Shown here piece after piece: positions 1 through 64,000 of a stretch of 64,000 bases of DNA; positions within the stretch are counted from its first letter, which is position 1, and each line of letters starts with the position of its first letter. The stretch lies in the NCBI GenBank assembly GCA_030424715.1, contig JAUHWH010000005.1, positions 124,001 to 188,000 on the forward strand, given 5' to 3'. Source of the stretch: Bdellovibrionia bacterium. GTDB taxonomy: Bacteria > Bdellovibrionota > Bdellovibrionia > Bdellovibrionales > JAGQZY01. Both the position numbers and the translations under genes were made by a program. Under the pieces are notes generated by a model, which was not told the DNA's origin, ran no database searches, and worked only from the letters and a program-made list of their open reading frames with translations.

Positions 1-655
1 TTCGCGAGTTGGCATGCTCGATTTGCCATGTCATGTTCTGTGAACCTGGACCTAACTCGGCAAAATTTTCCCCTTCGCCTAAAGTTTTATTCAAAAGTCC
101 TGGATTCAAGGTCCCCTGAAAAACAAAAGTCGACTTCAACCCGAAGGGATGTGAGATCATGGCCACTTTCTCGCCACTCTCTAGTTCAAACTGCTTCTCA
201 AAGGTGCCTTGCCATGGGAGTTGCAAATAGCTTTTGGATTGCCCCTGTGGCGCCATTTGAATATTGAAGGTGTGCTTCTTATGCGCCTTGTTGGTTATCG
301 ACCGACTGATTCCTTGATAGCGGTCACTCAAATTCATAGGACGCAACTGTTTTGGTTTTTGATTTCCCAGTTGTGGATAAAACTTGTCGACGAGCTCTTG
401 ATAGATCATGTCGCCAAAGCCGGTGCCTCCGCGCTCCACCCAACTGTCGACGTATTTGTCATCCAACTGTTCGCGGTAGATGCTTTCAGCCATCCCTGGC
501 TTGGTCAGGCCGCTATGGCTGACCGACTGTCGCATGGCCTTAACCATCTGCCTTAAAAATTGCTTCTCGTACATGTCAGACGCTTCACGCAGCTTACCAT
601 CTAACTTGCGTAGCTGGGGATGCATCTGTTTTTGTGGTGTCTTTGATACTTTCAT
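1..655 (-). CDS. flgJ: FlgJ-type rod-binding protein, 3' end beyond window
   Basis: An uninterrupted reading frame of 218 codons starts at ATG 655 and runs off the window at base 1, so the C-terminus is missing. The N-terminal part has the rod-binding domain pattern of FlgJ: an acidic and aromatic helix (EASDMYEKQFLRQMVKAM) followed by an aligned helix ending in GGTGFGDMIYQEL, at about residues 18-85. FlgJ caps and helps assemble the flagellar rod in the periplasm. Whether a peptidoglycan hydrolase domain follows cannot be seen; residues 110-218 do not look like one. It is the last visible member of the flg operon, 217 bases after flgI; that gap shows no clear terminator. Confidence 0.8.
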   Translation of the reverse strand, partial: MKVSKTPQKQMHPQLRKLDGKLREASDMYEKQFLRQMVKAMRQSVSHSGLTKPGMAESIYREQLDDKYVDSWVERGGTGFGDMIYQELVDKFYPQLGNQKPKQLRPMNLSDRYQGISRSITNKAHKKHTFNIQMAPQGQSKSYLQLPWQGTFEKQFELESGEKVAMISHPFGLKSTFVFQGTLNPGLLNKTLGEGENFAELGPGSQNMTWQIEHANSR

Positions 656-872
656 AACACGCGATAAGAAAAAAAGGGGAGGAAGCGAGACCTCGACAAA
701 TCCATTTGTCTTAAGAGTTTAGGTCCTGCAACAAATGCCGCTATTAGACCTCATATCCTGCTCACTCTTGAACCGTCCTGGCTACGGTCTCTTACCTTCA
801 CCCCCCGAGAGACAACATCCTGTCATCCCAAACTATAGTTTAACTCAGTTCGTTTTATCTTTCTAACAACAA

Positions 873-1907
873 TCACAATATTTCTAGGTCACCTTGTAAG
901 GCACCAGAAGCTTTAATGTTTTGTAAAATCACAATCAGGTCTTTAGGTTTAACGCCCATTCGATTCAAACTTTGAACCAGTTCTCCAACGTTAACTCGCC
1001 CTTGATCGCCCTCAAGAACGTGCACCACCTCTTGTTTGCCACTGGACTTAGACGCAGGACCACGACCACGCGCCGGAGGAGCTCCCCCAACATTTACAGT
1101 GATATCCCCGTGACTAATAGCCACCTTGTCGATTTTTACATTCTCCCCGATCACTACCGTCCCTGTCTTTTCATTGACAATAACTTTGGCTTTCTGATCG
1201 GGATAAATTTTCAGAGACTCGATGATGGAAAGCAACTCAACCCCTTTTCCCTCGTAGGCAAAGGGAACAATAAAGTCGATAGTCCCAGGATCCACAGCTG
1301 TGGCGTACTTCCCACCCAAGTCCATATTGATGGTTTTCGCCATGCGAGCGGCCGTGGTGAGATCAGGATTGTTTAAAGTGAAACGGTACATCTTGCGATG
1401 AGAGAACTCTGCATCCATGTCGCGTTCGACCATGGCACCATTGGGAATCTTAGCAACCGTGAGATGCCCCGCACTGGCGAGCATGCCCCCTTGGGCCACA
1501 GCATAGACATTCTTGTCAGCGGCTCGTAGAGGCGTCTGTATGAGCGTTCCGCCTTTTAGACTGGAGGCATCACCAACAGAGTTGACCGTAACATCAAGCT
1601 TATTACCGGCGCGAGAAAACGGCGGCAAGGTTGCTGTCACAATCACAGCCGCAACATTCTGACTGGAGACTTCGTTACCGTCGAGTTTCATACCCATTTT
1701 ATCGAGCATTCTTTTCATACTTTTTGAGGTGAATTCGAGAGCCGAGTCACCCGTTCCGTTAAGCCCCACCACTAATCCGTAGCCACGCAATTGATTGGTG
1801 CGCACCCCTCTTAAGTTGGCCACATCTTTGATTCGGACGCCGGAAGCATGTAAGCCTTCGCTAACGAACAAGGTAAAGAGCATTAAAAAAATTATGGAAT
1901 ACTTCAT
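873..1907 (-). CDS. flgI: Flagellar P-ring protein FlgI
   Basis: FlgI forms the periplasmic P-ring, the bushing around the flagellar rod in peptidoglycan. The 344-residue protein has a signal peptide (about residues 1-22, ending SEGLHASG), then the conserved FlgI start VRIKDVANLRGVRTNQLRGYGLVVGLNGTGD and the typical end with LVQSLNRMGVKPKDLIVILQ. Length is normal for the family (about 345-370). A Shine-Dalgarno AAAGG lies 7-11 bases before ATG 1907, and flgH ends 4 bases upstream, so the two are co-transcribed. The segment near residues 270-295 (GGAPPARGRGPASKSSGK) is a low-complexity insertion-like loop also variable in other FlgI proteins. Confidence 0.96.
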   Translation of the reverse strand: MKYSIIFLMLFTLFVSEGLHASGVRIKDVANLRGVRTNQLRGYGLVVGLNGTGDSALEFTSKSMKRMLDKMGMKLDGNEVSSQNVAAVIVTATLPPFSRAGNKLDVTVNSVGDASSLKGGTLIQTPLRAADKNVYAVAQGGMLASAGHLTVAKIPNGAMVERDMDAEFSHRKMYRFTLNNPDLTTAARMAKTINMDLGGKYATAVDPGTIDFIVPFAYEGKGVELLSIIESLKIYPDQKAKVIVNEKTGTVVIGENVKIDKVAISHGDITVNVGGAPPARGRGPASKSSGKQEVVHVLEGDQGRVNVGELVQSLNRMGVKPKDLIVILQNIKASGALQGDLEIL

Positions 1908-1911
1908 AGAG

Positions 1912-2640
1912 CTACCTTTTCTTTCGATTCGTCACAATATCAAATTTGGGGTCCAAAAGGGTTTCAGCACTGATCCCTTGGTCATCAAAGTCCTCTTGTC
2001 GAACAATACCGTTCACCACGAGCTTGTACTCTCGCTTTCCAATCATAAAGGGCTGATCCCCTTGAACCATATAAGAACCATCTTTCAGAATCTCAGTGAT
2101 TCGCGATGGAACGGTTTTTACCTCAAATTTAGGAGACTTCTTCGCGGGAGCCGCTGCCGGCGGAGCGGCCGCTGCTTTCGACTTACCCTTGGACTTTCCC
2201 GCACCAGCGTTCTTTTGGGCCGAAGCCAATTGGCGCTCCGCTTGTTGCGCCTTTATCCTATCAATCAGATCTTGAATGACGTTTACTTTTGTTTCGATTT
2301 GTTTTTTGGCCTGCCCGTCGATTTCAATATTAATGAGATCTCCGATCAACCGGTTGGTATTTTGCGTGAACAGGTAGGAGCCTTGCCCACGCTCGATCCA
2401 AAGCGAGCCCGAATCAGCCCCTAACTTCGATTTTTCTTGTAGGGTTTTGTGGTCCGTTCGTTGGTACTTTTTATTTTTTGCTAATTTGCCCACAACGGAT
2501 CGTCTTTTCCTTTTCTTTGTGGATTTTGCTGTGGATTTACCACCGAGAAACTCTTTCATAGATTTCCCAAAGTTGGCACAACCAACCATGGCTGGACAAA
2601 CTAAAGAAACAACCAAAATCATTTGAAGAGATCGACTCAT
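1912..2640 (-). CDS. flgH: Flagellar L-ring lipoprotein FlgH
   Basis: FlgH builds the L-ring in the outer membrane. The 242-residue protein has a lipoprotein signal with lipobox VGC at about residues 19-21, a lysine-rich stretch (residues 30-65), then the FlgH core GSLWIERGQGSYLFTQNTNR with GDLINIEI, and a C-terminal half ending in a beta-rich segment (GKREYKLVVNGIVRQEDF). An alanine/proline/lysine-rich linker at about residues 145-172 is inserted where FlgH proteins usually have a short helix-rich region. Start ATG 2640 overlaps the flgA stop by 4 bases (ATGA), indicating translational coupling. Confidence 0.93.
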   Translation of the reverse strand: MSRSLQMILVVSLVCPAMVGCANFGKSMKEFLGGKSTAKSTKKRKRRSVVGKLAKNKKYQRTDHKTLQEKSKLGADSGSLWIERGQGSYLFTQNTNRLIGDLINIEIDGQAKKQIETKVNVIQDLIDRIKAQQAERQLASAQKNAGAGKSKGKSKAAAAPPAAAPAKKSPKFEVKTVPSRITEILKDGSYMVQGDQPFMIGKREYKLVVNGIVRQEDFDDQGISAETLLDPKFDIVTNRKKR

Positions 2641-3287
2641 TCTACCCTCGCTGTACTTTTATCAACAATTTTTGCAAATAGTTTTTTTCTAGTGTCAGGG
2701 ATATAGACGGGAATGCGATCACCGATGGCTCCCGCTCCTTTTGCCTGGCCCATCATCGACAAGGTCATTGTTCCCTGGTCAAGAACCAAGCGAATGGGTT
2801 GACCGTAGCGAACCACCAACGGCTTTTTTAAATAACTCTCATCAATGACATGACCCCGCTGAAAGACTCGACCACTGGTTAGCCCAATAGCGCCTTCAAC
2901 TTTGGGCAAATAGGGTGTCTTTAAGAAGGTGACGTCTTTCTCAACAACGCGAACGTCTTGCAGATCAATGATATCGCCTTGCTTGATGTTGTTTTTTGCA
3001 ACAACCACATTATCTTTCCAACGAATCGTGGTTGTTATCAGTCGATTTTCATCACCGAGCCTCAACACCAAATTGGTCTGCCCCTTCCAGTGTTCCGCAA
3101 TCACGCGATCGGGCTTGGCAATGTCATTCAGAAGAGCCTCGTTATGAATAGTTAGGTCCACTCGGCAACTGGAACATTCCTTGGCAACCTCAGTTTGGAT
3201 AACTTGTTGCAAGTGGCTCTTGAGATCAGCAAAAACGCTATCCCACGCGACTAAGACCGAAATGACTAAAAATAAATGAACTCCCAT
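2637..3287 (-). CDS. flgA: Flagellar P-ring assembly chaperone FlgA
   Basis: FlgA is the periplasmic chaperone that helps FlgI assemble. The 216-residue protein starts with a signal peptide (ends about VFA, residue 21). Its C-terminal two thirds carry the SAF-type FlgA pattern: NNIKQGDIIDLQDVRVVEKDV, then GRVFQRGHVIDESYLKKPLVVRYGQPIRLVL and GAIGDRIPVYIPDTRKKLFAKIVD. Both the AAGG ribosome site and the overlap with flgH place it in the operon. Its position between flgG and flgH differs from the enteric arrangement, where flgA is divergent from flgB. Confidence 0.9.
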   Translation of the reverse strand: MGVHLFLVISVLVAWDSVFADLKSHLQQVIQTEVAKECSSCRVDLTIHNEALLNDIAKPDRVIAEHWKGQTNLVLRLGDENRLITTTIRWKDNVVVAKNNIKQGDIIDLQDVRVVEKDVTFLKTPYLPKVEGAIGLTSGRVFQRGHVIDESYLKKPLVVRYGQPIRLVLDQGTMTLSMMGQAKGAGAIGDRIPVYIPDTRKKLFAKIVDKSTARVE

Positions 3288-3290
3288 TGC

Positions 3291-4076
3291 CTACCTTAGA
3301 TTGTTTATGGTTTGTAACATTTGATCTGTCGCCTGCATGACCTTCGAGTTGGTCTCGTAAGTTCTCTGGCTCGTGATCATATTCACCATTTCTTCAACAA
3401 TATTGACGTTACTGCCCTCAAGCTCCCCTTGCGCGACCATCCCGAAGTGCCCTTTGCCCGGTGTGCCTCGCTGAGGATTTCCACTGGCCGGCGTCGGTGA
3501 GAAGTTGTTTTTCCCTAAAGCTTTTAGACCCGCGGGATTGATAAATGAGGCCAACTCAATTTGTCCGATGACTTCGGGCTTCGAAAGACGATCTCGAACA
3601 AGTTCAATCTCGCCTCGTGAGGTGATTCGCACATCCACCGTGTCGCTGGGTAGCTCCACCTCAGGAACCAAACGGTTGCCGTTTTTATCAACCAGCTTAC
3701 CTTCACTGTCTCTTTTGAACTCACCATTGCGAGTGTATAGAATGTCACCCTCTTCGTTAACGACCTGAAAGAAGCCCTTGCCTTGAATCGCGAGATCAAA
3801 TGGGTTGTCAGTGATTTTTGCAGAACCTATCCCGTGGTCTCTCTGCACGGCAGCGTTTTTGACCCCCAAACCCACTTGAACTCCGGTGGGAGATACGGCG
3901 TTCAAACCGGAGGCTGCTCCGGGCGCCTTCTCCGTTTGATAGAGTAAGTCTTCGAATTCAGCGCGAGCCTTTTTAAAACCTGTGGTGGATGCGTTGGCCA
4001 TGTTGTTCGAAATCACTTCCATATTCGATTGCTGGGCCTGCATTCCGGTGGCTGCTGTATTTAGTGCTTTTAACAT
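3291..4076 (-). CDS. flgG: Flagellar distal rod protein FlgG
   Basis: FlgG makes the distal rod. The 261-residue protein has the family N-terminus (MLKALNTAATGMQAQQSNMEV followed by ISNNMANASTTGFKKARAEFEDLLYQ), the middle core with NPFDLAIQGKGFFQV and LYTRNGEF, and the C-terminal heptad helix VEEMVNMITSQRTYETNSKVMQATDQMLQTINNLR. Length equals the usual 260 residues. Ribosome site GAGAGG sits before ATG 4076. It lies 12 bases after flgF and 3 bases before flgA. Confidence 0.97.
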   Translation of the reverse strand: MLKALNTAATGMQAQQSNMEVISNNMANASTTGFKKARAEFEDLLYQTEKAPGAASGLNAVSPTGVQVGLGVKNAAVQRDHGIGSAKITDNPFDLAIQGKGFFQVVNEEGDILYTRNGEFKRDSEGKLVDKNGNRLVPEVELPSDTVDVRITSRGEIELVRDRLSKPEVIGQIELASFINPAGLKALGKNNFSPTPASGNPQRGTPGKGHFGMVAQGELEGSNVNIVEEMVNMITSQRTYETNSKVMQATDQMLQTINNLR

Positions 4077-4088
4077 CTCAACCTCTCA

Positions 4089-4904
4089 TTATCTCAAACG
4101 TGGGACTTCGTTTGCTAGTTTTTGATTCATCTGATCGTAAGCCTGAATAGCCTTTTGCGTGCTCTCAAAAACGCGTGTGGCATTTATCATCTCTGTCATC
4201 TCTTTCACAATATTGACGTTACTTTGCTCAAAAGCCCCCTGATGAACTTTATACTTGTCGGCGTCCACAATTTGATTTTCAAAGTTCTCGCGGACGGTGT
4301 AAAGCGAGCCCCCCTGCTTATGAAGGGCATCTTTCTCCGTCGCAGTTTTCAAAGAGAGACGTCCTTGGTTGGTTCCGTTAACAAAGACGTCACCCTTGAC
4401 GGTCACCGTGAAGTTTTGCTTGTCCTCCACTTGAATAAAGCGCTCTGACATGGGTTGCCCCTCTTCTCCGCTGAGCAAAAGAGGAAAGCCTTGCTTGTTC
4501 ACAACAACACCGTCGGCATTGACTGTCATATGACCGTTTCTCGTCATGCGAACACCCGCTGGGGTCAGAACCTCAAAGAAGGCATCGCCCTCTAACCCCA
4601 TGTCTAAAGGGTTTCCGGTGAGCTTGAGAGCCCCTTGCGCGAAGCTTGTTGACGTGCCGTCGAGATCCACATAGCTTTTGTCTCCACCATTAATAGGGTA
4701 GAAGCTCTCAATAGAAGCCGGCACCTTTGGTGTTTCTAAAACCGTTGGCTGTTTCTCGTAGCTCGTTAGATACTCTTTAAAGAGTTGCTGATCTTTTTTA
4801 AAGCCCGGAGTGTTTGCGTTGGCAATGTTGTTAGCAATGGTCTCCAACTTTGCACTGTGTGCAACGGCTCCACTTACGGCTGTATAAATTCCTTTAGTAC
4901 TCAT
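4089..4904 (-). CDS. flgF: Flagellar proximal rod protein FlgF
   Basis: A second FlgF/FlgG family rod protein of 271 residues: N-terminal MSTKGIYTAVSGAVAHSAKLE and IANNIANANTPGFKK, middle NPLDMGLEGDAFFEVLTPAG, and C-terminal SNVNIVKEMTEMINATRVFESTQKAIQAYDQM. The gene order (before flgG) and the divergence from FlgG make FlgF the best call; FlgG paralogue is the alternative. It is the first gene of the operon and follows a sigma-54 type promoter. The start at 4904 is fixed by the family N-terminus, but the ribosome site before it is poor and the predicted transcript leader is only about 5 bases. Confidence 0.88.
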   Translation of the reverse strand: MSTKGIYTAVSGAVAHSAKLETIANNIANANTPGFKKDQQLFKEYLTSYEKQPTVLETPKVPASIESFYPINGGDKSYVDLDGTSTSFAQGALKLTGNPLDMGLEGDAFFEVLTPAGVRMTRNGHMTVNADGVVVNKQGFPLLLSGEEGQPMSERFIQVEDKQNFTVTVKGDVFVNGTNQGRLSLKTATEKDALHKQGGSLYTVRENFENQIVDADKYKVHQGAFEQSNVNIVKEMTEMINATRVFESTQKAIQAYDQMNQKLANEVPRLR

Positions 4905-4919
4905 ACCTTTAAAAGAGAA

Positions 4920-4936
4920 AGCAATGCCTGTGCCAA
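4920..4936 (-). promoter_or_regulatory. Sigma-54 (RpoN) promoter of the flg operon
   Basis: Reading the minus strand, TTGGCACAGGCATTGCT matches the sigma-54 consensus TGGCACR-N4-TTGCW at every fixed base, with GG (4934-4933) and GC (4922-4921) separated by exactly 10 bases. This predicts a transcription start near 4909, five bases before the flgF ATG at 4904. Flagellar rod and ring genes are classic sigma-54 targets. No enhancer site for an NtrC-type activator was recognised upstream. Confidence 0.8.
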
Positions 4937-5309
4937 AAAAACCAACACTCGACCTTAGTGGAAGTTTGCCTCAACTCCCTTTGCGAGCAGGGTCTCATAA
5001 GTGACACGAGACCATGGTCTCTCGTCCAAATCACTGACTGCATACTGCGAACGTCAAATCACACAGGGCGACTCTCAATCACCCAAACGCGCTTTCACGA
5101 AAGCTCTTTCTGTTTTTCGGTTGAGCCGGCTTGCACCCAGTTTCAAGATCATTGACCTCAAAAGGCAGCGAAAAGTCCAGTCACCGACTGGCGCCAATCG
5201 GAGATCTACCATTAGACCAAGGTCGGTCTTTATTGTCAGTTTAATGGCGGTGGTGTCAAAGCGGCCGAGGGTCTGGGATCTGCTTTGATCATCGACGAAG
5301 GAGCTTATT
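4937..5309. other. Intergenic region between divergent flgF and mltD-like genes
   Basis: About 370 bases with no convincing coding frame. It must contain the promoter of the plus-strand transglycosylase gene and any upstream activator sites for the sigma-54 promoter; I see no clear -35/-10 pair or inverted repeat. Short antisense frames here lack ribosome sites and family motifs. Confidence 0.5.
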
Positions 5310-6293
5310 ATGGTCATAATAGATTTTATGAAGATCTTAGGTGGAATGCTTTTTGTGATAGGGTTTGCTGGCTTTTTGATGGAGCCTGCCGAAGCGGCTG
5401 TTCGCACTCAAAACAGTGCTCAACCTCTCAAGTCGGTTCGTAAATTTCGCCAGTTTCGCAAAGATTTGCGCGCCCCGATCCGGCAAGTCTACTCTCCCCC
5501 GGTCTTTGATTTTCCGGTGACCTACAATCATCAAGTGAAAAACTGGATCCACTTCTTCCAAACGCGGGGTAAGCATTCCTTTAGAAAATGGTTGGAGCGC
5601 TCAGGTCGCTACGCGCCTTATATTCAAAAACAATTAGCGAAAAACAATATTCCACAGGATCTACTCTACGTGGCGATGATTGAAAGCGGATTCACCCCGC
5701 GAGCAAAAAGCCCAGCGGGTGCTGTGGGAATCTGGCAATTTATCGCCCCCACCGCAAAACGCTACGGACTAAAAGTAAACTCCTGGATTGATGAACGCAG
5801 AAATTTCACGAAAGCCACCGGCGCTGCCATTCGTTACAAAAAAGATCTCTACCGCATGTTCGAGTCATGGCATCTGGTTTCGGCTTCTTACAACACAGGA
5901 GAAAACCGCATCCGTCGTCTTATCAAAAAGCACAAGACCAATAGTTTTTGGGAACTGGCCGATATGAAAACCATACCCGAGGAAACCATCAACTATGTGC
6001 CTAAAATTATTGCGGCCACCTTGATTGCCAAGTCTCCGGCCCTCTATGGCTTTAAAGACTTGCAATATCACACGCCTTATAAGTTCGAAGAAGCCGACGT
6101 TCCTGGTGGCACCGACCTTGTCAATCTGGCCCAGTACCTGGGCGTACAGAGTCGCTACCTCAAAGATTTGAACCCCGATCTCCTCAAGGGCTTTATCCCT
6201 CGGGAGATTAAGAGTCACCGTATAAAAGTTCCCATGGGGTCAACTCCCTTGGTGCGCCAATACTCGCAAATCATCAGCACCTCGGCTATATAA
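5310..6293 (+). CDS. Membrane-anchored or exported lytic murein transglycosylase (MltD-like)
   Basis: A 327-residue exported protein with a signal segment (residues 4-28, ending EPAEAA) and a family 1 SLT domain at about residues 95-235. The catalytic glutamate is in YVAMIESGF, followed by SPAGAVGIWQFIAPTAKRYGL and SASYNTGENR, all hallmarks of the MltD subclass. It cleaves the MurNAc-GlcNAc bond to 1,6-anhydro ends. The C-terminus (VNLAQYLGVQSRYLKDLNPDL...KVPMG) resembles one degenerate LysM-like unit, whereas MltD of E. coli carries two clear LysM repeats. ATG 5310 is supported by AAGGAG at 5298-5303. It is divergent from the flagellar operon and 5 bases ahead of the aspartokinase gene. Confidence 0.88.
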   Translation: MVIIDFMKILGGMLFVIGFAGFLMEPAEAAVRTQNSAQPLKSVRKFRQFRKDLRAPIRQVYSPPVFDFPVTYNHQVKNWIHFFQTRGKHSFRKWLERSGRYAPYIQKQLAKNNIPQDLLYVAMIESGFTPRAKSPAGAVGIWQFIAPTAKRYGLKVNSWIDERRNFTKATGAAIRYKKDLYRMFESWHLVSASYNTGENRIRRLIKKHKTNSFWELADMKTIPEETINYVPKIIAATLIAKSPALYGFKDLQYHTPYKFEEADVPGGTDLVNLAQYLGVQSRYLKDLNPDLLKGFIPREIKSHRIKVPMGSTPLVRQYSQIISTSAI

Positions 6294-6298
6294 GGACC

Positions 6299-7051
6299 AT
6301 GGTTAAAAATCTTCGAGTTCAAAAGTATGGTGGTAGCAGTCTTGACTCCATTGCCAAGATCAAAGCCATTGCCCAGAACATTTCTGAGAGTTATCAAAAA
6401 GGCGATCGCTTTCTCCTCGTGGTGAGTGCCATGGGCCACACCACCGATCAACTGTTCGACATGGCCCATGATATTTCAGAGTCACCCAACCAAAGAGAAT
6501 TGGATATGCTGCTCTCCGCCGGCGAGCGCATCAGTATGGCCCTAATGAGCTTGGCTTTGAACAGCCTTGGAGTGCCCTCCATAAGCTTCACTGGCAGTCA
6601 GGCCGGCATCATGACTTGCGGCACCCATGGTGATGCTTCGATCCTCGAAGTGAAACCGGTACGTGTGACCGAAGAGATTCTAAAAGGCAAAGTGGTTATC
6701 ATCGCCGGCTTTCAGGGTGTCGATCCTTTAACAAAAGAGATCACCACATTAGGGCGAGGCGGTTCCGACACCACAGCCATCGCCATGGCTTCGCATTTTC
6801 AGTGCACTGTTTGTGAATTTAAAAAAGACACCGAAGGGATCTATTCAGACGACCCACATACGAACCCTGATGCTGAGCACTTTCCCACTCTGAGTTGGGA
6901 CCAAGTGATAAAAATGGCAAAACAAGGCTCGCCTTTTCTACATATCAAAGCGGCAACCATGGCCAAAGAAAAGAGCATGCCGTTAGAAATCGCCCATGCC
7001 CACAAACCCACAGGTCTAAAAACGCGCATTCAAGGTCACCAGAAGTTCTAA
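6299..7051 (+). CDS. Aspartate kinase, catalytic domain only
   Basis: The 250-residue protein is a lone amino-acid kinase domain of the aspartokinase type: VQKYGGSSL (KFGGTS equivalent, residues 7-15), VVSAMGHTTD, LLSAGERISMALM, GSQAGI, FQGVDPLTKEITTLGRGGSDTTA, and the C-terminal GIYSDDPHTNPDA. It phosphorylates aspartate at the entry to lysine, threonine, methionine and diaminopimelate synthesis. Normal LysC proteins are 400-460 residues with two C-terminal ACT domains for feedback control; here the frame stops cleanly after the kinase domain and a terminator follows, so it is probably not feedback-inhibited. The usual TDVDG is KDTEG here. Ribosome site AAGGA precedes ATG 6299; it is likely co-transcribed with the transglycosylase. 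Confidence 0.87.
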   Translation: MVKNLRVQKYGGSSLDSIAKIKAIAQNISESYQKGDRFLLVVSAMGHTTDQLFDMAHDISESPNQRELDMLLSAGERISMALMSLALNSLGVPSISFTGSQAGIMTCGTHGDASILEVKPVRVTEEILKGKVVIIAGFQGVDPLTKEITTLGRGGSDTTAIAMASHFQCTVCEFKKDTEGIYSDDPHTNPDAEHFPTLSWDQVIKMAKQGSPFLHIKAATMAKEKSMPLEIAHAHKPTGLKTRIQGHQKF

Positions 7052-7058
7052 AAAGAAA

Positions 7059-7084
7059 AAGGCCCACTCCTCGGAGTCGGCCTT
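7059..7084 (-). terminator. Rho-independent terminator of the gene at 7111-7452
   Basis: Arms AAGGCC-ACTCC and GGAGT-GGCCTT with one C-C mismatch form a strong hairpin. On the minus strand it is followed by TTTTTCTTTTT, so it ends the minus-strand gene. The plus side lacks a T-run, though the stem may also stop transcription from the aspartokinase gene, which ends 8 bases before it. Confidence 0.82.
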
Positions 7085-7110
7085 CGCAAAATCAAAAAAT
7101 CTTAACTCAA

Positions 7111-7452
7111 TTAGTCAGCAATCTCGCCGTCGTAGAGTAAGGCCGGGTTGCTAATAGAGCAGCCGTCGCTGAGATAACTAATAATCACTTCATAGATTGA
7201 GGTTTTGCTACCGTCATAAGGCCCCTCTAACCAAGCAATCATAGTGACTTCTATTTTTTGCCGGCCGCCCTCGAGAGACTCGCGCAGCGTTACATCCGCG
7301 TAGTTCTCTGTTTCAAAACCCCAGTCTAATTGAAAGCTACTTTCGACGGCAGCCACAGCCTTGTCTTCGCAAAGTTGCTTATATGTCGTCATGTCCGCAG
7401 AAAACACAGAACTTGACGCTAAGATAAAAAGTGAAAAAACCAATACCTTCAT
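7111..7452 (-). CDS. Small secreted protein of unknown function
   Basis: Start ATG 7452 is chosen because AAGGAG lies 9 bases upstream and it opens a standard signal peptide (MKVLVFSLFILASSSVFSA, cleavage near residue 19); the longer frame upstream to 7779 has no such support. The 113-residue product is acidic after cleavage, with two cysteines (in YKQLCEDKA and SDGCSISN) that could form a disulfide. No family recognised. A clean terminator follows. It is a single-gene unit convergent with the aspartokinase gene. Confidence 0.72.
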   Translation of the reverse strand: MKVLVFSLFILASSSVFSADMTTYKQLCEDKAVAAVESSFQLDWGFETENYADVTLRESLEGGRQKIEVTMIAWLEGPYDGSKTSIYEVIISYLSDGCSISNPALLYDGEIAD

Positions 7453-7832
7453 TTTCAGATCTCCTTGTTTCATTTCCATCTCACTCAATAGCCCGAAAAG
7501 GCCCTTGGCGCTAGTGGGCGGCAGCGACAAAACGCGATCTTCACATTTCGGAAATCCTTTACAAGAGGGACTCCCAGCAATCATGAAAAAATGACAGCCC
7601 CATCGTCGCTCATCGCTACAAAAATGGGTTTGGGGCAACAAATCGCTTAAAACCTTAACGCTGGTGCGCAGCACAGATTCTGACAGCGAGGATGGGCGAA
7701 GAGTGGAATTTCTCCACGGGAACCACTCGAGCCAGGGACTTAAATCATCTACACGCCACATCAGTGAGTGACGTATCACATTGGCTCGGTAAGCTAAAAG
7801 AAATCACACGATTTTTTTGCAAAGGAAAACCA
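7453..7832. other. Intergenic region between two divergent exported-protein genes
   Basis: 380 bases that must hold both divergent promoters. I see no repeat, RNA gene or convincing coding frame. An in-frame extension of the downstream lipoprotein gene to 7692 exists but lacks a ribosome site and would bury the signal peptide. Confidence 0.5.
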
Positions 7833-8531
7833 ATGAGACATTTTATTCCCTTTTTTGTAAGCCTGATTTTTGTTGCCACTAGTGCTTGTAGTTCTGGCGG
7901 AGGAGGCGGTTCCGCTGCCGACAAAACCACACCTGATGGCGAGACGCCCGCAAACATCAAAAATGCGAAGGCTTACAACCCAGGACCAGCGCTGTTGTTT
8001 GGAGACAGCATTGCCCGGGGCGTGGGCGCTTCGTCAGAATTGAAGTCGCTGGTGGGCTGTATGCTGGATCTACAATCGGAGCTGGTTTCCAACATGGCGC
8101 AAGAGGGGGCAACAACCCCTGATGCTCTCAAATTGCTCGACTCTGCCATCGATACCAAACCATCCATCGTTCTTATCAGTCTAGGCGGCAATGACCTGAT
8201 CGTGGATGCGATACAAAATGACCTTCCAGAAAAAACGACCCTCGACGGACTTAGAAAAATTTTTAGGGACCTCGTGACCGGTGGCAGCTTGGTCATTCAT
8301 CTTGGACTCAATCCCCCTGCCGACCTCGATTTCCCAATCGAATTAGACACTTCGAGATTAGGAAAAATTAAGGCCATCGCCGTAGAAGAAGGCGTACTAT
8401 TTATTGAAAACAGCTTCGAAGGCATGTGGGGGAACCCTGAGTACATGAGCGATAGCGTGCATCCCAATGATGCCGGCTATGCACTGGTCTGCCAACGCAT
8501 TCAAAAAGCCGTGGCGCCCCACCTAAAATGA
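7833..8531 (+). CDS. SGNH/GDSL-family esterase lipoprotein (TAP-like)
   Basis: The 232-residue product has a lipoprotein signal ending TSAC (cysteine near residue 19) followed by SSGGGGG. The hydrolase core shows all four SGNH blocks: LFGDSIARG with the nucleophile serine, a glycine block around NMAQEGATT, SLGGNDL, and DSVHPNDAGY with the catalytic Asp-His. Family members such as TesA/arylesterase remove acyl or acetyl groups; substrate here unknown. ATG 7833 is preceded by AAAGGA at 7821-7826. Its stop overlaps the start of the next gene (ATGA), and that gene is a polysaccharide deacetylase, so the pair may act on the same acylated envelope or prey polymer (inference). Confidence 0.88.
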   Translation: MRHFIPFFVSLIFVATSACSSGGGGGSAADKTTPDGETPANIKNAKAYNPGPALLFGDSIARGVGASSELKSLVGCMLDLQSELVSNMAQEGATTPDALKLLDSAIDTKPSIVLISLGGNDLIVDAIQNDLPEKTTLDGLRKIFRDLVTGGSLVIHLGLNPPADLDFPIELDTSRLGKIKAIAVEEGVLFIENSFEGMWGNPEYMSDSVHPNDAGYALVCQRIQKAVAPHLK

Positions 8532-9433
8532 AAATGGTAAGCCTTGTCTTTCTAATGCTGGTTCAAGTCAATTTGGAGGCCAAAGAGATCGCCATCAGTT
8601 TCGATGATGCACCTCGAAGAATCACGGGGCACTTCACCCGCCTCGGTCGAGCCCAAGCCCTGGTCAAGCAGCTGAAAGCCGCAAAGGTGGATGCGGTTTT
8701 TTACTGTAACAGCAACAGCATTAACAAAGACACGGCCCAGATTATCCAATTGTACAATGATGCTGGCTTTAAGATTGCCAATCACACTCACTCCCATCCC
8801 GACTTCAATAAGCTGAGCTTTAAAGAATACAGCGAGGATTTTTTAAAGGCTCACGCGCAACTCTCCAGTTACTCGAACCACGCCCCTCTGTTTCGGTTCC
8901 CTTATCTAAGAGAGGGCAATGAAGTTAAAAAACGCGATCAGATGCGCGAGCTGCTCAAGAAAAAGGGCTACACCAATGCCTATATCACTGTCGATTTTAA
9001 CGACTGGCACCTTGAACACCTGTTTCGAGAGTCTTTGAGTGCGAAGCAAAGTGTGGATTTACAAAAACTGAAAAAACTTTATCTCGATTTAGCCAAAGAG
9101 TCGCTAGAGCACTATGATCAACTGGCCGTAAAACACCTGGGGCGTTCTCCGAAGCACGTTTTGCTCTTGCACGAAACCGACTTGGCGGCACTGTTTATCA
9201 AGGACTTGGTCTCTGCCATGAGATCTTGGGGCTGGAAAGTGATTAGCTCTCGTGAGGCCTACACTGACGACATTGCCTCATACCAAATCCAGCGCACACT
9301 GGGCAACAATCCCGGCCGCGTCGGCGAGATCGCATTAGACGAGGGGCACCCCATGAAAGACATCTGGGCCGACAGCACCAACACCCAACGAATGACCCGT
9401 CGCTATCAATCCGAAGTCTTGGGACAAAAATAG
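8528..9433 (+). CDS. Polysaccharide deacetylase (NodB-like, CE4), exported
   Basis: The 301-residue protein has a short signal (MKMVSLVFLMLVQVNLEA) and a NodB homology domain: motif 1 ISFDDAP (catalytic Asp plus metal Asp), motif 2 HTHSHPDF (metal-binding histidines, HTHSH), motif 3 RFPYLREG, and a distal LLLHETD giving the last histidine. Such enzymes remove N- or O-acetyl groups from peptidoglycan or other polysaccharides; predatory Bdellovibrio uses enzymes of this family to mark prey wall. The protein continues about 40 residues beyond the domain with a basic tail. Translationally coupled to the SGNH lipoprotein by a 4-base overlap. A weak hairpin (ATAGAA/TTCTAT, 9430-9446) overlaps the stop. 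Confidence 0.88.
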   Translation: MKMVSLVFLMLVQVNLEAKEIAISFDDAPRRITGHFTRLGRAQALVKQLKAAKVDAVFYCNSNSINKDTAQIIQLYNDAGFKIANHTHSHPDFNKLSFKEYSEDFLKAHAQLSSYSNHAPLFRFPYLREGNEVKKRDQMRELLKKKGYTNAYITVDFNDWHLEHLFRESLSAKQSVDLQKLKKLYLDLAKESLEHYDQLAVKHLGRSPKHVLLLHETDLAALFIKDLVSAMRSWGWKVISSREAYTDDIASYQIQRTLGNNPGRVGEIALDEGHPMKDIWADSTNTQRMTRRYQSEVLGQK

Positions 9434-9603
9434 AAAGACCTTCTATTTCATCGTCCCCTCTATGGCAAAAAAAGACAGAAAGATTTTGGGTTCTATTTTA
9501 TATTTGGGACGAAACTTTCAATCAGTCAGCTTTTGGGAACGCGAGCTCCTGATCTCACTGGGTTCTTTCTATAATTTGTAGCCAGACTGTGGACGACTAA
9601 GCG

Positions 9604-9719
9604 TTTGTGGATGCGGGCTCCTGACGGCGACATGCTTTAGCTGTACAGCTAGAGCATGCCTTGGCCCCTAGCTGGGGTCGCCTGCGGCGAACGCATCACG
9701 CTCCCCAGACATCCACAAA
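9604..9719. other. Cloverleaf-like structured intergenic element
   Basis: Nested inverted repeats enclose about 116 bases: outer TTTGTGGATG (9604-9613) with CATCCACAAA (9710-9719), then GATGCG with CGCATC, then GGCGAC with GTCGCC. Inside sit two hairpins: a 28-base palindrome centred at about 9645 (arms CATGCTTTAGCTG and CAGCTAGAGCATG) and CCCC-TAGCT-GGGG at 9665-9677. This could be a structured RNA, a REP/MITE-like repeat or a recombination site. No gene boundaries support one reading over another. The same gap (9434-10022) otherwise holds only the hairpin repeats listed separately. Confidence 0.55.
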
Positions 9720-9726
9720 ACCTCAC

Positions 9727-9735
9727 TTATCCACA
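9727..9735 (+). promoter_or_regulatory. Perfect DnaA-box sequence TTATCCACA
   Basis: Exact match to the high-affinity DnaA box, 8 bases after the cloverleaf-like element. A second exact copy lies at 10866. There is no AT-rich unwinding region or dnaA/dnaN nearby, so a replication origin is unlikely; a titration site or chance are the alternatives. Confidence 0.3.
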
Positions 9736-9826
9736 GATCTGTTTGAAAATAAAAAAGAGTCTACCTGGTTGTTTCGCAACACTAAAATTCAGTCACAATC
9801 CGAGAAGCTGAGCCAACCACCAAGCT

Positions 9827-9855
9827 TGTCACCCTGAGTGAAACGAAGGGTCTGT
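9827..9855 (+). repeat. Short hairpin repeat, copy 1
   Basis: Form TGTC-ACCCT-gagtgaaacga-AGGGT-CTGT. The ACCCT/AGGGT arms pair fully. It shares the TGTC lead, central GAG...CGA and trailing CT with the four other copies within 900 bases, while the arms differ. Confidence 0.6.
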
Positions 9856-9872
9856 AACTGATTAAACGTACC

Positions 9873-9903
9873 TGTCGTCTTGAGGCGCAGCCGAAAGATC
9901 TGT
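9873..9903 (+). repeat. Short hairpin repeat, copy 2
   Basis: Form TGTCG-TCTT-gaggcgcagccga-AAGA-TCTGT, with an additional inner GGC/GCC pair. Same layout as copy 1, 18 bases downstream of it. Confidence 0.6.
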
Positions 9904-9929
9904 CGCAAAGAATGGCCAATCTTTCCTAT

Positions 9930-9957
9930 TGTCGTCCAGAGCGCAGCGATGGACCTA
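9930..9957 (+). repeat. Short hairpin repeat, copy 3
   Basis: Form TGTC-GTCC-agagcgcagcgat-GGAC-CT. The arms are GTCC/GGAC, again different from the other copies but self-complementary. Confidence 0.6.
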
Positions 9958-10022
9958 GCTTGTTAATGACAAGATGATAAAGCTGTTTTAGCCTCATCTT
10001 ATTATTTGAATGGGGAGGATAT

Positions 10023-10520
10023 ATGAAATCATTTGTGCTGTTTTCTTTAGTTTTGCTGAGCTTGCCAGCATTTTCAGAATTGAGTCCAGAACATGGAGAT
10101 TTTGCTACTTACAAAGCCACTAGGCCTTCAAGTGAGCACGAGGAAAAAAGAACTTTAGAAGAGTATGATGAAGAATCTGATCGCTTCAAACAGGTGATTT
10201 ACAAAACAAAAGATGGGGAAATTACAGTTCTCAGTGAGGGTTGGGAGACAAAGTCCTTTTTTGAATTTGTCTATGTTTCAGATCTCGAAGAAAGATGTTC
10301 AAGCCAAGGTGGTGAGATTGAAACATTAACCGTTCCTGCGGGTACTTTCAAGACCTGTAAAACTAAAAAGACAAATGGTGGAGCTATTCGTTACAAGTGG
10401 GTTGCAGAAGATGTGCCGTTTGGAATGGTCCGGTCTGAGAATTCTTCAATTTATAATCCTACTCGGAAACATATAAAAGAGCTGATCTCTTTCGGTACTG
10501 AAACCCCCGAAGAAGAGTAA
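10023..10520 (+). CDS. Secreted protein of unknown function
   Basis: 165 residues with a clear signal peptide (cleavage after AFS, residue 18). The mature protein is acidic and charged, with two cysteines (ERCSSQGG and FKTCKTKK). The C-terminal pattern LTVPAGTFKTCKTKK followed by YKWVAEDVPFGMVR is typical of periplasmic beta-barrel-like domains in which a W...VP-G-V element closes the fold (DUF3108-like); that relation is tentative. Ribosome site GGGGAGGA lies just before ATG 10023. The gene sits in an islet of hairpin repeats and has lower GC than the operons on either side, which suggests recent acquisition. Confidence 0.72.
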   Translation: MKSFVLFSLVLLSLPAFSELSPEHGDFATYKATRPSSEHEEKRTLEEYDEESDRFKQVIYKTKDGEITVLSEGWETKSFFEFVYVSDLEERCSSQGGEIETLTVPAGTFKTCKTKKTNGGAIRYKWVAEDVPFGMVRSENSSIYNPTRKHIKELISFGTETPEEE

Positions 10521-10535
10521 TCCACATATTAACCA

Positions 10536-10592
10536 ATGGCCTATAAAATAACACCTTCAGTTTTTTGATTGAAGACTGTAGTTACTGGCCAT
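10536..10592 (+). other. Nested hairpin after the secreted-protein gene
   Basis: ATGGCC (10536-10541) pairs with GGCCAT (10587-10592), and inside it CTTCA pairs with TGAAG around the loop GTTTTTTGAT. It could act as a terminator for the gene ending at 10520, but there is no T-run after the outer stem. Confidence 0.35.
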
Positions 10593-10630
10593 TCTTTCAT
10601 AAAAATTGCCTACCCATTATTTCGTGGAAA

Positions 10631-10658
10631 TAGGTACTTCGCTACGCTCAGCACGACA
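10631..10658 (-). repeat. Short hairpin repeat, copy 4
   Basis: On the minus strand: TGTC-GTGCT-gagcgtagcga-AGTAC-CTA. Arms GTGCT and AGTAC pair with one G-U. Inverted relative to copies 1-3. The rest of the gap 10521-11068 holds copy 5, one DnaA-box match and no supported gene. Confidence 0.6.
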
Positions 10659-10684
10659 GGATCGAAGTCCCAATATCTACAAAA

Positions 10685-10714
10685 GAGATCCTTCGGCTTT
10701 GCCTCAGGAAGACG
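10685..10714 (-). repeat. Short hairpin repeat, copy 5
   Basis: On the minus strand: GTCT-TCCT-gaggcaaagccga-AGGA-TCTCT, with inner GGC/GCC pairing as in copy 2. Same orientation as copy 4. Confidence 0.58.
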
Positions 10715-10865
10715 GATGTTATTTCAGATTAAAATCGTCAACTCAGACTTAGGGGCATATCTTGGAGTCGTAGCCAACCAATCCCGCAGCGTAAAAGGAT
10801 TTAGGGAATTTTGGGGTAGGTGTGGCTACCTCAACTACAGATATATGTTGAGTGGTTCCCAGTAG

Positions 10866-10874
10866 TTATCCACA
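10866..10874 (+). promoter_or_regulatory. Perfect DnaA-box sequence TTATCCACA
   Basis: Second exact match in the islet, about 1.1 kb from the first and about 195 bases before the next gene start. Function uncertain; see the first copy. Confidence 0.28.
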
Positions 10875-11068
10875 TGGCAACAAAAACAAGAAAGAGGTAT
10901 CTCCCTGGAGAACTTTTGGGCGTTGCTGTAAAATCTGCAAGAATCTCGGCTGAAATGAAAATAAGGGCTTCTCGAGGCGGCATGAACTTTGTAGTATAGT
11001 GACGTGTTTGGGCCACTGGATTTGACGATTGGGATGCCTTTTCAGTGGAAATGTCGAGAAAGGGAATA

Positions 11069-11530
11069 ATGGATCGTTTATTGTTATTTTTGGTTGTGGG
11101 ATTAATGAGCTTGCCAAGTTTTGGGACTGATATGTTTGGTAGCCTCATCGAGTTCGTTAATTACAAAAGCGCGCTCCCCTGCCAAAAACCCAAGAGCCTG
11201 AAAGAGTGCATTGCCACTCAAGGGCTCTTGGGCAAAGCTCTAGACACAGCCTCAGAGGTTGGCTTAGAAATCTCACAAGTCATTGAAGAAACAGCGGCAG
11301 CACCGCAATCTCCCTCGAAAATATACGTGCAATCAAAAACCTACGGCACCTGTCTGATAGAAACCAACAACCTTGAGCAATTGGGAGCTCTTGGTTTTTT
11401 GTGTAGCTCTCTGGGGAAAGTCGGTAACAAGATTAGTAAAGTTGATCGCGTCTTGTCTCTTACCTATGAAAATAATAAACACACCCTCTCGGACCTGACC
11501 AAAGAAAGAGCCCTTAAAGGGACTCTGTAA
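11069..11530 (+). CDS. Exported protein of unknown function
   Basis: ATG 11069 is preferred over the GTG at 11045 because AAAGGGA lies 4-10 bases upstream and it begins a signal peptide (MDRLLLFLVVGLMSLPSFG). The 153-residue product has four cysteines after the signal (ALPCQK, KECIATQ, GTCLIE, FLCSSLG), which suggests two disulfides, and mostly helical content. No family recognised. It abuts the next gene directly (stop 11528-11530, GTG 11531), so the two probably work together. Confidence 0.7.
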   Translation: MDRLLLFLVVGLMSLPSFGTDMFGSLIEFVNYKSALPCQKPKSLKECIATQGLLGKALDTASEVGLEISQVIEETAAAPQSPSKIYVQSKTYGTCLIETNNLEQLGALGFLCSSLGKVGNKISKVDRVLSLTYENNKHTLSDLTKERALKGTL

Positions 11531-12226
11531 GTGCAGCGAATCGTTCACGCTAAAACAGCTCCTGCCCTCACTGCCTTAATAGGTACTGCCATTGCCGTCA
11601 CTCCTTGGATCATTGACACTTTGTACAAAAACTTTTTTATCGCCATAGGAATCAGCCTGTTATGTGTTACCTGGGCTTGGGCCAACTTTCTAAAAAGAGA
11701 CGAACTCAAAAGCCAAGGTCTTTGGGAGCAGCAAAAAAAGGTAATGCTAGGAGCCTTGATCTGTCTCTCCGCGGGCCTGAGTCTCCTACTCTTCTACGAA
11801 GCCCAGATGCCGAAATACAGTATTGCTCTGACAAATCAATATCTCTACACCGTTCCACCGCAGCTTTCCACCAGTGAGTTACGGGCATTAGGAGCGGAGT
11901 GCAACACCTACGGCGACACCCTTTGCAGCCACGCTGTGTTTGCAAAGATCGTCAAACAAGATCCGAGGGACTATTTTTCTTTGGCAAATCTTGCGATGGC
12001 GCAATCCCATATTGGCTTCCATGAATACGCTATTAAAAACTTTGAGACTGTTCTTAAAAGCGGGTTAGCGACCTACGACATCTACAAATTCTATGGCCAC
12101 TCCCTTTTAGCGACAAAAAATAAAAAGCGAGCGATTAAAGCTTATCAATTCTCCCTGAAGAAAAATCCAAACCAACAGCAATTGAGACAAAAAGTAAAAA
12201 GTCTCTCTGGCGGACAAGCGCTGTAG
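11531..12226 (+). CDS. Inner-membrane TPR protein
   Basis: A GTG start at 11531 follows the previous stop without gap, with AAAGGGA 9 bases upstream. The 231-residue product has three hydrophobic segments (about residues 9-24, 31-49 and 71-88) and then a soluble part with two to three TPR-like helix pairs (YFSLANLAMAQSHIGFHEYAIKNFETVL and YKFYGHSLLATKNKKRAIKAYQFSLKKNP). TPR domains hold protein partners; the paired secreted Cys-rich protein is an obvious candidate. Specific role unknown. Confidence 0.72.
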   Translation: MQRIVHAKTAPALTALIGTAIAVTPWIIDTLYKNFFIAIGISLLCVTWAWANFLKRDELKSQGLWEQQKKVMLGALICLSAGLSLLLFYEAQMPKYSIALTNQYLYTVPPQLSTSELRALGAECNTYGDTLCSHAVFAKIVKQDPRDYFSLANLAMAQSHIGFHEYAIKNFETVLKSGLATYDIYKFYGHSLLATKNKKRAIKAYQFSLKKNPNQQQLRQKVKSLSGGQAL

Positions 12227-12295
12227 TAACAACGGGCTCAATAGAAGAGTTCCGATTGTTAGAAGGCATGAGGTTCAAATCCATACGCAAAAAAA

Positions 12296-12317
12296 AGCCA
12301 GGTGGTTAGACCTGGCT
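12296..12317 (-). terminator. Rho-independent terminator of recA
   Basis: Stem AGCCAGGT/ACCTGGCT with a six-base loop, followed on the minus strand by eight T residues. It lies 27 bases after the recA stop. Confidence 0.9.
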
Positions 12318-12343
12318 TGAGTGCTCGCAATAGGAATTCCGCC

Positions 12344-13486
12344 TTAGTGTGCGCGCGGAGCCTTTTTTGCTGAAGCTTTTTTAGAAGTGGTTTTGGTCTC
12401 CGAGGGTGCCGCTTTCGCACTGGCCGCCTTGCCTGTCGCCTCTTTATCTTCGGCGGCTTGAACGGCCGGCTTGGCATCACCAAAAATTAAGCCTTTTGCC
12501 TCGCAGACTTTTCGACGGATCTCCTCAGTGATCTTTGGATTCTCTTGAAGGAACTTTTTCGAATTGTCACGACCCTGTCCAAGGCGTTCGCCATTGTAAC
12601 TGAACCAGGCGCCAGACTTATCAACGATTTCATGTTTAACACCCAGATCGAGAACATCGCCTTCACGAGAAATCCCCTGTCCGTACATAATATCAAACTC
12701 AACTCGCGCAAATGGAGGTGCCATTTTGTTTTTCACCACTTTCACCGCAGTACGGTTCCCCACGACTTCATCACCCGACTTGATCGCGCCAATACGACGA
12801 ACATCAAGACGAACCGAAGAGTAAAACTTAAGAGCATTACCACCGGTTGTTGTTTCTGGGTTTCCAAACATCACACCAATTTTCATACGAATTTGGTTAA
12901 TAAAAATAACAGTGGTTTTACTACGGCTGATGGCTCCTGTAAGTTTACGTAGGGCTTGAGACATCAAGCGCGCTTGTAACCCCATATGGGAATCACCCAT
13001 GTCGCCTTCGATCTCAGCACGTGGCGTAAGGGCTGCCACCGAATCGATAACCAAGATATCGAGGGCGCCGGTACGAACCAGTGTTTCCGTGATCTCCAAA
13101 GCTTGTTCACCGGTGTCGGGTTGAGAGATCAAAAGATCTTCTGTTTTAACACCCAGGTTACGAGCATAGTTAACATCCAAAGCATGTTCCGCATCAACAA
13201 AAGCCGCTGTGCCACCCGCTTTTTGTGCTTCAGCAATCGCTGTTAACGCCAAAGTGGTTTTACCTGAACTCTCTGGCCCATAGATCTCAACGATACGGCC
13301 ACGCGGGTATCCTCCGATGCCCAATCCGATATCAAGGCTAAGTGCTCCTGCAGAAATCACCGGAATATCACCGTAAAGACTTTGCGTCTCACCCAACCGC
13401 ATGATCGAACCTTTACCAAATTGTTTTTCAATGGCAGAGACCGCTAGATCAATGGCTTTTCCTTTATCACTCTTTGTTGTTTCCAT
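12344..13486 (-). CDS. recA: Recombinase RecA
   Basis: RecA forms the nucleoprotein filament for homologous recombination and SOS signalling. The 380-residue protein has Walker [10 protein letters not shown] (residues 70-78), [15 protein letters not shown], Walker B with [10 protein letters not shown], the L1 loop [44 protein letters not shown] (L2) and the C-terminal domain. It is longer than the usual 345-355 because of an Ala/Lys-rich tail (about residues 335-380), which is much more basic than the acidic tail of E. coli RecA. Last gene of pgpA-cinA-recA. In the 36 bases upstream I see no TTACNNNGTAA element (the LexA box reported for Bdellovibrio) and no GAAC-N4-GTTC box. Confidence 0.98.
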
Positions 13487-13522
13487 ATAAGAACCCCCGT
13501 GTTCGTTCTTTTAGTTAAATGT

Positions 13523-14017
13523 TTATGACAGCTCACCAGATAGCACAGCGCTCAAAGTATCAATGGCAAACTTTGCCGATGACTGTTGCACCTGAGTACG
13601 GCTACCCGAAAAGGACTCTTGTGTGGTCCATTCAAAACCAGGGCCAACAATGGCAAAGCAAACGGTGCCTACTGGCTTGGTATCTGTTCCACCAGACGGA
13701 CCCGCTATTCCGGTAATGCTCACAGTCCAAGAGGTCTCGGTCAAGGTTTTCACACCTCTGGCCATATGCAACGCTACTGGTCGGCTGACAGCCCCCATTG
13801 TACTCAAAACCGAGGCGGGCACGCCCAACAGATCCCGTTTCATTTTATTGCTATAAGTCACAACCGAACCCATAAAAACGTCAGAAACGCCGGGCAGGCT
13901 CGTCACCTGGGACGACAAAAGCCCCCCTGTGCAACTTTCTGCAAAGGCCAGAGTCTCGCGGCGCTCCCTCAACTGAAAGAGTACCTCATTAAGCCGTTCA
14001 TTGGTTGTTTCTTGCAC
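13523..14017 (-). CDS. cinA: CinA C-terminal domain protein (nicotinamide-nucleotide amidase, PncC type)
   Basis: The 164-residue protein is the stand-alone CinA C-terminal domain: AESCTGGLLSSQVTSLPGVSDVF (residues 26-48), GSVVTYSNKMK with the catalytic lysine, and SITGIAGPSGGTDTKPVGTV. Such enzymes deamidate nicotinamide mononucleotide in NAD recycling. The MoaB-like N-terminal domain of full CinA is absent, as in PncC/YgaD. As in many bacteria it directly precedes recA (36-base gap), and it starts 14 bases after pgpA. Confidence 0.93.
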   Translation of the reverse strand: MQETTNERLNEVLFQLRERRETLAFAESCTGGLLSSQVTSLPGVSDVFMGSVVTYSNKMKRDLLGVPASVLSTMGAVSRPVALHMARGVKTLTETSWTVSITGIAGPSGGTDTKPVGTVCFAIVGPGFEWTTQESFSGSRTQVQQSSAKFAIDTLSAVLSGELS

Positions 14018-14031
14018 AAAGCCACCTTACT

Positions 14032-14508
14032 CTAAAATTGCGCCCAATCTGGCAGAAAGCCCATCGACAGTCCCGTTTGTAAAACAGCCATGGCCATGAA
14101 GCCAGCGGCCACATCATCCACCATCGTGCCAAAGGCCCCCGGAACCTGTCGATCCATCCACCCGATGGGAAAGGGTTTCCAAATATCAAACAAACGGAAC
14201 AAAAGAAACGCCATAAATGAGCCAACGATCGTGGGGCCATCAATAACGGTGAGCGCAATCCACATCCCCACCACCTCGTCGACCACCACCTCTTTGGGAT
14301 CATGGCGCTGATAGAACCGTTCGTAAAAATGGGTGGCCAGACAGCCCAAAAAAAAGGCAATGAAAATGCTTATCCACTGAATTGTAGAATCAGTAGGCAT
14401 AAACGCCAGCCAAGCCGCCAAAGCCAATAGAGAGCCCCACGTACCGGGTGCCTTCGGAAGGTTCCCAACGCCTAGAGTCGCCACGATCATCGCCAAGTTT
14501 TTTACCAT
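14032..14508 (-). CDS. pgpA: Phosphatidylglycerophosphatase A
   Basis: PgpA dephosphorylates phosphatidylglycerophosphate to phosphatidylglycerol in the inner membrane. The 158-residue protein has the conserved LPKAPGTWGSLLAL near the N-terminus, the acidic motif DPKEVVVDEVVGMWIAL, and FRLFDIWKPFPIGWMDRQVPGAFGTMVDDVAAG with several hydrophobic segments. Length matches the family (about 160). First gene of the pgpA-cinA-recA unit, divergent from pilT across 182 bases. Confidence 0.95.
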   Translation of the reverse strand: MVKNLAMIVATLGVGNLPKAPGTWGSLLALAAWLAFMPTDSTIQWISIFIAFFLGCLATHFYERFYQRHDPKEVVVDEVVGMWIALTVIDGPTIVGSFMAFLLFRLFDIWKPFPIGWMDRQVPGAFGTMVDDVAAGFMAMAVLQTGLSMGFLPDWAQF

Positions 14509-14690
14509 AACTCGTTGTCAGCTGGCCCTTCAGAAATGTCAACGGATCGCGATCGCAACACCGAAAACTCTTCGCCCCTCCCTCGCAAAATCCCCCTCTG
14601 TTACCGTGCGCTTTAACAGCCAGTGACTTCTTTTTGATACCCCCATCTTTTTCCTGCAAAAACAGGGAAGTTCTCGATAGAATCCAGAGC

Positions 14691-15860
14691 ATGGCTTCTC
14701 TTGATGAAATTTTAAAACTTGCGGCCGAACGCAAAGCCAGTGATGTTCACTTAAAAGCGGGAGTTGTTCCGGTTGTCCGTCGGCACGGCCGCATGCTCCC
14801 CCTTTCTAAGCAGTGGAAACCTATGACCTCGGCACAGCTGTTTGGCTTTGCCGAACAACTTCTGAAGACCGAGGCGGAGCGCACCAAATTTGACCATTTC
14901 AAAGAGGTGGACTTAGGCTACGGGGTCAAAGGGGTGGGACGATTTCGGGTGAATGTCTTTTTACAACGAGGCTCCATTCGTATTGTGGCGCGGGTGATCT
15001 CAGATGAAGTGCCCGAGCTCGATCAACTCGGCCTGCCACCCATTGTTGAAAAGATAGCGAACCGTGAGCGTGGGCTGATTCTCGTCACCGGCGTCACAGG
15101 GTCTGGAAAATCCACCACCCTTGCGGCCATGATCAATCATATCAATCAAACCAAAAACAAACACATTATCACTATCGAAGACCCCATTGAGTTTTTAATC
15201 AGAGACCGCCGCAGCCTGATCTCACAACGAGAACTGGGACTGGACACCACAAATTTTTCGGCCGCCTTACGGGCCGCCTTACGACAAGATCCCGATGTGA
15301 TTTTTATTGGCGAAATGCGCGACCGAGAAACTGTTGAGACCGCTCTTATCGCCGCGGCGACTGGCCACTTGGTGCTCTCCACCCTCCACACCTTCGATGC
15401 CCAAGAAACTGTGAATCGAATTCTGTCCACCTTCGACAGTCATCAACAAGACCAAGTTCGGCGTCAACTGGCATCGACTTTACAAGCTGTCATCAGTCAA
15501 CGCCTAGCCCCTCGTAAAGATAGAAAAGGGGTGATCCCCGCTGTGGAAGTCATGGTCAACAATGCGCGGATCCGAGAAATGATCGAAACTCCCGAGAAGA
15601 CAAAACATATTGCCGACGCCATTGAAACCAGCGCCAAAGCCACCGGAATGCAGTCCTTTGATCAAAGCCTTTTGCAACTTATCAAAAAGGACACCATCCG
15701 GTTAAAAGACGCCCTCAAACTCTGTAATCATCCCGACGATTTTTACCTTAGATACAGTGGAATTGCCCCCACCCAGTCCGACACGAAAGTGGGCAAGCCT
15801 AAGACAACCGAGGACTTGCCATCCTTCCCTAGTTTTGATTTAGAAGAGGATGATGACTAA
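14691..15860 (+). CDS. pilT: Type IV pilus retraction ATPase PilT
   Basis: PilT is the hexameric ATPase that depolymerises type IV pili, needed for twitching and, in predators, prey entry. ATG 14691 is chosen because the product then begins with the family N-terminus MASLDEILKLAAERKASDVHLKAG; the frame also runs back to a TTG at 14634. In the 389 residues I see Walker A GVTGSGKST (134-142), the Asp box TIEDPIEF, Walker B DPDVIFIGEMRD, and the His box STLHTFDA. The C-terminus ends in an unusual acidic FDLEEDDD. PilU is the alternative. The last 11 bases overlap recX. Confidence 0.93.
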   Translation: MASLDEILKLAAERKASDVHLKAGVVPVVRRHGRMLPLSKQWKPMTSAQLFGFAEQLLKTEAERTKFDHFKEVDLGYGVKGVGRFRVNVFLQRGSIRIVARVISDEVPELDQLGLPPIVEKIANRERGLILVTGVTGSGKSTTLAAMINHINQTKNKHIITIEDPIEFLIRDRRSLISQRELGLDTTNFSAALRAALRQDPDVIFIGEMRDRETVETALIAAATGHLVLSTLHTFDAQETVNRILSTFDSHQQDQVRRQLASTLQAVISQRLAPRKDRKGVIPAVEVMVNNARIREMIETPEKTKHIADAIETSAKATGMQSFDQSLLQLIKKDTIRLKDALKLCNHPDDFYLRYSGIAPTQSDTKVGKPKTTEDLPSFPSFDLEEDDD

Positions 15861-16293
15861 TAAAGCCCCCAAAACTGCTCTGGCAAAAGCCATGGACTAC
15901 TTGGCCCGTCGCGACCACTCTGAAAAAGAACTTATTGAGAAGTTGAGTGCTCGCTACCCCGAAGAAGAGATTACCGCTGCTCTCACTACGGTGAAAGCCC
16001 GTGGATGGCTGCCACCTGCCGAGGAGTTGGCTGAAAAGGTCGCCCTCTCACTGCACAAGAAAAACAAAGGCCATCTTTATATCCAAAACTTTTTACAAAA
16101 AAAGGGGCTACCCGAGACTCCTAAAGAGCCTGAGATCGAATACGAAAAAGCCCTGGCCCTGATTGCGTCAAATGCGAAAGACCCCCACGATCGCAAGCGA
16201 CTTGTCTCGTTGCTTAAAAACCGGGGATTTGATACAGAAACCATATCGAGGGTGATCCATGAAATACGTCGAAATACGCCAAGCCTTTACTGA
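15850..16293 (+). CDS. recX: RecX family regulator of RecA
   Basis: RecX binds and limits RecA filaments. The 147-residue protein has the family N-terminal repeat AMDYLARRDHSEKELIEKLSARYPEEEI and further three-helix repeats, ending with LLKNRGFDTETISRVIHEI. Starts are ATG 15850 or 15853, both inside the last codons of pilT, with GAGG just upstream. In many genomes recX follows recA; here it is separated from recA but precedes alaS, a pairing also common in bacteria. Its last 35 bases overlap alaS. Confidence 0.87.
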   Translation: MMTNKAPKTALAKAMDYLARRDHSEKELIEKLSARYPEEEITAALTTVKARGWLPPAEELAEKVALSLHKKNKGHLYIQNFLQKKGLPETPKEPEIEYEKALALIASNAKDPHDRKRLVSLLKNRGFDTETISRVIHEIRRNTPSLY

Positions 16294-18949
16294 CTTTTTT
16301 AAATCTCACAAGCACGAACTTGTCGAAAGTTCTGGTTTAGTTCCGATGAACGACCCCACACTGATGTTTACCAACGCCGGCATGAACCAGTTTAAAGATG
16401 TTTTCTTGGGCACCGACCAACGCCCTTACAACCGCGCCGTCACCATTCAAAAGTGCCTGCGGGCAGGGGGCAAGCACAACGATCTAGAAAATGTTGGCTT
16501 CACCGCTCGTCACCACACTTTTTTCGAAATGATGGGGAACTTTTCATTCGGTGATTATTTCAAGAAAGAAGCGATTGGCCTGGCCTGGTCCTTTCTCACA
16601 GAGACTTTAAAAATTCCAAAAGAGCGCCTTTACGTCACCGTTTTCACCACGGACGATGAAGCCGCAGAGATTTGGGAAAAGCAAATTGGCATTCCCAAAG
16701 AAAAGATTTTTCGCTACGGTGAAAAAGACAACTTCTGGCGCATGGGGAAAACTGGCCCCTGTGGCCCCTGCTCTGAAATCTTTTATGACCACAACCCTTC
16801 GGGCCCTCAAATTCCCATACACGAAGACGAAGACCGCTTTGTTGAAATTTGGAACCTCGTCTTTATGCAGTTCTTCGAAGATGAAAGTGGCAACCAAAGC
16901 CCACTGCCCAGCCCCTCAGTCGATACCGGAGCCGGAATTGAACGCATCGCCGCTGCCATGCAAGGCTGCAAAGACAATTATCAATGTGACATCTTCCAAC
17001 CCTTAATCCAGAAAGCCTGCGACGTCGCCGGCATTGAAAACAATTGGCAGAAATTAGCACAAAACTCCGAAACTCTCGGTGCCGTTAAAGTGGTCTCTGA
17101 TCATGCTCGTACCGCCGCTTTTCTCATCAGCGAGGGCGTACTACCGTCAAATGAAGGCAAAGGTTACGTCTTGCGACGGATCATGCGTAGAGCGATCCGT
17201 TATGCCCGCAAACTTAACGACAAGCAGTCTCTCTATCCGCAAGTGTGTGAAGAGGTCATTGCGACAATGGCCCCCCACTATCCGATCCTCAAAGAAAAAG
17301 AGGATTTTATTTTGAATGCCGTGCGTGCGGAGGAAAAACGTTTTTTACAAACTTTGGATAATGGCAGCGAGATCCTTATTGAAGAGATCAAAAAATTTAA
17401 AAGCCAGGGCCTTAGCGAGCTCCCTGGGCAGGCGGCGGTGACCCTGTACGACACCTATGGTTTTCCCTTTGATCTCACAGAACTGATTGCCAAAGAGCAC
17501 GGCATGACGGTGAACATTAAAGATTTTGAAAAAAACATGGAAGCCCTCAAAGACCTCGCCCGTAAGGCACACAAGTCGCACAATATCTCAAGCAACGAAA
17601 AGCATTTGGGCGAATGGACTCAAAGTCTCACTCCGTCCGATTTCGTGGGCTACGAACAGTTGAATGTGCAGTCGGAACTGCTGAGCCTAAGCGATGGCGA
17701 GACCACGGTTCCGACACTGACCGACAGCGGCTGGCTGGTTTTCAAATCGACCCCTTTTTACGCCGAAGGCGGAGGCCAAGTGGCGGATCAAGGGCACATC
17801 TATGATGCCAAGACCAACCGTATGGTTGGTCAGGTAAAAGATGTGAAAAAGATGAACGAAGTGGTCTTGCATTACGTGGCGCTAGAGAGTGAAATTAAGC
17901 CCGGCGAAACTTACCTTTTAAAAGTCGATCACTCCGACCGACAGGCCACGGCCAACAACCATTCAGCCACTCACCTTCTCAACGCCAGTCTCAAGCATGT
18001 TCTGGGAGATCATGTCAATCAAGCGGGATCTCTCGTCAACAGTCAAAAGTTACGCTTTGATTTTAATCATTCGAAAGCCCTCACCCCCGATGAAATTCAA
18101 CGAGTGGAGCAACTGTTGAACGAGCAAATCGCCGGCGCCTTTCCCGTCGCCCAAACAGTGATGGGCCAAAAAGAAGCCATTGCTGCCGGCGCCACCGCAA
18201 TGTTTGGTGAGAAGTATGCCGATGAAGTCCGGGTCATTTCTATGGGGTCGATGACTGATGCAAAGAGCTTTTCTATGGAGCTTTGTGGCGGCACCCATGT
18301 CTCCAACACCTCGCAGATACGTCTGTGCAAAATTCTTAGCGAAACCGGTGTCGCCGCTGGCGTCCGCCGAATCGAAGCCATCACTGGCACCGCTGCTTTT
18401 GAGTACCTCAACCGCTTAGCGGAAGAGAACATGGGAGCCCGTCAGTTACTGAATGAACGAGTGCCCGGTGTTGACGATGGCGATCAGCTGGATGGACAGC
18501 TGATTCTTTCAATCGAAGATTTAAAAACCAAAGTCAAACGACTAGAAAAAGAACTACAGCAGCAAAAAGCAGCCAGTGTTTCCATTGAAGACATCACCAG
18601 CAGCGCCGAAGAAAAGAGTTTACTGGGGGAACCTGGTTTGGCTCTATTCACTCGCGTGGCCATTAGCGACCGCAACCTTATGAGCGATGTGGTGGATAAA
18701 ATTCGCGACAAACATCAACGTATTGCCATGGTTTTGATCGGCGAAAGTGAAGACGACAAACCGCGACCGATGATCGTGGCGGTCAGCAAAGACCTTAAAA
18801 AACTTCACGCTGGAAAAATCACCAAAGAGCTGTGTTCAGTGATGGACGGTAAAGGCGGGGGACGCCCCGACTTCGCCCAGGGCTCCATCGGTAATATTGA
18901 TAAACTCAATGCCGCCAAAGACAGGTTTAATGAGCTCCTGGAGTCCTAA
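16259..18949 (+). CDS. alaS: Alanyl-tRNA synthetase
   Basis: Charges tRNA-Ala in the cytoplasm. The 896-residue protein has the AlaRS N-terminus ([42 protein letters not shown]), [15 protein letters not shown], the editing domain zinc sites [12 protein letters not shown] and [14 protein letters not shown], a coiled-coil stretch ([19 protein letters not shown]) and a C-terminal C-Ala domain ending [13 protein letters not shown]. Full length for the family (about 875). ATG 16259 follows GAGGGTGATCC and lies inside recX; the end overlaps mutY by 20 bases. Confidence 0.98.
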   Translation: [896 protein letters not shown]

Positions 18950-19949
18950 GGGAACCACCCTTGAGGCCAAAAAGTTGGTGGACTGGTACCGAGAAAACTC
19001 TCGTCCACTGCCCTGGCGAAAAAATCGCAACCCCTACCCTATTTGGATCTCCGAGATCATGCTGCAGCAAACCACTGTCAAAGCGGTGATCCCTTATTTC
19101 ACGAACTTTATGAAACGCTTTCCTGACGTAGAGTCGTTGGCCGAGGCCCGTATCGAAGACGTTTACGAACGCTGGGCCGGCCTTGGCTACTACTCACGAG
19201 CTCGCAATATTCACAAGGCCGCCCAGGAGATCAACGCCCTCTCTCGCTTTCCTCGCAAGCACCAACAGCTATTGCAACTCTCTGGTTTTGGCGACTACAC
19301 CGCCCGTGCTGTTAGCAGTCAGGCTTTTGGGGAGGCGGTGGGTGTGGTTGATGGCAATGTGATTCGAGTGTTCAGCCGTCGCTTCGGCCTCGCCGTTGAA
19401 CACTGGAAAACGAAAGAGAAAAGAGTTTTACAAGACATTGCCGACCATTACGCTCAGCTGCAAAAGCCCAGCGAGATCAATCAAGCCTTTATGGAACTTG
19501 GGGCGACCATTTGCTCAGTGCAAAGCCCCACTTGCCTCTTGTGCCCGCTAAAAAGAAATTGTATCGCTCTAAAAGAAGATCGAATCGCCGAGCTTCCTTT
19601 AAAAAAGCCGAAACGCCCCACCGAGATATGGCATTGGAATGTAGACCTGTTCGAAAAAGATGGGAAGTTTGCATTCGTAAAAAATGAGTACGCGCCATTT
19701 TTAAAAAAACAATGGATTTTGCCCGGATCGGTTTCTCAGAAGAAAACGGTCCCAAAGCGATTTGACTTCCAGCACGCCATCACCCACCACAAAATATTTG
19801 TTGAGATCACCAGAAGAAAGTCTAAATTTGATGGGGCAAAATTTGCCGACCTGACTTGGTTTTCTCGTAAGCAGCTAAAAGAAAAGGTACCTTTTAGCCT
19901 TATCCAAAAGACCATAGATATAGGGCTTGGTGACAAAAAAACGAGATAG
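18930..19949 (+). CDS. mutY: A/G-specific adenine DNA glycosylase MutY
   Basis: MutY removes adenine mispaired with 8-oxoguanine. From ATG 18930 (inside the alaS 3' end) the product is 339 residues: catalytic glutamate in SEIMLQQTTVKAV, the helix-hairpin-helix LSGFGDYTARAV followed by GVVDGNVIRV with the catalytic aspartate, and the iron-sulfur cluster C-X6-C-X2-C-X5-C (CSVQSPTCLLCPLKRNC). The C-terminal NUDIX-like 8-oxoG recognition domain is present but shortened. An ATG at 18909 and an upstream start at 18897 are possible but would add residues not seen in the family. Confidence 0.93.
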   Translation: MSSWSPKGTTLEAKKLVDWYRENSRPLPWRKNRNPYPIWISEIMLQQTTVKAVIPYFTNFMKRFPDVESLAEARIEDVYERWAGLGYYSRARNIHKAAQEINALSRFPRKHQQLLQLSGFGDYTARAVSSQAFGEAVGVVDGNVIRVFSRRFGLAVEHWKTKEKRVLQDIADHYAQLQKPSEINQAFMELGATICSVQSPTCLLCPLKRNCIALKEDRIAELPLKKPKRPTEIWHWNVDLFEKDGKFAFVKNEYAPFLKKQWILPGSVSQKKTVPKRFDFQHAITHHKIFVEITRRKSKFDGAKFADLTWFSRKQLKEKVPFSLIQKTIDIGLGDKKTR

Positions 19950-19963
19950 ACTACAATTAAGCA

Positions 19964-20971
19964 ATGTTCAATCCAACTTGCCGTCGCGCCTTCTCGTCCA
20001 TTCTCTTTGCCCTGTTGAGCCTATCTCTCGCCTCATTGGCGACCGCAGCGCCACAACAAGTCACCTGGAAGGGGCACAACCGTCAGGCTGTTTTTGTTTC
20101 CAGTGACGCCTTTGTTTTTGTCAGCACAAGTCGCAAAGCTCACAAAGACTCTCAGCTCTATTTCAAAGATCTGAAAACCGGTAAAGAAAAAAGGATCACC
20201 CACCAGAAAGGGCACCTCGCCAACGGCTTCTACATCAGTCAAGAGGGTCAGTTGTTCTACTCGAGTACGACAGACGAAGAAAAGGAAACTCCAGACGTTC
20301 TAAAAAAGCAACTGGACCGCTTTCCCAGTAACGTTAAGAATAATGACTTTTTTCATATCAACTTTTCTCCGCAGGAAATTTACAAAAGCCAACTTGATGG
20401 CACTCAAATCGAGCGTGTCACGGAGTTCTCCGGATACGACGGCTTTCCGGCTTACCTATCGAAAAAAGGACATCTCTATTTTTCTCGCTGGAAGAATAAC
20501 AAAATCGATCTTTTCGCGAAGTCACTCACAAGAAATTTAGCGCCCTGGAAAGTCACACAGACCGCCGGTCACGACTTGGGCTTGAAAGTTTCGCCTGACG
20601 AAAAGCACTTTACTTGGTTTCGCTTCTCTCCAGATTTTCGTTCTTCTCAGGTTCTCCTCTCTGATCTTGACTTCAAAACCCCAAAGTATCTCACCCTCGA
20701 AACAGGGGTGAACTGGTCTCCGAGCTGGCACCCCAATGGGCAGTCTATCCTCTATAGTGCCAGGGCCGCTAATAAAACCAATTTTGACATTTTTGAGGTC
20801 TCCGTCGACGGCGAGTGCCAACGTCAGATCACGTCGGCCTCGGGCGATGAGTTCTTCCCGACGGTGAGCCCCGATGGCAAAAAAATCTTGTTCACTTCGA
20901 CGCAAGCGGGTCATGAGCAGATCTTTAAAATGGACTACCCCAGCAAATTCGATTGCCCCAAGGCTCAATAA
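19964..20971 (+). CDS. TolB-like WD40/PD40 beta-propeller protein, periplasmic
   Basis: 335 residues with an Ala-rich signal peptide (ends about ATAA, residue 29) and repeated PD40 blades, e.g. LGLKVSPDEKHFTWFRF, VNWSPSWHPNGQSILYSARAA and EFFPTVSPDGKKILFTS. These repeats define the TolB/DPP-IV N-terminal propeller group, usually protein-binding in the periplasm. The N-terminal alpha/beta domain of TolB and Tol-Pal neighbours are missing, so this is not the tolB of the Tol system. It follows mutY by 14 bases. Ends at 20971; an inverted repeat CACAGCC/GGCTGTG (20973-21005) follows. Confidence 0.78.
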   Translation: MFNPTCRRAFSSILFALLSLSLASLATAAPQQVTWKGHNRQAVFVSSDAFVFVSTSRKAHKDSQLYFKDLKTGKEKRITHQKGHLANGFYISQEGQLFYSSTTDEEKETPDVLKKQLDRFPSNVKNNDFFHINFSPQEIYKSQLDGTQIERVTEFSGYDGFPAYLSKKGHLYFSRWKNNKIDLFAKSLTRNLAPWKVTQTAGHDLGLKVSPDEKHFTWFRFSPDFRSSQVLLSDLDFKTPKYLTLETGVNWSPSWHPNGQSILYSARAANKTNFDIFEVSVDGECQRQITSASGDEFFPTVSPDGKKILFTSTQAGHEQIFKMDYPSKFDCPKAQ

Positions 20972-21062
20972 ACACAGCCGAGCCCCAATAGCCCACAAGG
21001 CTGTGATGCGCATGGGTGGAGAATTACCATGAAAACCCAAGTAACTTTTGGTAACTGTAGTC

Positions 21063-21887
21063 ATGCGATTTTTTGGCTCAAAAGATATTAAGGTGCATTT
21101 AAAGCGTATCCTTCTCGCCCGTGACAAGCCTCAGGCTAGAGCCAAAGCCCTCGATATTCCCTGCGGCAATGGTGTTTCGTTGGAAACTCTCAGAGATATT
21201 GGCTACGCTGCGGAGGGGGCAGACCTCTTTCCGGAACTGAACCGAACCCAAGACTTTGTCGTGCACCAGGCCGACTTGTCGAAACCTCTCCCCTTCTCGG
21301 ACGAAGAACTTGAACTCGTCCTCTGCCAAGAAGGCATCGAACATATCGGTAATCAAAATGAAGTGTTCACGGAGTTCAGTCGAATTTTAAAACAAGACGG
21401 CACACTCATTGTTACTACCCCGAATTATTCAAACATCAAGTCTCGACTGAGTTACCTACTCACAGAAAGTGAAGCCTTCGGGCGCATCATGCCCGCCAAC
21501 GAAGAAGACAGTATCTGGCTGAGCTCTCAACAAGGCACTCAAGTCTACTTTGGCCACGTGTTTTTGACAGGCATTACCCGACTGCGCCTCTTCGCCCTCC
21601 TCGCGGGGCTCGAGATCAAGACCCTGCATTCGACCCGTATTAACTATACATCTCTGCTGTTTTTTCCGATTCTCTATCCGCTCATTGTTTTTTTTAGTTA
21701 CAAAACCTACCGACGGTTTGTTCGCAAAACCAAACAAAGAGAAATCGGCAAAGAGGTTTTAAAGTACATGATCATGCCCAAGGTTCTGCTTCAGGGACAT
21801 CTTGTGCTCGAGTTCGTCAAGCGCCGCAGCCCCAAGCAAGCCCTGCAAGAACGCCTTAGAAAACACGATTTTTCCATGACCACCTGA
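21063..21887 (+). CDS. Class I SAM-dependent methyltransferase
   Basis: From ATG 21063 the product is 274 residues. The Rossmann methyltransferase signature is seen: motif I ALDIPCGNGVSLETL, an acidic turn (GADLF), then DEELELVLCQEGIEHI and a motif LIVTTPNYSNIKSRL as in Methyltransf_11/Ubie-type enzymes acting on small molecules or lipids. A hydrophobic stretch (LLFFPILYPLIVFF, about residues 205-220) and a basic tail suggest membrane attachment, fitting a lipid or polysaccharide substrate. TTG 21048 is an alternative start. Downstream gene is 182 bases away. Confidence 0.82.
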   Translation: MRFFGSKDIKVHLKRILLARDKPQARAKALDIPCGNGVSLETLRDIGYAAEGADLFPELNRTQDFVVHQADLSKPLPFSDEELELVLCQEGIEHIGNQNEVFTEFSRILKQDGTLIVTTPNYSNIKSRLSYLLTESEAFGRIMPANEEDSIWLSSQQGTQVYFGHVFLTGITRLRLFALLAGLEIKTLHSTRINYTSLLFFPILYPLIVFFSYKTYRRFVRKTKQREIGKEVLKYMIMPKVLLQGHLVLEFVKRRSPKQALQERLRKHDFSMTT

Positions 21888-22069
21888 CCCTCAGCCCTTG
21901 TCGAGACGACGCCCCCCCACCCTGCAATAGGCTCAGTTGGCACGAATCAGGAGGCCCCCTCTCGATACAGTCGCCAGGCAACCCCTTGGTGCTTCTAGGT
22001 AGCTAGACTAAGGTTTGAATCGACCAAGAGGTGTTTGCAGGCCCTCGAATTCGGACTAAACTGGAGAGC

Positions 22070-22618
22070 ATGAAAGCTATCTTAATTATCCCATTTGTAT
22101 TCGCCCTTTTTGTCCACCTTCCTAGTTTTGCAGCCCCGATCCCGGGAACCACAAGCTCCAAAATCATGGCGCCCCAATTGGGTATTCACAAATCAAAGTT
22201 TGGCTTTGAGATTCTCGCCAAGAGCACAGCTTGGATCAAAACTCAGCCGCCCAAAAAAAGTCGCTTTATCGAGACGGTATACCGATCTCCGGTAACACGA
22301 AATAATGTTCGAGCCACTCTCACTGTTCGTGTCGACCGGATGAAGAATGAGACTTCTCTCAAAAAATATGTCCGACGCTGGATCAAAGAGTACCCCAAAT
22401 ATGGCTACGATGTTCTGGGATCCAAAGGATTTAAGACGAGCAAAAAACAAGGTTATGTTATCGATCTCATCAATGCTCGCAAAAAAAGGCAGTTGCGCCA
22501 GGTGATCTATCTCAACAACAAGACGGCAGTGCTAATGACCTGCCGAGATCACACCGAAAGCTTTAGCAGCTCACTGAAAGAATGTAATAACATTGTAAAG
22601 GAATTCCGCTGGAATTAA
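22070..22618 (+). CDS. Secreted protein of unknown function
   Basis: ATG 22070 is chosen for its GGAG at 22063-22066 and a signal peptide ending SFAA (residue 18). The 182-residue product is very basic (many KK/RK), with one conserved-looking core LGIHKSKFGFEILAKSTAWIKTQPP followed by strands RATLTVRVDRM and VIYLNNKTAVLMTC. The layout resembles small periplasmic PsbP/MOG1-like folds, but I cannot assign a family. A strong terminator follows, so it is a single-gene unit. Confidence 0.7.
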   Translation: MKAILIIPFVFALFVHLPSFAAPIPGTTSSKIMAPQLGIHKSKFGFEILAKSTAWIKTQPPKKSRFIETVYRSPVTRNNVRATLTVRVDRMKNETSLKKYVRRWIKEYPKYGYDVLGSKGFKTSKKQGYVIDLINARKKRQLRQVIYLNNKTAVLMTCRDHTESFSSSLKECNNIVKEFRWN

Positions 22619-22644
22619 GCTTTTTTCAAACATTTTAGAGACCG

Positions 22645-22674
22645 AAAAACCAGCCAGAAATCGCTGGTTTTTTT
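22645..22674 (+). terminator. Rho-independent terminator
   Basis: Arms AAAAACCAGC and GCTGGTTTTT around CAGAAATC, followed by a T-run. It ends the gene at 22070-22618; the A-rich left arm makes it work on both strands. Confidence 0.88.
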
Positions 22675-22752
22675 ATATACCCTGGCGAGAAAACTTGATA
22701 TTCAGGGTCTTTGAGGCTAAATCAACTTCCTTTCAATTACTAAGGAGGTCCT

Positions 22753-23184
22753 ATGGGATTGGTACAAGAATTTAAGGAATTTGCGATGAAGGGTAACGTG
22801 GTCGATCTGGCCGTTGCCTTTATCGTTGGTGGCGCTTTCAAAACAATCGTCTCGTCTTTGGTGAATGACGTTGTGATGCCACCCATTGGTTTGGCTCTGG
22901 GAGGAGTGAGTTTTGAACAGCTCTTTGTCAATTTGGGCCCTAATACCTATGAGAACATGGCCGCAGCCGTCAAAGATGGTGCCCCGATCATCAAATACGG
23001 CGCCTTTATCCAAACTATCATTGATTTTACAATCATTGCCTTCGTGGTGTTTGTGATGGTGAAAATGATCAATAGAATGCAAGAGCTCCGTAAAAAAGAG
23101 GAAGAAGAAGCTCCGGCTGCGCCGCCGGAACCCTCAGAGGATGTTTTGCTTCTTCGTGAGATCAGAGATTCTCTAAAAAAATGA
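22753..23184 (+). CDS. mscL: Large-conductance mechanosensitive channel MscL
   Basis: MscL is a pentameric inner-membrane pore that opens on osmotic downshock. The 143-residue protein has the N-terminal amphipathic helix ([29 protein letters not shown]), first helix continuing to [15 protein letters not shown], the periplasmic loop, the second helix [23 protein letters not shown], and a cytoplasmic acidic/Ala-Pro tail. Length and motifs are normal. ATG 22753 has a textbook AAGGAGG at 22742-22748. Confidence 0.97.
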
Positions 23185-23207
23185 CCCCTACCCTCTAAAA
23201 AACAAAA

Positions 23208-23233
23208 AAAGCCCACTGTGAAAAGTGGGCTTT
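23208..23233. terminator. Bidirectional terminator between mscL and the DEAD-box gene
   Basis: Arms AAAGCCCACT and AGTGGGCTTT. On the minus strand it is followed by TTTTTTTGTTTTTT and ends the helicase gene; on the plus strand a shorter T-run (TTTCTT) ends mscL. Confidence 0.88.
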
Positions 23234-23281
23234 CTTGATTGGGAGAGTTCAAATGACTCTCTCCCCTGATTCCACCGGATA

Positions 23282-24961
23282 CTAGCCGAAAATCTTTTTC
23301 AACGCTCCAGTTATTTTACCGACAACTCCGCCACCTGACTTGGTATTCTTGTTTGTCGATCGCTTTTTTGAGCTCGTGCGCTTCTTCGGCTTATTGCTGC
23401 TTTTAGATTTCGGCCGATCTGAAGATTGATCTCGACGTTTACTGCTCTTCGGTCGCTCTTCTTTCTTTTTATGACGGCCCGATCTTTTGTCACGGTGAAC
23501 GCTTTTTGATTCAGAACTGTTCTCGTCGTCTTTTTTATAACGCGATCTTTTACTGTCGGATCTTTTACCATCCGTTTTTTTGTAATCGCGCTTCTTTTTA
23601 TCCCAGTCTTTGTCTTTATCTCGATCCTTGTCTTTATCCCGATCCTTGCTGCGATCCTTATTGCGATCTTTACTGCCACCTCTGGGACGACGGTCACCAC
23701 GCTTGCTATCAAAAGAGCCTTTCGAGCGACTTTTACGCACCAGTGACTCTCCACGGGGAAAAGGCGCGAAGTCGTCGGTGAGCTCATCGTTTTCCATCCA
23801 GTCAGCTTCGACCTCTCGACCCAAATATTTTTTGATACGATCCAAAGCCTCGACATCTTTATCCGAAACAAAGCTGTAGGCTTTGCCCTTTTCGCCCGCT
23901 CGGCCCGTTCGACCGATACGATGCACATAGTTCTCGGCATCATCAGGAAGCTCAAAGTTTATCACGAGGTCAACACCCTCGATATCCAAACCACGAGCGG
24001 CAACATCAGTTGCAACAAGAATATTTTCTCCGCCCTCTTCTCGAAAGCGGTCCATCACTCGTTTTCGTTGCGCTTGGGACAATAGACTTGAAATACCGGC
24101 GGCCTTGTAACCATTCTTATTTAAGAACTCGGCCACTCTCTCCACTTGGCTTTTAAAGTTGGTAAAAATAATAACCTGCTTGGGTTGCAAGCGCTTCATG
24201 ATACCCAAAAGATGTCCGGGCTTTTCACTGCCACCCAAGTGGAAAATTCGATCGTCCACATTGTCGGCGGTCATCTGATCTTGCGAAACCTTGATTTCGA
24301 CCGGGTTGGACCCGAACTGGTAAGCCACATTAAAGACATCCAAGTTCAAAGTCGCACTGAACAGCAACAGTTGTCGTTCTTCGGGGATGCGGCGAAGTAT
24401 GTATTTCATATCGTCTTTAAAGCCCATGTCAAACATACGATCGGCTTCGTCGAAGGTCGCCGAACGGACTTGCTTTAGATCAATCTTGTGCTGCTTGTAG
24501 AGGTCGATAAGGCGGCCGGGTGTCGCCACTAAAAATGTGTAGCCCTTTTCTAAACTCTCGATTTGCTTCTCAATGGAAACACCACCGTACACAACCACAA
24601 CGCGATGGTCGGTGCCTTTCAAAAAATCAAGGGCACAATCTTTAACCTGCTCCGCCAACTCTCGCGTAGGAACCAAAATAAGGTTAAAGTGGTTGTGCTG
24701 CCAATCTTTAAAAGCACGCTTCGACAATTCTTCGTCTTCACTGGGTTTTTCTGACCTCAACACACGCTCGATCAACGGCAACAAAAAGGCTGCGGTTTTT
24801 CCAGTACCGGTTTGGGCTAAGCCCGCAACATCTTGCCCCGACACAACCAAGGGAATGGCCTGATCTTGAATAGGTGTGCTTCGTTCAAAGCCCATCCCCC
24901 CAAGAATATCGTTAAGGTGACTCTCTAACTTATACTCACTAAACTGTTTACCTTGATCCAT
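23282..24961 (-). CDS. DEAD-box RNA helicase
   Basis: 559 residues. The helicase core (about 1-385) shows the Q motif (STPIQDQAIP), Walker A AQTGTGKTAAF, PTRELAEQ, TPGRLID, DEAD (DEADRMFDMGF), SAT, and motif VI HRIGRTGRAG. This group (RhlB/RhlE/CsdA) unwinds RNA in ribosome assembly, mRNA decay or cold growth; the subfamily cannot be fixed by eye. The C-terminal 150 residues are a low-complexity Arg/Lys/Asp/Ser tail with KD/RD repeats around residues 430-460, a likely disordered RNA-binding region. Monocistronic, ended by the terminator at 23208. Confidence 0.93.
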   Translation of the reverse strand: MDQGKQFSEYKLESHLNDILGGMGFERSTPIQDQAIPLVVSGQDVAGLAQTGTGKTAAFLLPLIERVLRSEKPSEDEELSKRAFKDWQHNHFNLILVPTRELAEQVKDCALDFLKGTDHRVVVVYGGVSIEKQIESLEKGYTFLVATPGRLIDLYKQHKIDLKQVRSATFDEADRMFDMGFKDDMKYILRRIPEERQLLLFSATLNLDVFNVAYQFGSNPVEIKVSQDQMTADNVDDRIFHLGGSEKPGHLLGIMKRLQPKQVIIFTNFKSQVERVAEFLNKNGYKAAGISSLLSQAQRKRVMDRFREEGGENILVATDVAARGLDIEGVDLVINFELPDDAENYVHRIGRTGRAGEKGKAYSFVSDKDVEALDRIKKYLGREVEADWMENDELTDDFAPFPRGESLVRKSRSKGSFDSKRGDRRPRGGSKDRNKDRSKDRDKDKDRDKDKDWDKKKRDYKKTDGKRSDSKRSRYKKDDENSSESKSVHRDKRSGRHKKKEERPKSSKRRDQSSDRPKSKSSNKPKKRTSSKKRSTNKNTKSGGGVVGKITGALKKIFG

Positions 24962-25052
24962 CTGAACTCGTAATTTTACCTTTGAATGCTGCCCTCTGAG
25001 CCTTAAACCTGGTCGAGGGAGGGGTTTTATCTGAATTTAAGACTTGGTTCTA

Positions 25053-25874
25053 TCACTGCTTGGGTTGGGCTGCAATGTTGAAAAAATCATCAATGATTCT
25101 GAGAGTTTCCAGGGGCTTCTCGGCATGGACCCAATGCCCCGCTCCGGGGACCGTGACCCCCTGAATCTTGGGGTTTTGCGACAGGACTTTGGCAAAATCC
25201 TCCGCCTTGAGATCTTCTGACTTCTCGCCTCGGATCAAAAGACTGGGCCCCGATAAGTTCTTAAACTCGGCCCAATAATCCCGATAGCGGGATTGCTCAA
25301 GGGTTTGACGAACGAGACGGGCCGAGAACAGCCAATCCCACTGACCATCGCGCTCTGCTAAATTGGAGTAAAAGAACTCCATGAGCATCTTGCTCGGGTA
25401 TTTGGCGAGAAAATCATTCTCCATAAACTTTCGCGCTTCAACTCGGGACAGGAAAGGGACCGGGACAAACGCCAGTTTATCCAAGATGCCCTGCATGGTG
25501 GCCCAATCCGACGAGGGACCAATGTCAACAATGGTGAGCGCAGCCACACGCTCCGAATGGCGATCTGTGAACACCAAAGCCACTCGCCCTCCCATGGAGT
25601 GCCCCACCAAATGAATGGGGTCGGTCCACCCAAGATGATCGAGGAGCTCCAGCAAATCGTCGGCAAAATCAGCGACCGTGAAACCAGATTCTGGATGAAA
25701 AGAGTGGCCGTGCCCTCTTTGATCAAAAATAAGGCACTGATACTTTTTTGAGAACTTTTTGGCGATACTGAGCCAGTTTCTTCCCTGCCCCATGATTCCA
25801 TGTAAAAATACTAACTTTGGGGATGAGTCCTCGCCAATAATTTGGTACTTAAGATCTTTTGCAGCGTGAACCAT
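25053..25874 (-). CDS. Alpha/beta hydrolase (YbfF-like esterase)
   Basis: 273 residues with a complete alpha/beta hydrolase core: LVFLHGIMGQGRNW (oxyanion HG), DQRGHGHS, nucleophile elbow VGHSMGGRVAL, acid residue region LLIRGEKSEDL, and catalytic histidine PGAGHWVHAEKP. The arrangement and length match the YbfF/acyl-CoA esterase group acting on small acyl esters. Cytoplasmic, no signal peptide. It is divergent from the poly(A) polymerase gene with only 16 bases between the start codons, so their promoters must overlap the coding regions. Confidence 0.85.
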   Translation of the reverse strand: MVHAAKDLKYQIIGEDSSPKLVFLHGIMGQGRNWLSIAKKFSKKYQCLIFDQRGHGHSFHPESGFTVADFADDLLELLDHLGWTDPIHLVGHSMGGRVALVFTDRHSERVAALTIVDIGPSSDWATMQGILDKLAFVPVPFLSRVEARKFMENDFLAKYPSKMLMEFFYSNLAERDGQWDWLFSARLVRQTLEQSRYRDYWAEFKNLSGPSLLIRGEKSEDLKAEDFAKVLSQNPKIQGVTVPGAGHWVHAEKPLETLRIIDDFFNIAAQPKQ

Positions 25875-25890
25875 TTGGAGCCTGACGACA

Positions 25891-27054
25891 GTGAAGCATT
25901 CGTTACCCTTAAATCAAGAGTGGATAGATAAAGAAGCCCTCAAATTAGTGAAAAAACTCCAGAGTCACAACCATACAACCTATCTTGTGGGTGGGTGCGT
26001 CAGGGATTTGCTCATTGGGCTCCCTCCCAAAGACTTTGATATCTCCACCTCAGCCACCCCTCGACAAGTGAACAAGATCATTCGTCCTTCCCATGTTATC
26101 GGCAGGCGTTTTCAGCTGGTTTTGGTGAAACGATACGGTGAGCAGTACGAGATCTCCACTTTTCGAGGCCAGGCCGAAAACGATGACGACGAAGATGGGC
26201 CGATCACCGACGACAACACTTTCGGAACCCCAGAGGAAGACGCCAGACGACGCGATTTCACCATCAACAGTTTTTTCTACGATCCTGTGGAATGCGAACT
26301 TTACGATTACTGTAATGGCCTGGCCGACATTGAAAAGCGAGTCGTCCGAATGATCGGTGACCCGAGCACGCGTATCCAGGAGGACCCGCTGCGTATGTTG
26401 CGAGCCATTCGCTTCGCTCATAAGTCGAACTTCGAGATCGAAGAAACGCTAAGGGGGGCCATTTTCGAATTGGCAGAACAGCTCGAATTCACCGTTCTCC
26501 CTAGAAAGCGCGAGGAGCTGCTTAAGTTCCTACGACTGAAAACAGCCAGTAACCTGCTGTGGGAATGCCACGATCTCAACCTGCTAAAGCACCTCAGCCC
26601 CACTTTGGATGAAACCTTGCTCAACCACGATGGCGACTTATTCACGAGCTATCTCAATCAAGGTCTCGAGTTTGTGTCGGACTCATCCAATCCGGATGAG
26701 CTGTTTTCTGTGTTGCTGTTCTCAATGATTTCGGCAAAACACCCAAAGTTTTGTGAGACCCTTCATCTGAAAAAAAGTCAGATCGAGGCTCTTTGTGAAA
26801 TTTTGAAAAATGAATGGGGAATGTTTCGCAACGAGCAGGACCTCTTCTTTCAAACTCTCAACTTTATTAAGACCTTACAAGACATCAAAGACAAATCGAA
26901 GTTGCGAGAAAGGTACAAAACTCACCTGCTCAAGAACAATAGTATGGTGACGGCTCTGACTTTAGCCAGCGCTTACCAACTCTTGCCGGCCCCTGACCTT
27001 TACTTTTGGGCCAGTGAATACTGGAAACTCCTCTCTCAGCGTCGATCCCGTTAA
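25891..27054 (+). CDS. pcnB: Poly(A) polymerase / CCA-adding enzyme family protein
   Basis: 387 residues of the class II nucleotidyltransferase family: YLVGGCVRDLLIGLPPKDFDISTSA gives the GG motif and metal-binding D48 and D50, then RDFTINSFFYDP and EDPLRMLRAIRFA (head and neck domains). PcnB adds poly(A) tails that mark RNA for decay; CCA enzymes repair tRNA ends. The Asp/Glu-rich segment NDDDEDGPITDDNTFGTPEED between the motifs is typical of PcnB rather than Cca, as is the lack of an HD domain. The start is GTG 25891 with GGAG 10 bases upstream. Confidence 0.85.
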   Translation: MKHSLPLNQEWIDKEALKLVKKLQSHNHTTYLVGGCVRDLLIGLPPKDFDISTSATPRQVNKIIRPSHVIGRRFQLVLVKRYGEQYEISTFRGQAENDDDEDGPITDDNTFGTPEEDARRRDFTINSFFYDPVECELYDYCNGLADIEKRVVRMIGDPSTRIQEDPLRMLRAIRFAHKSNFEIEETLRGAIFELAEQLEFTVLPRKREELLKFLRLKTASNLLWECHDLNLLKHLSPTLDETLLNHDGDLFTSYLNQGLEFVSDSSNPDELFSVLLFSMISAKHPKFCETLHLKKSQIEALCEILKNEWGMFRNEQDLFFQTLNFIKTLQDIKDKSKLRERYKTHLLKNNSMVTALTLASAYQLLPAPDLYFWASEYWKLLSQRRSR

Positions 27055-27143
27055 CGTCGCACAGTCTCATAGACACCTGAAAACAGCATAGAAATCTCGA
27101 ACCAATGGTGGTATCCTGCAACGGATCTTAATAAGGAGGCTTT

Positions 27144-27380
27144 ATGGGCATCGGTGGTGGTCAAATTCTTATAATTGCTATCATTCTAGTGGTTCTATTT
27201 GTTGCCCCGTCGCGACTTCCTGGGCTTGGAAAATCATTGGCTGAGGCCATTCGAGGATTCAAAAAAGGAATGACGGATGACGAGACTGACGTGACAGAGT
27301 CAGTGAAGCGAGAAAAACTCGATCAAACGGACGCAGAACCTGTCGCTAAGACAAAAGCCTCTGAGAAAGACAAAGTCTAA
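27144..27380 (+). CDS. tatA: Twin-arginine translocase subunit TatA/E
   Basis: TatA oligomers form the pore for folded twin-arginine substrates. The 78-residue protein has the N-terminal membrane helix (ILIIAIILVVLFVAP), the hinge, and the amphipathic helix RLPGLGKSLAEAIRGFKKGM, then a charged tail. The hinge reads FVAPSRLP instead of the common FGPKKLP, so the usual glycine is replaced. AAGGAGG lies before ATG 27144. tatB and tatC are not nearby. Confidence 0.93.
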   Translation: MGIGGGQILIIAIILVVLFVAPSRLPGLGKSLAEAIRGFKKGMTDDETDVTESVKREKLDQTDAEPVAKTKASEKDKV

Positions 27381-27413
27381 AAAGCGAGAGTCGAAAAGCG
27401 ACGACTCGCTTTT
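27379..27413. terminator. Bidirectional terminator between tatA and transketolase
   Basis: Arms AAAAGCGAG-GTCG and CGAC-CTCGCTTTT with a small internal bulge and an AAAAG loop. A/T-rich ends on both sides serve both converging genes. Confidence 0.85.
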
Positions 27414-27420
27414 CGGTCCA

Positions 27421-29439
27421 TCAAGAGATGAGGTCCTTCGCGGCCTCAACAATATCAGAAATACCCAGTCCATACTTTTCGTAAAGCTGGTCCGAAGTGT
27501 ACGCACTACGACCGAAGTGATCTTGAATACCTAGAGTTCGCACGCGGCAAGCCACATCCTTTAGCGCCAGGGCATGGGTCACCATTGCGCCCATCCCAGC
27601 CACCACCCGATGATCTTCGATGGTCACCATTAGACCTGACGTCTTTTTTAGACAGGCCTCTAGGGTTTCAAGATCGGGGTTGTTAATGATCGAGGGATTC
27701 ACCACGATAGCCCCGGTCCCCGCTTCGGCCAGTCGTTTTTGGGCCATCAGTGCGTTCTCCAACAAAGAGCCTGCAGCAAGCAAGGTCACTGACTTTTTAA
27801 AGTCACTTGAATTGTCTGCGACCACCTGCGCTTTGCCATAAGAGTAAGTCGAAGCTTCTGCAAAAGAGGCGGGATAAGTCTCGCGCCCTAAAAAGAAAAT
27901 GGTGGAACGCGGAGTCTCCCCTTTCTTTCGTTTCTCAACAAAGGCCTCTACACACTGAGAGATCAAAGCTTTGGCTTCATCGGCACAGGTTAAACAAACC
28001 ACATCCACGTTGGGTATCGCCGACATCATCGCAAAATAGGTGATCGCCTGATGGGAGGCACCGTCGGCCGCATCTTGAAAACCCGTATGAGAATAGATCG
28101 CCAATAGAGGTGCTTCTGAGAGCCCACTCATGATCATGGGCAAAGCTCCCTTAGTGACACCAAATTGCGCGAAAGTATCGACCACTGGAATGTAGCCTTG
28201 CTTTGACAGACCGACAGCCATGTTCACCATATTACTTTCTGCCACACCCACTTCAAAAGCCGCACTGGGATGCTTTTTACGAAATCCGTCCACACCTGTG
28301 GAACCCTGCAAGTCTGCCGACACACTAACAATCGGGTAATTCTTTTCAAACATCGTGCAGAGAGCTTCACTGACACCTGTTTGAATTTTGGTGCGATCGC
28401 CAGGGACCTTTTCAGTTGTTGATTGGGGTTTTGTTAAGTGACTCAGTTCGATGGCCCATTGAGTGAGAACCTCTGGCGTTTTTCTATCACCGTAGATTTC
28501 ATCAATAAAGGCCTGCACCTGGTCTGCTTTTTTTAACGGAAACCCATGCCCCCCCGATGAGGATTCTTCGGTTTGAGCCACGCCCTTACCTTTGATGGTT
28601 TTAAACCAAATCAACTGCGGCCTTTTAGGGTCGGCTTTCGCCTGACTGGTCACTTGTTCAATGGTGGAGTAGGCTTTTTGTAAATCGTGACCATCTTCAA
28701 CAAACGTGACGTTCCAGCCAAGAGCGGCCAAAGACTCGAAGGTGGGTTTCATTGAAAAAGAATCGTCATCGATCCGACCTGAAAGCTTGGTGTTATTATC
28801 GCTGACCATACAAACGAAAGGCCCCATCTGGCCTTTCTGCGCGAGACCCGGAATGGCGGCAAAAGCCTCTTTCGCCTCGCCCTCCATGCATGCGCCATCA
28901 GAAATGGTGGTCATAGTGACTCGCGGCTGTTCGTTGAGAGATTCAGCGGCAGCCAGTCCCTGTGCTTGAGGTAAGCCCGAACCCAGGGGACCATTACTGA
29001 TATAAACACTTTCAGGGAACAAGTGGGCCTCACCGTGCCCCGTTAAAGCACTCTCAATCGAGCGAAACCCCTTTAGTTTCTCAATATCTAATCCTGCCAA
29101 ACCATAATTGGCCTTTAGGGCATAAATACCATTCTCGCAATGGCCGGCATCGTTCACGAAATGAAACATCTCGTGCCATGTCTTTTGAGCCGCAGCAGAC
29201 TCGGAAAACATATAAGCATGACAGGCCGACATCATCTCGGCAAAGGCTGCGGGGCCACCGAAGTGGCTGGCAGCACCACCAATCACAGCTTGCATGTCCA
29301 TAAGGGCAACAAGAGCTCTGGTTGTATGGGGGCAGGCCGCAGAAAGGGTCTCTCCACGGGCGTTTTTTACCTCGGTTGCAAACTGAGGGTTCTGAGACGG
29401 GTTACTATGTAAAAATTGGGGGGTTTTAAGTGGTTCCAT
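27421..29439 (-). CDS. tkt: Transketolase
   Basis: Thiamine-diphosphate enzyme of the non-oxidative pentose phosphate pathway. The 672-residue protein has an intact TPP-binding motif (ISDGACMEGEAKEAF and DNNTKLSG), GHGEAHLFPES and NGPLGSGLPQAQG in the N-terminal domain, a central pyrimidine domain (VGVAESNMVNMAVGLSKQGY, FAQFGVTKG, SHTGFQDAADGASHQ) and a C-terminal transketolase domain. The sequence is a divergent Tkt, somewhat like the archaeal/split type fused into one chain; dihydroxyacetone synthase is a remote alternative. It sits next to a thiamine transport operon, which fits its cofactor need, though separately transcribed. Confidence 0.88.
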   Translation of the reverse strand: MEPLKTPQFLHSNPSQNPQFATEVKNARGETLSAACPHTTRALVALMDMQAVIGGAASHFGGPAAFAEMMSACHAYMFSESAAAQKTWHEMFHFVNDAGHCENGIYALKANYGLAGLDIEKLKGFRSIESALTGHGEAHLFPESVYISNGPLGSGLPQAQGLAAAESLNEQPRVTMTTISDGACMEGEAKEAFAAIPGLAQKGQMGPFVCMVSDNNTKLSGRIDDDSFSMKPTFESLAALGWNVTFVEDGHDLQKAYSTIEQVTSQAKADPKRPQLIWFKTIKGKGVAQTEESSSGGHGFPLKKADQVQAFIDEIYGDRKTPEVLTQWAIELSHLTKPQSTTEKVPGDRTKIQTGVSEALCTMFEKNYPIVSVSADLQGSTGVDGFRKKHPSAAFEVGVAESNMVNMAVGLSKQGYIPVVDTFAQFGVTKGALPMIMSGLSEAPLLAIYSHTGFQDAADGASHQAITYFAMMSAIPNVDVVCLTCADEAKALISQCVEAFVEKRKKGETPRSTIFFLGRETYPASFAEASTYSYGKAQVVADNSSDFKKSVTLLAAGSLLENALMAQKRLAEAGTGAIVVNPSIINNPDLETLEACLKKTSGLMVTIEDHRVVAGMGAMVTHALALKDVACRVRTLGIQDHFGRSAYTSDQLYEKYGLGISDIVEAAKDLIS

Positions 29440-29480
29440 AGCAATGGGGTACCCTCACTTATCGTTAAAATCAATCGATT

Positions 29481-30125
29481 TTAGAGAGTTAAAGAATCTC
29501 TGACAATCGCGCCCCGGGAAATCTGAGTCACCTTGTCAGCCAGCACATCAACATCGGTGCGATCGTGAGTGATCAGCAAGACTGGACAATGAAGCTGAGC
29601 ACAGAGCTTTTGAATCATCTGGCGACTCGATTGTCGCAACTCCTCATCGAGAGAAGAAAAGGGCTCATCCAGTAGCAACATTCGCGGACGATAGATGAGA
29701 GCTCTCGCTATCGCCACCCGCTGCCGCTCTCCACCTGAGAGACTCTGCACGGACCTTTGCACGCACTCACTCAGCTGCAAGCCCGCCACCAGGGTCTCGA
29801 AATCTTGTTGCCAGTTCTCGTGCTTGGTTTTGTTGACCGGAAACAATATATTTTGCTGGGCTGACATATGAGGAAAGAGGCCCAGGTCTTGAAAAACCAC
29901 CCCCAGCTGCCGCGCCCCCATCGGTAGCGTTCCCAAATCACGATCATGAACTCGCCATGACAAATGGGCCTTTGGATCAGCACCCACCAAAGCATTTAAT
30001 ATGGTCGTCTTGCCGGCGCCAGAAGGGCCCCATAACACGGTGAATCCTTCGTCCAAGATTTCCCAGTCTTCAATGTGCACAGTGAACTCTTTAAATTCAC
30101 GATGAAGTTTTTTTACTACCGACAT
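29481..30125 (-). CDS. thiQ: Thiamine ABC transporter, ATP-binding protein (ThiQ-like)
   Basis: 214-residue ABC ATPase: Walker A WGPSGAGKTT, Q-loop VVFQDLGLFPHMS, signature LSGGERQRVAIARAL, Walker B MLLLDEPFSSLD, and H-loop LLITHDRTD. It powers the permease encoded by the overlapping upstream gene (29 bases). Short length and partner genes match ThiQ rather than the longer FbpC/PotA types with regulatory tails. A small hairpin (TAAAATC/GATTTTA, 29466-29483) covers the stop codon. Confidence 0.85.
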   Translation of the reverse strand: MSVVKKLHREFKEFTVHIEDWEILDEGFTVLWGPSGAGKTTILNALVGADPKAHLSWRVHDRDLGTLPMGARQLGVVFQDLGLFPHMSAQQNILFPVNKTKHENWQQDFETLVAGLQLSECVQRSVQSLSGGERQRVAIARALIYRPRMLLLDEPFSSLDEELRQSSRQMIQKLCAQLHCPVLLITHDRTDVDVLADKVTQISRGAIVRDSLTL

Positions 30126-31572
30126 ACGCCAAACCTTGAAATAGAAAAAACACGAGAGCCGACACTACCACTAATGGCCACAAATATAAAAGAGATTGCT
30201 CTATCCGGTAGTTGGCCAAGAGCCCCTTCATGTCAGAGGCCAAGGTGCTCACCTCTGTCGACTGACTCAAGAGGCCCGTCATTGCAAAGTCCCCACAAGC
30301 CCATACCGCTGCAATGCCGCTGAGTAGAGCCATGACTGATAAACACTGGGGCCAGAGCACTTGGCTAAAAATCTTCAACCAGCTCACTGGAAAGCTTCTT
30401 GCCACCAAGACCTGCTGGCGCAGGTGCTGCAAGTTTTCATAAAATGCGAGGCGAAACAGAAAAGGGAAATAGAGAATGGTCAGTGCACTACCAATTTTCA
30501 AAAAGTCTGACACCTGCCCCACGCCGCCCAAAAGCAAAAAAGCAAAGCCCACCACCACCCAGCCCGGGTGCACCATCGCTAACAAAAAACGACTCCAACG
30601 ATCACTGCAAAAAGAAAAGGCCACCAGGGTTAAAAGCGTGAAGGTTCCAAGCCCGGTCAGTAGTGCCACAATTAGAGATCCACGAATCGACAAAGACAAC
30701 GCACTAAAAACCGAAGGCATGGGTATCTGCGAGGTTGATAACACAAGGCCACCGATGATCAGAAAAAACGGCAGTACAGGAACAACCCACCCCCAGGGAA
30801 TGGCTACAGCTTCTATAAAAAAAGTGTTCGATCGCAAGGGCTTAAAATCAATGTTATCACGCCCGACCAGCAAAGAAGACAAGCCCAGCATGCTCAGAAA
30901 GAAAATCATCGAGTAGTATATAGCCTCGCCCCATTGACCAAAGAACATGACCTTTTCATAGATAAAAACTTCAACACCACCAAACTGACTGCCTCCGACC
31001 AAAAACGGGATGGAGAAACTGAAAAAATAGAGCACGAAAAAATAGAAAAACAACCAGGCCAGATCAAAACGAAGGGCTGACATCAGACCGGATATGATTT
31101 TTATTTTTTTCACATTAGCCACCAGCGCATCACGCACCCACAGGTTGGTCTTCTTAAGCAAAATCCTGTGAAAAACCACCGACACCAAGCCAAGGTTCAT
31201 CAGCACATGAAAGAAGACGACTCCAAACAAGCCAAGAGGCAAAAAACCAAACATTTTTGAAACTAAAGCAACCACGATGATCGGAGGAACAAAGCCCGGA
31301 AGAATCAACATGCCATAAAACAGGGCCAGTTGACGGCGGCTTCGTTTTTGACCGAGGGACAGTAAACCAAAGGCTCCTAAAACGCCCAACAAGAGACTGA
31401 TTAAGGCACTCGCGAAGCCCTGCAAGAAGGCACCCCAAACCACAGTTCCTAAAAAAGGATCAAACCAAGGGCCATCCATGGACATATGGGCCAAAAGAAA
31501 CGGGACTGGAAAAAAAAGCGCCAGCAGCACAAGTGCAAAGGAAAGAGACCTTAATAGAAAGCTTTTTTCCAT
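30097..31572 (-). CDS. thiP: Thiamine ABC transporter, fused permease (ThiP-like)
   Basis: 491-residue membrane protein with about 12 hydrophobic segments in two homologous halves, as in the fused ThiP/FbpB permeases. EAA-type cytoplasmic loops are visible as LVANVKKIKIISGL (first half) and VARSFPVSWLKIFSQVLWP (second half). Its start lies 22 bases inside the thiB 3' end and its end overlaps thiQ. Loop and size agree with ThiP (about 530) though slightly shorter. Confidence 0.84.
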   Translation of the reverse strand: MEKSFLLRSLSFALVLLALFFPVPFLLAHMSMDGPWFDPFLGTVVWGAFLQGFASALISLLLGVLGAFGLLSLGQKRSRRQLALFYGMLILPGFVPPIIVVALVSKMFGFLPLGLFGVVFFHVLMNLGLVSVVFHRILLKKTNLWVRDALVANVKKIKIISGLMSALRFDLAWLFFYFFVLYFFSFSIPFLVGGSQFGGVEVFIYEKVMFFGQWGEAIYYSMIFFLSMLGLSSLLVGRDNIDFKPLRSNTFFIEAVAIPWGWVVPVLPFFLIIGGLVLSTSQIPMPSVFSALSLSIRGSLIVALLTGLGTFTLLTLVAFSFCSDRWSRFLLAMVHPGWVVVGFAFLLLGGVGQVSDFLKIGSALTILYFPFLFRLAFYENLQHLRQQVLVARSFPVSWLKIFSQVLWPQCLSVMALLSGIAAVWACGDFAMTGLLSQSTEVSTLASDMKGLLANYRIEQSLLYLWPLVVVSALVFFLFQGLAYVGSKKTSS

Positions 31573-32591
31573 AGATTCACCAAATCGCGTTTCTTTTTTA
31601 TCAAAGAAAGACTTTCAATGGGTTTAAGATACTTCACATCCTTGGGCACCTTGAAGGGGCTGCCAACCAAAGCCTGCGCATCCACTGGGAACATATAGTT
31701 CTTCGTCATCAGAATCTTTTGGATATCAGTGCGTAAAAGAAAACGGGCAAACTTTTTGGCCCCATCACAATTCTGACAAAACTTTGGAACACCGGCGTAC
31801 TCGACCTGCACCGGATGGGGTTCTGAAAATCGCGACGCCTTGTAAGAGGTGTCGTTTTCTTCAATTTGATGGAAAAACGGCGAGGCAAAGTAAGAAAAAA
31901 CCAAAGTGGGTTGTTGCAATTTAAAAATGCTATAGCTAGACGACCAAGAAGGAGACATGACCTTTATGCTCGGCTTTAGTTTTTCAAGATAGTCGAAAGC
32001 CTTTTCTTGTCCAAGCGTCACCACCACCCATAACAAAAACTGCAAGCCCGGTGAACTCATCCGAGGGTCTTGTAAAATCAGATGATCACGATACTTCGGC
32101 TCCAAAAGATCTAGTAAAGAGTGCGGAGGGTCAACCTCTCCTTCTTTATAGATAAAAGTGAGGGGGCCCCAGTCGTAGGCCACAAAATCAAAAAAATGGC
32201 CCCCCTCTGGAAGGAGGCTCTCTTCGATCTCGTCGTTGATCAAATGCACATCATGCCATTCAAAGAAACGGCGCGCCTCATTGATAGAAAACTGATCCAA
32301 ACCTACGACCATATCCGGCTGATCACTCTCTCGTTTAAACTTAAGTCTTTCGATCAGAAGACCGGCATTCCCCGCGTTGATCCACTGAATGTCTAGACCT
32401 GTTTCTTCTTTGAATCGGCGAGCAATCTCTGGACCAGCCCCCCACTTTTGAATAAAAGAGGAATAAGTCATCACTCGCAAAGAATTTTTATCGCGAAGGG
32501 GCTGTTTATCAAACATAAAGTAGGGGAAAAATAGCACTCCCAGTGCCAGGACCAACCCGAAAAGATAAATAAAAAAGAAACGGATGTTCAT
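31551..32591 (-). CDS. thiB: Thiamine-binding ABC transporter protein (ThiB-like)
   Basis: Extracytoplasmic solute-binding protein, 346 residues from ATG 32591; a TTG at 32639 would overlap the preceding gene and spoil the signal segment (MNIRFFFIYLFGLVLALGVLFF). The core follows ThiB closely: VMTYSSFIQKWGAGPEIARRF, ADVV-like DMVVGLDQFSINEA, AYDWGPLTFIYK, DPRMSSPGLQFLLW, PSWSSSYSIFKLQQPTLVFSYFASPF. ThiB binds thiamine and its phosphates. The N-terminus looks like an uncleaved anchor rather than a lipobox, so the protein may be tethered to the inner membrane. I see no TPP riboswitch (thi box) ahead of the operon. Confidence 0.87.
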   Translation of the reverse strand: MNIRFFFIYLFGLVLALGVLFFPYFMFDKQPLRDKNSLRVMTYSSFIQKWGAGPEIARRFKEETGLDIQWINAGNAGLLIERLKFKRESDQPDMVVGLDQFSINEARRFFEWHDVHLINDEIEESLLPEGGHFFDFVAYDWGPLTFIYKEGEVDPPHSLLDLLEPKYRDHLILQDPRMSSPGLQFLLWVVVTLGQEKAFDYLEKLKPSIKVMSPSWSSSYSIFKLQQPTLVFSYFASPFFHQIEENDTSYKASRFSEPHPVQVEYAGVPKFCQNCDGAKKFARFLLRTDIQKILMTKNYMFPVDAQALVGSPFKVPKDVKYLKPIESLSLIKKKRDLVNLWKKAFY

Positions 32592-32595
32592 AGGA

Positions 32596-33078
32596 CTACC
32601 AAAGAAGGCCGCGGCGACTCTTATAAAAATAGTAATCAAGCCCTAAGCAGCGCCCAGCGCCCAACATAAAAAACAAGAGGTGAATATAAAAGACATAAAA
32701 TTCACCCGGACTAGAAACAAAGTCGAAATAAAGATAGATGTGCATCGATAAGATCATCCCTAAAAGACTGGCCACCCGCACACCAAATCCAAGGATATAG
32801 GACACGCCAATGACAACCTCTAGCATGATCAAAACGTAAGTGGCCATCAACCAATAGGGTTGCACAATATTTTTAAGAAGTTCGTAGTATATTCCTGAAA
32901 CAGGCTCGGCCTCGAGACTGAGCTTGAATCGATCACTGATGTAAGCATGCTCGAGGTACCCACTCTGTACTCGCTGAATCACCAATGACAAGTACTGATA
33001 ACCCAGAACAATCCGCACAAACGCCACGGGAAACATATGGCCGACATATTTTATACTTTCGAGATAAGACGCTAACAT
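32596..33078 (-). CDS. DoxX-like integral membrane protein
   Basis: 160 residues with four hydrophobic segments (about 17-33, 76-95, 100-117, 128-142) and a DoxX-type start (FPVAFVRIVLGYQYLSLVIQRVQSGYL). DoxX proteins are small quinone-linked or redox-associated membrane proteins of mixed role. It is the first gene of the thiamine transporter operon, four bases before thiB. The only predicted promoter space is the 120-base gap with the DNA glycosylase gene. Confidence 0.7.
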   Translation of the reverse strand: MLASYLESIKYVGHMFPVAFVRIVLGYQYLSLVIQRVQSGYLEHAYISDRFKLSLEAEPVSGIYYELLKNIVQPYWLMATYVLIMLEVVIGVSYILGFGVRVASLLGMILSMHIYLYFDFVSSPGEFYVFYIHLLFFMLGAGRCLGLDYYFYKSRRGLLW

Positions 33079-33199
33079 ATCAGTACTTTCTCATGTTTGG
33101 CTGAGATGGCCAATCATTTTCTGGCCTCATGAAACTGGCCCGTTCAACCTTATCGAGTTAAAGCTATTCCCACCGAAGGTTCGATGCTAAAGATGAACT

Positions 33200-33793
33200 A
33201 TGGTCACCTCTTGCGACGAAACACCAAGCTTTATACCCACAAACACGCCTCAGATGGTGATTTTGGGAACCATGGTTGCCATTTGCGCGCGGTCCATTGA
33301 TGGCGAGGCTCCCACAGACCCAGTTTTCTACTATCACAACAACCGCAATCACTTCTGGAAAGTTTTACAATACTTTTTCGCCCCGGATTTAACACCTAAA
33401 ACGCTGACAGTTCCTGAAAAGAAAAGTTTTCTCAACCAGCACGGTGTCGCGATTGCCAACCTGGTTCAGGAGATCGAAGTCCCTAACCGTGAAGCCGCGG
33501 ACCCCTCGGACACTGTTCTGTTTGCGGCCCAGCGCAAAAATCGCCTGCAATTTAAAACGGCGTCACCGAAGCTAAAAGCAATTTTAAAAAACACACCATT
33601 GTTTTTTACTTGTCGACACAAGAAGGGCATCCAAGATCTTGTGACCGGCTACCTTGAGCACAACCAACTCCCCCAGTCCCTGACCCATGAAATCTGCTAT
33701 CTCCCCACCCCAACACGCTGCAATCCACATGCTCGGGCCGCTGTCTGGCGCGATGAAGCCGCCGCTTTCAAAGAGAAGTTGGACCATGGTTGA
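33200..33793 (+). CDS. Uracil-DNA glycosylase superfamily protein (MUG/hypoxanthine-DNA glycosylase-like)
   Basis: 197 residues. The motif VILGTMVAICARSIDGEAPTDPVFYYHNNRNHFWKVLQYFF resembles the ILGSxP...YYxHPRNxFW signature of family 6-type (HDG) and MUG-like glycosylases, which remove deaminated bases. The N-terminal catalytic Pro position of GSMPG reads GTMVA here, and the C-terminal loop YLPTPTRCNPHARA stands where S-P-S/T-R is usual. It is therefore probably a repair enzyme but with unusual active-site residues. No good ribosome site before ATG 33200; convergent to none, divergent from doxX. Confidence 0.68.
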   Translation: MVTSCDETPSFIPTNTPQMVILGTMVAICARSIDGEAPTDPVFYYHNNRNHFWKVLQYFFAPDLTPKTLTVPEKKSFLNQHGVAIANLVQEIEVPNREAADPSDTVLFAAQRKNRLQFKTASPKLKAILKNTPLFFTCRHKKGIQDLVTGYLEHNQLPQSLTHEICYLPTPTRCNPHARAAVWRDEAAAFKEKLDHG

Positions 33794-33908
33794 GTCTTCC
33801 CCTTTCGTGAGACCCTTCCTTTACTATTGAGAAATATTTGCCTTCCACCTTTGTCGGGTATTCCCTCCCTAACGAGACAGGTCTCTGAAATATCCGTAAA
33901 ATGGAGTC

Positions 33909-35003
33909 ATGGAAGTTAAAAAACCGGAGCCAACAGACTGGCCTAGTATCAATGAGTTTTTGGACAAAACCCTCAGACCACAAGTCAACTGGTCACTACA
34001 AGAGGAGTACCCACTCGCCTTCGCTGAGACCAATCGCGATAACATTCGAGTGATTAAAGAGGACAATAAAGTGGTGGCCCATGCCGTGGTGCACACCAAT
34101 ATCATCAAAACCCATTTCCATCTCTTTCGAGTGGGTCTTATTGGCAGCGTCGTCACTGATGAGACGAAACGTGGCCAAGGCATGAGTCGAGAGATCATTA
34201 AGAGCTGCCTACAAAATTGCAAAGATCAAAACTGTGACTTGGCTATTCTCTGGACCGACTTGTTCAATTTCTACAGCCAGTTTGGATTTGAGGTCGCCGG
34301 ATCGGAAGTGGCTCTGCAGGTCACGCCAGACTTTACAGGAGAGATCAAAGACTCCATCAAAATTATGGATACCCCGAAGGTATCGGCACAGGCGCTGCTC
34401 AAGGTGTACAACAAGCACCAAATGAGAAGCGTTCGGCAGGTTTCAGATATCCAAAAATATCTGCAGATCCCCAACACCGAGGTCTATACCGCCTGGAACA
34501 ATCTAACCAATGCTCTAGAAGCCTACTGCGTGGTCGGTAAAGGTGCTGATTTTTCTAATTACATCCATGAATGGGGTGGAAGCGTTTCATCAATTTTATC
34601 TCTAACAAAACATATCGTTGAGAAGAAGCAAGCTCCGATCACTTTAATCACACCACCTCAATGCCAGAACCTGATCAGCCAAATGGAAAAACATCGGGCT
34701 AAAAAATTCTTTGGAGTGCTGGGCATGATAGCGATCACCAATCCAGAAAGTTTTTGTGCGAAGATAAAAAAGGGAGCCCGCACACTGGGCTATGATTCTT
34801 TTGTCTTTGATTTTAAAGAAGGACGATACTTTTTCGGATACGGTGATGAAATCTATTGCACCGACTCTGATCAAGACATCACTCGCTTGGTATTTGGACC
34901 GGTCGAACCCCAACAGATTCATAGCTTTAGTGAAACAGCCCTCGATGCTCTCAAAGAAATCTTCCCCATCCCCTTCTGGGTTTGGGGCTGGGACTCGATA
35001 TGA
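33909..35003 (+). CDS. GNAT-family N-acetyltransferase with C-terminal SCP2-like domain
   Basis: 364 residues. The N-terminal 150 residues carry a GNAT domain with the acetyl-CoA loop VTDETKRGQGMSREIIK (Q/RxxGxG/A pattern) and FYSQFGFEVAG. The remaining 200 residues resemble the second, cryptic GNAT plus sterol-carrier-like region of Eis-type acetyltransferases (LTNALEAYCVVGKGADFSNYIHEWGG). Substrate unknown: peptide, amine or aminoglycoside. ATG 33909 is preceded by GGAG. Its stop overlaps the next gene's start (ATGA). Confidence 0.75.
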   Translation: MEVKKPEPTDWPSINEFLDKTLRPQVNWSLQEEYPLAFAETNRDNIRVIKEDNKVVAHAVVHTNIIKTHFHLFRVGLIGSVVTDETKRGQGMSREIIKSCLQNCKDQNCDLAILWTDLFNFYSQFGFEVAGSEVALQVTPDFTGEIKDSIKIMDTPKVSAQALLKVYNKHQMRSVRQVSDIQKYLQIPNTEVYTAWNNLTNALEAYCVVGKGADFSNYIHEWGGSVSSILSLTKHIVEKKQAPITLITPPQCQNLISQMEKHRAKKFFGVLGMIAITNPESFCAKIKKGARTLGYDSFVFDFKEGRYFFGYGDEIYCTDSDQDITRLVFGPVEPQQIHSFSETALDALKEIFPIPFWVWGWDSI

Positions 35004-35779
35004 TTCGAAGCCTCATTCTGATGATCTGTGCCGGCGCCCTTCTCTCTTGTGAACGAGAACCGGTACCGACGACTTATGGCCCACCAACCACAGAGTCAGC
35101 CATCAAAAGCGCTCGAGATAGAATGATTGCAAAACTCAACCCTTACACCATACAACAAGGGCAACGGGTTCATAGCATTGAATCACAGCAGGTTATAAGC
35201 TCACAGTCTCCCGTCAAACTACTGAGCAAGGAATGGGTGACCGAGGTGGTCGACGTTAGCGAGCTGGAAACCGAACGTTCGTTGACGACTCACAAAACGG
35301 TGACCGACAAGCTCTGGGATAAAGACTTCATTTATAAATTTAAAACCGCCTACTCCCTACAAAAAGTGGAATCCTTAGATCTGCTCGATCAATTGGATGA
35401 AAAACGCTTGCACCTCTCATCGACTGTTGCCAACCTGGCCGAGGCCAATGGCATAGAGAAGGCAACCGTTAAAGGCTTTGGCTATTCCAACTTGTCTGAG
35501 CGACGCGTGACTCTTGTCCCTCCCCAACTCGTGAAAGAGGCCGAAAACTGCAAGGGCTTGCCTGGCTGCCGAATTGAAGCCGATCAACTGACCTACGACA
35601 TTGTTTTTTTATTGGACGACGGCACCACCCAAACCTTCAACATCGAATGGCTGGTAAGTAACCAAGTGCCATTTTTTGCTGGGCTCCTCAAGGACTGCAA
35701 CACCACGGTCGCCAAAATTGAGAGCCTCCGCGTTCTCGTTAAACGATGCACCGAAGTGGTGGATTTCGACAGCGAGTAG
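35000..35779 (+). CDS. Lipoprotein of unknown function
   Basis: ATG 35000 is chosen because it opens a lipoprotein signal (MIRSLILMICAGALLSCERE, lipobox LLSC, cysteine 17) and overlaps the GNAT stop by 4 bases. 259 residues, highly charged, with a Ser/Thr/Pro linker after the cysteine and mostly helical middle. Four further cysteines in the C-terminal half (AENCKGLPGCRIE, KDCNTT, KRCTE) could make two disulfides. No family recognised. Confidence 0.72.
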   Translation: MIRSLILMICAGALLSCEREPVPTTYGPPTTESAIKSARDRMIAKLNPYTIQQGQRVHSIESQQVISSQSPVKLLSKEWVTEVVDVSELETERSLTTHKTVTDKLWDKDFIYKFKTAYSLQKVESLDLLDQLDEKRLHLSSTVANLAEANGIEKATVKGFGYSNLSERRVTLVPPQLVKEAENCKGLPGCRIEADQLTYDIVFLLDDGTTQTFNIEWLVSNQVPFFAGLLKDCNTTVAKIESLRVLVKRCTEVVDFDSE

Positions 35780-35875
35780 GCCTCGCCTCATCGCCCCCCC
35801 TCCAATACACCCATTGCACAAGCTTGACGTTGAAAACCACGGTCGTCTATGACATCTTAGCAAGTGAGGTGCATC

Positions 35876-36526
35876 ATGAAAAAAATTGCCATCATTCTAT
35901 CAGGCTGTGGGTATAAAGACGGTAGCGAAACAACAGAGGTCATCAGTACGCTCATTTCGGTGAGCCGCATGGGCGCCGAGTATCAGTGTTTTGCACCTCA
36001 AATTGAGTTCACCGCCACCGACCACAGTACTTCCGAGCCGGGTGAGGCCCGCAACACTTTTGCTGAAAGTGCCCGCCTCTGTCGCGGTCAAATTCAGCCT
36101 CTCGAAGACTTACACAGCGAAGAGTTCGATGCCCTAATCCTACCCGGCGGTTTTGGTGCCGCTCTTCATCTTTGTGACTGGGCAGCCAAAGGGGCGCGGG
36201 CCACAGTACTTCCCGCTATCGAGAAGACCATTCAAGAGTTCAACCAGCAAGACAAACCCATCGGAGCCATGTGCATTGCTCCCGTCTTACTGGCAAAAGT
36301 GTTAGGCTCTAAAGAAATCACCGTTACTATCGGAAACGACAAAGAAACCACCCAAGAGATTGAAAAAACCGGTGCCATACATGAAGAGTGCAAGGTTGAT
36401 GACTTCGTCACCGACCGCGCCCACAAAATTGTGACATCTCCAGCCTACATGTACGACGAGGCACTCCCCCACCTGGTGGCCAAAGGGATCGATGGCTTGG
36501 TTAAAGAAGTTGTGGAGATGGCATGA
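35876..36526 (+). CDS. elbB: ElbB/GlyIII-type DJ-1 superfamily protein (isoprenoid biosynthesis-linked)
   Basis: 216 residues from ATG 35876 (GAGG upstream; a GTG at 35864 is less likely). Family features: IAIILSGCGYKDGSETTEVI, FDALILPGGFGAALHL, and the nucleophile elbow GAMCIAPVLLAKVL with its cysteine, followed by AYMYDEALPHLVAKGI. ElbB of E. coli is a DJ-1/PfpI-like protein with glyoxalase activity that was named for an effect on lycopene synthesis. Overlaps ddl by 4 bases (ATGA). Confidence 0.9.
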   Translation: MKKIAIILSGCGYKDGSETTEVISTLISVSRMGAEYQCFAPQIEFTATDHSTSEPGEARNTFAESARLCRGQIQPLEDLHSEEFDALILPGGFGAALHLCDWAAKGARATVLPAIEKTIQEFNQQDKPIGAMCIAPVLLAKVLGSKEITVTIGNDKETTQEIEKTGAIHEECKVDDFVTDRAHKIVTSPAYMYDEALPHLVAKGIDGLVKEVVEMA

Positions 36527-37584
36527 CATCGGTCACTCTAATTTTTGGCGGCCCCAGTGCTGAGCATGATGTTTCTCTGGTTTCAGCAAAAAATATCTAT
36601 CAAGTTCTCAAAACAGCAAACACCACGGTCACGCTCCTCGGGATAACAAAGAATAAAGTTTGGAAACTTGTGCCGGGTGAGGCACTCCTATCCACCTCTT
36701 TTGATAAACCCCTTGATCTAGAAACCTGTGGCACCGAGGTGCAACTTCAAACGGTCGATCAAAAAGTTTTTGTGGTCGACCCACAGACGCCAGATCACCC
36801 GGTGGGTCCTATTGGAGTGGCTCTTCCAGTGATCCACGGCCCTTATGGCGAAGATGGACAGTTGCAAAAAGAGCTCAATGCCATTGGCCTTGAGTTTGTC
36901 GGCAGCGACGACCAGTCCTGCCAAGGTTGCTTTGATAAAGCGAAAACCAAAGACATTCTTAATAGCAAAGGGATTCCGCAAGTCCCCCATATCACCTTCA
37001 GTGATCTAGAACCCAGCTTTAATGAGGTAAAAAGTCAGCTTGGTCTTCCTGTTTTTGTAAAACCTGCCAGTATGGGCTCTTCCATTGGTATTTCAAAAGT
37101 GCGCAACGAAGAGGAGTTCACAAAAGCCATAGCCGAGGCACGTATACATGATAAAAAAATTGTGATCGAACAAGGTGTACAGGCGCGAGAACTTGAGTGT
37201 GCTTTACTCGAAACCGGAAGCAACCTAAAGGTCTCTGGACTGGGAGAAGTGAAGCCCAATCACGAGTTCTACTCTTACGAAGCGAAATACCTCGACCCAT
37301 CAGGGGCGGAACTCATAATCCCCGCTGTTGTGGATGCCGAGATTGTCACAAAAATCCAAGAACTGGCTTTGCAATGCTTTCGTGAACTGGGCTGTCGAGA
37401 TTACGCCCGAGCCGACTTTTTCTTAACCGAGGACGGGACCATCTATTTTAACGAAATTAACACTCACCCGGGCTTTACCAACATCAGTCAGTTCCCAATG
37501 CTTTGGCGCCAGCAAGGGATTGAATACAAAGACCTTATCTTAAAGCTTATTGACCAAGCGACGCTGCGGCAAAAGGATAGGTGA
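36523..37584 (+). CDS. ddl: D-alanine--D-alanine ligase
   Basis: Joins two D-alanines for the peptidoglycan stem. The 353-residue ATP-grasp protein has the family start VTLIFGGPSAEHDVSLVSAKNI, PVIHGPYGEDGQLQ, GSDDQSCQGCFDKAKTKDIL, PVFVKPASMGSSIGISKV, RELECALLE, and FNEINTHPGFTNISQFPMLW. Motif GSDDQSC replaces the usual GSGVLAS, consistent with a Ddl of the VanA/Ddl-B branch or a divergent lineage. Coupled to elbB. Its last 38 bases overlap the 3' end of the convergent CPBP gene. Confidence 0.93.
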   Translation: MTSVTLIFGGPSAEHDVSLVSAKNIYQVLKTANTTVTLLGITKNKVWKLVPGEALLSTSFDKPLDLETCGTEVQLQTVDQKVFVVDPQTPDHPVGPIGVALPVIHGPYGEDGQLQKELNAIGLEFVGSDDQSCQGCFDKAKTKDILNSKGIPQVPHITFSDLEPSFNEVKSQLGLPVFVKPASMGSSIGISKVRNEEEFTKAIAEARIHDKKIVIEQGVQARELECALLETGSNLKVSGLGEVKPNHEFYSYEAKYLDPSGAELIIPAVVDAEIVTKIQELALQCFRELGCRDYARADFFLTEDGTIYFNEINTHPGFTNISQFPMLWRQQGIEYKDLILKLIDQATLRQKDR

Positions 37585-38425
37585 ACAAAAAGGCATGGGC
37601 CAGGTTCACCATAAAATGAATGGCCATCGCGCTTCTCACGTTGCAGGTGTGATAAAAGCACAACCCGTAAAAAATACCGGCCACACTGGAAAGTGCCACG
37701 TAAACGAGGCCTCCAGAAATATGAGCCGCGCCAAACACAAGGGCGCCCAGAAAAATAGCCACTAGATCACCGTACTGCTTGTTTCGCAATTGATGCACCA
37801 GCTGATTCTGAATAAAACGGCGGAAAATCACCTCTTCGGCAAAGCAAACAAAAAAGAAATTATTCACAGCCCAAAGAATCAGGTAGGGGTTGGTATTGGT
37901 TTGCAACTCCACGAATCCCAAACCCAGAGCCATGGGTAACAACACCAAAACGGCGACGGCAAAATACTTGATTATCAAGCCCCATGAAGATCGAAAGGGC
38001 ATCTGCCGCTCCAAGGGGGGCAACAGAGTGAAGAGCACCACTGCCAAATACACCTTATCAAAATTCAAATACATGTCAAAAGCGGCCGAGCCCTGGTTAA
38101 ACACCAATTGATCAAACAACTTTAAATTTTGAATATCCGGAAGATGATGACTCACCATCAAAAAAGCAGACACGACAAAAATAATAAAGCCAACGCCCCT
38201 AAGAAGGTTCGCAAAAAAGTGATTGATCCACACAAAGAGCGCCAGAGGGGCAATCAACATGATTCCTAAAGCCGCGACACCAATAATTTCGTTTAAAAAA
38301 GCAAAAATCAGGGCGGGCACTAGCATGGCTAGAATCCAGCGTTCCCCTTTACCACCTAATGAAAAACAGACTGCCGCAAGCAGAAAAAGGTAGGGAGACA
38401 AAGAGAATAAGGAGATTTCAGTCAT
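37547..38425 (-). CDS. CPBP-family intramembrane metalloprotease
   Basis: 292 residues, about eight hydrophobic segments. The CAAX/CPBP signature is clear: motif 1 FAEEVIFRRFIQ (EExxxR), then GALVFGAAHIS (FxxxH), and ALSSVAGIFYGLCFYHTCNVRSAMAIHFMVN (HxxxN/B). Members cleave prenylated or membrane-linked proteins or protect against bacteriocins; substrate here unknown. Last gene of the PilZ-PilZ-ECH-CPBP operon, overlapping its predecessor by 4 bases. Confidence 0.87.
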   Translation of the reverse strand: MTEISLFSLSPYLFLLAAVCFSLGGKGERWILAMLVPALIFAFLNEIIGVAALGIMLIAPLALFVWINHFFANLLRGVGFIIFVVSAFLMVSHHLPDIQNLKLFDQLVFNQGSAAFDMYLNFDKVYLAVVLFTLLPPLERQMPFRSSWGLIIKYFAVAVLVLLPMALGLGFVELQTNTNPYLILWAVNNFFFVCFAEEVIFRRFIQNQLVHQLRNKQYGDLVAIFLGALVFGAAHISGGLVYVALSSVAGIFYGLCFYHTCNVRSAMAIHFMVNLAHAFLFTYPFAAASLGQ

Positions 38426-39120
38426 TTGAGCTTCTTTAAAAATTGCTTGTGGCGCCCCTCAAACCAAAGTTCTTGAAAAGCAACCGATTGATTGTCTAGA
38501 TTCTTGTGAATGGTAACCCAGTTCTCGGTCCCAAGACTACTAATATCCTTGATCCATTGTGCACAGAGCTGAGACCCGGGCTTATGAAGGGCAATCTGAT
38601 CAACCAGCCCCATCGCCCGCGCCTCGAAGACAGAAAGGGTTTGGGCGGATCGCAACCAACGAGTCACCGGCGAAACTCCCATTCGCTGCGCCAGTCGCTC
38701 ATGACCGCCCCAGCCACAAGTGAGCCCCAATCGACGCTGCCAAAGCCCAAAGAGGCTGGCGGGATGGGCGACAACGAAGTCGAAGCAGGACAAGAGCTCA
38801 ACCCCACCGCCGTAACAAGGGCCTTGCACATAACAAGCCTTGGGGATCGGTAGGTTATAGAAATACTGCAGAACCTCACTGATGCGCTGATGACTGGCCA
38901 GTCCTTCTGATTTCGTTTTCATGTTTTTATAAAAGGGAAGGTCTCCCCCAGAACAAAACGAGGAACCACTGGCCGTAACAAAAACGCCAAGGATCTGAGG
39001 CGCCTGTATTGCCGAATAAAATTCTTCAACCATAGACGGACCAAAGGCGTTGCGCCTTTTAGGATCATCGAGGGTCAAAAATAAAATATCGTCATGTGTT
39101 TCGGTTTTAAGCAACGGCAT
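38422..39120 (-). CDS. Enoyl-CoA hydratase/isomerase family protein
   Basis: 232 residues from ATG 39120, which lies 14 bases inside the upstream PilZ gene; a TTG at 39159 is less likely. The crotonase fold is shown by DDPKRRNAFG, GSSFCSGGDLPFY (oxyanion loop), and YVQGPCYGGGVELLSCFDFVVAHPASLFGLWQRRLGL. The second catalytic glutamate (normally in a PE-LG motif) appears as WQ here, so hydratase activity may be lost; other crotonase reactions remain possible. The final helix is short. Confidence 0.82.
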   Translation of the reverse strand: MPLLKTETHDDILFLTLDDPKRRNAFGPSMVEEFYSAIQAPQILGVFVTASGSSFCSGGDLPFYKNMKTKSEGLASHQRISEVLQYFYNLPIPKACYVQGPCYGGGVELLSCFDFVVAHPASLFGLWQRRLGLTCGWGGHERLAQRMGVSPVTRWLRSAQTLSVFEARAMGLVDQIALHKPGSQLCAQWIKDISSLGTENWVTIHKNLDNQSVAFQELWFEGRHKQFLKKLK

Positions 39121-39796
39121 AGTCGAGTAGATATTTGTACACAGCTTTTTGTGATACAAACTCTAGACCAGCCTCTTCTTTGCTGTCACCTTCTTTTTTG
39201 AGCCAAACAACTCGAGCACTCATTGTTCGCTCTTTCTTTATTTTATCAAAATTGAAGTGCAATCTTAGGAGATCACCTTTTTTGAGTCCCTGCAGCTGCC
39301 CCTCGATTCGCACTCCACTTTTAGAAATATTATTGATGATGGTGTCCATCTTCAGGTCAGAACTGTAGGCTTCAAGTGTCGCGTTCTCACGCACATTGAA
39401 CCTATGATCGCGACGCTGGCGCATTTGTTCTACATTGATACAGTTTTTAGCCATCCCGACCAACTGAGTGCCTTCGTAAGGTTTGGAGAGATGAAAAAGG
39501 TTTCTTACGCTAGCAATTTCAGAGACGTCAAAACTGCTGTGAAGCTGTCCGAGAGCCAGAACGGGTCCCATGTAGCCCATCTGTCGCAACTGCACGACAA
39601 AGGGAAAAATCATTTTACTTAAATGTTGGGTATCAAAAACCAGTAGACTCAGTTGACCATCGATAGCGGCCTCGAGATAATTCGGTTTCACCATTGATAG
39701 AACAAGTTGCGGAAAGTCACCCTGAAGCTCCTGTAACTCTTGCTTTATAGTTTGTAAACGGCCTTGATCGTAGCCTACGACAATCAGCTTCAACAC
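39107..39796 (-). CDS. PilZ-domain c-di-GMP effector with degenerate receiver domain
   Basis: 229 residues. GTG 39796 is preferred because GAGGGGGA lies upstream and the product then aligns end-to-end with its neighbour (MLKLIVVGYDQ... versus MLDVLIASRNE...). Residues 1-120 resemble a response-regulator receiver but lack the acidic pocket and phospho-aspartate. Residues 125-229 are a PilZ domain with the c-di-GMP motif RRDHR (RxxxR) and NISKSG ([D/N]xSxxG). It would sense c-di-GMP and pass the signal to a partner; in predators c-di-GMP controls motility and host-invasion switches. 97 bases after its paralogue. Confidence 0.85.
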   Translation of the reverse strand: MLKLIVVGYDQGRLQTIKQELQELQGDFPQLVLSMVKPNYLEAAIDGQLSLLVFDTQHLSKMIFPFVVQLRQMGYMGPVLALGQLHSSFDVSEIASVRNLFHLSKPYEGTQLVGMAKNCINVEQMRQRRDHRFNVRENATLEAYSSDLKMDTIINNISKSGVRIEGQLQGLKKGDLLRLHFNFDKIKKERTMSARVVWLKKEGDSKEEAGLEFVSQKAVYKYLLDYAVA

Positions 39797-39893
39797 TTCG
39801 TCCCCCTCGTGCTTCACCCATTTTTCAACCTACAGAATACCTGATTCTTCTCAACTGTCGCAAATTGAGGTCTCAAAATGATACACTTATTTT

Positions 39894-40580
39894 CTAAATA
39901 CCACCCAAAATCGACTCGTACACTTTTGATTTCGAGATAAACTTTAAACCAGCACAGCGATCCACGGTGCCCACATCTCCCTGGGTCCAAACAACTTCTG
40001 CTGACATGGTGTGGTTCTTTTTAAGTTCGTCGAGCTCAAAACAAACCCGCAAAAGATCACCACGGGATATATCATCCAGCTCTCCCACGATATGTGCGCC
40101 ACCTTTCGATATGTTTGATATCACCGAATCGGACGCAAAATCCTTGTTATAGGATTCGAGATGAGCCTTCTGCTTGGTATCGAACCGCCGAAAACGACGC
40201 TGCATGACCTTGGTCTCGTTGAGATACTTCAAGGCAATGCCCTGTAAGTCTTTGTTTTCATAGGGCTTTTCTATAATCGTGACATTCTGGAGATCGGCAA
40301 ATCGATCTATCACCTGTGGATCCGGTATTTTGACTAACAAAAGGATGGGGCCCAAGTAACCCAAAGAGCGCCAGTGGGTAATATTGTTCCTCATCGAGGA
40401 ATTAAAGTGTTGGCTGTTATAAACCAACAGATTGAACCGACCGTCGAGAACAGACGGTAAACTGGCTGGCCTTGTGCTAGTGAATTTCACAGCGCCCAGT
40501 TTATCTATAATAGGAGACAACTTTTTTTCGATTAAGGAGTTGTCAGCTTCATTTCGACTGGCAATTAGAACATCGAGCAT
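39894..40580 (-). CDS. PilZ-domain c-di-GMP effector with degenerate receiver domain (paralogue)
   Basis: 228 residues, clearly homologous over the whole length to the preceding gene product: receiver-like N-terminus without phospho-aspartate pocket, then a PilZ domain with RRFRR (RxxxR) and NISKGG. AGAGGA lies before ATG 40580. Head of the operon PilZ-PilZ-ECH-CPBP. The tandem pair looks like an old gene duplication. Confidence 0.86.
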   Translation of the reverse strand: MLDVLIASRNEADNSLIEKKLSPIIDKLGAVKFTSTRPASLPSVLDGRFNLLVYNSQHFNSSMRNNITHWRSLGYLGPILLLVKIPDPQVIDRFADLQNVTIIEKPYENKDLQGIALKYLNETKVMQRRFRRFDTKQKAHLESYNKDFASDSVISNISKGGAHIVGELDDISRGDLLRVCFELDELKKNHTMSAEVVWTQGDVGTVDRCAGLKFISKSKVYESILGGI

Positions 40581-40739
40581 GTTTTTTTCCTCTCATTTCA
40601 GAAATAACCTTACTCACTCATTCGGCCCCCGTTACAAGAAAGACGAGGTCTGGTCTCACAATGAAGCATTGTTAGCAAAACTCTTTGCTCAAACACCATT
40701 AAAAGAGGTTTGAAGAAGAGCCCATCAAATAATAAACAA

Positions 40740-40761
40740 AAAGCCCTCAAAAAAGGGCTTT
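40740..40761 (-). terminator. Rho-independent terminator of citrate synthase
   Basis: Arms AAAGCCCT and AGGGCTTT around CAAAAA; on the minus strand followed by TTTTTGTTT. It lies 27 bases after the gltA stop. Confidence 0.85.
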
Positions 40762-40788
40762 GGGAAACTCTAAAATGTTTTTTAAGAA

Positions 40789-41916
40789 TTAACGGGATTC
40801 TATGGGCGTGTAGGTCTGGTTGACCTTACCATCCCATTGCCCGCGGGGGCGATAAATCCTATTTTTCGAATACTGTTCTAGGATATGAGCAATCCATCCC
40901 GTCACACGGGAAACAGCAAAGATGGGAGTGAAAATATCCAACGGAATACCCATCGCATAATAAACACTGGCGGAGTAAAAATCGACATTGGGCAACAAAC
41001 CTTTGCGCTCTTCCATCTCTTTATCAAGAATCGTCGACATCTTGAACCACTGAGGCTCACTAGAGGCCTCGGTCATCTCTTTACTCATTGAACGCAGAAT
41101 CTTTGCGCGAGGATCGCCATTTTTATAGACTCTGTGGCCGAATCCCATAATTTTTCTTTTTTCAGCTAAGGCGGTATCGAGCCAAGCACTGATATTATCC
41201 TCAGAACCAATCTCTTTAAGAGTTCTCATCACCTGCTCATTGGCCCCACCGTGCAAAGGGCCTTTAAGAGCACCAATGCCGCTGACGATGGCCGAATGCA
41301 TGTCACTTAATGAAGAGGCCACCACTCGTGTCGAGAATGCCGAACAATTCAACTCGTGGTCGGCGTGCAGTAGCAAACAAGTGTCAAAAACCTTCACCAT
41401 GTCGGTGCTCGGCTCAGAACCATTGAGCATATAAAGAAAGTTCCACGCGATACTTTTATCTGCTTTCGGAGCCACTAAGTCTTTACCTGCACGAAGTCGG
41501 CAGAACGTGGCAACTAAGGTGGCCATCTTCGCCGACAAACGAATGGCTTTGCGATGATTGGCCTCGTCACTCATGTCATTGGCATCCGCATCCCAAAGCC
41601 CCATTGTGGAAACGGCCGTTCTCAACCAAGCCATGGGATGAACATCGGTGGGCAAAACTTTTAATGCGGAAATAAGATCGGGCTCCAGCGCCACCTCTCT
41701 ACCGAAATCGGCATTTAGCTTGGCAAGCTCTTCTTTCTTTGGCAGGCGATTGTTCCAGAGGAGAAACACGGTCTCTTCGAAACTCGAGTTCGCAGCCAGG
41801 TCCTCGATGGTGTATCCCCGATAACTGAGGGTTGCATCCACAATTGATGAGATTCCTGTCGTACAAGCAATAACACCTTCTAAACCACGATCCACAGCAC
41901 CTTCATAGACTTGCAT
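40789..41916 (-). CDS. gltA: Citrate synthase
   Basis: Condenses oxaloacetate and acetyl-CoA at the TCA entry. From ATG 41916 (AAAGGA upstream) the product is 375 residues; a TTG at 41934 lacks a ribosome site. Catalytic residues are visible: GALKGPLHGGANE (His), GFGHRVYKNGDPR (His), and VDFYSASVYYAMGIP (Asp). Length and the absence of a long N-terminal NADH-regulated extension indicate the Gram-positive/archaeal-like type of citrate synthase; methylcitrate synthase is the close alternative. Monocistronic. Confidence 0.94.
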   Translation of the reverse strand: MQVYEGAVDRGLEGVIACTTGISSIVDATLSYRGYTIEDLAANSSFEETVFLLWNNRLPKKEELAKLNADFGREVALEPDLISALKVLPTDVHPMAWLRTAVSTMGLWDADANDMSDEANHRKAIRLSAKMATLVATFCRLRAGKDLVAPKADKSIAWNFLYMLNGSEPSTDMVKVFDTCLLLHADHELNCSAFSTRVVASSLSDMHSAIVSGIGALKGPLHGGANEQVMRTLKEIGSEDNISAWLDTALAEKRKIMGFGHRVYKNGDPRAKILRSMSKEMTEASSEPQWFKMSTILDKEMEERKGLLPNVDFYSASVYYAMGIPLDIFTPIFAVSRVTGWIAHILEQYSKNRIYRPRGQWDGKVNQTYTPIESR

Positions 41917-42017
41917 ACACCAATCCTTTCGCAAATATACTCTGTTTTACTGGAAAAACGGGGGTGCAATCTAGTGACCGAGCGTTAACTTTTCATCAAA
42001 TTCTTTATAGGAAATAG

Positions 42018-42950
42018 CTAGGCGAGCTTCATGATTCGATCTTTGACTTCGGTTACGATCACCGTAAGATCCTTGGTTTGTGAACTGCTGAATTTTAAGG
42101 CTTGGTAAAAAATCTCATTACGCAGATCATGAACCTCTTTTTTGACGTTCCTTTTGATGATTGAGAGAATCTCATCAATCCCCCACAGATCTCCCTGGTC
42201 ATTATTCAAGGCCAAAAAGCCAGAGGAACAAAAAATAAGCTTATCTTTTGGATTGAGGTCCACCACATGGTTCTCCAGAGAGGGCTCTGAGGCGGTCTCA
42301 CCATTTTTGTAGGGTTCGGGAGTCCCATTTAGCAAAACAATACGTCCTGAGTCGGCTTGGTAGTGAATCGCCAAGGGCTGACCCAAGTTACAATAGGTCA
42401 TCTGGAACTTGCGCCGATCAAAAACTCCGTAAAAAATACCGGCCTCATCGCCCGCCCGGCTCTGAGAGCCGAGTTCACCAAGGATCTCATTCATTACAGT
42501 CAACGGATCATTATTCTTTGAGTCTTCAATCTGATAAGTCAGTTTCATCAAGGCAGACAAAAACAAAGCCGACATCCCGTACCCGGAAGCCGAAGATAGA
42601 AACAGGCCAAAGCGCATTTTGTCGTAATGTTCGAAAATATCAAAATAATCCCCACCAGAAACGGCGCTAGAACTAAACTTCGTGCTAAATTCAAAGCCCT
42701 GAATGTTAGGGAACTCTGTCGGAACCAGGAACTTTTGGATTTTCAAAGACTGCTGCAGCTGGTCATTCACGCGAACGATCAGTTTCTCTAACTCTGAATT
42801 GGCCTCTGAAAGTTCTTTTTTATAGATCCTTAAATCTTGATCCTTTTTGCTGAGCTCAGCTTCAAGGTCTTGAATTTTCTTTTCTAAATCTTCTTCGGAT
42901 GACACTCCGCTATTGTCTGGCGCCGAGCCGGGCCTGTCAATAAATGTCAA
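42018..42950 (-). CDS. Degenerate SpoIIE/RsbU-type PP2C phosphatase with coiled coil
   Basis: The first 80 residues are a coiled coil (SSEEDLEKKIQDLEAELSKK, EANSELEKLIVRVNDQLQQ), as in RsbU-type output proteins. The rest follows the PP2C/SpoIIE fold, but metal ligands are lost: GGDYFDIF is kept, GDVSGHG reads SSASGYG, TDG/SDG reads SSG, and the final DD-T reads KDLT. Catalysis is therefore unlikely; a protein-binding pseudophosphatase is the best reading. The start is either TTG 42950 (overlapping the divergent gene by 7 bases) or GTG 42905. No anti-sigma or STAS gene is adjacent. Confidence 0.83.
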   Translation of the reverse strand: MTFIDRPGSAPDNSGVSSEEDLEKKIQDLEAELSKKDQDLRIYKKELSEANSELEKLIVRVNDQLQQSLKIQKFLVPTEFPNIQGFEFSTKFSSSAVSGGDYFDIFEHYDKMRFGLFLSSASGYGMSALFLSALMKLTYQIEDSKNNDPLTVMNEILGELGSQSRAGDEAGIFYGVFDRRKFQMTYCNLGQPLAIHYQADSGRIVLLNGTPEPYKNGETASEPSLENHVVDLNPKDKLIFCSSGFLALNNDQGDLWGIDEILSIIKRNVKKEVHDLRNEIFYQALKFSSSQTKDLTVIVTEVKDRIMKLA

Positions 42951-43861
42951 AGCTCAACGACTTTAGGATTGCAAAAAATGCCAGATCCGCTTTAATTCCA
43001 ACCATGGTTACGGGGGAATTAGACACCGCAAGGTCAACAAAGCCGATTTTAATGCTGAAGGAGCAGGCCCAACTGATCCTTGAGATCTGCCATTTCACCC
43101 AAGACCTCAACCCTCTCTGGGAAACCCGAACCACCTTGAAGAGGCTGAAAAGTCTAAGCCAACCCATTGTTCGCGAAGTCCATGACCTGGAATCAGACGA
43201 AGAGAAGTTCGAACACCTCATCCAATATTTTTTTAAAAACCTGCAATTCAAACAAAAAGATAAAGACATCGATCTTATGGGCTGCTTTTTGCCCCAAGTT
43301 CTGTCATCCAAACAAGGCCCAACACCTTTGCTGATGTTGCTGTTTTGCACTCTCTGTGAGGAAGCTGGGATACGGGCCCAAGTCACCAGCTGTCGACGGC
43401 GCTATCTGCTAAAAGTGCAACTGGATGGTCGGGCTCACATCGTAGACTTTGGGAGAGCCTGCCAAAAACTCGCGCCCTACGAAATTGTGGAATTGATAAA
43501 CCGAGGCTTCGACTTCTCAGCCGGCTGCATGCAGTCCGACTGCCTAGTGGTTGAATACCTAAGCCTTTTCAAAACCTTGTCGCGGCAAGAGCACAAGTTA
43601 CAAATACTCTCCATCGTGCATAGCTATCTGATGCGCTATCAACCATTCAACCTAAAGCACCTGTCGGAACGGGCTTTAGTGGCTTACGAGACGGGAGACT
43701 ACAAAACAGCCGTCGACGACATTCGCAGCTATTTTCAATACAAACAGCCCGAATTTACGAATCTAAATTTAAAAAGAATTTACAAGCTGGCGTTAAAAAG
43801 AACGCGCCACTCAGAGCGCCAAACTCCCAATACTTTCGGTGATTCTGTAGAACGTCTGTGA
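42944..43861 (+). CDS. SirB1-like protein (transglutaminase-like fold, TPR tail)
   Basis: 305 residues. The middle part (QKDKDIDLMGCFLPQVLSSKQGPTPLLMLLFCTLCEEAGIRAQVT) resembles the SirB1/transglutaminase-like domain, and the C-terminal part (ALVAYETGDYKTAVDDIRSYFQY) a TPR-like repeat. The transglutaminase triad is not visible. ATG 42944 overlaps the divergent phosphatase start; downstream ATGs at 43004 or 43052 are possible. The end overlaps the convergent membrane-protein gene by 51 bases. Function unknown; context suggests a role with the divergent signalling gene. Confidence 0.68.
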   Translation: MSKLNDFRIAKNARSALIPTMVTGELDTARSTKPILMLKEQAQLILEICHFTQDLNPLWETRTTLKRLKSLSQPIVREVHDLESDEEKFEHLIQYFFKNLQFKQKDKDIDLMGCFLPQVLSSKQGPTPLLMLLFCTLCEEAGIRAQVTSCRRRYLLKVQLDGRAHIVDFGRACQKLAPYEIVELINRGFDFSAGCMQSDCLVVEYLSLFKTLSRQEHKLQILSIVHSYLMRYQPFNLKHLSERALVAYETGDYKTAVDDIRSYFQYKQPEFTNLNLKRIYKLALKRTRHSERQTPNTFGDSVERL

Positions 43862-45367
43862 AGAGACCTTGTGATCTGTCGGCTCTGTTTTCTTAACAAA
43901 AAATCGGTCTAAAATTTCGTAAGACTTTTCGATGTTGGCACGCACCTTCTCGGGCTCGTCGTGGCCAACGCCCAAGGTGTGATGAAAAAAAGATTCGAAC
44001 AGCTTTAGTTGCAGGCCAAGCCAAAAACGGCACTCCCTCTCCCACTCCTCATCTTGATCTTTGACTCGCAGGCTGGCCGCCACCAAACCCAAGTCATCAA
44101 CTAGGAGTTCCACTTGATTCACGGTTTTGTAGTAACTCATGATTTCTTTGACCTGCCAGCGGTAGGAGCGCTGCTTGCCGATGCTAAAGCAAAGCTCCTT
44201 GAGCTCATCGCCCACTCGCACGAGCATCCCTTGATAGCGCACGAACTTTTGATTGATGCTCTCTTGCTCATAATCGGACTCACGGCTGAGCTTAAAAATC
44301 GTATGAACCGAGGTGATGTACTTTTTAAACTCTTGGCGCAGCAAGAATAATGAAAGATGGATCGAGAAACACTGATCTCTTTGATCATAATTAATAATTT
44401 TTTGACTCTCACCTTTATTTTGCACAACTCGACTGAAATAAGGTGTGAGAGCGAGAAGAAAAATAGCTGGCAATAACAAAACCAGAGGCACCACCATATA
44501 AAGGGCAAAACCAAGCAAGATGGACTGGTAAATCTCGAGCAGACTCCCCACCTGGAAAAACGCCGCCGCCGTCTCACTGAAAATCGATACCCAAAGCAAA
44601 GACACTCCCAGCTGCAAACACTGCAGAAGCACGGCCACTGAGGCCGAAAAGTACAAACGCCGCCGCCCTTGGGGGACTTGCCAATAAAAGCGAGACAATG
44701 AAACCAGACCAAACAGAAAGAATAGAATGGGGAACCACATCACATTAAAGCCAATAAACAGATGGAGAATAGAAAGACTGAGAAAGTAAGCCACCGGCGT
44801 TCGAAAAAGCACTATCGATAAAGTCACTAGGCCTAACACAAACAACTCACCGAGATGATAGTTGTGGATATTCAGTTGTGAATGACTGAGATATTGATCA
44901 AATAAGGACAGTGCCGCCAAGAACAACCCAAGGGCTAACAGTCCCACACCCAAGTCTTTCCACTGATCTTTCCACAGCAAACAAAAAACCAAACTTAAAG
45001 CACAGAGAAGGCCGGCGACAACAAGAGTGCCTCCCATCAGTAAAAACGAAGACAGTCCAATACCAATGAAGCTGCCCAACAAAACCATAACAAGTTGTCT
45101 TCGGTTGAAGGAGCCGACATTCACCAACGAAGAAAGCTGCATAAAAAAAGCTTTCTTGCGGAAGCTGAAAAACTGAATGAAAATGGCAATACCGATATCA
45201 CAGACAAGATTTTGACCGAATTGATTGTACAACCAGGCTTGCACCTTGCCCGTGCTCAAAGACATGCGGACCGAAAATAGATCCAATAAAAAGTCGCTCA
45301 CAATGGCAAAAACCAAGAGAACGACCAACATCATTGCAATAGGCGGAAGACCAATATTTATGTCCAA
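43811..45367 (-). CDS. Polytopic membrane protein with PhoU-like helical tail
   Basis: 518 residues. About nine hydrophobic segments fill residues 8-330, then a soluble helical part (360-518) with repeated long helices (FVRYQGMLVRVGDELKELCFSI, VKEIMSYYKTVNQVELLVDDLGLV) similar to PhoU-type bundles. This layout matches the NptA-like Na/phosphate cotransporter family, but the QSSSA-type repeats that mark that family are not visible, so it may be a degenerate relative or unrelated. Last base run overlaps the convergent gene by 51 bases. Next gene upstream is rsmJ, 6 bases away, so they are one operon. Confidence 0.62.
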   Translation of the reverse strand: MDINIGLPPIAMMLVVLLVFAIVSDFLLDLFSVRMSLSTGKVQAWLYNQFGQNLVCDIGIAIFIQFFSFRKKAFFMQLSSLVNVGSFNRRQLVMVLLGSFIGIGLSSFLLMGGTLVVAGLLCALSLVFCLLWKDQWKDLGVGLLALGLFLAALSLFDQYLSHSQLNIHNYHLGELFVLGLVTLSIVLFRTPVAYFLSLSILHLFIGFNVMWFPILFFLFGLVSLSRFYWQVPQGRRRLYFSASVAVLLQCLQLGVSLLWVSIFSETAAAFFQVGSLLEIYQSILLGFALYMVVPLVLLLPAIFLLALTPYFSRVVQNKGESQKIINYDQRDQCFSIHLSLFLLRQEFKKYITSVHTIFKLSRESDYEQESINQKFVRYQGMLVRVGDELKELCFSIGKQRSYRWQVKEIMSYYKTVNQVELLVDDLGLVAASLRVKDQDEEWERECRFWLGLQLKLFESFFHHTLGVGHDEPEKVRANIEKSYEILDRFFVKKTEPTDHKVSSQTFYRITESIGSLAL

Positions 45368-45373
45368 CTACTC

Positions 45374-46087
45374 TTACCCTGTGTAAACATCGTAACGAAT
45401 CAACTTACCTTCAAAAACGATGTTTGGTTTATCGTACAATTGTTGTCCTTTTAGGGGTCTTTTGACAACCACTCTTTTGACACCTAGCTTTAAGGCCTCT
45501 TCAATGACTCTTTGCACATCAAAAGACGAGTCGGCAACCTCTCTCAAAAATGCCAGTGCTTTTTTCGGAGCACTTTTCTTTTTCGCATTTTCAAACATGG
45601 GGTCTAAGTAAAGGACATCTGCCCTCTGGCTGTATCGAGGCAACAAATCCAAACAATCGCCCTGATGGACCGAGAAATCTTTTAACAGAAGTGGTTCTTT
45701 TCGTTGAGCACTGTCCACAATTTTAAAAGTGACGGGGCTTTTCTCACACCCAATGACGTGAATACCGAAAGTCAGCATATGAAGGGCATCTTTAGCAAAG
45801 CCCAGCGTCCCGTCGATAACACAGTATTCGCTCTGCCCCTTAAAACCCAAAGCCCTACACAATAGATCTTTTTTTACTGAGACTCTCTGCTGTGCCAAGA
45901 CATCCCGTTGTTTCTTAAAATCCAGTGAAATCATGAAGTGCGGGCCTTGCCGAGGGTCTCTGACAACCCACTGCTCCCCTGACCAGACAAGATTATAGCC
46001 AATTGGCTGCTCCTCTAAAGGAAACCCAAGCTCCTCGTGCAAAGCGCGAGACTGGGGGGAACCATCGTCTAAAATAACGATAGCCAT
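45374..46087 (-). CDS. rsmJ: 16S rRNA m2G1516 methyltransferase RsmJ-like
   Basis: 237 residues with RsmJ features: LDFKKQRDVLAQQRVSVKKDLLCRALG, SAM motif I VIDGTLGFAKDALHML, GCEKSP, and the catalytic-type motif VLYLDPMFENAKKKSAPKKAL, closing with VVVKRPLKG. RsmJ methylates G1516 in 16S rRNA. Its start overlaps ubiA by 19 bases, linking it to the prenyltransferase operon without an obvious functional reason. Confidence 0.85.
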   Translation of the reverse strand: MAIVILDDGSPQSRALHEELGFPLEEQPIGYNLVWSGEQWVVRDPRQGPHFMISLDFKKQRDVLAQQRVSVKKDLLCRALGFKGQSEYCVIDGTLGFAKDALHMLTFGIHVIGCEKSPVTFKIVDSAQRKEPLLLKDFSVHQGDCLDLLPRYSQRADVLYLDPMFENAKKKSAPKKALAFLREVADSSFDVQRVIEEALKLGVKRVVVKRPLKGQQLYDKPNIVFEGKLIRYDVYTG

Positions 46088-47130
46088 AAAGGACTAAGAA
46101 AAACGAAAACAAACAAGCTGCTTTCGATGGTGTAGTGGAACTTCTGTAAACTCATTGAGTGCGAGATGTTCGATGATAAAAACGAGGGGGCACGATAGAA
46201 TAAGTTGTTGATGTAGATCTCAAAAAACAAGCTGACGATCAGGATTAGAGAAACCTCTCGGATTTGCGACTCTAAAGCAAAAATAATTAAGACACTGATA
46301 TGAAACAAAGACATCAGGCTATACAGAAACTTGGATCTCTCGAAGCCAAACAACGTCGATAAGGTGACGACCTTGGCCTTGCTGCTGTAGTAGATGTCTC
46401 GCACCTGTTTAGAAAAATCGTACTTCAGAGCATGATAGCCGAACACCCCACCCAACAAAGCCGAAGCGAGAGTCATCTGACCATAAAGGAGAAGCTCTAG
46501 TCCAAGAACCAACAAAGGCCCCCCCATCAAAAAGGTAGCAATCAGACTGACTCCCTTGAAGCGACGTCCGACCAGCCCTGAGCCCAAACTCCACCCCAAA
46601 ACAAGGGCCGCACCGGCCAGCGCCAGTGAAGCGGGCTTTATCAAAAAACAATATGAAGCAAAACAAACAGAGAGGGAGAAAAACACCGCCGCCAATTGCT
46701 TGGCCTGGTAGGGACGCATCAAGCCCTGAATGAGGGGCTTTCCACTGCTGTATTCATTAATCCGATCAAAGCCACTGATGTAGTCGCTGTAATCATTGAA
46801 TAAGGTCAAAGCCAGTAAAAAAAATTGCAAGGCGAGCAAGCAGGCAAGTAGTAAATCCAAAGGCGGTGCCCCATAGGTGGCCGTCAAAAAAGCCAAACCT
46901 CCGATGATAGGGAACACCAAGTAGATGTTGCGAGCCAAAGAATACCAATGAGACAAAGCGCCCATTAGGGATAGGGACTGTTTTTCGATAATCTTAAAGG
47001 TGACTGTCTCTTCAGCCGAGTTGACCGCCAGGCTGCGAACGGGTTGGGCAAACTCAGTGGCCGAAAAACGCCCGGTCAGCATCGGCCAAAAATTTTGATC
47101 TGTTTTAGGTATGGTGACGAACTGACTCAA
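46069..47130 (-). CDS. UbiA-family prenyltransferase (MenA-like)
   Basis: 353 residues, eight to nine membrane helices. Motif 1 NDYSDYISGFDRINEY matches the UbiA/MenA N-D-x-x-D-x3-D Mg site; motif 2 VFGYHALKYDFSKQVRDIYYSSKAKVVTLSTLFGFERSK gives the second Asp-rich loop, with DFSKQVRD instead of a classic DxxxD. It joins an isoprenoid chain to an aromatic ring, probably menaquinone synthesis, given the polyprenyl synthase upstream (4-base overlap). About 60 residues at the N-terminus precede the first helix, longer than MenA of other bacteria. Confidence 0.83.
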   Translation of the reverse strand: MSQFVTIPKTDQNFWPMLTGRFSATEFAQPVRSLAVNSAEETVTFKIIEKQSLSLMGALSHWYSLARNIYLVFPIIGGLAFLTATYGAPPLDLLLACLLALQFFLLALTLFNDYSDYISGFDRINEYSSGKPLIQGLMRPYQAKQLAAVFFSLSVCFASYCFLIKPASLALAGAALVLGWSLGSGLVGRRFKGVSLIATFLMGGPLLVLGLELLLYGQMTLASALLGGVFGYHALKYDFSKQVRDIYYSSKAKVVTLSTLFGFERSKFLYSLMSLFHISVLIIFALESQIREVSLILIVSLFFEIYINNLFYRAPSFLSSNISHSMSLQKFHYTIESSLFVFVFLSPLWLSLF

Positions 47131-48080
47131 TGGGCTGGTTTCCGTTGGGGCTTGCGTCTCCAGTACAAAATCTCAGGCAAGTCTTTAAGGTTCAGAATTA
47201 TTTTTTTCTGCTCACCGTCTAACTGCTCTTCTAGCAACGCTAACTTGTGTTCATAGAGGCTGATGAGTTCTTCATTGATCTTATCGAAATCACCAATAGC
47301 ATTTTGAAACTCTTGCTCTCCCACAATTCGAAGAATCTCTCCAAGGCTTTCGATTTTCTTGAGCTTCAAACGCTCTTCTTGTGAGAGGTGGCGACAGAAA
47401 AAGGCCCCAAAGGAGTTCAAATAACCAGACTTGATATCGCCAAGTATCGCTTTGCCCTCTGAATTGCGAATATCGTAGTCCAACAGATCATCACTGCGCT
47501 GAAAGAGAAGCCCCAGAGTTGTGCCCAACTCGTCAATCAGGCTCTGAATCTGGGGCGTGTTGATTTCTTTTGCTACGAAGGGCGCGTACAAACACCAGCG
47601 AAACAGAGAGGCCGTCTTCAAACTATGAACCTCAGTCAACTGCTCAAAAGAAAGGTCAAAGTCTCCCACCAGAGAATCTTGAATCCATTCGCCCTCGAGG
47701 AGTTCTGCGATCGTTTGACTGGTCAACTGTACCAGCTCGATATTGCCGTACCCCGAGAGATTGGTCATCACACGCGCCAACAAGTAATCACCGGCAAGAA
47801 CCGCATATTCAGGAGTGTACTTGAGCCACGCAGCAGTCTTGCCTCGTCGCAAGTTGGAGCGGTCCACCAAATCATCGTGTAACAACGAGGCATTGTGGAT
47901 GAACTCGATCGTCTGACAGAGCAACTTCACGCCATCGTCGGCGAGACCAAGAGGCCCCGCCACCTTTTGGGTCAACAGAGACCGGAAGCCTTTGCCGCCG
48001 TCAAAAAGGTCATCGTACAGTCGATTGAGCTTGGGAAGATAAGCCGGAAAGTCTTTTTCGCTGTAGTATTTAGTATCCAT
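47127..48080 (-). CDS. Polyprenyl (trans-isoprenyl) diphosphate synthase
   Basis: 317 residues from ATG 48080 (GAGG eight bases upstream); a GTG at 48152 adds an unlikely Cys-rich leader. Motifs: GGKGFRSLL, first Asp-rich motif LLHDDLVD, SLKTASLFRW (lysine-threonine motif), second Asp-rich motif QRSDDLLDYD. These enzymes extend farnesyl diphosphate to the long tail of quinones. Paired with the UbiA-type gene. The residue before the first DDxxD region (FIHNASLLHDD) lacks bulky side-chains that would stop at C15-C20, so a long product is expected (inference). Confidence 0.9.
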   Translation of the reverse strand: MDTKYYSEKDFPAYLPKLNRLYDDLFDGGKGFRSLLTQKVAGPLGLADDGVKLLCQTIEFIHNASLLHDDLVDRSNLRRGKTAAWLKYTPEYAVLAGDYLLARVMTNLSGYGNIELVQLTSQTIAELLEGEWIQDSLVGDFDLSFEQLTEVHSLKTASLFRWCLYAPFVAKEINTPQIQSLIDELGTTLGLLFQRSDDLLDYDIRNSEGKAILGDIKSGYLNSFGAFFCRHLSQEERLKLKKIESLGEILRIVGEQEFQNAIGDFDKINEELISLYEHKLALLEEQLDGEQKKIILNLKDLPEILYWRRKPQRKPAH

Positions 48081-48209
48081 ATTGAGGGCCTCGCCCGACA
48101 GGTTTATCAAATAAGTGCAGCAATAAGAATCAGAGAGCGGCCATAACGCCACCCATCATAAGCGCCTTATTCTCTTTATCTGCCTCCGGCGTCGTGGCAG
48201 AACCAAGCT

Positions 48210-48620
48210 ATGGAATTTACAACACAATTTAAAATACACTTCGACGAAGCCGACCCGGCTGGCATTGCTTTTTCCGGGGGCTTGTTCACCAAGGTCCACC
48301 GCTGCTACGAAGACTTCGTCGAAGCCCTTGGACAAGACGCCTCGGCGTTTTTTCTATCGCCCGAGACTCTATACCCCTTGCTGAAGTTTCAAGCGGACTA
48401 CCACAAGCCACTGCTTCCTTTGCAAAATTATGAAGTTAAAATCGGAGTGGTTGGCCTATCAACAAGTAGCTTTACCTTGCAATACCGGGTTACCCAAGGT
48501 GACGAAAGCTTTGCCACACTCACCTCGGTGCATGTCGCTGTTAACAAAAAGACCTTTCAGAAAACGTCTATCCCTGAGGATCTAAGAGTGAATTTACAAA
48601 AGTTTGAGCTTCCGCAATAA
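48210..48620 (+). CDS. YbgC/4-hydroxybenzoyl-CoA-type hotdog thioesterase
   Basis: 136 residues of a single hotdog fold: KIHFDEADPAGIAFSGGLFTKVHRCYEDFV is the family active-site stretch (DPAGI), and strands VKIGVVGLSTSSFTLQYRV follow. Such enzymes hydrolyse acyl-CoA; DHNA-CoA thioesterase of menaquinone synthesis belongs here and would fit the divergent quinone genes next door, but Tol-Pal YbgC or a general thioesterase is equally possible. ATG 48210. Its end overlaps the convergent carboxylesterase gene by 53 bases. Confidence 0.78.
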   Translation: MEFTTQFKIHFDEADPAGIAFSGGLFTKVHRCYEDFVEALGQDASAFFLSPETLYPLLKFQADYHKPLLPLQNYEVKIGVVGLSTSSFTLQYRVTQGDESFATLTSVHVAVNKKTFQKTSIPEDLRVNLQKFELPQ

Positions 48621-49254
48621 CGTTCATGGGGATCTCATGCCCCCCCTCAAACACACTCCAGGTTCCTTGCAAGCCCAAGCTTTGTAAATGATCGAAAAGC
48701 TTTTGGGCCCCAGTGACCTTTAATACCTGATCCCCCCGCCCGTGACTCTGAAAGAAAGGCACTTTCAATGGATCAGGAACGGTAGGGAAAACAGAGGGAG
48801 CCACCAAGTAACCCGAAAGTAACAACAAGCCTGCTGGGCTAAAATTGAGCCGATAAAAACTATGGCTTGTCAAAATCGCGCCCTGACTAAATCCGCCAAT
48901 GATGACTTTTGAATACAACTTTCCGAGATGATTGAGCCAATCAGTTATTCGTTGCATGATCTTTTCGTCAGCCGGATCGATGCCCACATCGGCCACTCCG
49001 CCATCCGAGAGGGTCTCGAAATCGCTGACTCGCAAGTTAAACCAGGCTCGCCCCGACATGGAGGGACCAATGGGCACCTCAAGAACTCCCTGGGGGAAGT
49101 ACCAGTCCACAAGCTCCGACAATTGGAACACGCGACTCAGACTCGCCAGGTCGGAGGCGTCGGCACCATAGCCATGAAAAAGAACGACACAAATCTTTGT
49201 GTCTTCATTTTGCTCTACCAAATAATCAAGATTTTTAAATTTTTGCCAGTTCAT
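48568..49254 (-). CDS. Phospholipase/carboxylesterase family hydrolase
   Basis: 228 residues, cytoplasmic alpha/beta hydrolase of the EstB/Ypn type: CVVLFHGYGADASDL, GRAWFNLR, nucleophile elbow IGGFSQGAILTSH, SHGRGDQVLKVTGA with the Asp, and FEGGHEIPMNVI with the His. These act on short-chain esters or lysophospholipids. Standard length of the family (about 220). Monocistronic. Confidence 0.85.
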   Translation of the reverse strand: MNWQKFKNLDYLVEQNEDTKICVVLFHGYGADASDLASLSRVFQLSELVDWYFPQGVLEVPIGPSMSGRAWFNLRVSDFETLSDGGVADVGIDPADEKIMQRITDWLNHLGKLYSKVIIGGFSQGAILTSHSFYRLNFSPAGLLLLSGYLVAPSVFPTVPDPLKVPFFQSHGRGDQVLKVTGAQKLFDHLQSLGLQGTWSVFEGGHEIPMNVIAEAQTFVNSLLDPQG

Positions 49255-49342
49255 AAATCGAGCTATAACACCTTGAGAAATAATAACAAACTATTTACGG
49301 CGCCCGCAGAAGAAACTATGATTTTCAGTTATGGAGACTTTT

Positions 49343-49789
49343 ATGCGCTGGATTCTACCCCTTTCTTTTCTGTTGCTCGCCCACTGTACTTCGGCCCCCC
49401 AACCCTCGGCAGAGCCCGAGGTCTCGAAAATGGACCGCTCGAAAATTCAAAAGACCATCGCCTCGCACCGCAAATACCTGAGTCATTGTTATGGAAAAGC
49501 GATAATGAAGAAAGAGGCCGCCAAGCTAGAGGGAACAGTGTTTGTGCAATTCAAAGTCGGCCCCGATGGCAAAGCCTTTCAGCCACAGTTTATCCCTGAG
49601 CGCTCCACCCTAAAAGATGACCAATTGAACAACTGTCTTTTTGCGGGTCTCACCTCTTGGGACTTCCCTGTACACCCTGAAGGATTGGAGCTGGATATCC
49701 GCTACCCCTTCCAGTTTAAGGCCACCGCTCCTGCCGGAATGCAGAAAAAATTAGATCAGTTCAAAAACCTGAGGAGCCGGTCGGAATAA
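49343..49789 (+). CDS. AgmX/PglI C-terminal domain lipoprotein
   Basis: 148 residues from ATG 49343 (GGAG at 49333-49336). Lipoprotein signal ends LLAHC with an unusual His before the cysteine. The rest is the domain seen at the C-terminus of the myxobacterial gliding protein AgmX and of TonB-like proteins: YLSHCYGKAIMKKEAAKLEGTVFVQFKVGPDGKAFQPQFIPERSTLKDDQLNNCLFAGLTSWDFP. Such domains sit in the periplasm in motility or energy-transducing complexes. It is isolated, with no partner TonB/ExbB here. Confidence 0.8.
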   Translation: MRWILPLSFLLLAHCTSAPQPSAEPEVSKMDRSKIQKTIASHRKYLSHCYGKAIMKKEAAKLEGTVFVQFKVGPDGKAFQPQFIPERSTLKDDQLNNCLFAGLTSWDFPVHPEGLELDIRYPFQFKATAPAGMQKKLDQFKNLRSRSE

Positions 49790-49867
49790 AGCCTCTAATA
49801 AGAGCATCACCTTGCCGATATAGCCCTAATTTGCTACCCATAGCGTTTCGACCTTTAGGAGACCGCA

Positions 49868-52504
49868 ATGATGTCAGAGACGCCTCAAACCATTTACTTG
49901 AAGGATTACCAACCTCCCCATTATTTGATCCCCACGGTCGACTTGCATTTCGACCTGCAAGAAGAGAGCACCATGGTCACAGCCAAGCTGCAAGTGAGGC
50001 GCAATCCAGACAGCTCTGCAAACACGAGCGAGCTGTTCCTCAATGGTAAAAAACTAGAGTTGGTATCAATCAAACGGGATGGCGAGACTCTGCAAGACTC
50101 ACAGTACACCGTCACCTCCTCTGGCCTGACCCTCAAGGACTGTCCTGATAACTTTTTACTAGAAACCCAGGTGAAGCTTAAACCGCAAAACAACAAAGCG
50201 TTCTCTGGACTTTATAAAACCAAAACCGTGTTCTGCACTCAGATGGAGGCCCAAGGTTTTCGGCGCACGACTTTTTTTATGGACCGTCCTGACGTGCTGT
50301 CAAAGTACCGAACCACTCTTGTGGCCGACCCTAAAAAATACCCAGTGCTGCTATCCAACGGCAATTTTATCTCTGAAAAGCAATTGGACAATGGCCGCCT
50401 CGAGGTGGTGTGGGAAGACCCCTTTCCAAAACCTTGTTACCTGTTCGCCTTGGTTGCGGGAGACTTAGATTGGATCGAAGACTCGTTTATGACCCGCTCG
50501 AATAAAAAAGTCGCTTTGAAGATTTATGTGGATAAAGGCAAAAAGGACCGGGCGCGTTTTGCCATGGACTCTCTCAAACAATCCATGAAATGGGACGAAG
50601 ACACTTATCGCCTAGAATACGACTTGGACATTTACAACATTGTTGCCGTGGATGACTTCAACATGGGAGCCATGGAGAACAAAGGTCTGAATATCTTCAA
50701 CTCGAAATATGTCTTGGCCAGCGCTGAAACCGCCACGGATGATGAGTACCAAGCCATCCAAAGAGTGATCGGCCACGAGTACTTTCACAACTGGACTGGC
50801 AATCGGGTGACTTGCCGTGACTGGTTTCAACTGAGCCTGAAGGAAGGACTCACTGTTTTTAGAGACCAAGAGTTCAGTAGCGACATGAACTCGCGCCCGG
50901 TGAAAAGAATTGAGGATGTTTCAGCGCTAAGATCACGCCAGTTTCCGGAAGATGCCGGCCCCATGGCCCACCCGGTGCGCCCCTCATCATACATCGCCAT
51001 TGATAACTTCTACACAGTCACTGTTTACGAAAAGGGCGCTGAGGTCATCCGCATGCTACACACCCTATTGGGCGCCGACATGTTCAAAAAAGGCGTGACC
51101 ACTTATTTTGAACTTTTTGATGGCCAAGCCGTCACCACCGACGATTGGATTCATGCCATGGAGAAGGTTTCAAAGCGAGACTTAAGCACCTTTAAGCTTT
51201 GGTATGATCAGGCGGGAACTCCAGAAGTTTCAGTCAGCACCAGCTTCTCGCCAGAAAATCAAACTTTTGAAATTGAATTGGAGCAGACCACGAAGGACCC
51301 GATCACCGGTAAGGAGCACCAACCTTTTCACATCCCCTTTAAAGTGGGACTGGTCTCCGCCGCAGGAAGCCCTCTGGACTTCACCTACCAAGACGACCAA
51401 AAGAGTGTGCAAAATGCCATTCTGGAACTTGATAAGAAAAAACAAAACTTTGTTTTGAAGAACGTCAATACCCCACCTGTTTTATCCATGAATCGCGAGT
51501 TCTCTGCTCCTGTACAACTGAATTTTGAACAGAGCGACCAAGACCTTTACCTTCTGATGACTAAAGACCCCGACAGCTTCAACCGTTGGGAGTCCGCTCA
51601 AAAGCTGTACCGCCAAACCCTCATTCAGTTTTACAATATGATACTGGCCGGGGAGTCCCCCCAGCTCCCCGCCGAGCTGAAAAAGGCTTTTAGTGATCTG
51701 ATTTTAAAAGGTGAAGAGGATCCCGCCTTAACGGCAAGAATTATGGAGCTCCCTCAGACCCATTACCTAGCCCAGTTTCTCGATGAGATCGACCCGCAAG
51801 TCCTCTATGAAGCTTACCAGACTTTTTACACGCAAATGTCCGAGCATGTAAACGAAGACGCTTTGGCTCTTTACACCCGGCTTGAAGAGAAAAATCTGGG
51901 GCAATCGGCAAAAGACGTGGCCTTGCGAATGTTTAAAAACCATTTGATGTTTTATCTGTTTAAAAACAATGAAAAACAGGGGGCGCCCCTGTTCATGCAG
52001 CAGTTCGAACAGGCTCGCAATATGACCGACAGCTTGGCAGCCCTCGGTCGACTCTCCCATGTGGGTGGCGCTGAGTTTTCACAAGCCATGAAAAAGTTTC
52101 GTGACCGCTGGCACGAAGACCTTCTTGTTATGAACAAGCTGTTCTTAGTGACTGCGAATTCAAAGGCCGACAATGCCTTTGAAAATATCCAGAAACAATA
52201 CAACTCCCCTGACTTTGACAAGACCAATCCGAACAACGTGTTTGCTTTGCTTTACTCGTTTGCTCAAAACAATTGGCCGCGCTTTCATGAACCTTCGGGG
52301 GCTGTTTACGATTGGTTCGCCGATGCCACTATCGACGTGGATAGCCGCAACCCACAGGTGGCCTCTCGCCTTGGCTCTTGTTTTAACAACTGGAAACAGA
52401 TGGCTCCAAACTATGGAGAAGGTATGAAAAAGGCTCTTGAGAAAATCCGAGATTCGAAACCATCTGACAATTTGTATGAAATTGTCTCTAAAGCACTGCT
52501 TTGA
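49868..52504 (+). CDS. pepN: Aminopeptidase N (M1 family)
   Basis: 878 residues, E. coli PepN-like length. Signatures: GAMENKGLNIFN (from residue 267), zinc site HEYFHNW (303-307) with E326 in LKEGLTVFRDQEFS, and the Tyr in VYEKGAEVIRMLH. It removes N-terminal residues from peptides in the cytoplasm, useful for degrading prey-derived peptides. ATG 49868 is preceded by GGAG. Monocistronic; two starts ATGATG are possible, the first is nearer the optimal spacing. Confidence 0.96.
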   Translation: MMSETPQTIYLKDYQPPHYLIPTVDLHFDLQEESTMVTAKLQVRRNPDSSANTSELFLNGKKLELVSIKRDGETLQDSQYTVTSSGLTLKDCPDNFLLETQVKLKPQNNKAFSGLYKTKTVFCTQMEAQGFRRTTFFMDRPDVLSKYRTTLVADPKKYPVLLSNGNFISEKQLDNGRLEVVWEDPFPKPCYLFALVAGDLDWIEDSFMTRSNKKVALKIYVDKGKKDRARFAMDSLKQSMKWDEDTYRLEYDLDIYNIVAVDDFNMGAMENKGLNIFNSKYVLASAETATDDEYQAIQRVIGHEYFHNWTGNRVTCRDWFQLSLKEGLTVFRDQEFSSDMNSRPVKRIEDVSALRSRQFPEDAGPMAHPVRPSSYIAIDNFYTVTVYEKGAEVIRMLHTLLGADMFKKGVTTYFELFDGQAVTTDDWIHAMEKVSKRDLSTFKLWYDQAGTPEVSVSTSFSPENQTFEIELEQTTKDPITGKEHQPFHIPFKVGLVSAAGSPLDFTYQDDQKSVQNAILELDKKKQNFVLKNVNTPPVLSMNREFSAPVQLNFEQSDQDLYLLMTKDPDSFNRWESAQKLYRQTLIQFYNMILAGESPQLPAELKKAFSDLILKGEEDPALTARIMELPQTHYLAQFLDEIDPQVLYEAYQTFYTQMSEHVNEDALALYTRLEEKNLGQSAKDVALRMFKNHLMFYLFKNNEKQGAPLFMQQFEQARNMTDSLAALGRLSHVGGAEFSQAMKKFRDRWHEDLLVMNKLFLVTANSKADNAFENIQKQYNSPDFDKTNPNNVFALLYSFAQNNWPRFHEPSGAVYDWFADATIDVDSRNPQVASRLGSCFNNWKQMAPNYGEGMKKALEKIRDSKPSDNLYEIVSKALL

Positions 52505-52634
52505 CGTCAGTTGACGCGTCGCTCATGAAAGAGCCTGACATACTGACACATTAAACAATTATTTTTTTATAGATTTTTATTCCCCTCGCTTCTTATCATG
52601 GAGTCTCCAATAAGGACTTTGGGGGGATTAATCT

Positions 52635-53681
52635 ATGGAAAGATTTCTAGTGGCCGTCGTCGGCTTTTTGCTCATTTCACAAACAAGCTTTGCAAGAGAA
52701 CCACTCACGACCGAAGAGGTTGAGGCTATCGTTACTGAGTTTCAGTACGAGGGTAATTACAAAGAGATTAGCAGTTCAAAAAGCGGAGGCTTCTTTGCTC
52801 GCTGTTGGACCTACACCAAAGTTTTTGAAACCATCTACCCCGGGGCGACCGAGCCCCTTAAGGTGTCGATGACCATGTATATACCGAGCCGTGATGATCT
52901 TGGTGAAGACAAGGTGCCGGCAGTGATCATGGTTCCTCCTATCGGTGGAATCAATCTGCTCGATAAAAACACCGCCAAAACCCTGTGCTCTTACGATATG
53001 GCTGGCCTTATTATCACGAATGACTTTGCTAATATTGAAGAGCAGGCGGCAAAAAAACTCCTGCCACCAGAAGACCACCAAGAGACCTTCTATCGCACAG
53101 CCGCCGCCATTAAGTCCGTCATGGCTTTTATCGAAGATGACGAAAACTTAGATTATAGCCGCATGGGTGTGTTTGGCGTCAGCCTCGGTGGAATTCTGAG
53201 TTCTTTTGTTATGGCCACCCAGCCCGATATTTCAGCGGGATATTTTGTGGTCGCCGGCGGAGACATCCCGCAAATCCTCGCCACCAGCCGGCAAGATGAA
53301 GTCTCAAGAATTCGGCGTAAACGGATGGAAGCCGAAGGCCTCGAGACAGCTGAAGAATACGAAGCCTACCTGAGAAAGTACATCACCTTTGACCCTATTG
53401 ACATGGGGTTGACCATGCCACCAGAGACCCTCAACATGGTGATCTCTGAGCAAGACGACCACGTCCCCACTAGTAACCAAGAAATGCTGCACGCGGCCTT
53501 CGGCAGTCCTGAGACCACATACTTCCAAGACGATCATGTCGGAACCGTCATTTCCTTTTTATTTCCCGGCTCTGGACGACGAAAAGTGGCGCGTTTCTTT
53601 GAAGAGCGTTTTGCCATACAAAACCCTCGCCCGGCTGCCTTTGGCTGGATGAATGAACTTCTATCGGTTGTTTCTTTCTAA
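52635..53681 (+). CDS. Exported alpha/beta hydrolase (dienelactone hydrolase-like)
   Basis: 348 residues with signal peptide (ends TSFA, residue 20). Core: AVIMVPPIGGINLLDKNTAK (oxyanion), nucleophile elbow VFGVSLGGILSSF, acid-type region VISEQDDHVPTSNQ, and a C-terminal histidine in FQDDHVGTVI. It resembles secreted alpha/beta hydrolases that attack esters; substrate unknown. Ribosome site GGGGGG lies before ATG 52635. A terminator follows. Confidence 0.8.
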   Translation: MERFLVAVVGFLLISQTSFAREPLTTEEVEAIVTEFQYEGNYKEISSSKSGGFFARCWTYTKVFETIYPGATEPLKVSMTMYIPSRDDLGEDKVPAVIMVPPIGGINLLDKNTAKTLCSYDMAGLIITNDFANIEEQAAKKLLPPEDHQETFYRTAAAIKSVMAFIEDDENLDYSRMGVFGVSLGGILSSFVMATQPDISAGYFVVAGGDIPQILATSRQDEVSRIRRKRMEAEGLETAEEYEAYLRKYITFDPIDMGLTMPPETLNMVISEQDDHVPTSNQEMLHAAFGSPETTYFQDDHVGTVISFLFPGSGRRKVARFFEERFAIQNPRPAAFGWMNELLSVVSF

Positions 53682-53697
53682 AGACGCAACCACCCTC

Positions 53698-53728
53698 AGC
53701 CATCGGAATTTCTGGTGGCTTTTTTTTT
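53698..53728 (+). terminator. Rho-independent terminator
   Basis: AGCCA pairs with TGGCT around a 13-base loop, followed by nine T residues. It closes the hydrolase transcription unit. Confidence 0.7.
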
Positions 53729-53755
53729 CCTTTTCTGTCATTCTGATTCCACTTT

Positions 53756-55393
53756 ATGCCGAAAAATCTTAATGACCGCATCTATTCACGTTTGATTCAC
53801 ACAATTAGCGAAACCAATGGCCTTAGCCTGATGGACACTATTGATCTCATCGTCAATGCTCAAACCTTACCCAAGGACATTAAAAAAGAAGCCATTGAAT
53901 TTCAAAAACACCTGAACGACTATCGCACCAATCAGGGCGATATCGAAGAGCTCTTTAAACATCAGTTCGGTAAGGCTCTGTTTCGCTTTTTCAAAAACTT
54001 TCCGTTGCGATACCGTGAAGAGCACATTCATCTCACTGGCTCACTGACAGCGGCCTATATTTACCCCAGAATAAAAAGCCTTCTCGAGGGCCCCAATAAA
54101 AAAATCTATGAACAAAAGATTCAGAATATCTACGGCGACGATAGCTTGCCCATTCGATCGGCTGACGATGTTGACAAGCTGATCCGCTTAAAAGATGGCG
54201 AAGAGTTCGATCGCTATTTAGAAATCCTGTTTCTGGCAAAGTTAACTTTGGTCGACCGAGCCGCCCACGCCGAGGCCTCTTATCACCTGGCTCAAAGTTT
54301 ATGGGAGAAATACAACGTCGGTGCCGTTCGCCTAAAGTTTTCGCTCTCAAGAGCCACAACTGAAAAAAGTGAGCAAATCCCGGGGATTGAAACCGTCACG
54401 CCCGAGGACACCCTGCTTGGCTTATTCGATGGCCTCAAGCGCTTTAAAGACGAGCACCCTGAGTTTCAGTTTATTCTCTCACCCAGCTTTCGCAAAGAGC
54501 CGACATTTTACGATGCCTCACGCTTTAAGACCAAAAAAGAAGATTTTGACTTTCAAGTGCACGAATTGCGACGCATTTTAGAGGAGCGTCCAGAGCTCAT
54601 CCCCTATGTCCTAGAAGTGGACACCGTCGGGAGCGAGAAAGATCTCTACCGTAAGTCGCACTTTCAAGAAATGAAAGTGGGCTTTCGCAAACTGCAGTCC
54701 ATTGGATTGAAGATTCGCTCGCACCATGGTGAGACCTGGAGAACTTTACGAACGGGGATTCAGTCGGTCGACAATGCCATGAACATCTGGCACGTCGATG
54801 CCATTGAGCATGGTCTGAGTCTTGGGATCAACCCCAACTTCTACTTTCACAGTATTTTTCAACGAGTGATGCATTACAACCGCCGTCAGAAACCCTTGAA
54901 AGCGGGCAGCATCGAGTTTAATGAAATCCAATCAATGGATTGGAATCAATACGAGGACGTGCGAGACAAGCTCATCAAAGGGACCGAACTCTCTGACGAG
55001 GAATACACGGTTTTCGTGAAGACCAAGTTTCATATGGCTCGAGAGGTTGAACATTACCAACATGATATTTTAAACCGTATGATTGACAAACAGCTGTCGG
55101 TGATCGCACTGCCCTCATCAAATAAAAAGTTAACCGGTCAATTTGAGGACTATAAAGATCATCCATTCTCTTGGTGGGAGAAAAAGGGCCTAAAGTTAGG
55201 TGTGGGCACTGATAACTACATCACCTTGAGTACAAACTACATCAGAGAAATGCTGATCTTATTGTTCACCGACCCGATCAATTTGAAGATCACTAAACTC
55301 TTACTGGTTTGCACGGGGGAGACAAGACGCCCTCTTATGAGTCAAAAACTATGGACCATGCGCAAACAAACACCTGTCGATAAGGGGTTTTAA
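53756..55393 (+). CDS. Adenosine deaminase family protein
   Basis: 545 residues, longer than the 330-370 of adenosine deaminase. The amidohydrolase core is present: HIHLTGS (H90, H92), SHHGETWRTL (H323, E326, the catalytic pair), DAIEHGLSLG (zinc histidine region), and KLGVGTDNYI where ADA has STDDP. The first 80 residues form an added helical domain. Adenosine, AMP or another purine could be the substrate; the changed DNY after the zinc aspartate leaves activity uncertain. It is directly followed by the LMW-PTP gene with no gap, so it is part of the same operon. Confidence 0.82.
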   Translation: MPKNLNDRIYSRLIHTISETNGLSLMDTIDLIVNAQTLPKDIKKEAIEFQKHLNDYRTNQGDIEELFKHQFGKALFRFFKNFPLRYREEHIHLTGSLTAAYIYPRIKSLLEGPNKKIYEQKIQNIYGDDSLPIRSADDVDKLIRLKDGEEFDRYLEILFLAKLTLVDRAAHAEASYHLAQSLWEKYNVGAVRLKFSLSRATTEKSEQIPGIETVTPEDTLLGLFDGLKRFKDEHPEFQFILSPSFRKEPTFYDASRFKTKKEDFDFQVHELRRILEERPELIPYVLEVDTVGSEKDLYRKSHFQEMKVGFRKLQSIGLKIRSHHGETWRTLRTGIQSVDNAMNIWHVDAIEHGLSLGINPNFYFHSIFQRVMHYNRRQKPLKAGSIEFNEIQSMDWNQYEDVRDKLIKGTELSDEEYTVFVKTKFHMAREVEHYQHDILNRMIDKQLSVIALPSSNKKLTGQFEDYKDHPFSWWEKKGLKLGVGTDNYITLSTNYIREMLILLFTDPINLKITKLLLVCTGETRRPLMSQKLWTMRKQTPVDKGF

Positions 55394-55867
55394 ATGAAAA
55401 AAGTTCTCTTCGTCTGCCTTGGTAACATCTGCCGCTCCCCGTCCGCCGAAGGGGTATTCAAACATCTCGTTGCAAAAGCCAATCTTGAAGACAAAATTTT
55501 TGTGGACTCGTGCGGAACCGCGGCCCATCACGAAGGCGAACCTGCTGACAGCCGCATGCGAGAGCATGCTCAAAAACGAGGTTATGACCTGACAAGTATC
55601 GCTCGAGGCATGGTGAAAAAAGACTTCGAAGAGTTCGATTACATCCTAACCATGGACAACAGTAACTTTAAAAATGTTTTAGCCCTCACAGCTGATGATC
55701 AAAAGTACAAGGTCAAAAAGATCACTGACTTCTGTTCAAACCACCCCCACGATCAAGTGCCGGACCCTTACTATGGCGGCCCCGAGGGCTTTGAGTTGGT
55801 ATTAGATCTTTTAGAAGACGCCTGCCAAGGGTTGCTGAACCAAATCCAAAAAGAGCTCCATCAATAG
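55394..55867 (+). CDS. Low molecular weight protein-tyrosine phosphatase
   Basis: 157 residues. P-loop CLGNICRS (C8, R14), and the general acid in VPDPYYGG (D124). Typical length of the family. It could dephosphorylate tyrosine-phosphorylated proteins, or, since mammalian LMW-PTP-A was shown to act as a protein-ribulosamine-5-phosphatase, work with the next gene in protein deglycation. It starts at the base after the deaminase stop and the fructosamine kinase follows immediately (TAG ATG). Confidence 0.93.
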   Translation: MKKVLFVCLGNICRSPSAEGVFKHLVAKANLEDKIFVDSCGTAAHHEGEPADSRMREHAQKRGYDLTSIARGMVKKDFEEFDYILTMDNSNFKNVLALTADDQKYKVKKITDFCSNHPHDQVPDPYYGGPEGFELVLDLLEDACQGLLNQIQKELHQ

Positions 55868-56728
55868 ATGACTCCTGAAAGTCTTAAAATTCGCCTCACC
55901 GAAAGGTTGCAAAAACCGATCGAGTCTCTACAAAAAATGGAATCGGGATGCCGCTTCCCCAGTTTTGTGTGTCGCGCGGGTCAATCGAAGTTTTTTGTGA
56001 AAGCCAGCGCCACCCCAACCAACGAGTTCTCTTTTGAGACCACGGGCCTCAAGCAGTTGCAAAAGCACGGAGCTAGCGTTCCAGAAGTTCACACTTTTGA
56101 TGAACATTTTTTAGTACTCGAATATATCCAGCCCGAAACCCCGAAAGTGGAGTTTTGGCAAAACCTGGCGCAACAGCTGGCCGCAATTCACCAGAAAAGC
56201 GCACCTTCTTTTGGTTTTTTTGAAAACAATAGCATTGGTGCTGCCCCCCAACAGAATGTAGCCTCGGATCGCGAGCGGCAAGATTGGGCCGCGTTTTTTT
56301 GGAACCATCGTTTGCACAACAAGATCCTGCAACTTGAAGCCCAGGCAGAGACCCCGTTGAGTGGCAACGAGCTAAAGCACTTGCAAGAGGCTTGCTTTGC
56401 ATTGCTTGGTGAGCGACAACCAACGGCAAGTGCACTGCATGGGGACCTCTGGAATGGCAATATCATTTGTGGCCCCGGGCAGCGCCCCTATCTGATCGAT
56501 CCCGCTTTTTATTTCGGTGACCGCGAGACCGATTTAGCAATGACAGAATGCTTCGGGGGCTTTCCTGAAGATTTTTACAAAAGCTATCATCAGGCACTGC
56601 CTCCTGACCCTGGTTACGACCAACGCAAACACCTCTACAACCTCTACCATATGTTGAATCATCAAGTGATATTTGGACAACAGTATGAGTCGGCGGTTCG
56701 CAATATTGTGAAACTACTGATTGAGTAG
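55868..56728 (+). CDS. Fructosamine/ketosamine 3-kinase family protein
   Basis: 286 residues of the APH-like kinase fold: LVLEYIQPETP, HGDLWNGNIICG (catalytic HGD, H191-D193), YLIDPAFYFGDRETDLAMTECFGGFP (metal DPA and DFG-like segment) and FYKSYHQALPPD. Fructosamine-3-kinases phosphorylate sugar adducts on lysines so that they fall off, repairing glycated proteins. The bacterial ketosamine kinases are often next to a LMW-PTP gene, exactly as here. Its last 15 bases overlap clpX. Confidence 0.9.
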   Translation: MTPESLKIRLTERLQKPIESLQKMESGCRFPSFVCRAGQSKFFVKASATPTNEFSFETTGLKQLQKHGASVPEVHTFDEHFLVLEYIQPETPKVEFWQNLAQQLAAIHQKSAPSFGFFENNSIGAAPQQNVASDRERQDWAAFFWNHRLHNKILQLEAQAETPLSGNELKHLQEACFALLGERQPTASALHGDLWNGNIICGPGQRPYLIDPAFYFGDRETDLAMTECFGGFPEDFYKSYHQALPPDPGYDQRKHLYNLYHMLNHQVIFGQQYESAVRNIVKLLIE

Positions 56729-58102
56729 ATGATGAAGAGCGCCCTTGGGGTTCTTCACCAGGCTTTCATCGATGTCCAATCGATCGATGGCGGTCGATGG
56801 CAATTCAAACTTAAAAGGTCGCAACAGAGTCTCGCATACGGCACTCAACCCACGCGCCCCTGTTTTTTGCCCATGGGCCTTCTCACTAATAAGCTTTAAG
56901 GCTTTTTCTTGAAACTTTAAAGTGATCCCGTAGTGCTCAAAAGATTTTTGATATTGCTTTAATATAGAGTGCTCAGTTGCGGTTAAGATCTCGAAAAGAT
57001 CATCGACACCTAAAGAGTCGCAGGCCACTCGCACCGGCAGTCGTCCGATAAACTCATGTTCGAAACCAAAATCCACTAAGTCTTTGGCTTCGGCTTTCTT
57101 GAGTACCATAGAAATGTCCTCAGACTCTTTGCTCTGATGCAACCCAATGGCTTTTTTATTGAGGCGATTATTGATGATGTCTTCGAGACCATGAAAGGCG
57201 CCGCTAAAAATAAAGAGAATGTCACGGGTGTTAACGATCTCTTTTTCAGCTTTACCCTTTTTTTGGAAGTTCATAAAGGTTTTGAATTGTGAGGCGATGT
57301 CGTGGCTTGAGTTTAAATCGACGTCGGTATCTTCGAGCAAACGAAGAAAGCCGAATTGAACACCACGCCCACTCACATCGCGCCCAGTGTGGTCCCTGCG
57401 AGAGGCTAATTTATCGACCTCATCAACATACACAATCCCTTTAGCCGCCAACTCCGTGTTACCATCGGCCACTTGCACTAGGTCTCGGATCACGTCGTCG
57501 ACATTGGCCCCCATATAGCCCACTTCACTAAAGCGGGTGGCATCGACTTTGACAAACGGCACACCGATCAAATCAGAGATCAAACGCACCAAATAGGTTT
57601 TACCCACCCCGGTCGGTCCCATAATCATAACGTTTTGTTTTTGATAATGGTTCACAGTGGCTGAACCACCCTTGAGAGATGCCTGTAGGTGGTTGTAGTG
57701 ATCGCAGATCGCGATGGATAAAGCCTTCTTCGCTTCGTCTTGCCCGACCACAAAACGGTCGAGATACTTTTTAATGTCTTTCGGTTTGTAATCGAAGTCA
57801 GCAATGGACGAGAGGGCTTCGGTTGTAGCCACCTCCTCTTCTTGAGGCTGTGGCCCACCACCAGACTCAAAAGGATTATCCATGGACATGACCTGAACTT
57901 GGCCACCAAATTTTTTATCGACCAATTCTTGAAATTCTTTTTGCAGGGCCTCGACGTCAGAGGGACTCGGGCGCTTGTCCAATGGACTTTCGGCAGAACT
58001 CTCGGAAGAGTCTGCAAGCGAGTGTTGTTTTTTGGGAGAATCCGGCTCTTGTTTTTCTTGGTCCATGGGCGAATTCATAGCAGAAGAAGGGGCTAAAAAC
58101 AT
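56714..58102 (-). CDS. clpX: ClpX-type AAA+ unfoldase lacking the zinc-binding domain
   Basis: ATPase that unfolds substrates for ClpP. From ATG 58102 it has 462 residues: an N-terminal 100-residue acidic, Ser/Pro-rich region with no CxxC zinc domain, then Walker A GPTGVGKT (162-169), pore loop GYMGANVDD (usual GYVGEDVE), Walker B VYVDEVDKL, arginine-finger region GFEHEFIGRLPVRV, and the ClpP-docking-type loop KAIGLHQ (IGL; consensus IGF/L). Start is uncertain; 58078 and 58066 are alternatives and an upstream frame to 58198 has no ribosome site. Without the zinc domain, adaptor recognition must differ from standard ClpX. Confidence 0.85.
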   Translation of the reverse strand: MFLAPSSAMNSPMDQEKQEPDSPKKQHSLADSSESSAESPLDKRPSPSDVEALQKEFQELVDKKFGGQVQVMSMDNPFESGGGPQPQEEEVATTEALSSIADFDYKPKDIKKYLDRFVVGQDEAKKALSIAICDHYNHLQASLKGGSATVNHYQKQNVMIMGPTGVGKTYLVRLISDLIGVPFVKVDATRFSEVGYMGANVDDVIRDLVQVADGNTELAAKGIVYVDEVDKLASRRDHTGRDVSGRGVQFGFLRLLEDTDVDLNSSHDIASQFKTFMNFQKKGKAEKEIVNTRDILFIFSGAFHGLEDIINNRLNKKAIGLHQSKESEDISMVLKKAEAKDLVDFGFEHEFIGRLPVRVACDSLGVDDLFEILTATEHSILKQYQKSFEHYGITLKFQEKALKLISEKAHGQKTGARGLSAVCETLLRPFKFELPSTAIDRLDIDESLVKNPKGALHHLLNQ

Positions 58103-58822
58103 GATGATGTTTCTCAAAAACCGAGAAAACTTTACAAATGAAAGCTGTTTGATAAATCGACGCTTTTCCAGTGCCAGTGCCCGTTTGCGGCATTCCACTT
58201 GGTGCGCCGCGCAGGCATTTTTTAGTCACCTCATTTCAATGACTTAGTGGACCCAATGGTCTGTAAAAATGACAGAACGAACGTAACGACTGTCTGAACC
58301 GCGACCATAAGATTTATCTATACATCGGATAATTATAATCAATTTCCCTTATGCTAGGGGCATTGCTATACCTAAATCCAACAAAGGGGGGAGATGAAAA
58401 GGCCCCATTAAAAAGGCCTTACAAATCCCGGAGTGTGAAATCTTGAAGGTCGCTCAACTGGCAAAGAGATCACAAAAAGAGCTCCAGAAAAAAACAGAAG
58501 CCGTCAGCAAACATATCTAACTGACCCACCTAACGTATTTCTTAAACTGTGTTGAGCCCGCAGTTCCCACCCACAAAAACATCCAAGAATTTGGACCCCG
58601 TCACCGGCTTTGTGCCCCACCGGCACACCCCTGCTGGGGCTCTCTCAATCTTCTTGGCAAGTCGACAGCGGGAGCGACAATTTAACACCTGTTGATCTTT
58701 TTAACAGTGTCTTGAAGCCCGCTATTTCTCTCAAACTCCAATGCCGTCGATATGAGTTCGAAATCCGTGGCACAGTTCTTGGACTTCTCTACCTTGAATA
58801 ACAAAAAGGAGACTTCCAAAAG
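58103..58822. other. 720-base intergenic region with possible promoter and hairpin
   Basis: No supported gene. Near the middle, TATAAT (58334-58339) looks like a -10 element with no good -35, and downstream GGGGGGAG precedes a hairpin AAGGCC/GGCCTT (58399-58420). A tiny TTG frame (58443, 25 codons, GGAG upstream) and short frames elsewhere lack support. It may hold a small RNA, but I cannot show it. Confidence 0.4.
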
Positions 58823-59419
58823 ATGGGCCGATTTCTTGTCTTACTCATTGCTCTCACCGCCTCAGGACTCATGGCCTGCAGCCCAAGTGCCTCTGATCAG
58901 AGCGGCGGGGTTGATGTTTCATCAGAGTTCGTCTCTGAATTTAACGGCACCTATGTGGAGCAAACCCCTAAGACCCAATCAGGAGAGACCTTGTGGATCA
59001 GACGTGATGGACAGATCGAAGTCCTAAAGTTGCGACAAGTGGGTGACGATGACAATCCCCTGATCCCGCGTCCCACCGTCTGCAGTTTTATTTTGCACGG
59101 CCAATTGCAATCAGTGTTGCAGCTTGAAAAAAGCCAACGCCTTCGGGTCAGTGAGCGGGGTGAAGAGTATTTACTGCCCCAAACCCATCACCTTATTTTC
59201 AAGGTAGAACATGTTAGACTCACCAACGACCTTCACCCCGCAACAGTCGCCACCGGGGGCTGCCACCAATTTCAAAAAATCATGAATGATAAACAGCCCA
59301 CCTACACTTACGCCATGGAGTTGTTCTCCGATGGGCACCTTCGACTCCACACTTCTGGAACCTATGGGGGTGGAGAACTCACCGACGCGGTCCTCGACGA
59401 AATTTACCTGAAGCAGTGA
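58823..59419 (+). CDS. Lipoprotein of unknown function
   Basis: 198 residues with lipoprotein signal ending LMAC (cysteine 19) and a Ser-rich linker. The mature part has strands and a motif pattern SGETLWIRRDGQIEVLKLRQVGDD and two cysteines (TVCSFILHG, GGCHQFQK). No family recognised. ATG 58823 has AAGGAG about 11 bases upstream. First of three small exported proteins in a row before ssrA. Confidence 0.72.
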   Translation: MGRFLVLLIALTASGLMACSPSASDQSGGVDVSSEFVSEFNGTYVEQTPKTQSGETLWIRRDGQIEVLKLRQVGDDDNPLIPRPTVCSFILHGQLQSVLQLEKSQRLRVSERGEEYLLPQTHHLIFKVEHVRLTNDLHPATVATGGCHQFQKIMNDKQPTYTYAMELFSDGHLRLHTSGTYGGGELTDAVLDEIYLKQ

Positions 59420-59465
59420 CAACAAGTTTGTTAGCCCCTTGGACGACCGCGCCTTGCCAAGCCCT

Positions 59466-59509
59466 GGCTGACAGATCTGACTTTTGCTAAAGGACCGAAA
59501 TCTGTCGCC
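59466..59509 (+). other. Hairpin after the lipoprotein gene
   Basis: GGC(T)GACAGAT pairs with ATCTGTCGCC (10 pairs, one bulge) around a 23-base loop. It may stop transcription from the lipoprotein gene but has no T-run. Confidence 0.4.
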
Positions 59510-59629
59510 CCTTAGCCAACACATGCCTTTTTAATTGGCTTCCACCCGATAAAAAGCACAACTGGCTGCAGATTTTTGTGGCTTTTAGTTTAGAATTTGT
59601 TATTTTTCCAAAAAATTCCGGGGGGAATC

Positions 59630-59911
59630 ATGATTCAACTTTTAACACTACTCGTGCTGCTGCCTTTTGCCCTGCTGGCCTACGGCCCGTCAGACGAAAT
59701 TATTTCCGAAGAGGTGATGACCATCGACAAAGCTCACCCAGCGATCCAAGACCTTGAGATCGAATTGAGCAATGGCGAAGTGGTTCCATTGAGTGACTTC
59801 TTAGAACAAATCTCAGAGGAAAACTCAGAAGACGAAGAACTCGCCGCCTTTGGTGGTGAAGTCCCGTGGCCAAAACCACCACAAGACAATGGCAAAGAGG
59901 GCCCACAATAG
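59630..59911 (+). CDS. Small acidic exported protein of unknown function
   Basis: 93 residues from ATG 59630 (GGGGGG at 59619-59625 approx.), with a signal peptide (MIQLLTLLVLLPFALLAYG) and a strongly acidic mature chain (IISEEVMTIDK, ISEENSEDEELAAFGG) ending PKPPQDNGKEGPQ. No family recognised. A weak terminator overlaps the stop codon. Confidence 0.65.
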   Translation: MIQLLTLLVLLPFALLAYGPSDEIISEEVMTIDKAHPAIQDLEIELSNGEVVPLSDFLEQISEENSEDEELAAFGGEVPWPKPPQDNGKEGPQ

Positions 59912-59922
59912 ACGGCCCTTTT
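59898..59922 (+). terminator. Probable terminator of the small acidic protein gene
   Basis: AGGGCC and GGCCCT with a 10-base loop that contains the stop codon, followed by TTTT. Confidence 0.5.
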
Positions 59923-60031
59923 AAATTTCGTCTAAACTTTTGTAAGTAACCCCTGACAATTCACGGCGACGAACGCTGATCTCAAAACCACGGGCCCACC
60001 AGCCGGCCCTGATCTTGCTCCTAAGGTTACC

Positions 60032-60499
60032 ATGATAAACAAACTCTTTTTAACACTCGTTCTTTTTTCAGCAACAACCTTAGCCGCCACAGCCTCCGCC
60101 TGTGACAAACCGACCAATAAGGAACTCACCGCTTTTTTTAGTGGCATCAATGAGTGGACCGAGGTTGAAGGCAGCCAATCCTATGTGCTGGCCTCTAACA
60201 AACCCGTCTTTCTTTTTATCGACTTCCGCCGCCCCGAAAAGTCAAAAGCCCAATGGGGCTCCAAAGGCAAAGATGGAAAGTCCATCACCGTCTGTAAAAC
60301 CAAAAAAGCCAACCAGCTGATCGTAGGCTCTGGCATGGGCCGCATGGTGGTCACGCGCCACAGTCGCTCGTTGATATCCTCTCGACATCTTTTGACGGGC
60401 CAACTGTTTTACCGCCCAGCCTCTGAAGTGGTCATGGACGCCCAAAATGCCAGCTATCAAGAGGACGACGCCTCTTACGAGCACGAAGCCATCCTATAG
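60032..60499 (+). CDS. Secreted protein of unknown function
   Basis: 155 residues with a signal peptide (ends ASA, residue 22). Two cysteines (ASACDKP, TVCKTKK). The mature part has GSGMGRMVVTRHSRSLISSRHLLTG and an acidic end (YQEDDASYEHEAIL). No family recognised. ATG 60032 has only a weak GGTTACC-type ribosome site. A single gene directly ahead of the ssrA promoter. Confidence 0.65.
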   Translation: MINKLFLTLVLFSATTLAATASACDKPTNKELTAFFSGINEWTEVEGSQSYVLASNKPVFLFIDFRRPEKSKAQWGSKGKDGKSITVCKTKKANQLIVGSGMGRMVVTRHSRSLISSRHLLTGQLFYRPASEVVMDAQNASYQEDDASYEHEAIL

Positions 60500-60578
60500 G
60501 CTGCCACGAGCCTGTGCGGGCCTCTCGGCACGCGACCTCAAACATAAAGATTCCCTCAAATCAGCGACAATAGGGCCT

Positions 60579-60606
60579 TTGGTAGGACACACTTGTGTGC
60601 TATACT
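60579..60606 (+). promoter_or_regulatory. Candidate sigma-70 promoter of ssrA
   Basis: TTGGTA (60579-60584) and TATACT (60601-60606) are spaced 16 bases, predicting a start near 60613, about 44 bases before the mature 5' end. The -35 is moderate. Confidence 0.55.
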
Positions 60607-60656
60607 GTCGTTCGGTCATTGCGCTTGCATTGAGCTCCTCCATTGAGGATTTGAAT

Positions 60657-61018
60657 GGGGGCGTAATGGCTTCGACGTGGATTTTGAAGCTTAAGGAGCA
60701 TGCCGAGGTTGCATGGGGACCTCGTTAAAAACGTGCACTCTTTTTATTTGGCGAAACTTTCGCTACACCAATAGCTGCCTAATAAGTAGTTTGATTGGTC
60801 ACTGAACTTCTCGTTGATGGGTCGAGGAGGTAGGTGTCACCCTAAGCCATCTCGATTAACAAGTGTCGTTTCGAGCTTGTTGATTTAAATCTTTCGGAGC
60901 ACGCCTAGCAGAGTTTGTCGATGGAAGCTGCTAGGTTCAACAAACATCGACTAAGCGTGTAGCCTGCCTTAATGTGGAAAGTTTGCGGACCCGGGTTCAA
61001 CTCCCGGCGCCTCCACCA
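60657..61018 (+). ncRNA. ssrA: Transfer-messenger RNA (tmRNA)
   Basis: The tRNA-like ends are complete: 5' GGGGGCGTAATGGCTTCGACG and 3' with GTTCAACTCCCGG T-arm and a CCA tail. The seven-base acceptor stem GGGGGCG/CGCCTCC pairs with one G-U, which fixes both ends. Between them lies a coding stretch closed by TAATAA (60780-60785). The best 10-residue tag reads GETFATPIAA starting at GGC 60750, with TA at -5/-4 as in other tmRNAs; a 15-residue reading from GCA 60735 is possible. tmRNA rescues stalled ribosomes with SmpB. The 3' end is a common integration site for islands. Confidence 0.94.
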
Positions 61019-61200
61019 TTTTTAGAGTATGGAAACTCGAATTTACGCCAAGATGGCAACGTAATTAATTTCAATAACTTAGCAAGAAGAAGTTCTTTAA
61101 GCTCATGTGTCCTAAATAACCAAAAATCACCCGAAATAACACCCAATGCATAAACTTGTGGTTGGTATGTGGTAATTCAGCTCAAGGCTTGTGCATGTCG

Positions 61201-61217
61201 CACAGCAAATTGCTGTG
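61201..61217. promoter_or_regulatory. Perfect 17-base palindrome, candidate operator
   Basis: CACAGCAAATTGCTGTG is a perfect inverted repeat with one central base, 62 bases before the RHH gene at 61279. RHH proteins bind such sites, so this may be its autoregulatory operator, though other uses are possible. Confidence 0.5.
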
Positions 61218-61278
61218 TCTTGTCCACAAAAAATACTCGTGTAGCATATATGTGTTGTAGTTAGAGGGGGCACACGAA

Positions 61279-61476
61279 GTGGCTAACAAATCACGATCAG
61301 TGAATCGCAAAAAAATCCTTAGTGAATTAAAGAGCGAGCAGGAAGCCGAACGCAAGAATGTCACTTTCTCACTGCCTAAAGGCCTTTTGGATCAATTCAA
61401 AAAAGACTGTGTGAAGAACAGCCTTACAATGAATAAAGTCGTTCAAAAGCTCATTGAAGACTATATGGGGGTGTAG
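61279..61476 (+). CDS. Small ribbon-helix-helix DNA-binding protein
   Basis: 65 residues from GTG 61279 (GAGGGGG 9 bases upstream). After a basic N-terminus it has the RHH pattern: beta strand KNVTFSLPKGL, helix LDQFKKDCVKN, turn SLTM, helix NKVVQKLIEDYMG, typical of Arc/MetJ/CopG repressors. It ends 2 bases before hsdR, so it is probably the regulator of the restriction operon, comparable in role to a controller protein. It could also be an antitoxin-like DNA-binding protein. A palindrome upstream supports autoregulation. Confidence 0.75.
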   Translation: MANKSRSVNRKKILSELKSEQEAERKNVTFSLPKGLLDQFKKDCVKNSLTMNKVVQKLIEDYMGV

Positions 61477-61478
61477 CT

Positions 61479-63974
61479 ATGGCAGATCGTAGTGAAGCAA
61501 AAACTCGAAGAGAACTGATCGATCCTAAACTTACAGCCGCCGGCTGGTTCAATGAGCAATGGCAAATTGAAGACGAATACACCATCACCGCTGGCCGCAT
61601 CCATTTTGACGGTAAAAAAGGTCGAAGAGAGCGGCCAAAGAAAGCGGACTACCTTTTACGATACAAACCTTCTAGAGCCATTGCCATTGTGGAAGCCAAA
61701 AAGGAGAGCCTCTCTCACCTTGAGGGTGGCGAGCAGGTCAAAAATTATGCTCGCAAACTAGGTTTATGGTTCGCCTACTCCACAAACGGCCATGAGATCG
61801 AGTTTTATGACTTAAAGGCTGGAACTCAGGAAACAGTTGATAACTTCCACACCCCAAATGAGCTTTGGATGCGCTACCTTGGTTATTTGTCCATTGAGCC
61901 AACTGAAACCAATCAAGCTGCTCTCACCCAAGACTATTATGATGAGTCACAGATTGGTCAACGCAGAAAACCCCGCTACTATCAAGAGAAGGCAGTGAAT
62001 GCCGCCATTGAATCCATTCTGCGTGGCGAGAATCGCGTGCTGATTACACAAGCCACTGGTACCGGCAAGACCTTCACAAGCATGCAACTTGTTTACAAGC
62101 TCTGGCGATCCAAAATATGCAAGAAAATCCTTTTTATTGTCGATCGTAACCTTTTAGCTGATCAGGCATTTAAGGATTTTGACAATGCCATGGACAAGGA
62201 TGCCTGTTACCGACTCTCACCAAAAGATAAAGTTTTTCCGTTATCCCGTGATTTGTACTTTGGTATTTATCAAACTCTTGTCGGACAAGATGATGAAGGC
62301 AACGAAGAAGGTCGGCCAGATCGCTATAAAGAATTCCCAGAAGACTTTTTTGATCTCATCGTCATTGATGAAGCCCACCGAGGTGGCGCCAACAAGGCTG
62401 GTAGCTGGTTCAGGCTGTTGCAACATTTTGATTCAGCAATTCAAGTGGGCTTAACAGCAACCCCCAAGCGTGATGAAACCAACGACACCTATGCTTACTT
62501 CGGGCAACCCGTTGTCAGCTACTCACTGAAAGACGGGATTGAAGATGGTTACCTCAGTCCCTACATCATTAAACGAGTAACATCGAACATAGATGCCCTC
62601 GGCTACCGCCCTGATCATGAGGGAATAAAAGATGTTCGAGGCCAAGAAATTGAAGTCAAAGACTACATGACTCCCAATTTTGAGCGAGAGTTAAGTATTC
62701 CCCAGCGCACAAGAGCTTTTGCCTACCACCTAGTGAGACATCTTTTTGCTACGGACCCTTTAGGAAAGACCATTGTATTCTGCGTGGATCAGCAGCACGC
62801 ACTGGACATGGCAAAGTACTGCCAAGAAGCCTTTATCAAACATAAAGAGAAGCTCGGTATCTACTACGAGGGTAATTATGCGGTCAGAGTGACTGGTAAT
62901 GACCGTGACCCCAACGGTAAATACCCAAACCTTGAGAAGTTTCAAGATTTAGAATCTCATGAGCCCATCATCGTAGCGACATCTAAGCTCTTAACCACTG
63001 GTGTGGATGTAAAAACGGTTAAGAATGTTGTGATCTTTAGAAACATCGGCAGCATGGTGGAATTTAAGCAGATCATTGGACGAGGGACTCGCACCTATGA
63101 CCACAGAAACCCGGTTAAGGAGAAACTGGGCTTCTTTATTCTAGAATATGCCAACCATTCCACACAGCTCTTTAACGATCCCGATTGGGATGATGAGCCT
63201 GGTGATATTGTGGAAGAAGGCGCCATCGTCGTCGACAGTGATGCTGATGAGGCTACCGAACCAGATGAAAACACTACTGTGCCTACGCCGGAAGCTGAGG
63301 ATGATGAGCAGATTGACTCCGCGGGTATTTATGAAGAAACCGATGAAGAAGAACTTCAGCATATTAGACATCGAATGTCTGAAGAGTTCTTATCTGGCCG
63401 AGTAAATATGGCAGCGGAAAGCATTGCCTTCACTGGCCCTGACGGCAAGCCACTCACACCTGATAAATATATCATCTACCAATCAGAAGCATTGAAGAAG
63501 CAGTTCCAAGATATCAGGCAGCTGAACAAGGCTTGGAAAACAGCCAAAGACCGAAAGCACTTCATAAAAGAAACCGCACCTGAAATCGGCCTTAACCTAG
63601 AGGCCCTGACACAAATATTTTTTGAACGACATAAGATCCGAGATGTGGACGCTTTGGATGTTCTCGGACACCTAGTCTTCGGCGAGGAGTTCCTCACCAA
63701 GGGCGAGAGAATTGCAAGAGCCAAGCAGGTTCAGTCGAATTTCTTTAACCAACAAAGTGAAGCCACAGCAAAAATCGTGAATGATATTTTAGATGTTTAC
63801 CGAGAAACAGACTTCAATGCGCTAACTACTAGCAGAGAGTTTTGGCAGACACCGAAGCTACGCAAACATGGCTCGATCAATGAAATTCAAAAGGCTGTGG
63901 GCGGCTCAGAGCAGTTGGTGGCGATGGTTAACGGTCTACAAGAAGCCTTGTACGACGAGAGGATAACAGCGTAG
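61479..63974 (+). CDS. hsdR: Type I restriction endonuclease subunit R (HsdR)
   Basis: 831 residues, shorter than EcoKI HsdR (about 1170) but close to the EcoEI/HsdR family of 780-900. Nuclease domain: D57...E72-A-K74 (PD-ExK) followed by QVKNY. Helicase motifs: Walker A QATGTGKT (191-198), VIDEAH (DEAH, 297-300), VGLTATPKRDETND, and later IVFCVDQQHA, TGVDVKTVKNVV and FKQIIGRGTRTYD. It pumps and cuts DNA when bound to the HsdM/HsdS complex. ATG 61479 lies 2 bases after the RHH stop. hsdM and hsdS are not in the window and should lie to the right. The frame is intact. Confidence 0.93.
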   Translation: MADRSEAKTRRELIDPKLTAAGWFNEQWQIEDEYTITAGRIHFDGKKGRRERPKKADYLLRYKPSRAIAIVEAKKESLSHLEGGEQVKNYARKLGLWFAYSTNGHEIEFYDLKAGTQETVDNFHTPNELWMRYLGYLSIEPTETNQAALTQDYYDESQIGQRRKPRYYQEKAVNAAIESILRGENRVLITQATGTGKTFTSMQLVYKLWRSKICKKILFIVDRNLLADQAFKDFDNAMDKDACYRLSPKDKVFPLSRDLYFGIYQTLVGQDDEGNEEGRPDRYKEFPEDFFDLIVIDEAHRGGANKAGSWFRLLQHFDSAIQVGLTATPKRDETNDTYAYFGQPVVSYSLKDGIEDGYLSPYIIKRVTSNIDALGYRPDHEGIKDVRGQEIEVKDYMTPNFERELSIPQRTRAFAYHLVRHLFATDPLGKTIVFCVDQQHALDMAKYCQEAFIKHKEKLGIYYEGNYAVRVTGNDRDPNGKYPNLEKFQDLESHEPIIVATSKLLTTGVDVKTVKNVVIFRNIGSMVEFKQIIGRGTRTYDHRNPVKEKLGFFILEYANHSTQLFNDPDWDDEPGDIVEEGAIVVDSDADEATEPDENTTVPTPEAEDDEQIDSAGIYEETDEEELQHIRHRMSEEFLSGRVNMAAESIAFTGPDGKPLTPDKYIIYQSEALKKQFQDIRQLNKAWKTAKDRKHFIKETAPEIGLNLEALTQIFFERHKIRDVDALDVLGHLVFGEEFLTKGERIARAKQVQSNFFNQQSEATAKIVNDILDVYRETDFNALTTSREFWQTPKLRKHGSINEIQKAVGGSEQLVAMVNGLQEALYDERITA

Positions 63975-64000
63975 ATGTGCACCGATAAGGACAAAATCGT
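63975..64000 (+). CDS. Start of next gene, truncated by window end
   Basis: ATG 63975 follows the hsdR stop at once and reads MCTDKDKIV for nine codons. Position suggests the next member of the restriction operon (hsdM or another), but too little is visible to identify it. Confidence 0.35.

Follow-up and report, generated by a model that had tools for sequence, protein, structure and literature searches.

The analysed window comprises 64,000 nucleotides (C17:124001-188000) of the 3.13-Mb, 18-contig genome of a Bdellovibrionia bacterium. Within it, a secreted-protein gene is flanked by five short hairpin sequences, three on the plus strand on one side and two on the minus strand on the other (Table 1). 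All five hairpins listed in the initial annotation are present. The TGTC start ascribed there to every copy is found in hairpins 1 to 4, and hairpin 5 (10686-10714) starts with CGTC. The arms of the stems differ between copies and remain complementary, as had been described; the arms GTGCT/AGTAC include one G-T pair. The locus as a whole is one of three transposon-like cassettes that have the same ends and carry different cargo genes.

Table 1. Features of the cassette locus, in coordinates of the window.
Feature	Position	Strand	Description
Target-site duplication, left copy	9552..9560	.	ATCTCACTG, 9 bp; 8/9 match the right copy; likewise in the two other cassettes
Cassette left end (LE)	9561..9921	+	tip GGTTCTTTCTATAATTTGTAGCCA..CTGTGGA, inverted TGTGGA/TCCACA motifs, then hairpins 1 and 2
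Hairpin 1	9827..9853	+	26-nt form; arms ACCCT/AGGGT; loop GAA; 38.8 bits
Hairpin 2	9873..9901	+	28-nt form; arms GTCTT/AAGAT; inner stem GGC/GCC; loop GCA; 33.2 bits
Hairpin 3	9930..9956	+	26-nt form; arms GTCCA/TGGAC; loop GCA; 41.3 bits
Cargo gene	10023..10520	+	165-aa protein, N-terminal signal-like sequence
Hairpin 4	10632..10658	-	26-nt form; arms GTGCT/AGTAC; loop GTA; 42.3 bits
Cassette right end (RE)	10668..10898	+	holds hairpin 5; tip AGTTATCCACATGGCAACAAAAACAAGAAAGAGGT
Hairpin 5	10686..10714	-	28-nt form; tag CGTC; loop AAA; 36.2 bits
Target-site duplication, right copy	10899..10907	.	ATCTCCCTG, 9 bp

The five copies share the layout (T/C)GTC-5 nt-GA-inner stem-triloop-inner stem-GA-5 nt-CT. 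All of them have GA...GA inside the outer stem, followed by an inner stem of 2-3 bp and a 3-nt loop, and both 28-nt hairpins have one extra base on each side of the inner stem. With DNA folding parameters, four of the five form an outer stem of 4-5 bp, then an internal loop (2x2) and an inner stem of 2-3 bp closed by a 3-nt loop, and one folds differently; the single-strand folding energies are ordinary (z -0.92 to +0.72). In the 2x2 internal loop, GA invariably faces GA, an arrangement that would be compatible with sheared G.A pairs in tandem. The inner part of the hairpin is often GCGAAGC, a DNA mini-hairpin of unusual stability.

Using a covariance model built from 29 hairpin copies (28 distinct), we detected further copies across the source genome: 60 matches at E<=1, 56 of them at E<=0.01. 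Over the full window, the five hairpins, all of which had also been used to build the model, score E-values of 1.7e-9 to 6.5e-7, and the next match has 0.006. An exact pattern for one sub-form of the hairpin occurs 20 times in the genome, and its reversed control does not occur. Among the 29 aligned copies both sides change in six of the seven pairs, and the alignment contains 18 cells with two-sided change against 5.3 after shuffling, a value reached by none of 500 shuffles. The compensatory change proposed in the initial annotation is thus borne out. Neither a lack of further copies nor a loss of pairing, which would have spoken against that proposal, was observed: there are 60 copies and their arms covary.

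To describe the variation among copies, we parsed 63 genome matches (the two weakest of 65 were omitted), of which 59 could be used after four of odd length had been dropped. The outer stems of the 59 copies are paired in 256 of 295 cells, compared with 234.1+-2.9 in shuffled data (maximum 244 in 2000). All five outer pairs are intact in only 26 copies; many genome copies are therefore decayed. GA is retained in 58/59 copies on the 5' side and in 58/59 on the 3' side; the third loop base is A in 57/59, and the loop reads GNA in 40/59. The inner stem varies as GC, AT and CG pairs, with one more base per side in the long class. The GTC tag is found in 55/59 copies, preceded by T in 21, C in 7 and G in 1 of the 29 aligned copies, and the tail is CT in 53/59 and CC in 5/59. 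Stem pair 2 is T-A in 53/59 copies of the source genome, and pair 1 is A-T in only 9/59.

Some hairpins of the source genome lie in or beside larger repeats. Three of them form a tandem array of ~41-bp units (L063:2993-3103) with altered inner stems (GAAC/GTGA, GAAT/GTGA). A hairpin is found at the edge of a 1.2-kb duplication of 87% identity (L072:3243-4468 and L074:1380-2577). A 0.7-kb repeat with 86-88% identity (L054:4579-5280, L069:5804-6501, L071:3-759), two copies of which lie near contig ends, is possibly an insertion sequence or another assembly-breaking repeat.

Hairpins of this kind could act as RNA: once transcribed, the stem-loops would determine the mRNA ends, the stability or the regulation of the neighbouring secreted-protein gene. 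Folding with RNA parameters does give the expected structure in all five window hairpins, at energies that are likewise ordinary (z -0.86 to -1.75); G-T pairs are present among the stems of genome copies, and hairpin copies flank genes. We nevertheless consider such a role improbable: the hairpins occur on both strands around one gene, a terminator-like site is absent from 9400-11050, the hairpins have no Rfam match, and a genome of the same genus (G001) is free of them. Readings of the hairpins as an RNA family, as terminators or as promoters found no support in the searches. The sole Rfam match in the window is a tmRNA gene (60657-61018, RF00023), distant from the hairpins.

An all-against-all comparison of hairpin loci revealed the cassette, the ends of which are sharp. 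The left end is shared by the window and a second locus of the source genome (L059, contig C13) over 362 bp at 92%, and its tip also occurs at a third locus (L061, contig C13). The right end extends over 232 bp at 96.6% between the window and L059 and at 78% between the window and L061, which has a diverged version of both ends. The middles of the window and L059 cassettes are unrelated. Read inward, the cassette tips, GGTTCTTTCTATAATTTGTAGCCA..CTGTGGA and ACCTCTTTCTTGTTTTTGTTGCCATGTGGATAACT, form an imperfect inverted repeat. Directly outside the three cassettes lie 9-bp near-duplicates, ATCTCACTG/ATCTCCCTG, GCTCCGATT/GCTTCGATT and GTCCATGTG/GTCCATATG, each with one mismatch in nine. At one common boundary the duplications match in 24 of 27 positions, and random triples with the same offset freedom reach at most 19 in 3000. 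The cassettes thus combine the (imperfect) terminal inverted repeats and the target-site duplication by which non-autonomous transposons are recognised. Both cassette ends also contain repeated TGTGGA/TTATCCACA motifs (window 9587-9613, 9710-9736 and 10864-10873). TTATCCACA is identical to the DnaA-box consensus, and the motifs may be transposase or DnaA sites.

The three cassettes span 1338, 2522 and 1336 bp. Their cargo consists of one ORF in the window, ORFs of 348 and 165 aa at L059, and one ORF of 216 aa at L061; judged by eye, all four start like signal peptides, the one at L061 from an internal start. The protein encoded in the window cassette weakly matches a DUF3108-like family (PF21347, E 9e-4, below the cut-off), and the other three cargo proteins have no Pfam match. 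No transposase is encoded inside the three cassettes, and a scan for the tips in 619 kb of the genome's own sequence, overlapping stretches counted, recovered no parent element.

Hairpins 1, 2 and 5 occupy corresponding places in all three cassettes, partly decayed at L059 and L061, and hairpins 3 and 4 are exclusive to the window cassette among the three. The surroundings of hairpin 3 recur at two other loci (L066, L051), and the module of hairpin 4 at four (L066, L051, L072, L074). The initial annotation had noted a flip of hairpin orientation around one secreted-protein gene. The flip is present and is explained by the location of hairpins 1, 2 and 5 in the symmetric inverted ends of the cassette; the cassette itself, with its terminal inverted repeats and target-site duplication, had been missed.

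It is possible, at somewhat less than even odds, that the hairpins are passengers which inserted into an ancestral cassette and that a cut-and-paste transposase moves the cassette by way of its terminal repeats. The clear 9-bp duplication, together with the terminal repeats, fits double-strand transposition, and the majority of the 60 hairpin copies lie outside cassettes. Insertion as passengers accords less well with the presence of hairpins at matching positions, at both ends, in all three cassettes. A further 390.7 kb sampled from the source genome also contained neither hairpins nor cassette tips, hairpin-free tips included. This alternative concerns the cassette only and is compatible with our preferred explanation of the hairpins, set out below.

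The distribution of the hairpins among related bacteria is patchy. At E<=0.01, the host family has 56 copies in the source genome, none in the same-genus genome G001, 39 in G002, and none in G003 and G004; in the host class, 10 of 143 genomes carry the hairpin. Judged by record titles, the motif is found in more than 15 phyla, in at least 119 stretches from other bacteria. The titles among the matches listed include Nitrospirae, Chloroflexi, Acidobacteria, Bacteroidetes, Lachnospiraceae, Planctomycetes, Omnitrophota and Ignavibacteria, as well as Gemmatimonadetes, Armatimonadetes, Patescibacteria, Fibrobacter, Alphaproteobacteria, Helicobacter, WOR-3 and others. The pattern used across phyla has 19 fixed bases, with the core fixed and three bases of each arm free, and about two matches to it are expected by chance in the whole collection. 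Among the matches listed (119 loci), the free arm bases are complementary in 122 of 151 copies, compared with 67.9+-3.6 and a maximum of 81 in 2000 shuffles, and the first stem pair is A-T in most of the 151. That more than 15 phyla share a nearly identical hairpin has to be explained by a single conserved enzyme or by frequent transfer.

Selected binding sites of a host chromosome protein, such as gyrase, IHF or similar, are a very unlikely explanation of the hairpins. Roles of this type are listed for GTAG REPs in the parts of two papers drawn on here (PMC3733652, PMC6006769). The hairpins are unlike a housekeeping site in being patchy among close relatives and in varying from 4 to 815 copies within one genus.

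The REP-associated tyrosine transposase envisaged in the initial annotation was not found in the source genome by a search with PF01797 (Y1_Tnp). In the host class, Y1_Tnp is present in 116 of 143 genomes and in 8 of the 10 that bear hairpins, and is therefore not enriched in the latter. None of the 30 best host-class Y1 loci has a good hairpin nearby (best 13 bits). Conversely, a search for Y1 genes near hairpins with home-made profiles at 174 loci (55 from the host class and 119 from other bacteria) yielded one marginal match, at L209. Among the matches listed, Y1_Tnp occurs in 31 of 39 hairpin genomes from other bacteria. Y1 loci of other bacteria have a hairpin at E<=0.01 in 3 of 30 cases in one set and in 7 of 41 in another, the latter including L209, which was picked because of its hairpins.

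L209 and a second locus, L300, both belong to Hymenobacter, and at both the hairpins adjoin the same kind of gene, in similar surroundings and on opposite sides. The kinship of this gene to REP transposases appears in matches to NF047646 (E 1e-13) and PF01797 (E 1.6e-4), both below the cut-off, and residues H112, H114 and Y178 are invariant at 62 of 62 loci. The hairpin is found in all 101 Hymenobacter genomes, with 22,877 copies in total and none in the reversed controls. Genomes with an orthologue of the Y1 gene (65) have a median of 240 hairpins, compared with 89.5 in the 36 genomes without one (Mann-Whitney p 2.7e-7); the correlation also held with an earlier pattern that required the bulged form. 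In a PGLS regression on a recA tree of 100 genomes, which omits G192 as having no recA match, hairpin number is associated with the orthologue (p 0.0024) and with any homologue (p 0.0004). Based on one gene tree and one trait, the support from this regression is modest.

The orthologue loci, of which the 60 best-scoring out of 65 were used, contain 42 hairpins against 11.6 expected, and 100 recA loci contain 1 against 17.0; for the expectations, sizes were rounded and all loci were given one length. The recA loci are a weak control, because recA may be a cold spot. A hairpin lies within 100 bp of the Y1 gene at 14 of 60 loci, and a spacer ~1.1 kb away is occupied at 15 of 60. The adjacency is therefore unspecific, and we do not treat it as strong evidence. 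These data make the Hymenobacter HUH/Y1 gene a candidate for the cognate transposase of the hairpins. A homologue of the candidate was found in one of 13 host-class genomes (G110, which carries one hairpin), and none was found in the source genome. At three other Hymenobacter loci (L325, L456, L474) the hairpins form pairs whose partners have an identical enlarged loop, which suggests that a pair moves or converts as a single unit.

In our preferred explanation, to which we assign a probability of about 0.6, the hairpins are TGTC/CGTC-tagged REP-like residents or relics, and hairpins 1, 2 and 5 were built into the ends of a non-autonomous cassette. The hairpins would be recognised as folded single-stranded DNA, through the shape of the stem-loop and the fixed GTC, GA/GA and CT letters, with the sequence of the arms being irrelevant. 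Most likely, an HUH/Y1 tyrosine transposase acting in trans would copy or move them. Cleavage by REP transposases takes place at CT, close to the hairpin. The 60 copies of the source genome would be residents or relics, the transposase being absent; they look like post-spread residents because the genome has no Y1 transposase and a genome of the same genus is hairpin-free. Hairpins 1, 2 and 5 would have become part of a transposon-like, non-autonomous cassette, in both of its inverted ends, and the cassette would have inserted at three places, carrying different secreted-protein genes. To our knowledge, Y1 enzymes are not expected to produce 9-bp duplications, and the cassette therefore needs another enzyme. 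Single-strand recognition, the enzyme, a part of the hairpins in cassette movement and their function in the source genome are inferred. A bolder proposal, that TGTC/CGTC hairpins have their transposase in the NF047646-like HUH/Y1 protein of Hymenobacter and became working ends of a gene-moving cassette in Bdellovibrionales, seems to us rather doubtful.

The kinship with short REP-like repeats suggested by the initial annotation can be made more precise: among known repeats, the hairpins come closest to the CGTC/TGTC-tagged REP super-family (Di Nocera 2013, PMC3733652). Di Nocera, De Gregorio and Rocco describe CGTC repeats, often with TGTC, in five phyla, and the sections of their paper that we draw on present them as apparently without a dedicated transposase, leaving their mover open. 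The hairpins resemble this super-family in the unpaired CGTC/TGTC tag at one end, the short stem with complementary variation, the small loop, and the tens to hundreds of copies in several distant phyla. According to the same sections of PMC3733652, a transposase is absent nearby in the species surveyed; the source genome is similar in this respect, whereas in Hymenobacter the number of hairpins is statistically linked to a Y1 gene. The two differ in the tail (CT here, mostly CCA in the super-family), in the first stem pair (mostly G-C in the source genome; the super-family has complementary A-T residues at stem positions 1 and 2), and in the GA/GA inside the stem with a 3-nt loop. The stem here has 5 bp, two G.A and 2-3 bp with a loop of 3, whereas that of the super-family has 8-9 bp with a loop of 4-5, and a match between them depends on counting G.A as paired or on rereading the loop. 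Copies here cluster both in tandem and facing inward, and their spacers are conserved, whereas the super-family occurs mainly as head-to-head dimers. Because their tail is CT and not CCA, we place the hairpins as a relative outside the four published CGTC families. The text of PMC3733652 makes no mention of Bdellovibrio or Hymenobacter.

The hairpins are also similar to GTAG REPs and their RAYT enzymes in having a guide-like tetranucleotide 5' of the hairpin foot and dispersed copies, as far as the relevant parts of Nunvar 2010 (PMC2817692) and PMC6006769 describe them. The tag is (T/C)GTC here and not the GT[AG]G guide of RAYT-borne REPs, the tag with which the main TnpA_REP subclasses are associated in the part of Quentin 2018 (PMC6006769) used here. 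GTAG REPs, according to the same partial sources, have an HUH/Y1 enzyme (RAYT), whereas the source genome has no Y1 gene; a REPtron, in which a RAYT gene is flanked by the repeat, is accordingly absent from this genome, which lacks Y1_Tnp. The literature searched contained no description of this cassette, nor of a transposase acting on TGTC/CGTC repeats, and searches by sequence strings returned nothing relevant. MITEs and mobile insertion cassettes have terminal repeats and a target duplication without a transposase of their own, insertion cassettes carrying cargo instead. Unlike these, the cassette described here has hairpins built into both ends, and it places the hairpins within a gene-carrying mobile unit of a Bdellovibrionales lineage. 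The correlation in Hymenobacter points to a testable gene for the movement of CGTC repeats. The hairpins are therefore a relative of a known kind of repeat, the range of which they extend, and the new links are the candidate enzyme in another phylum and the gene-carrying cassette.
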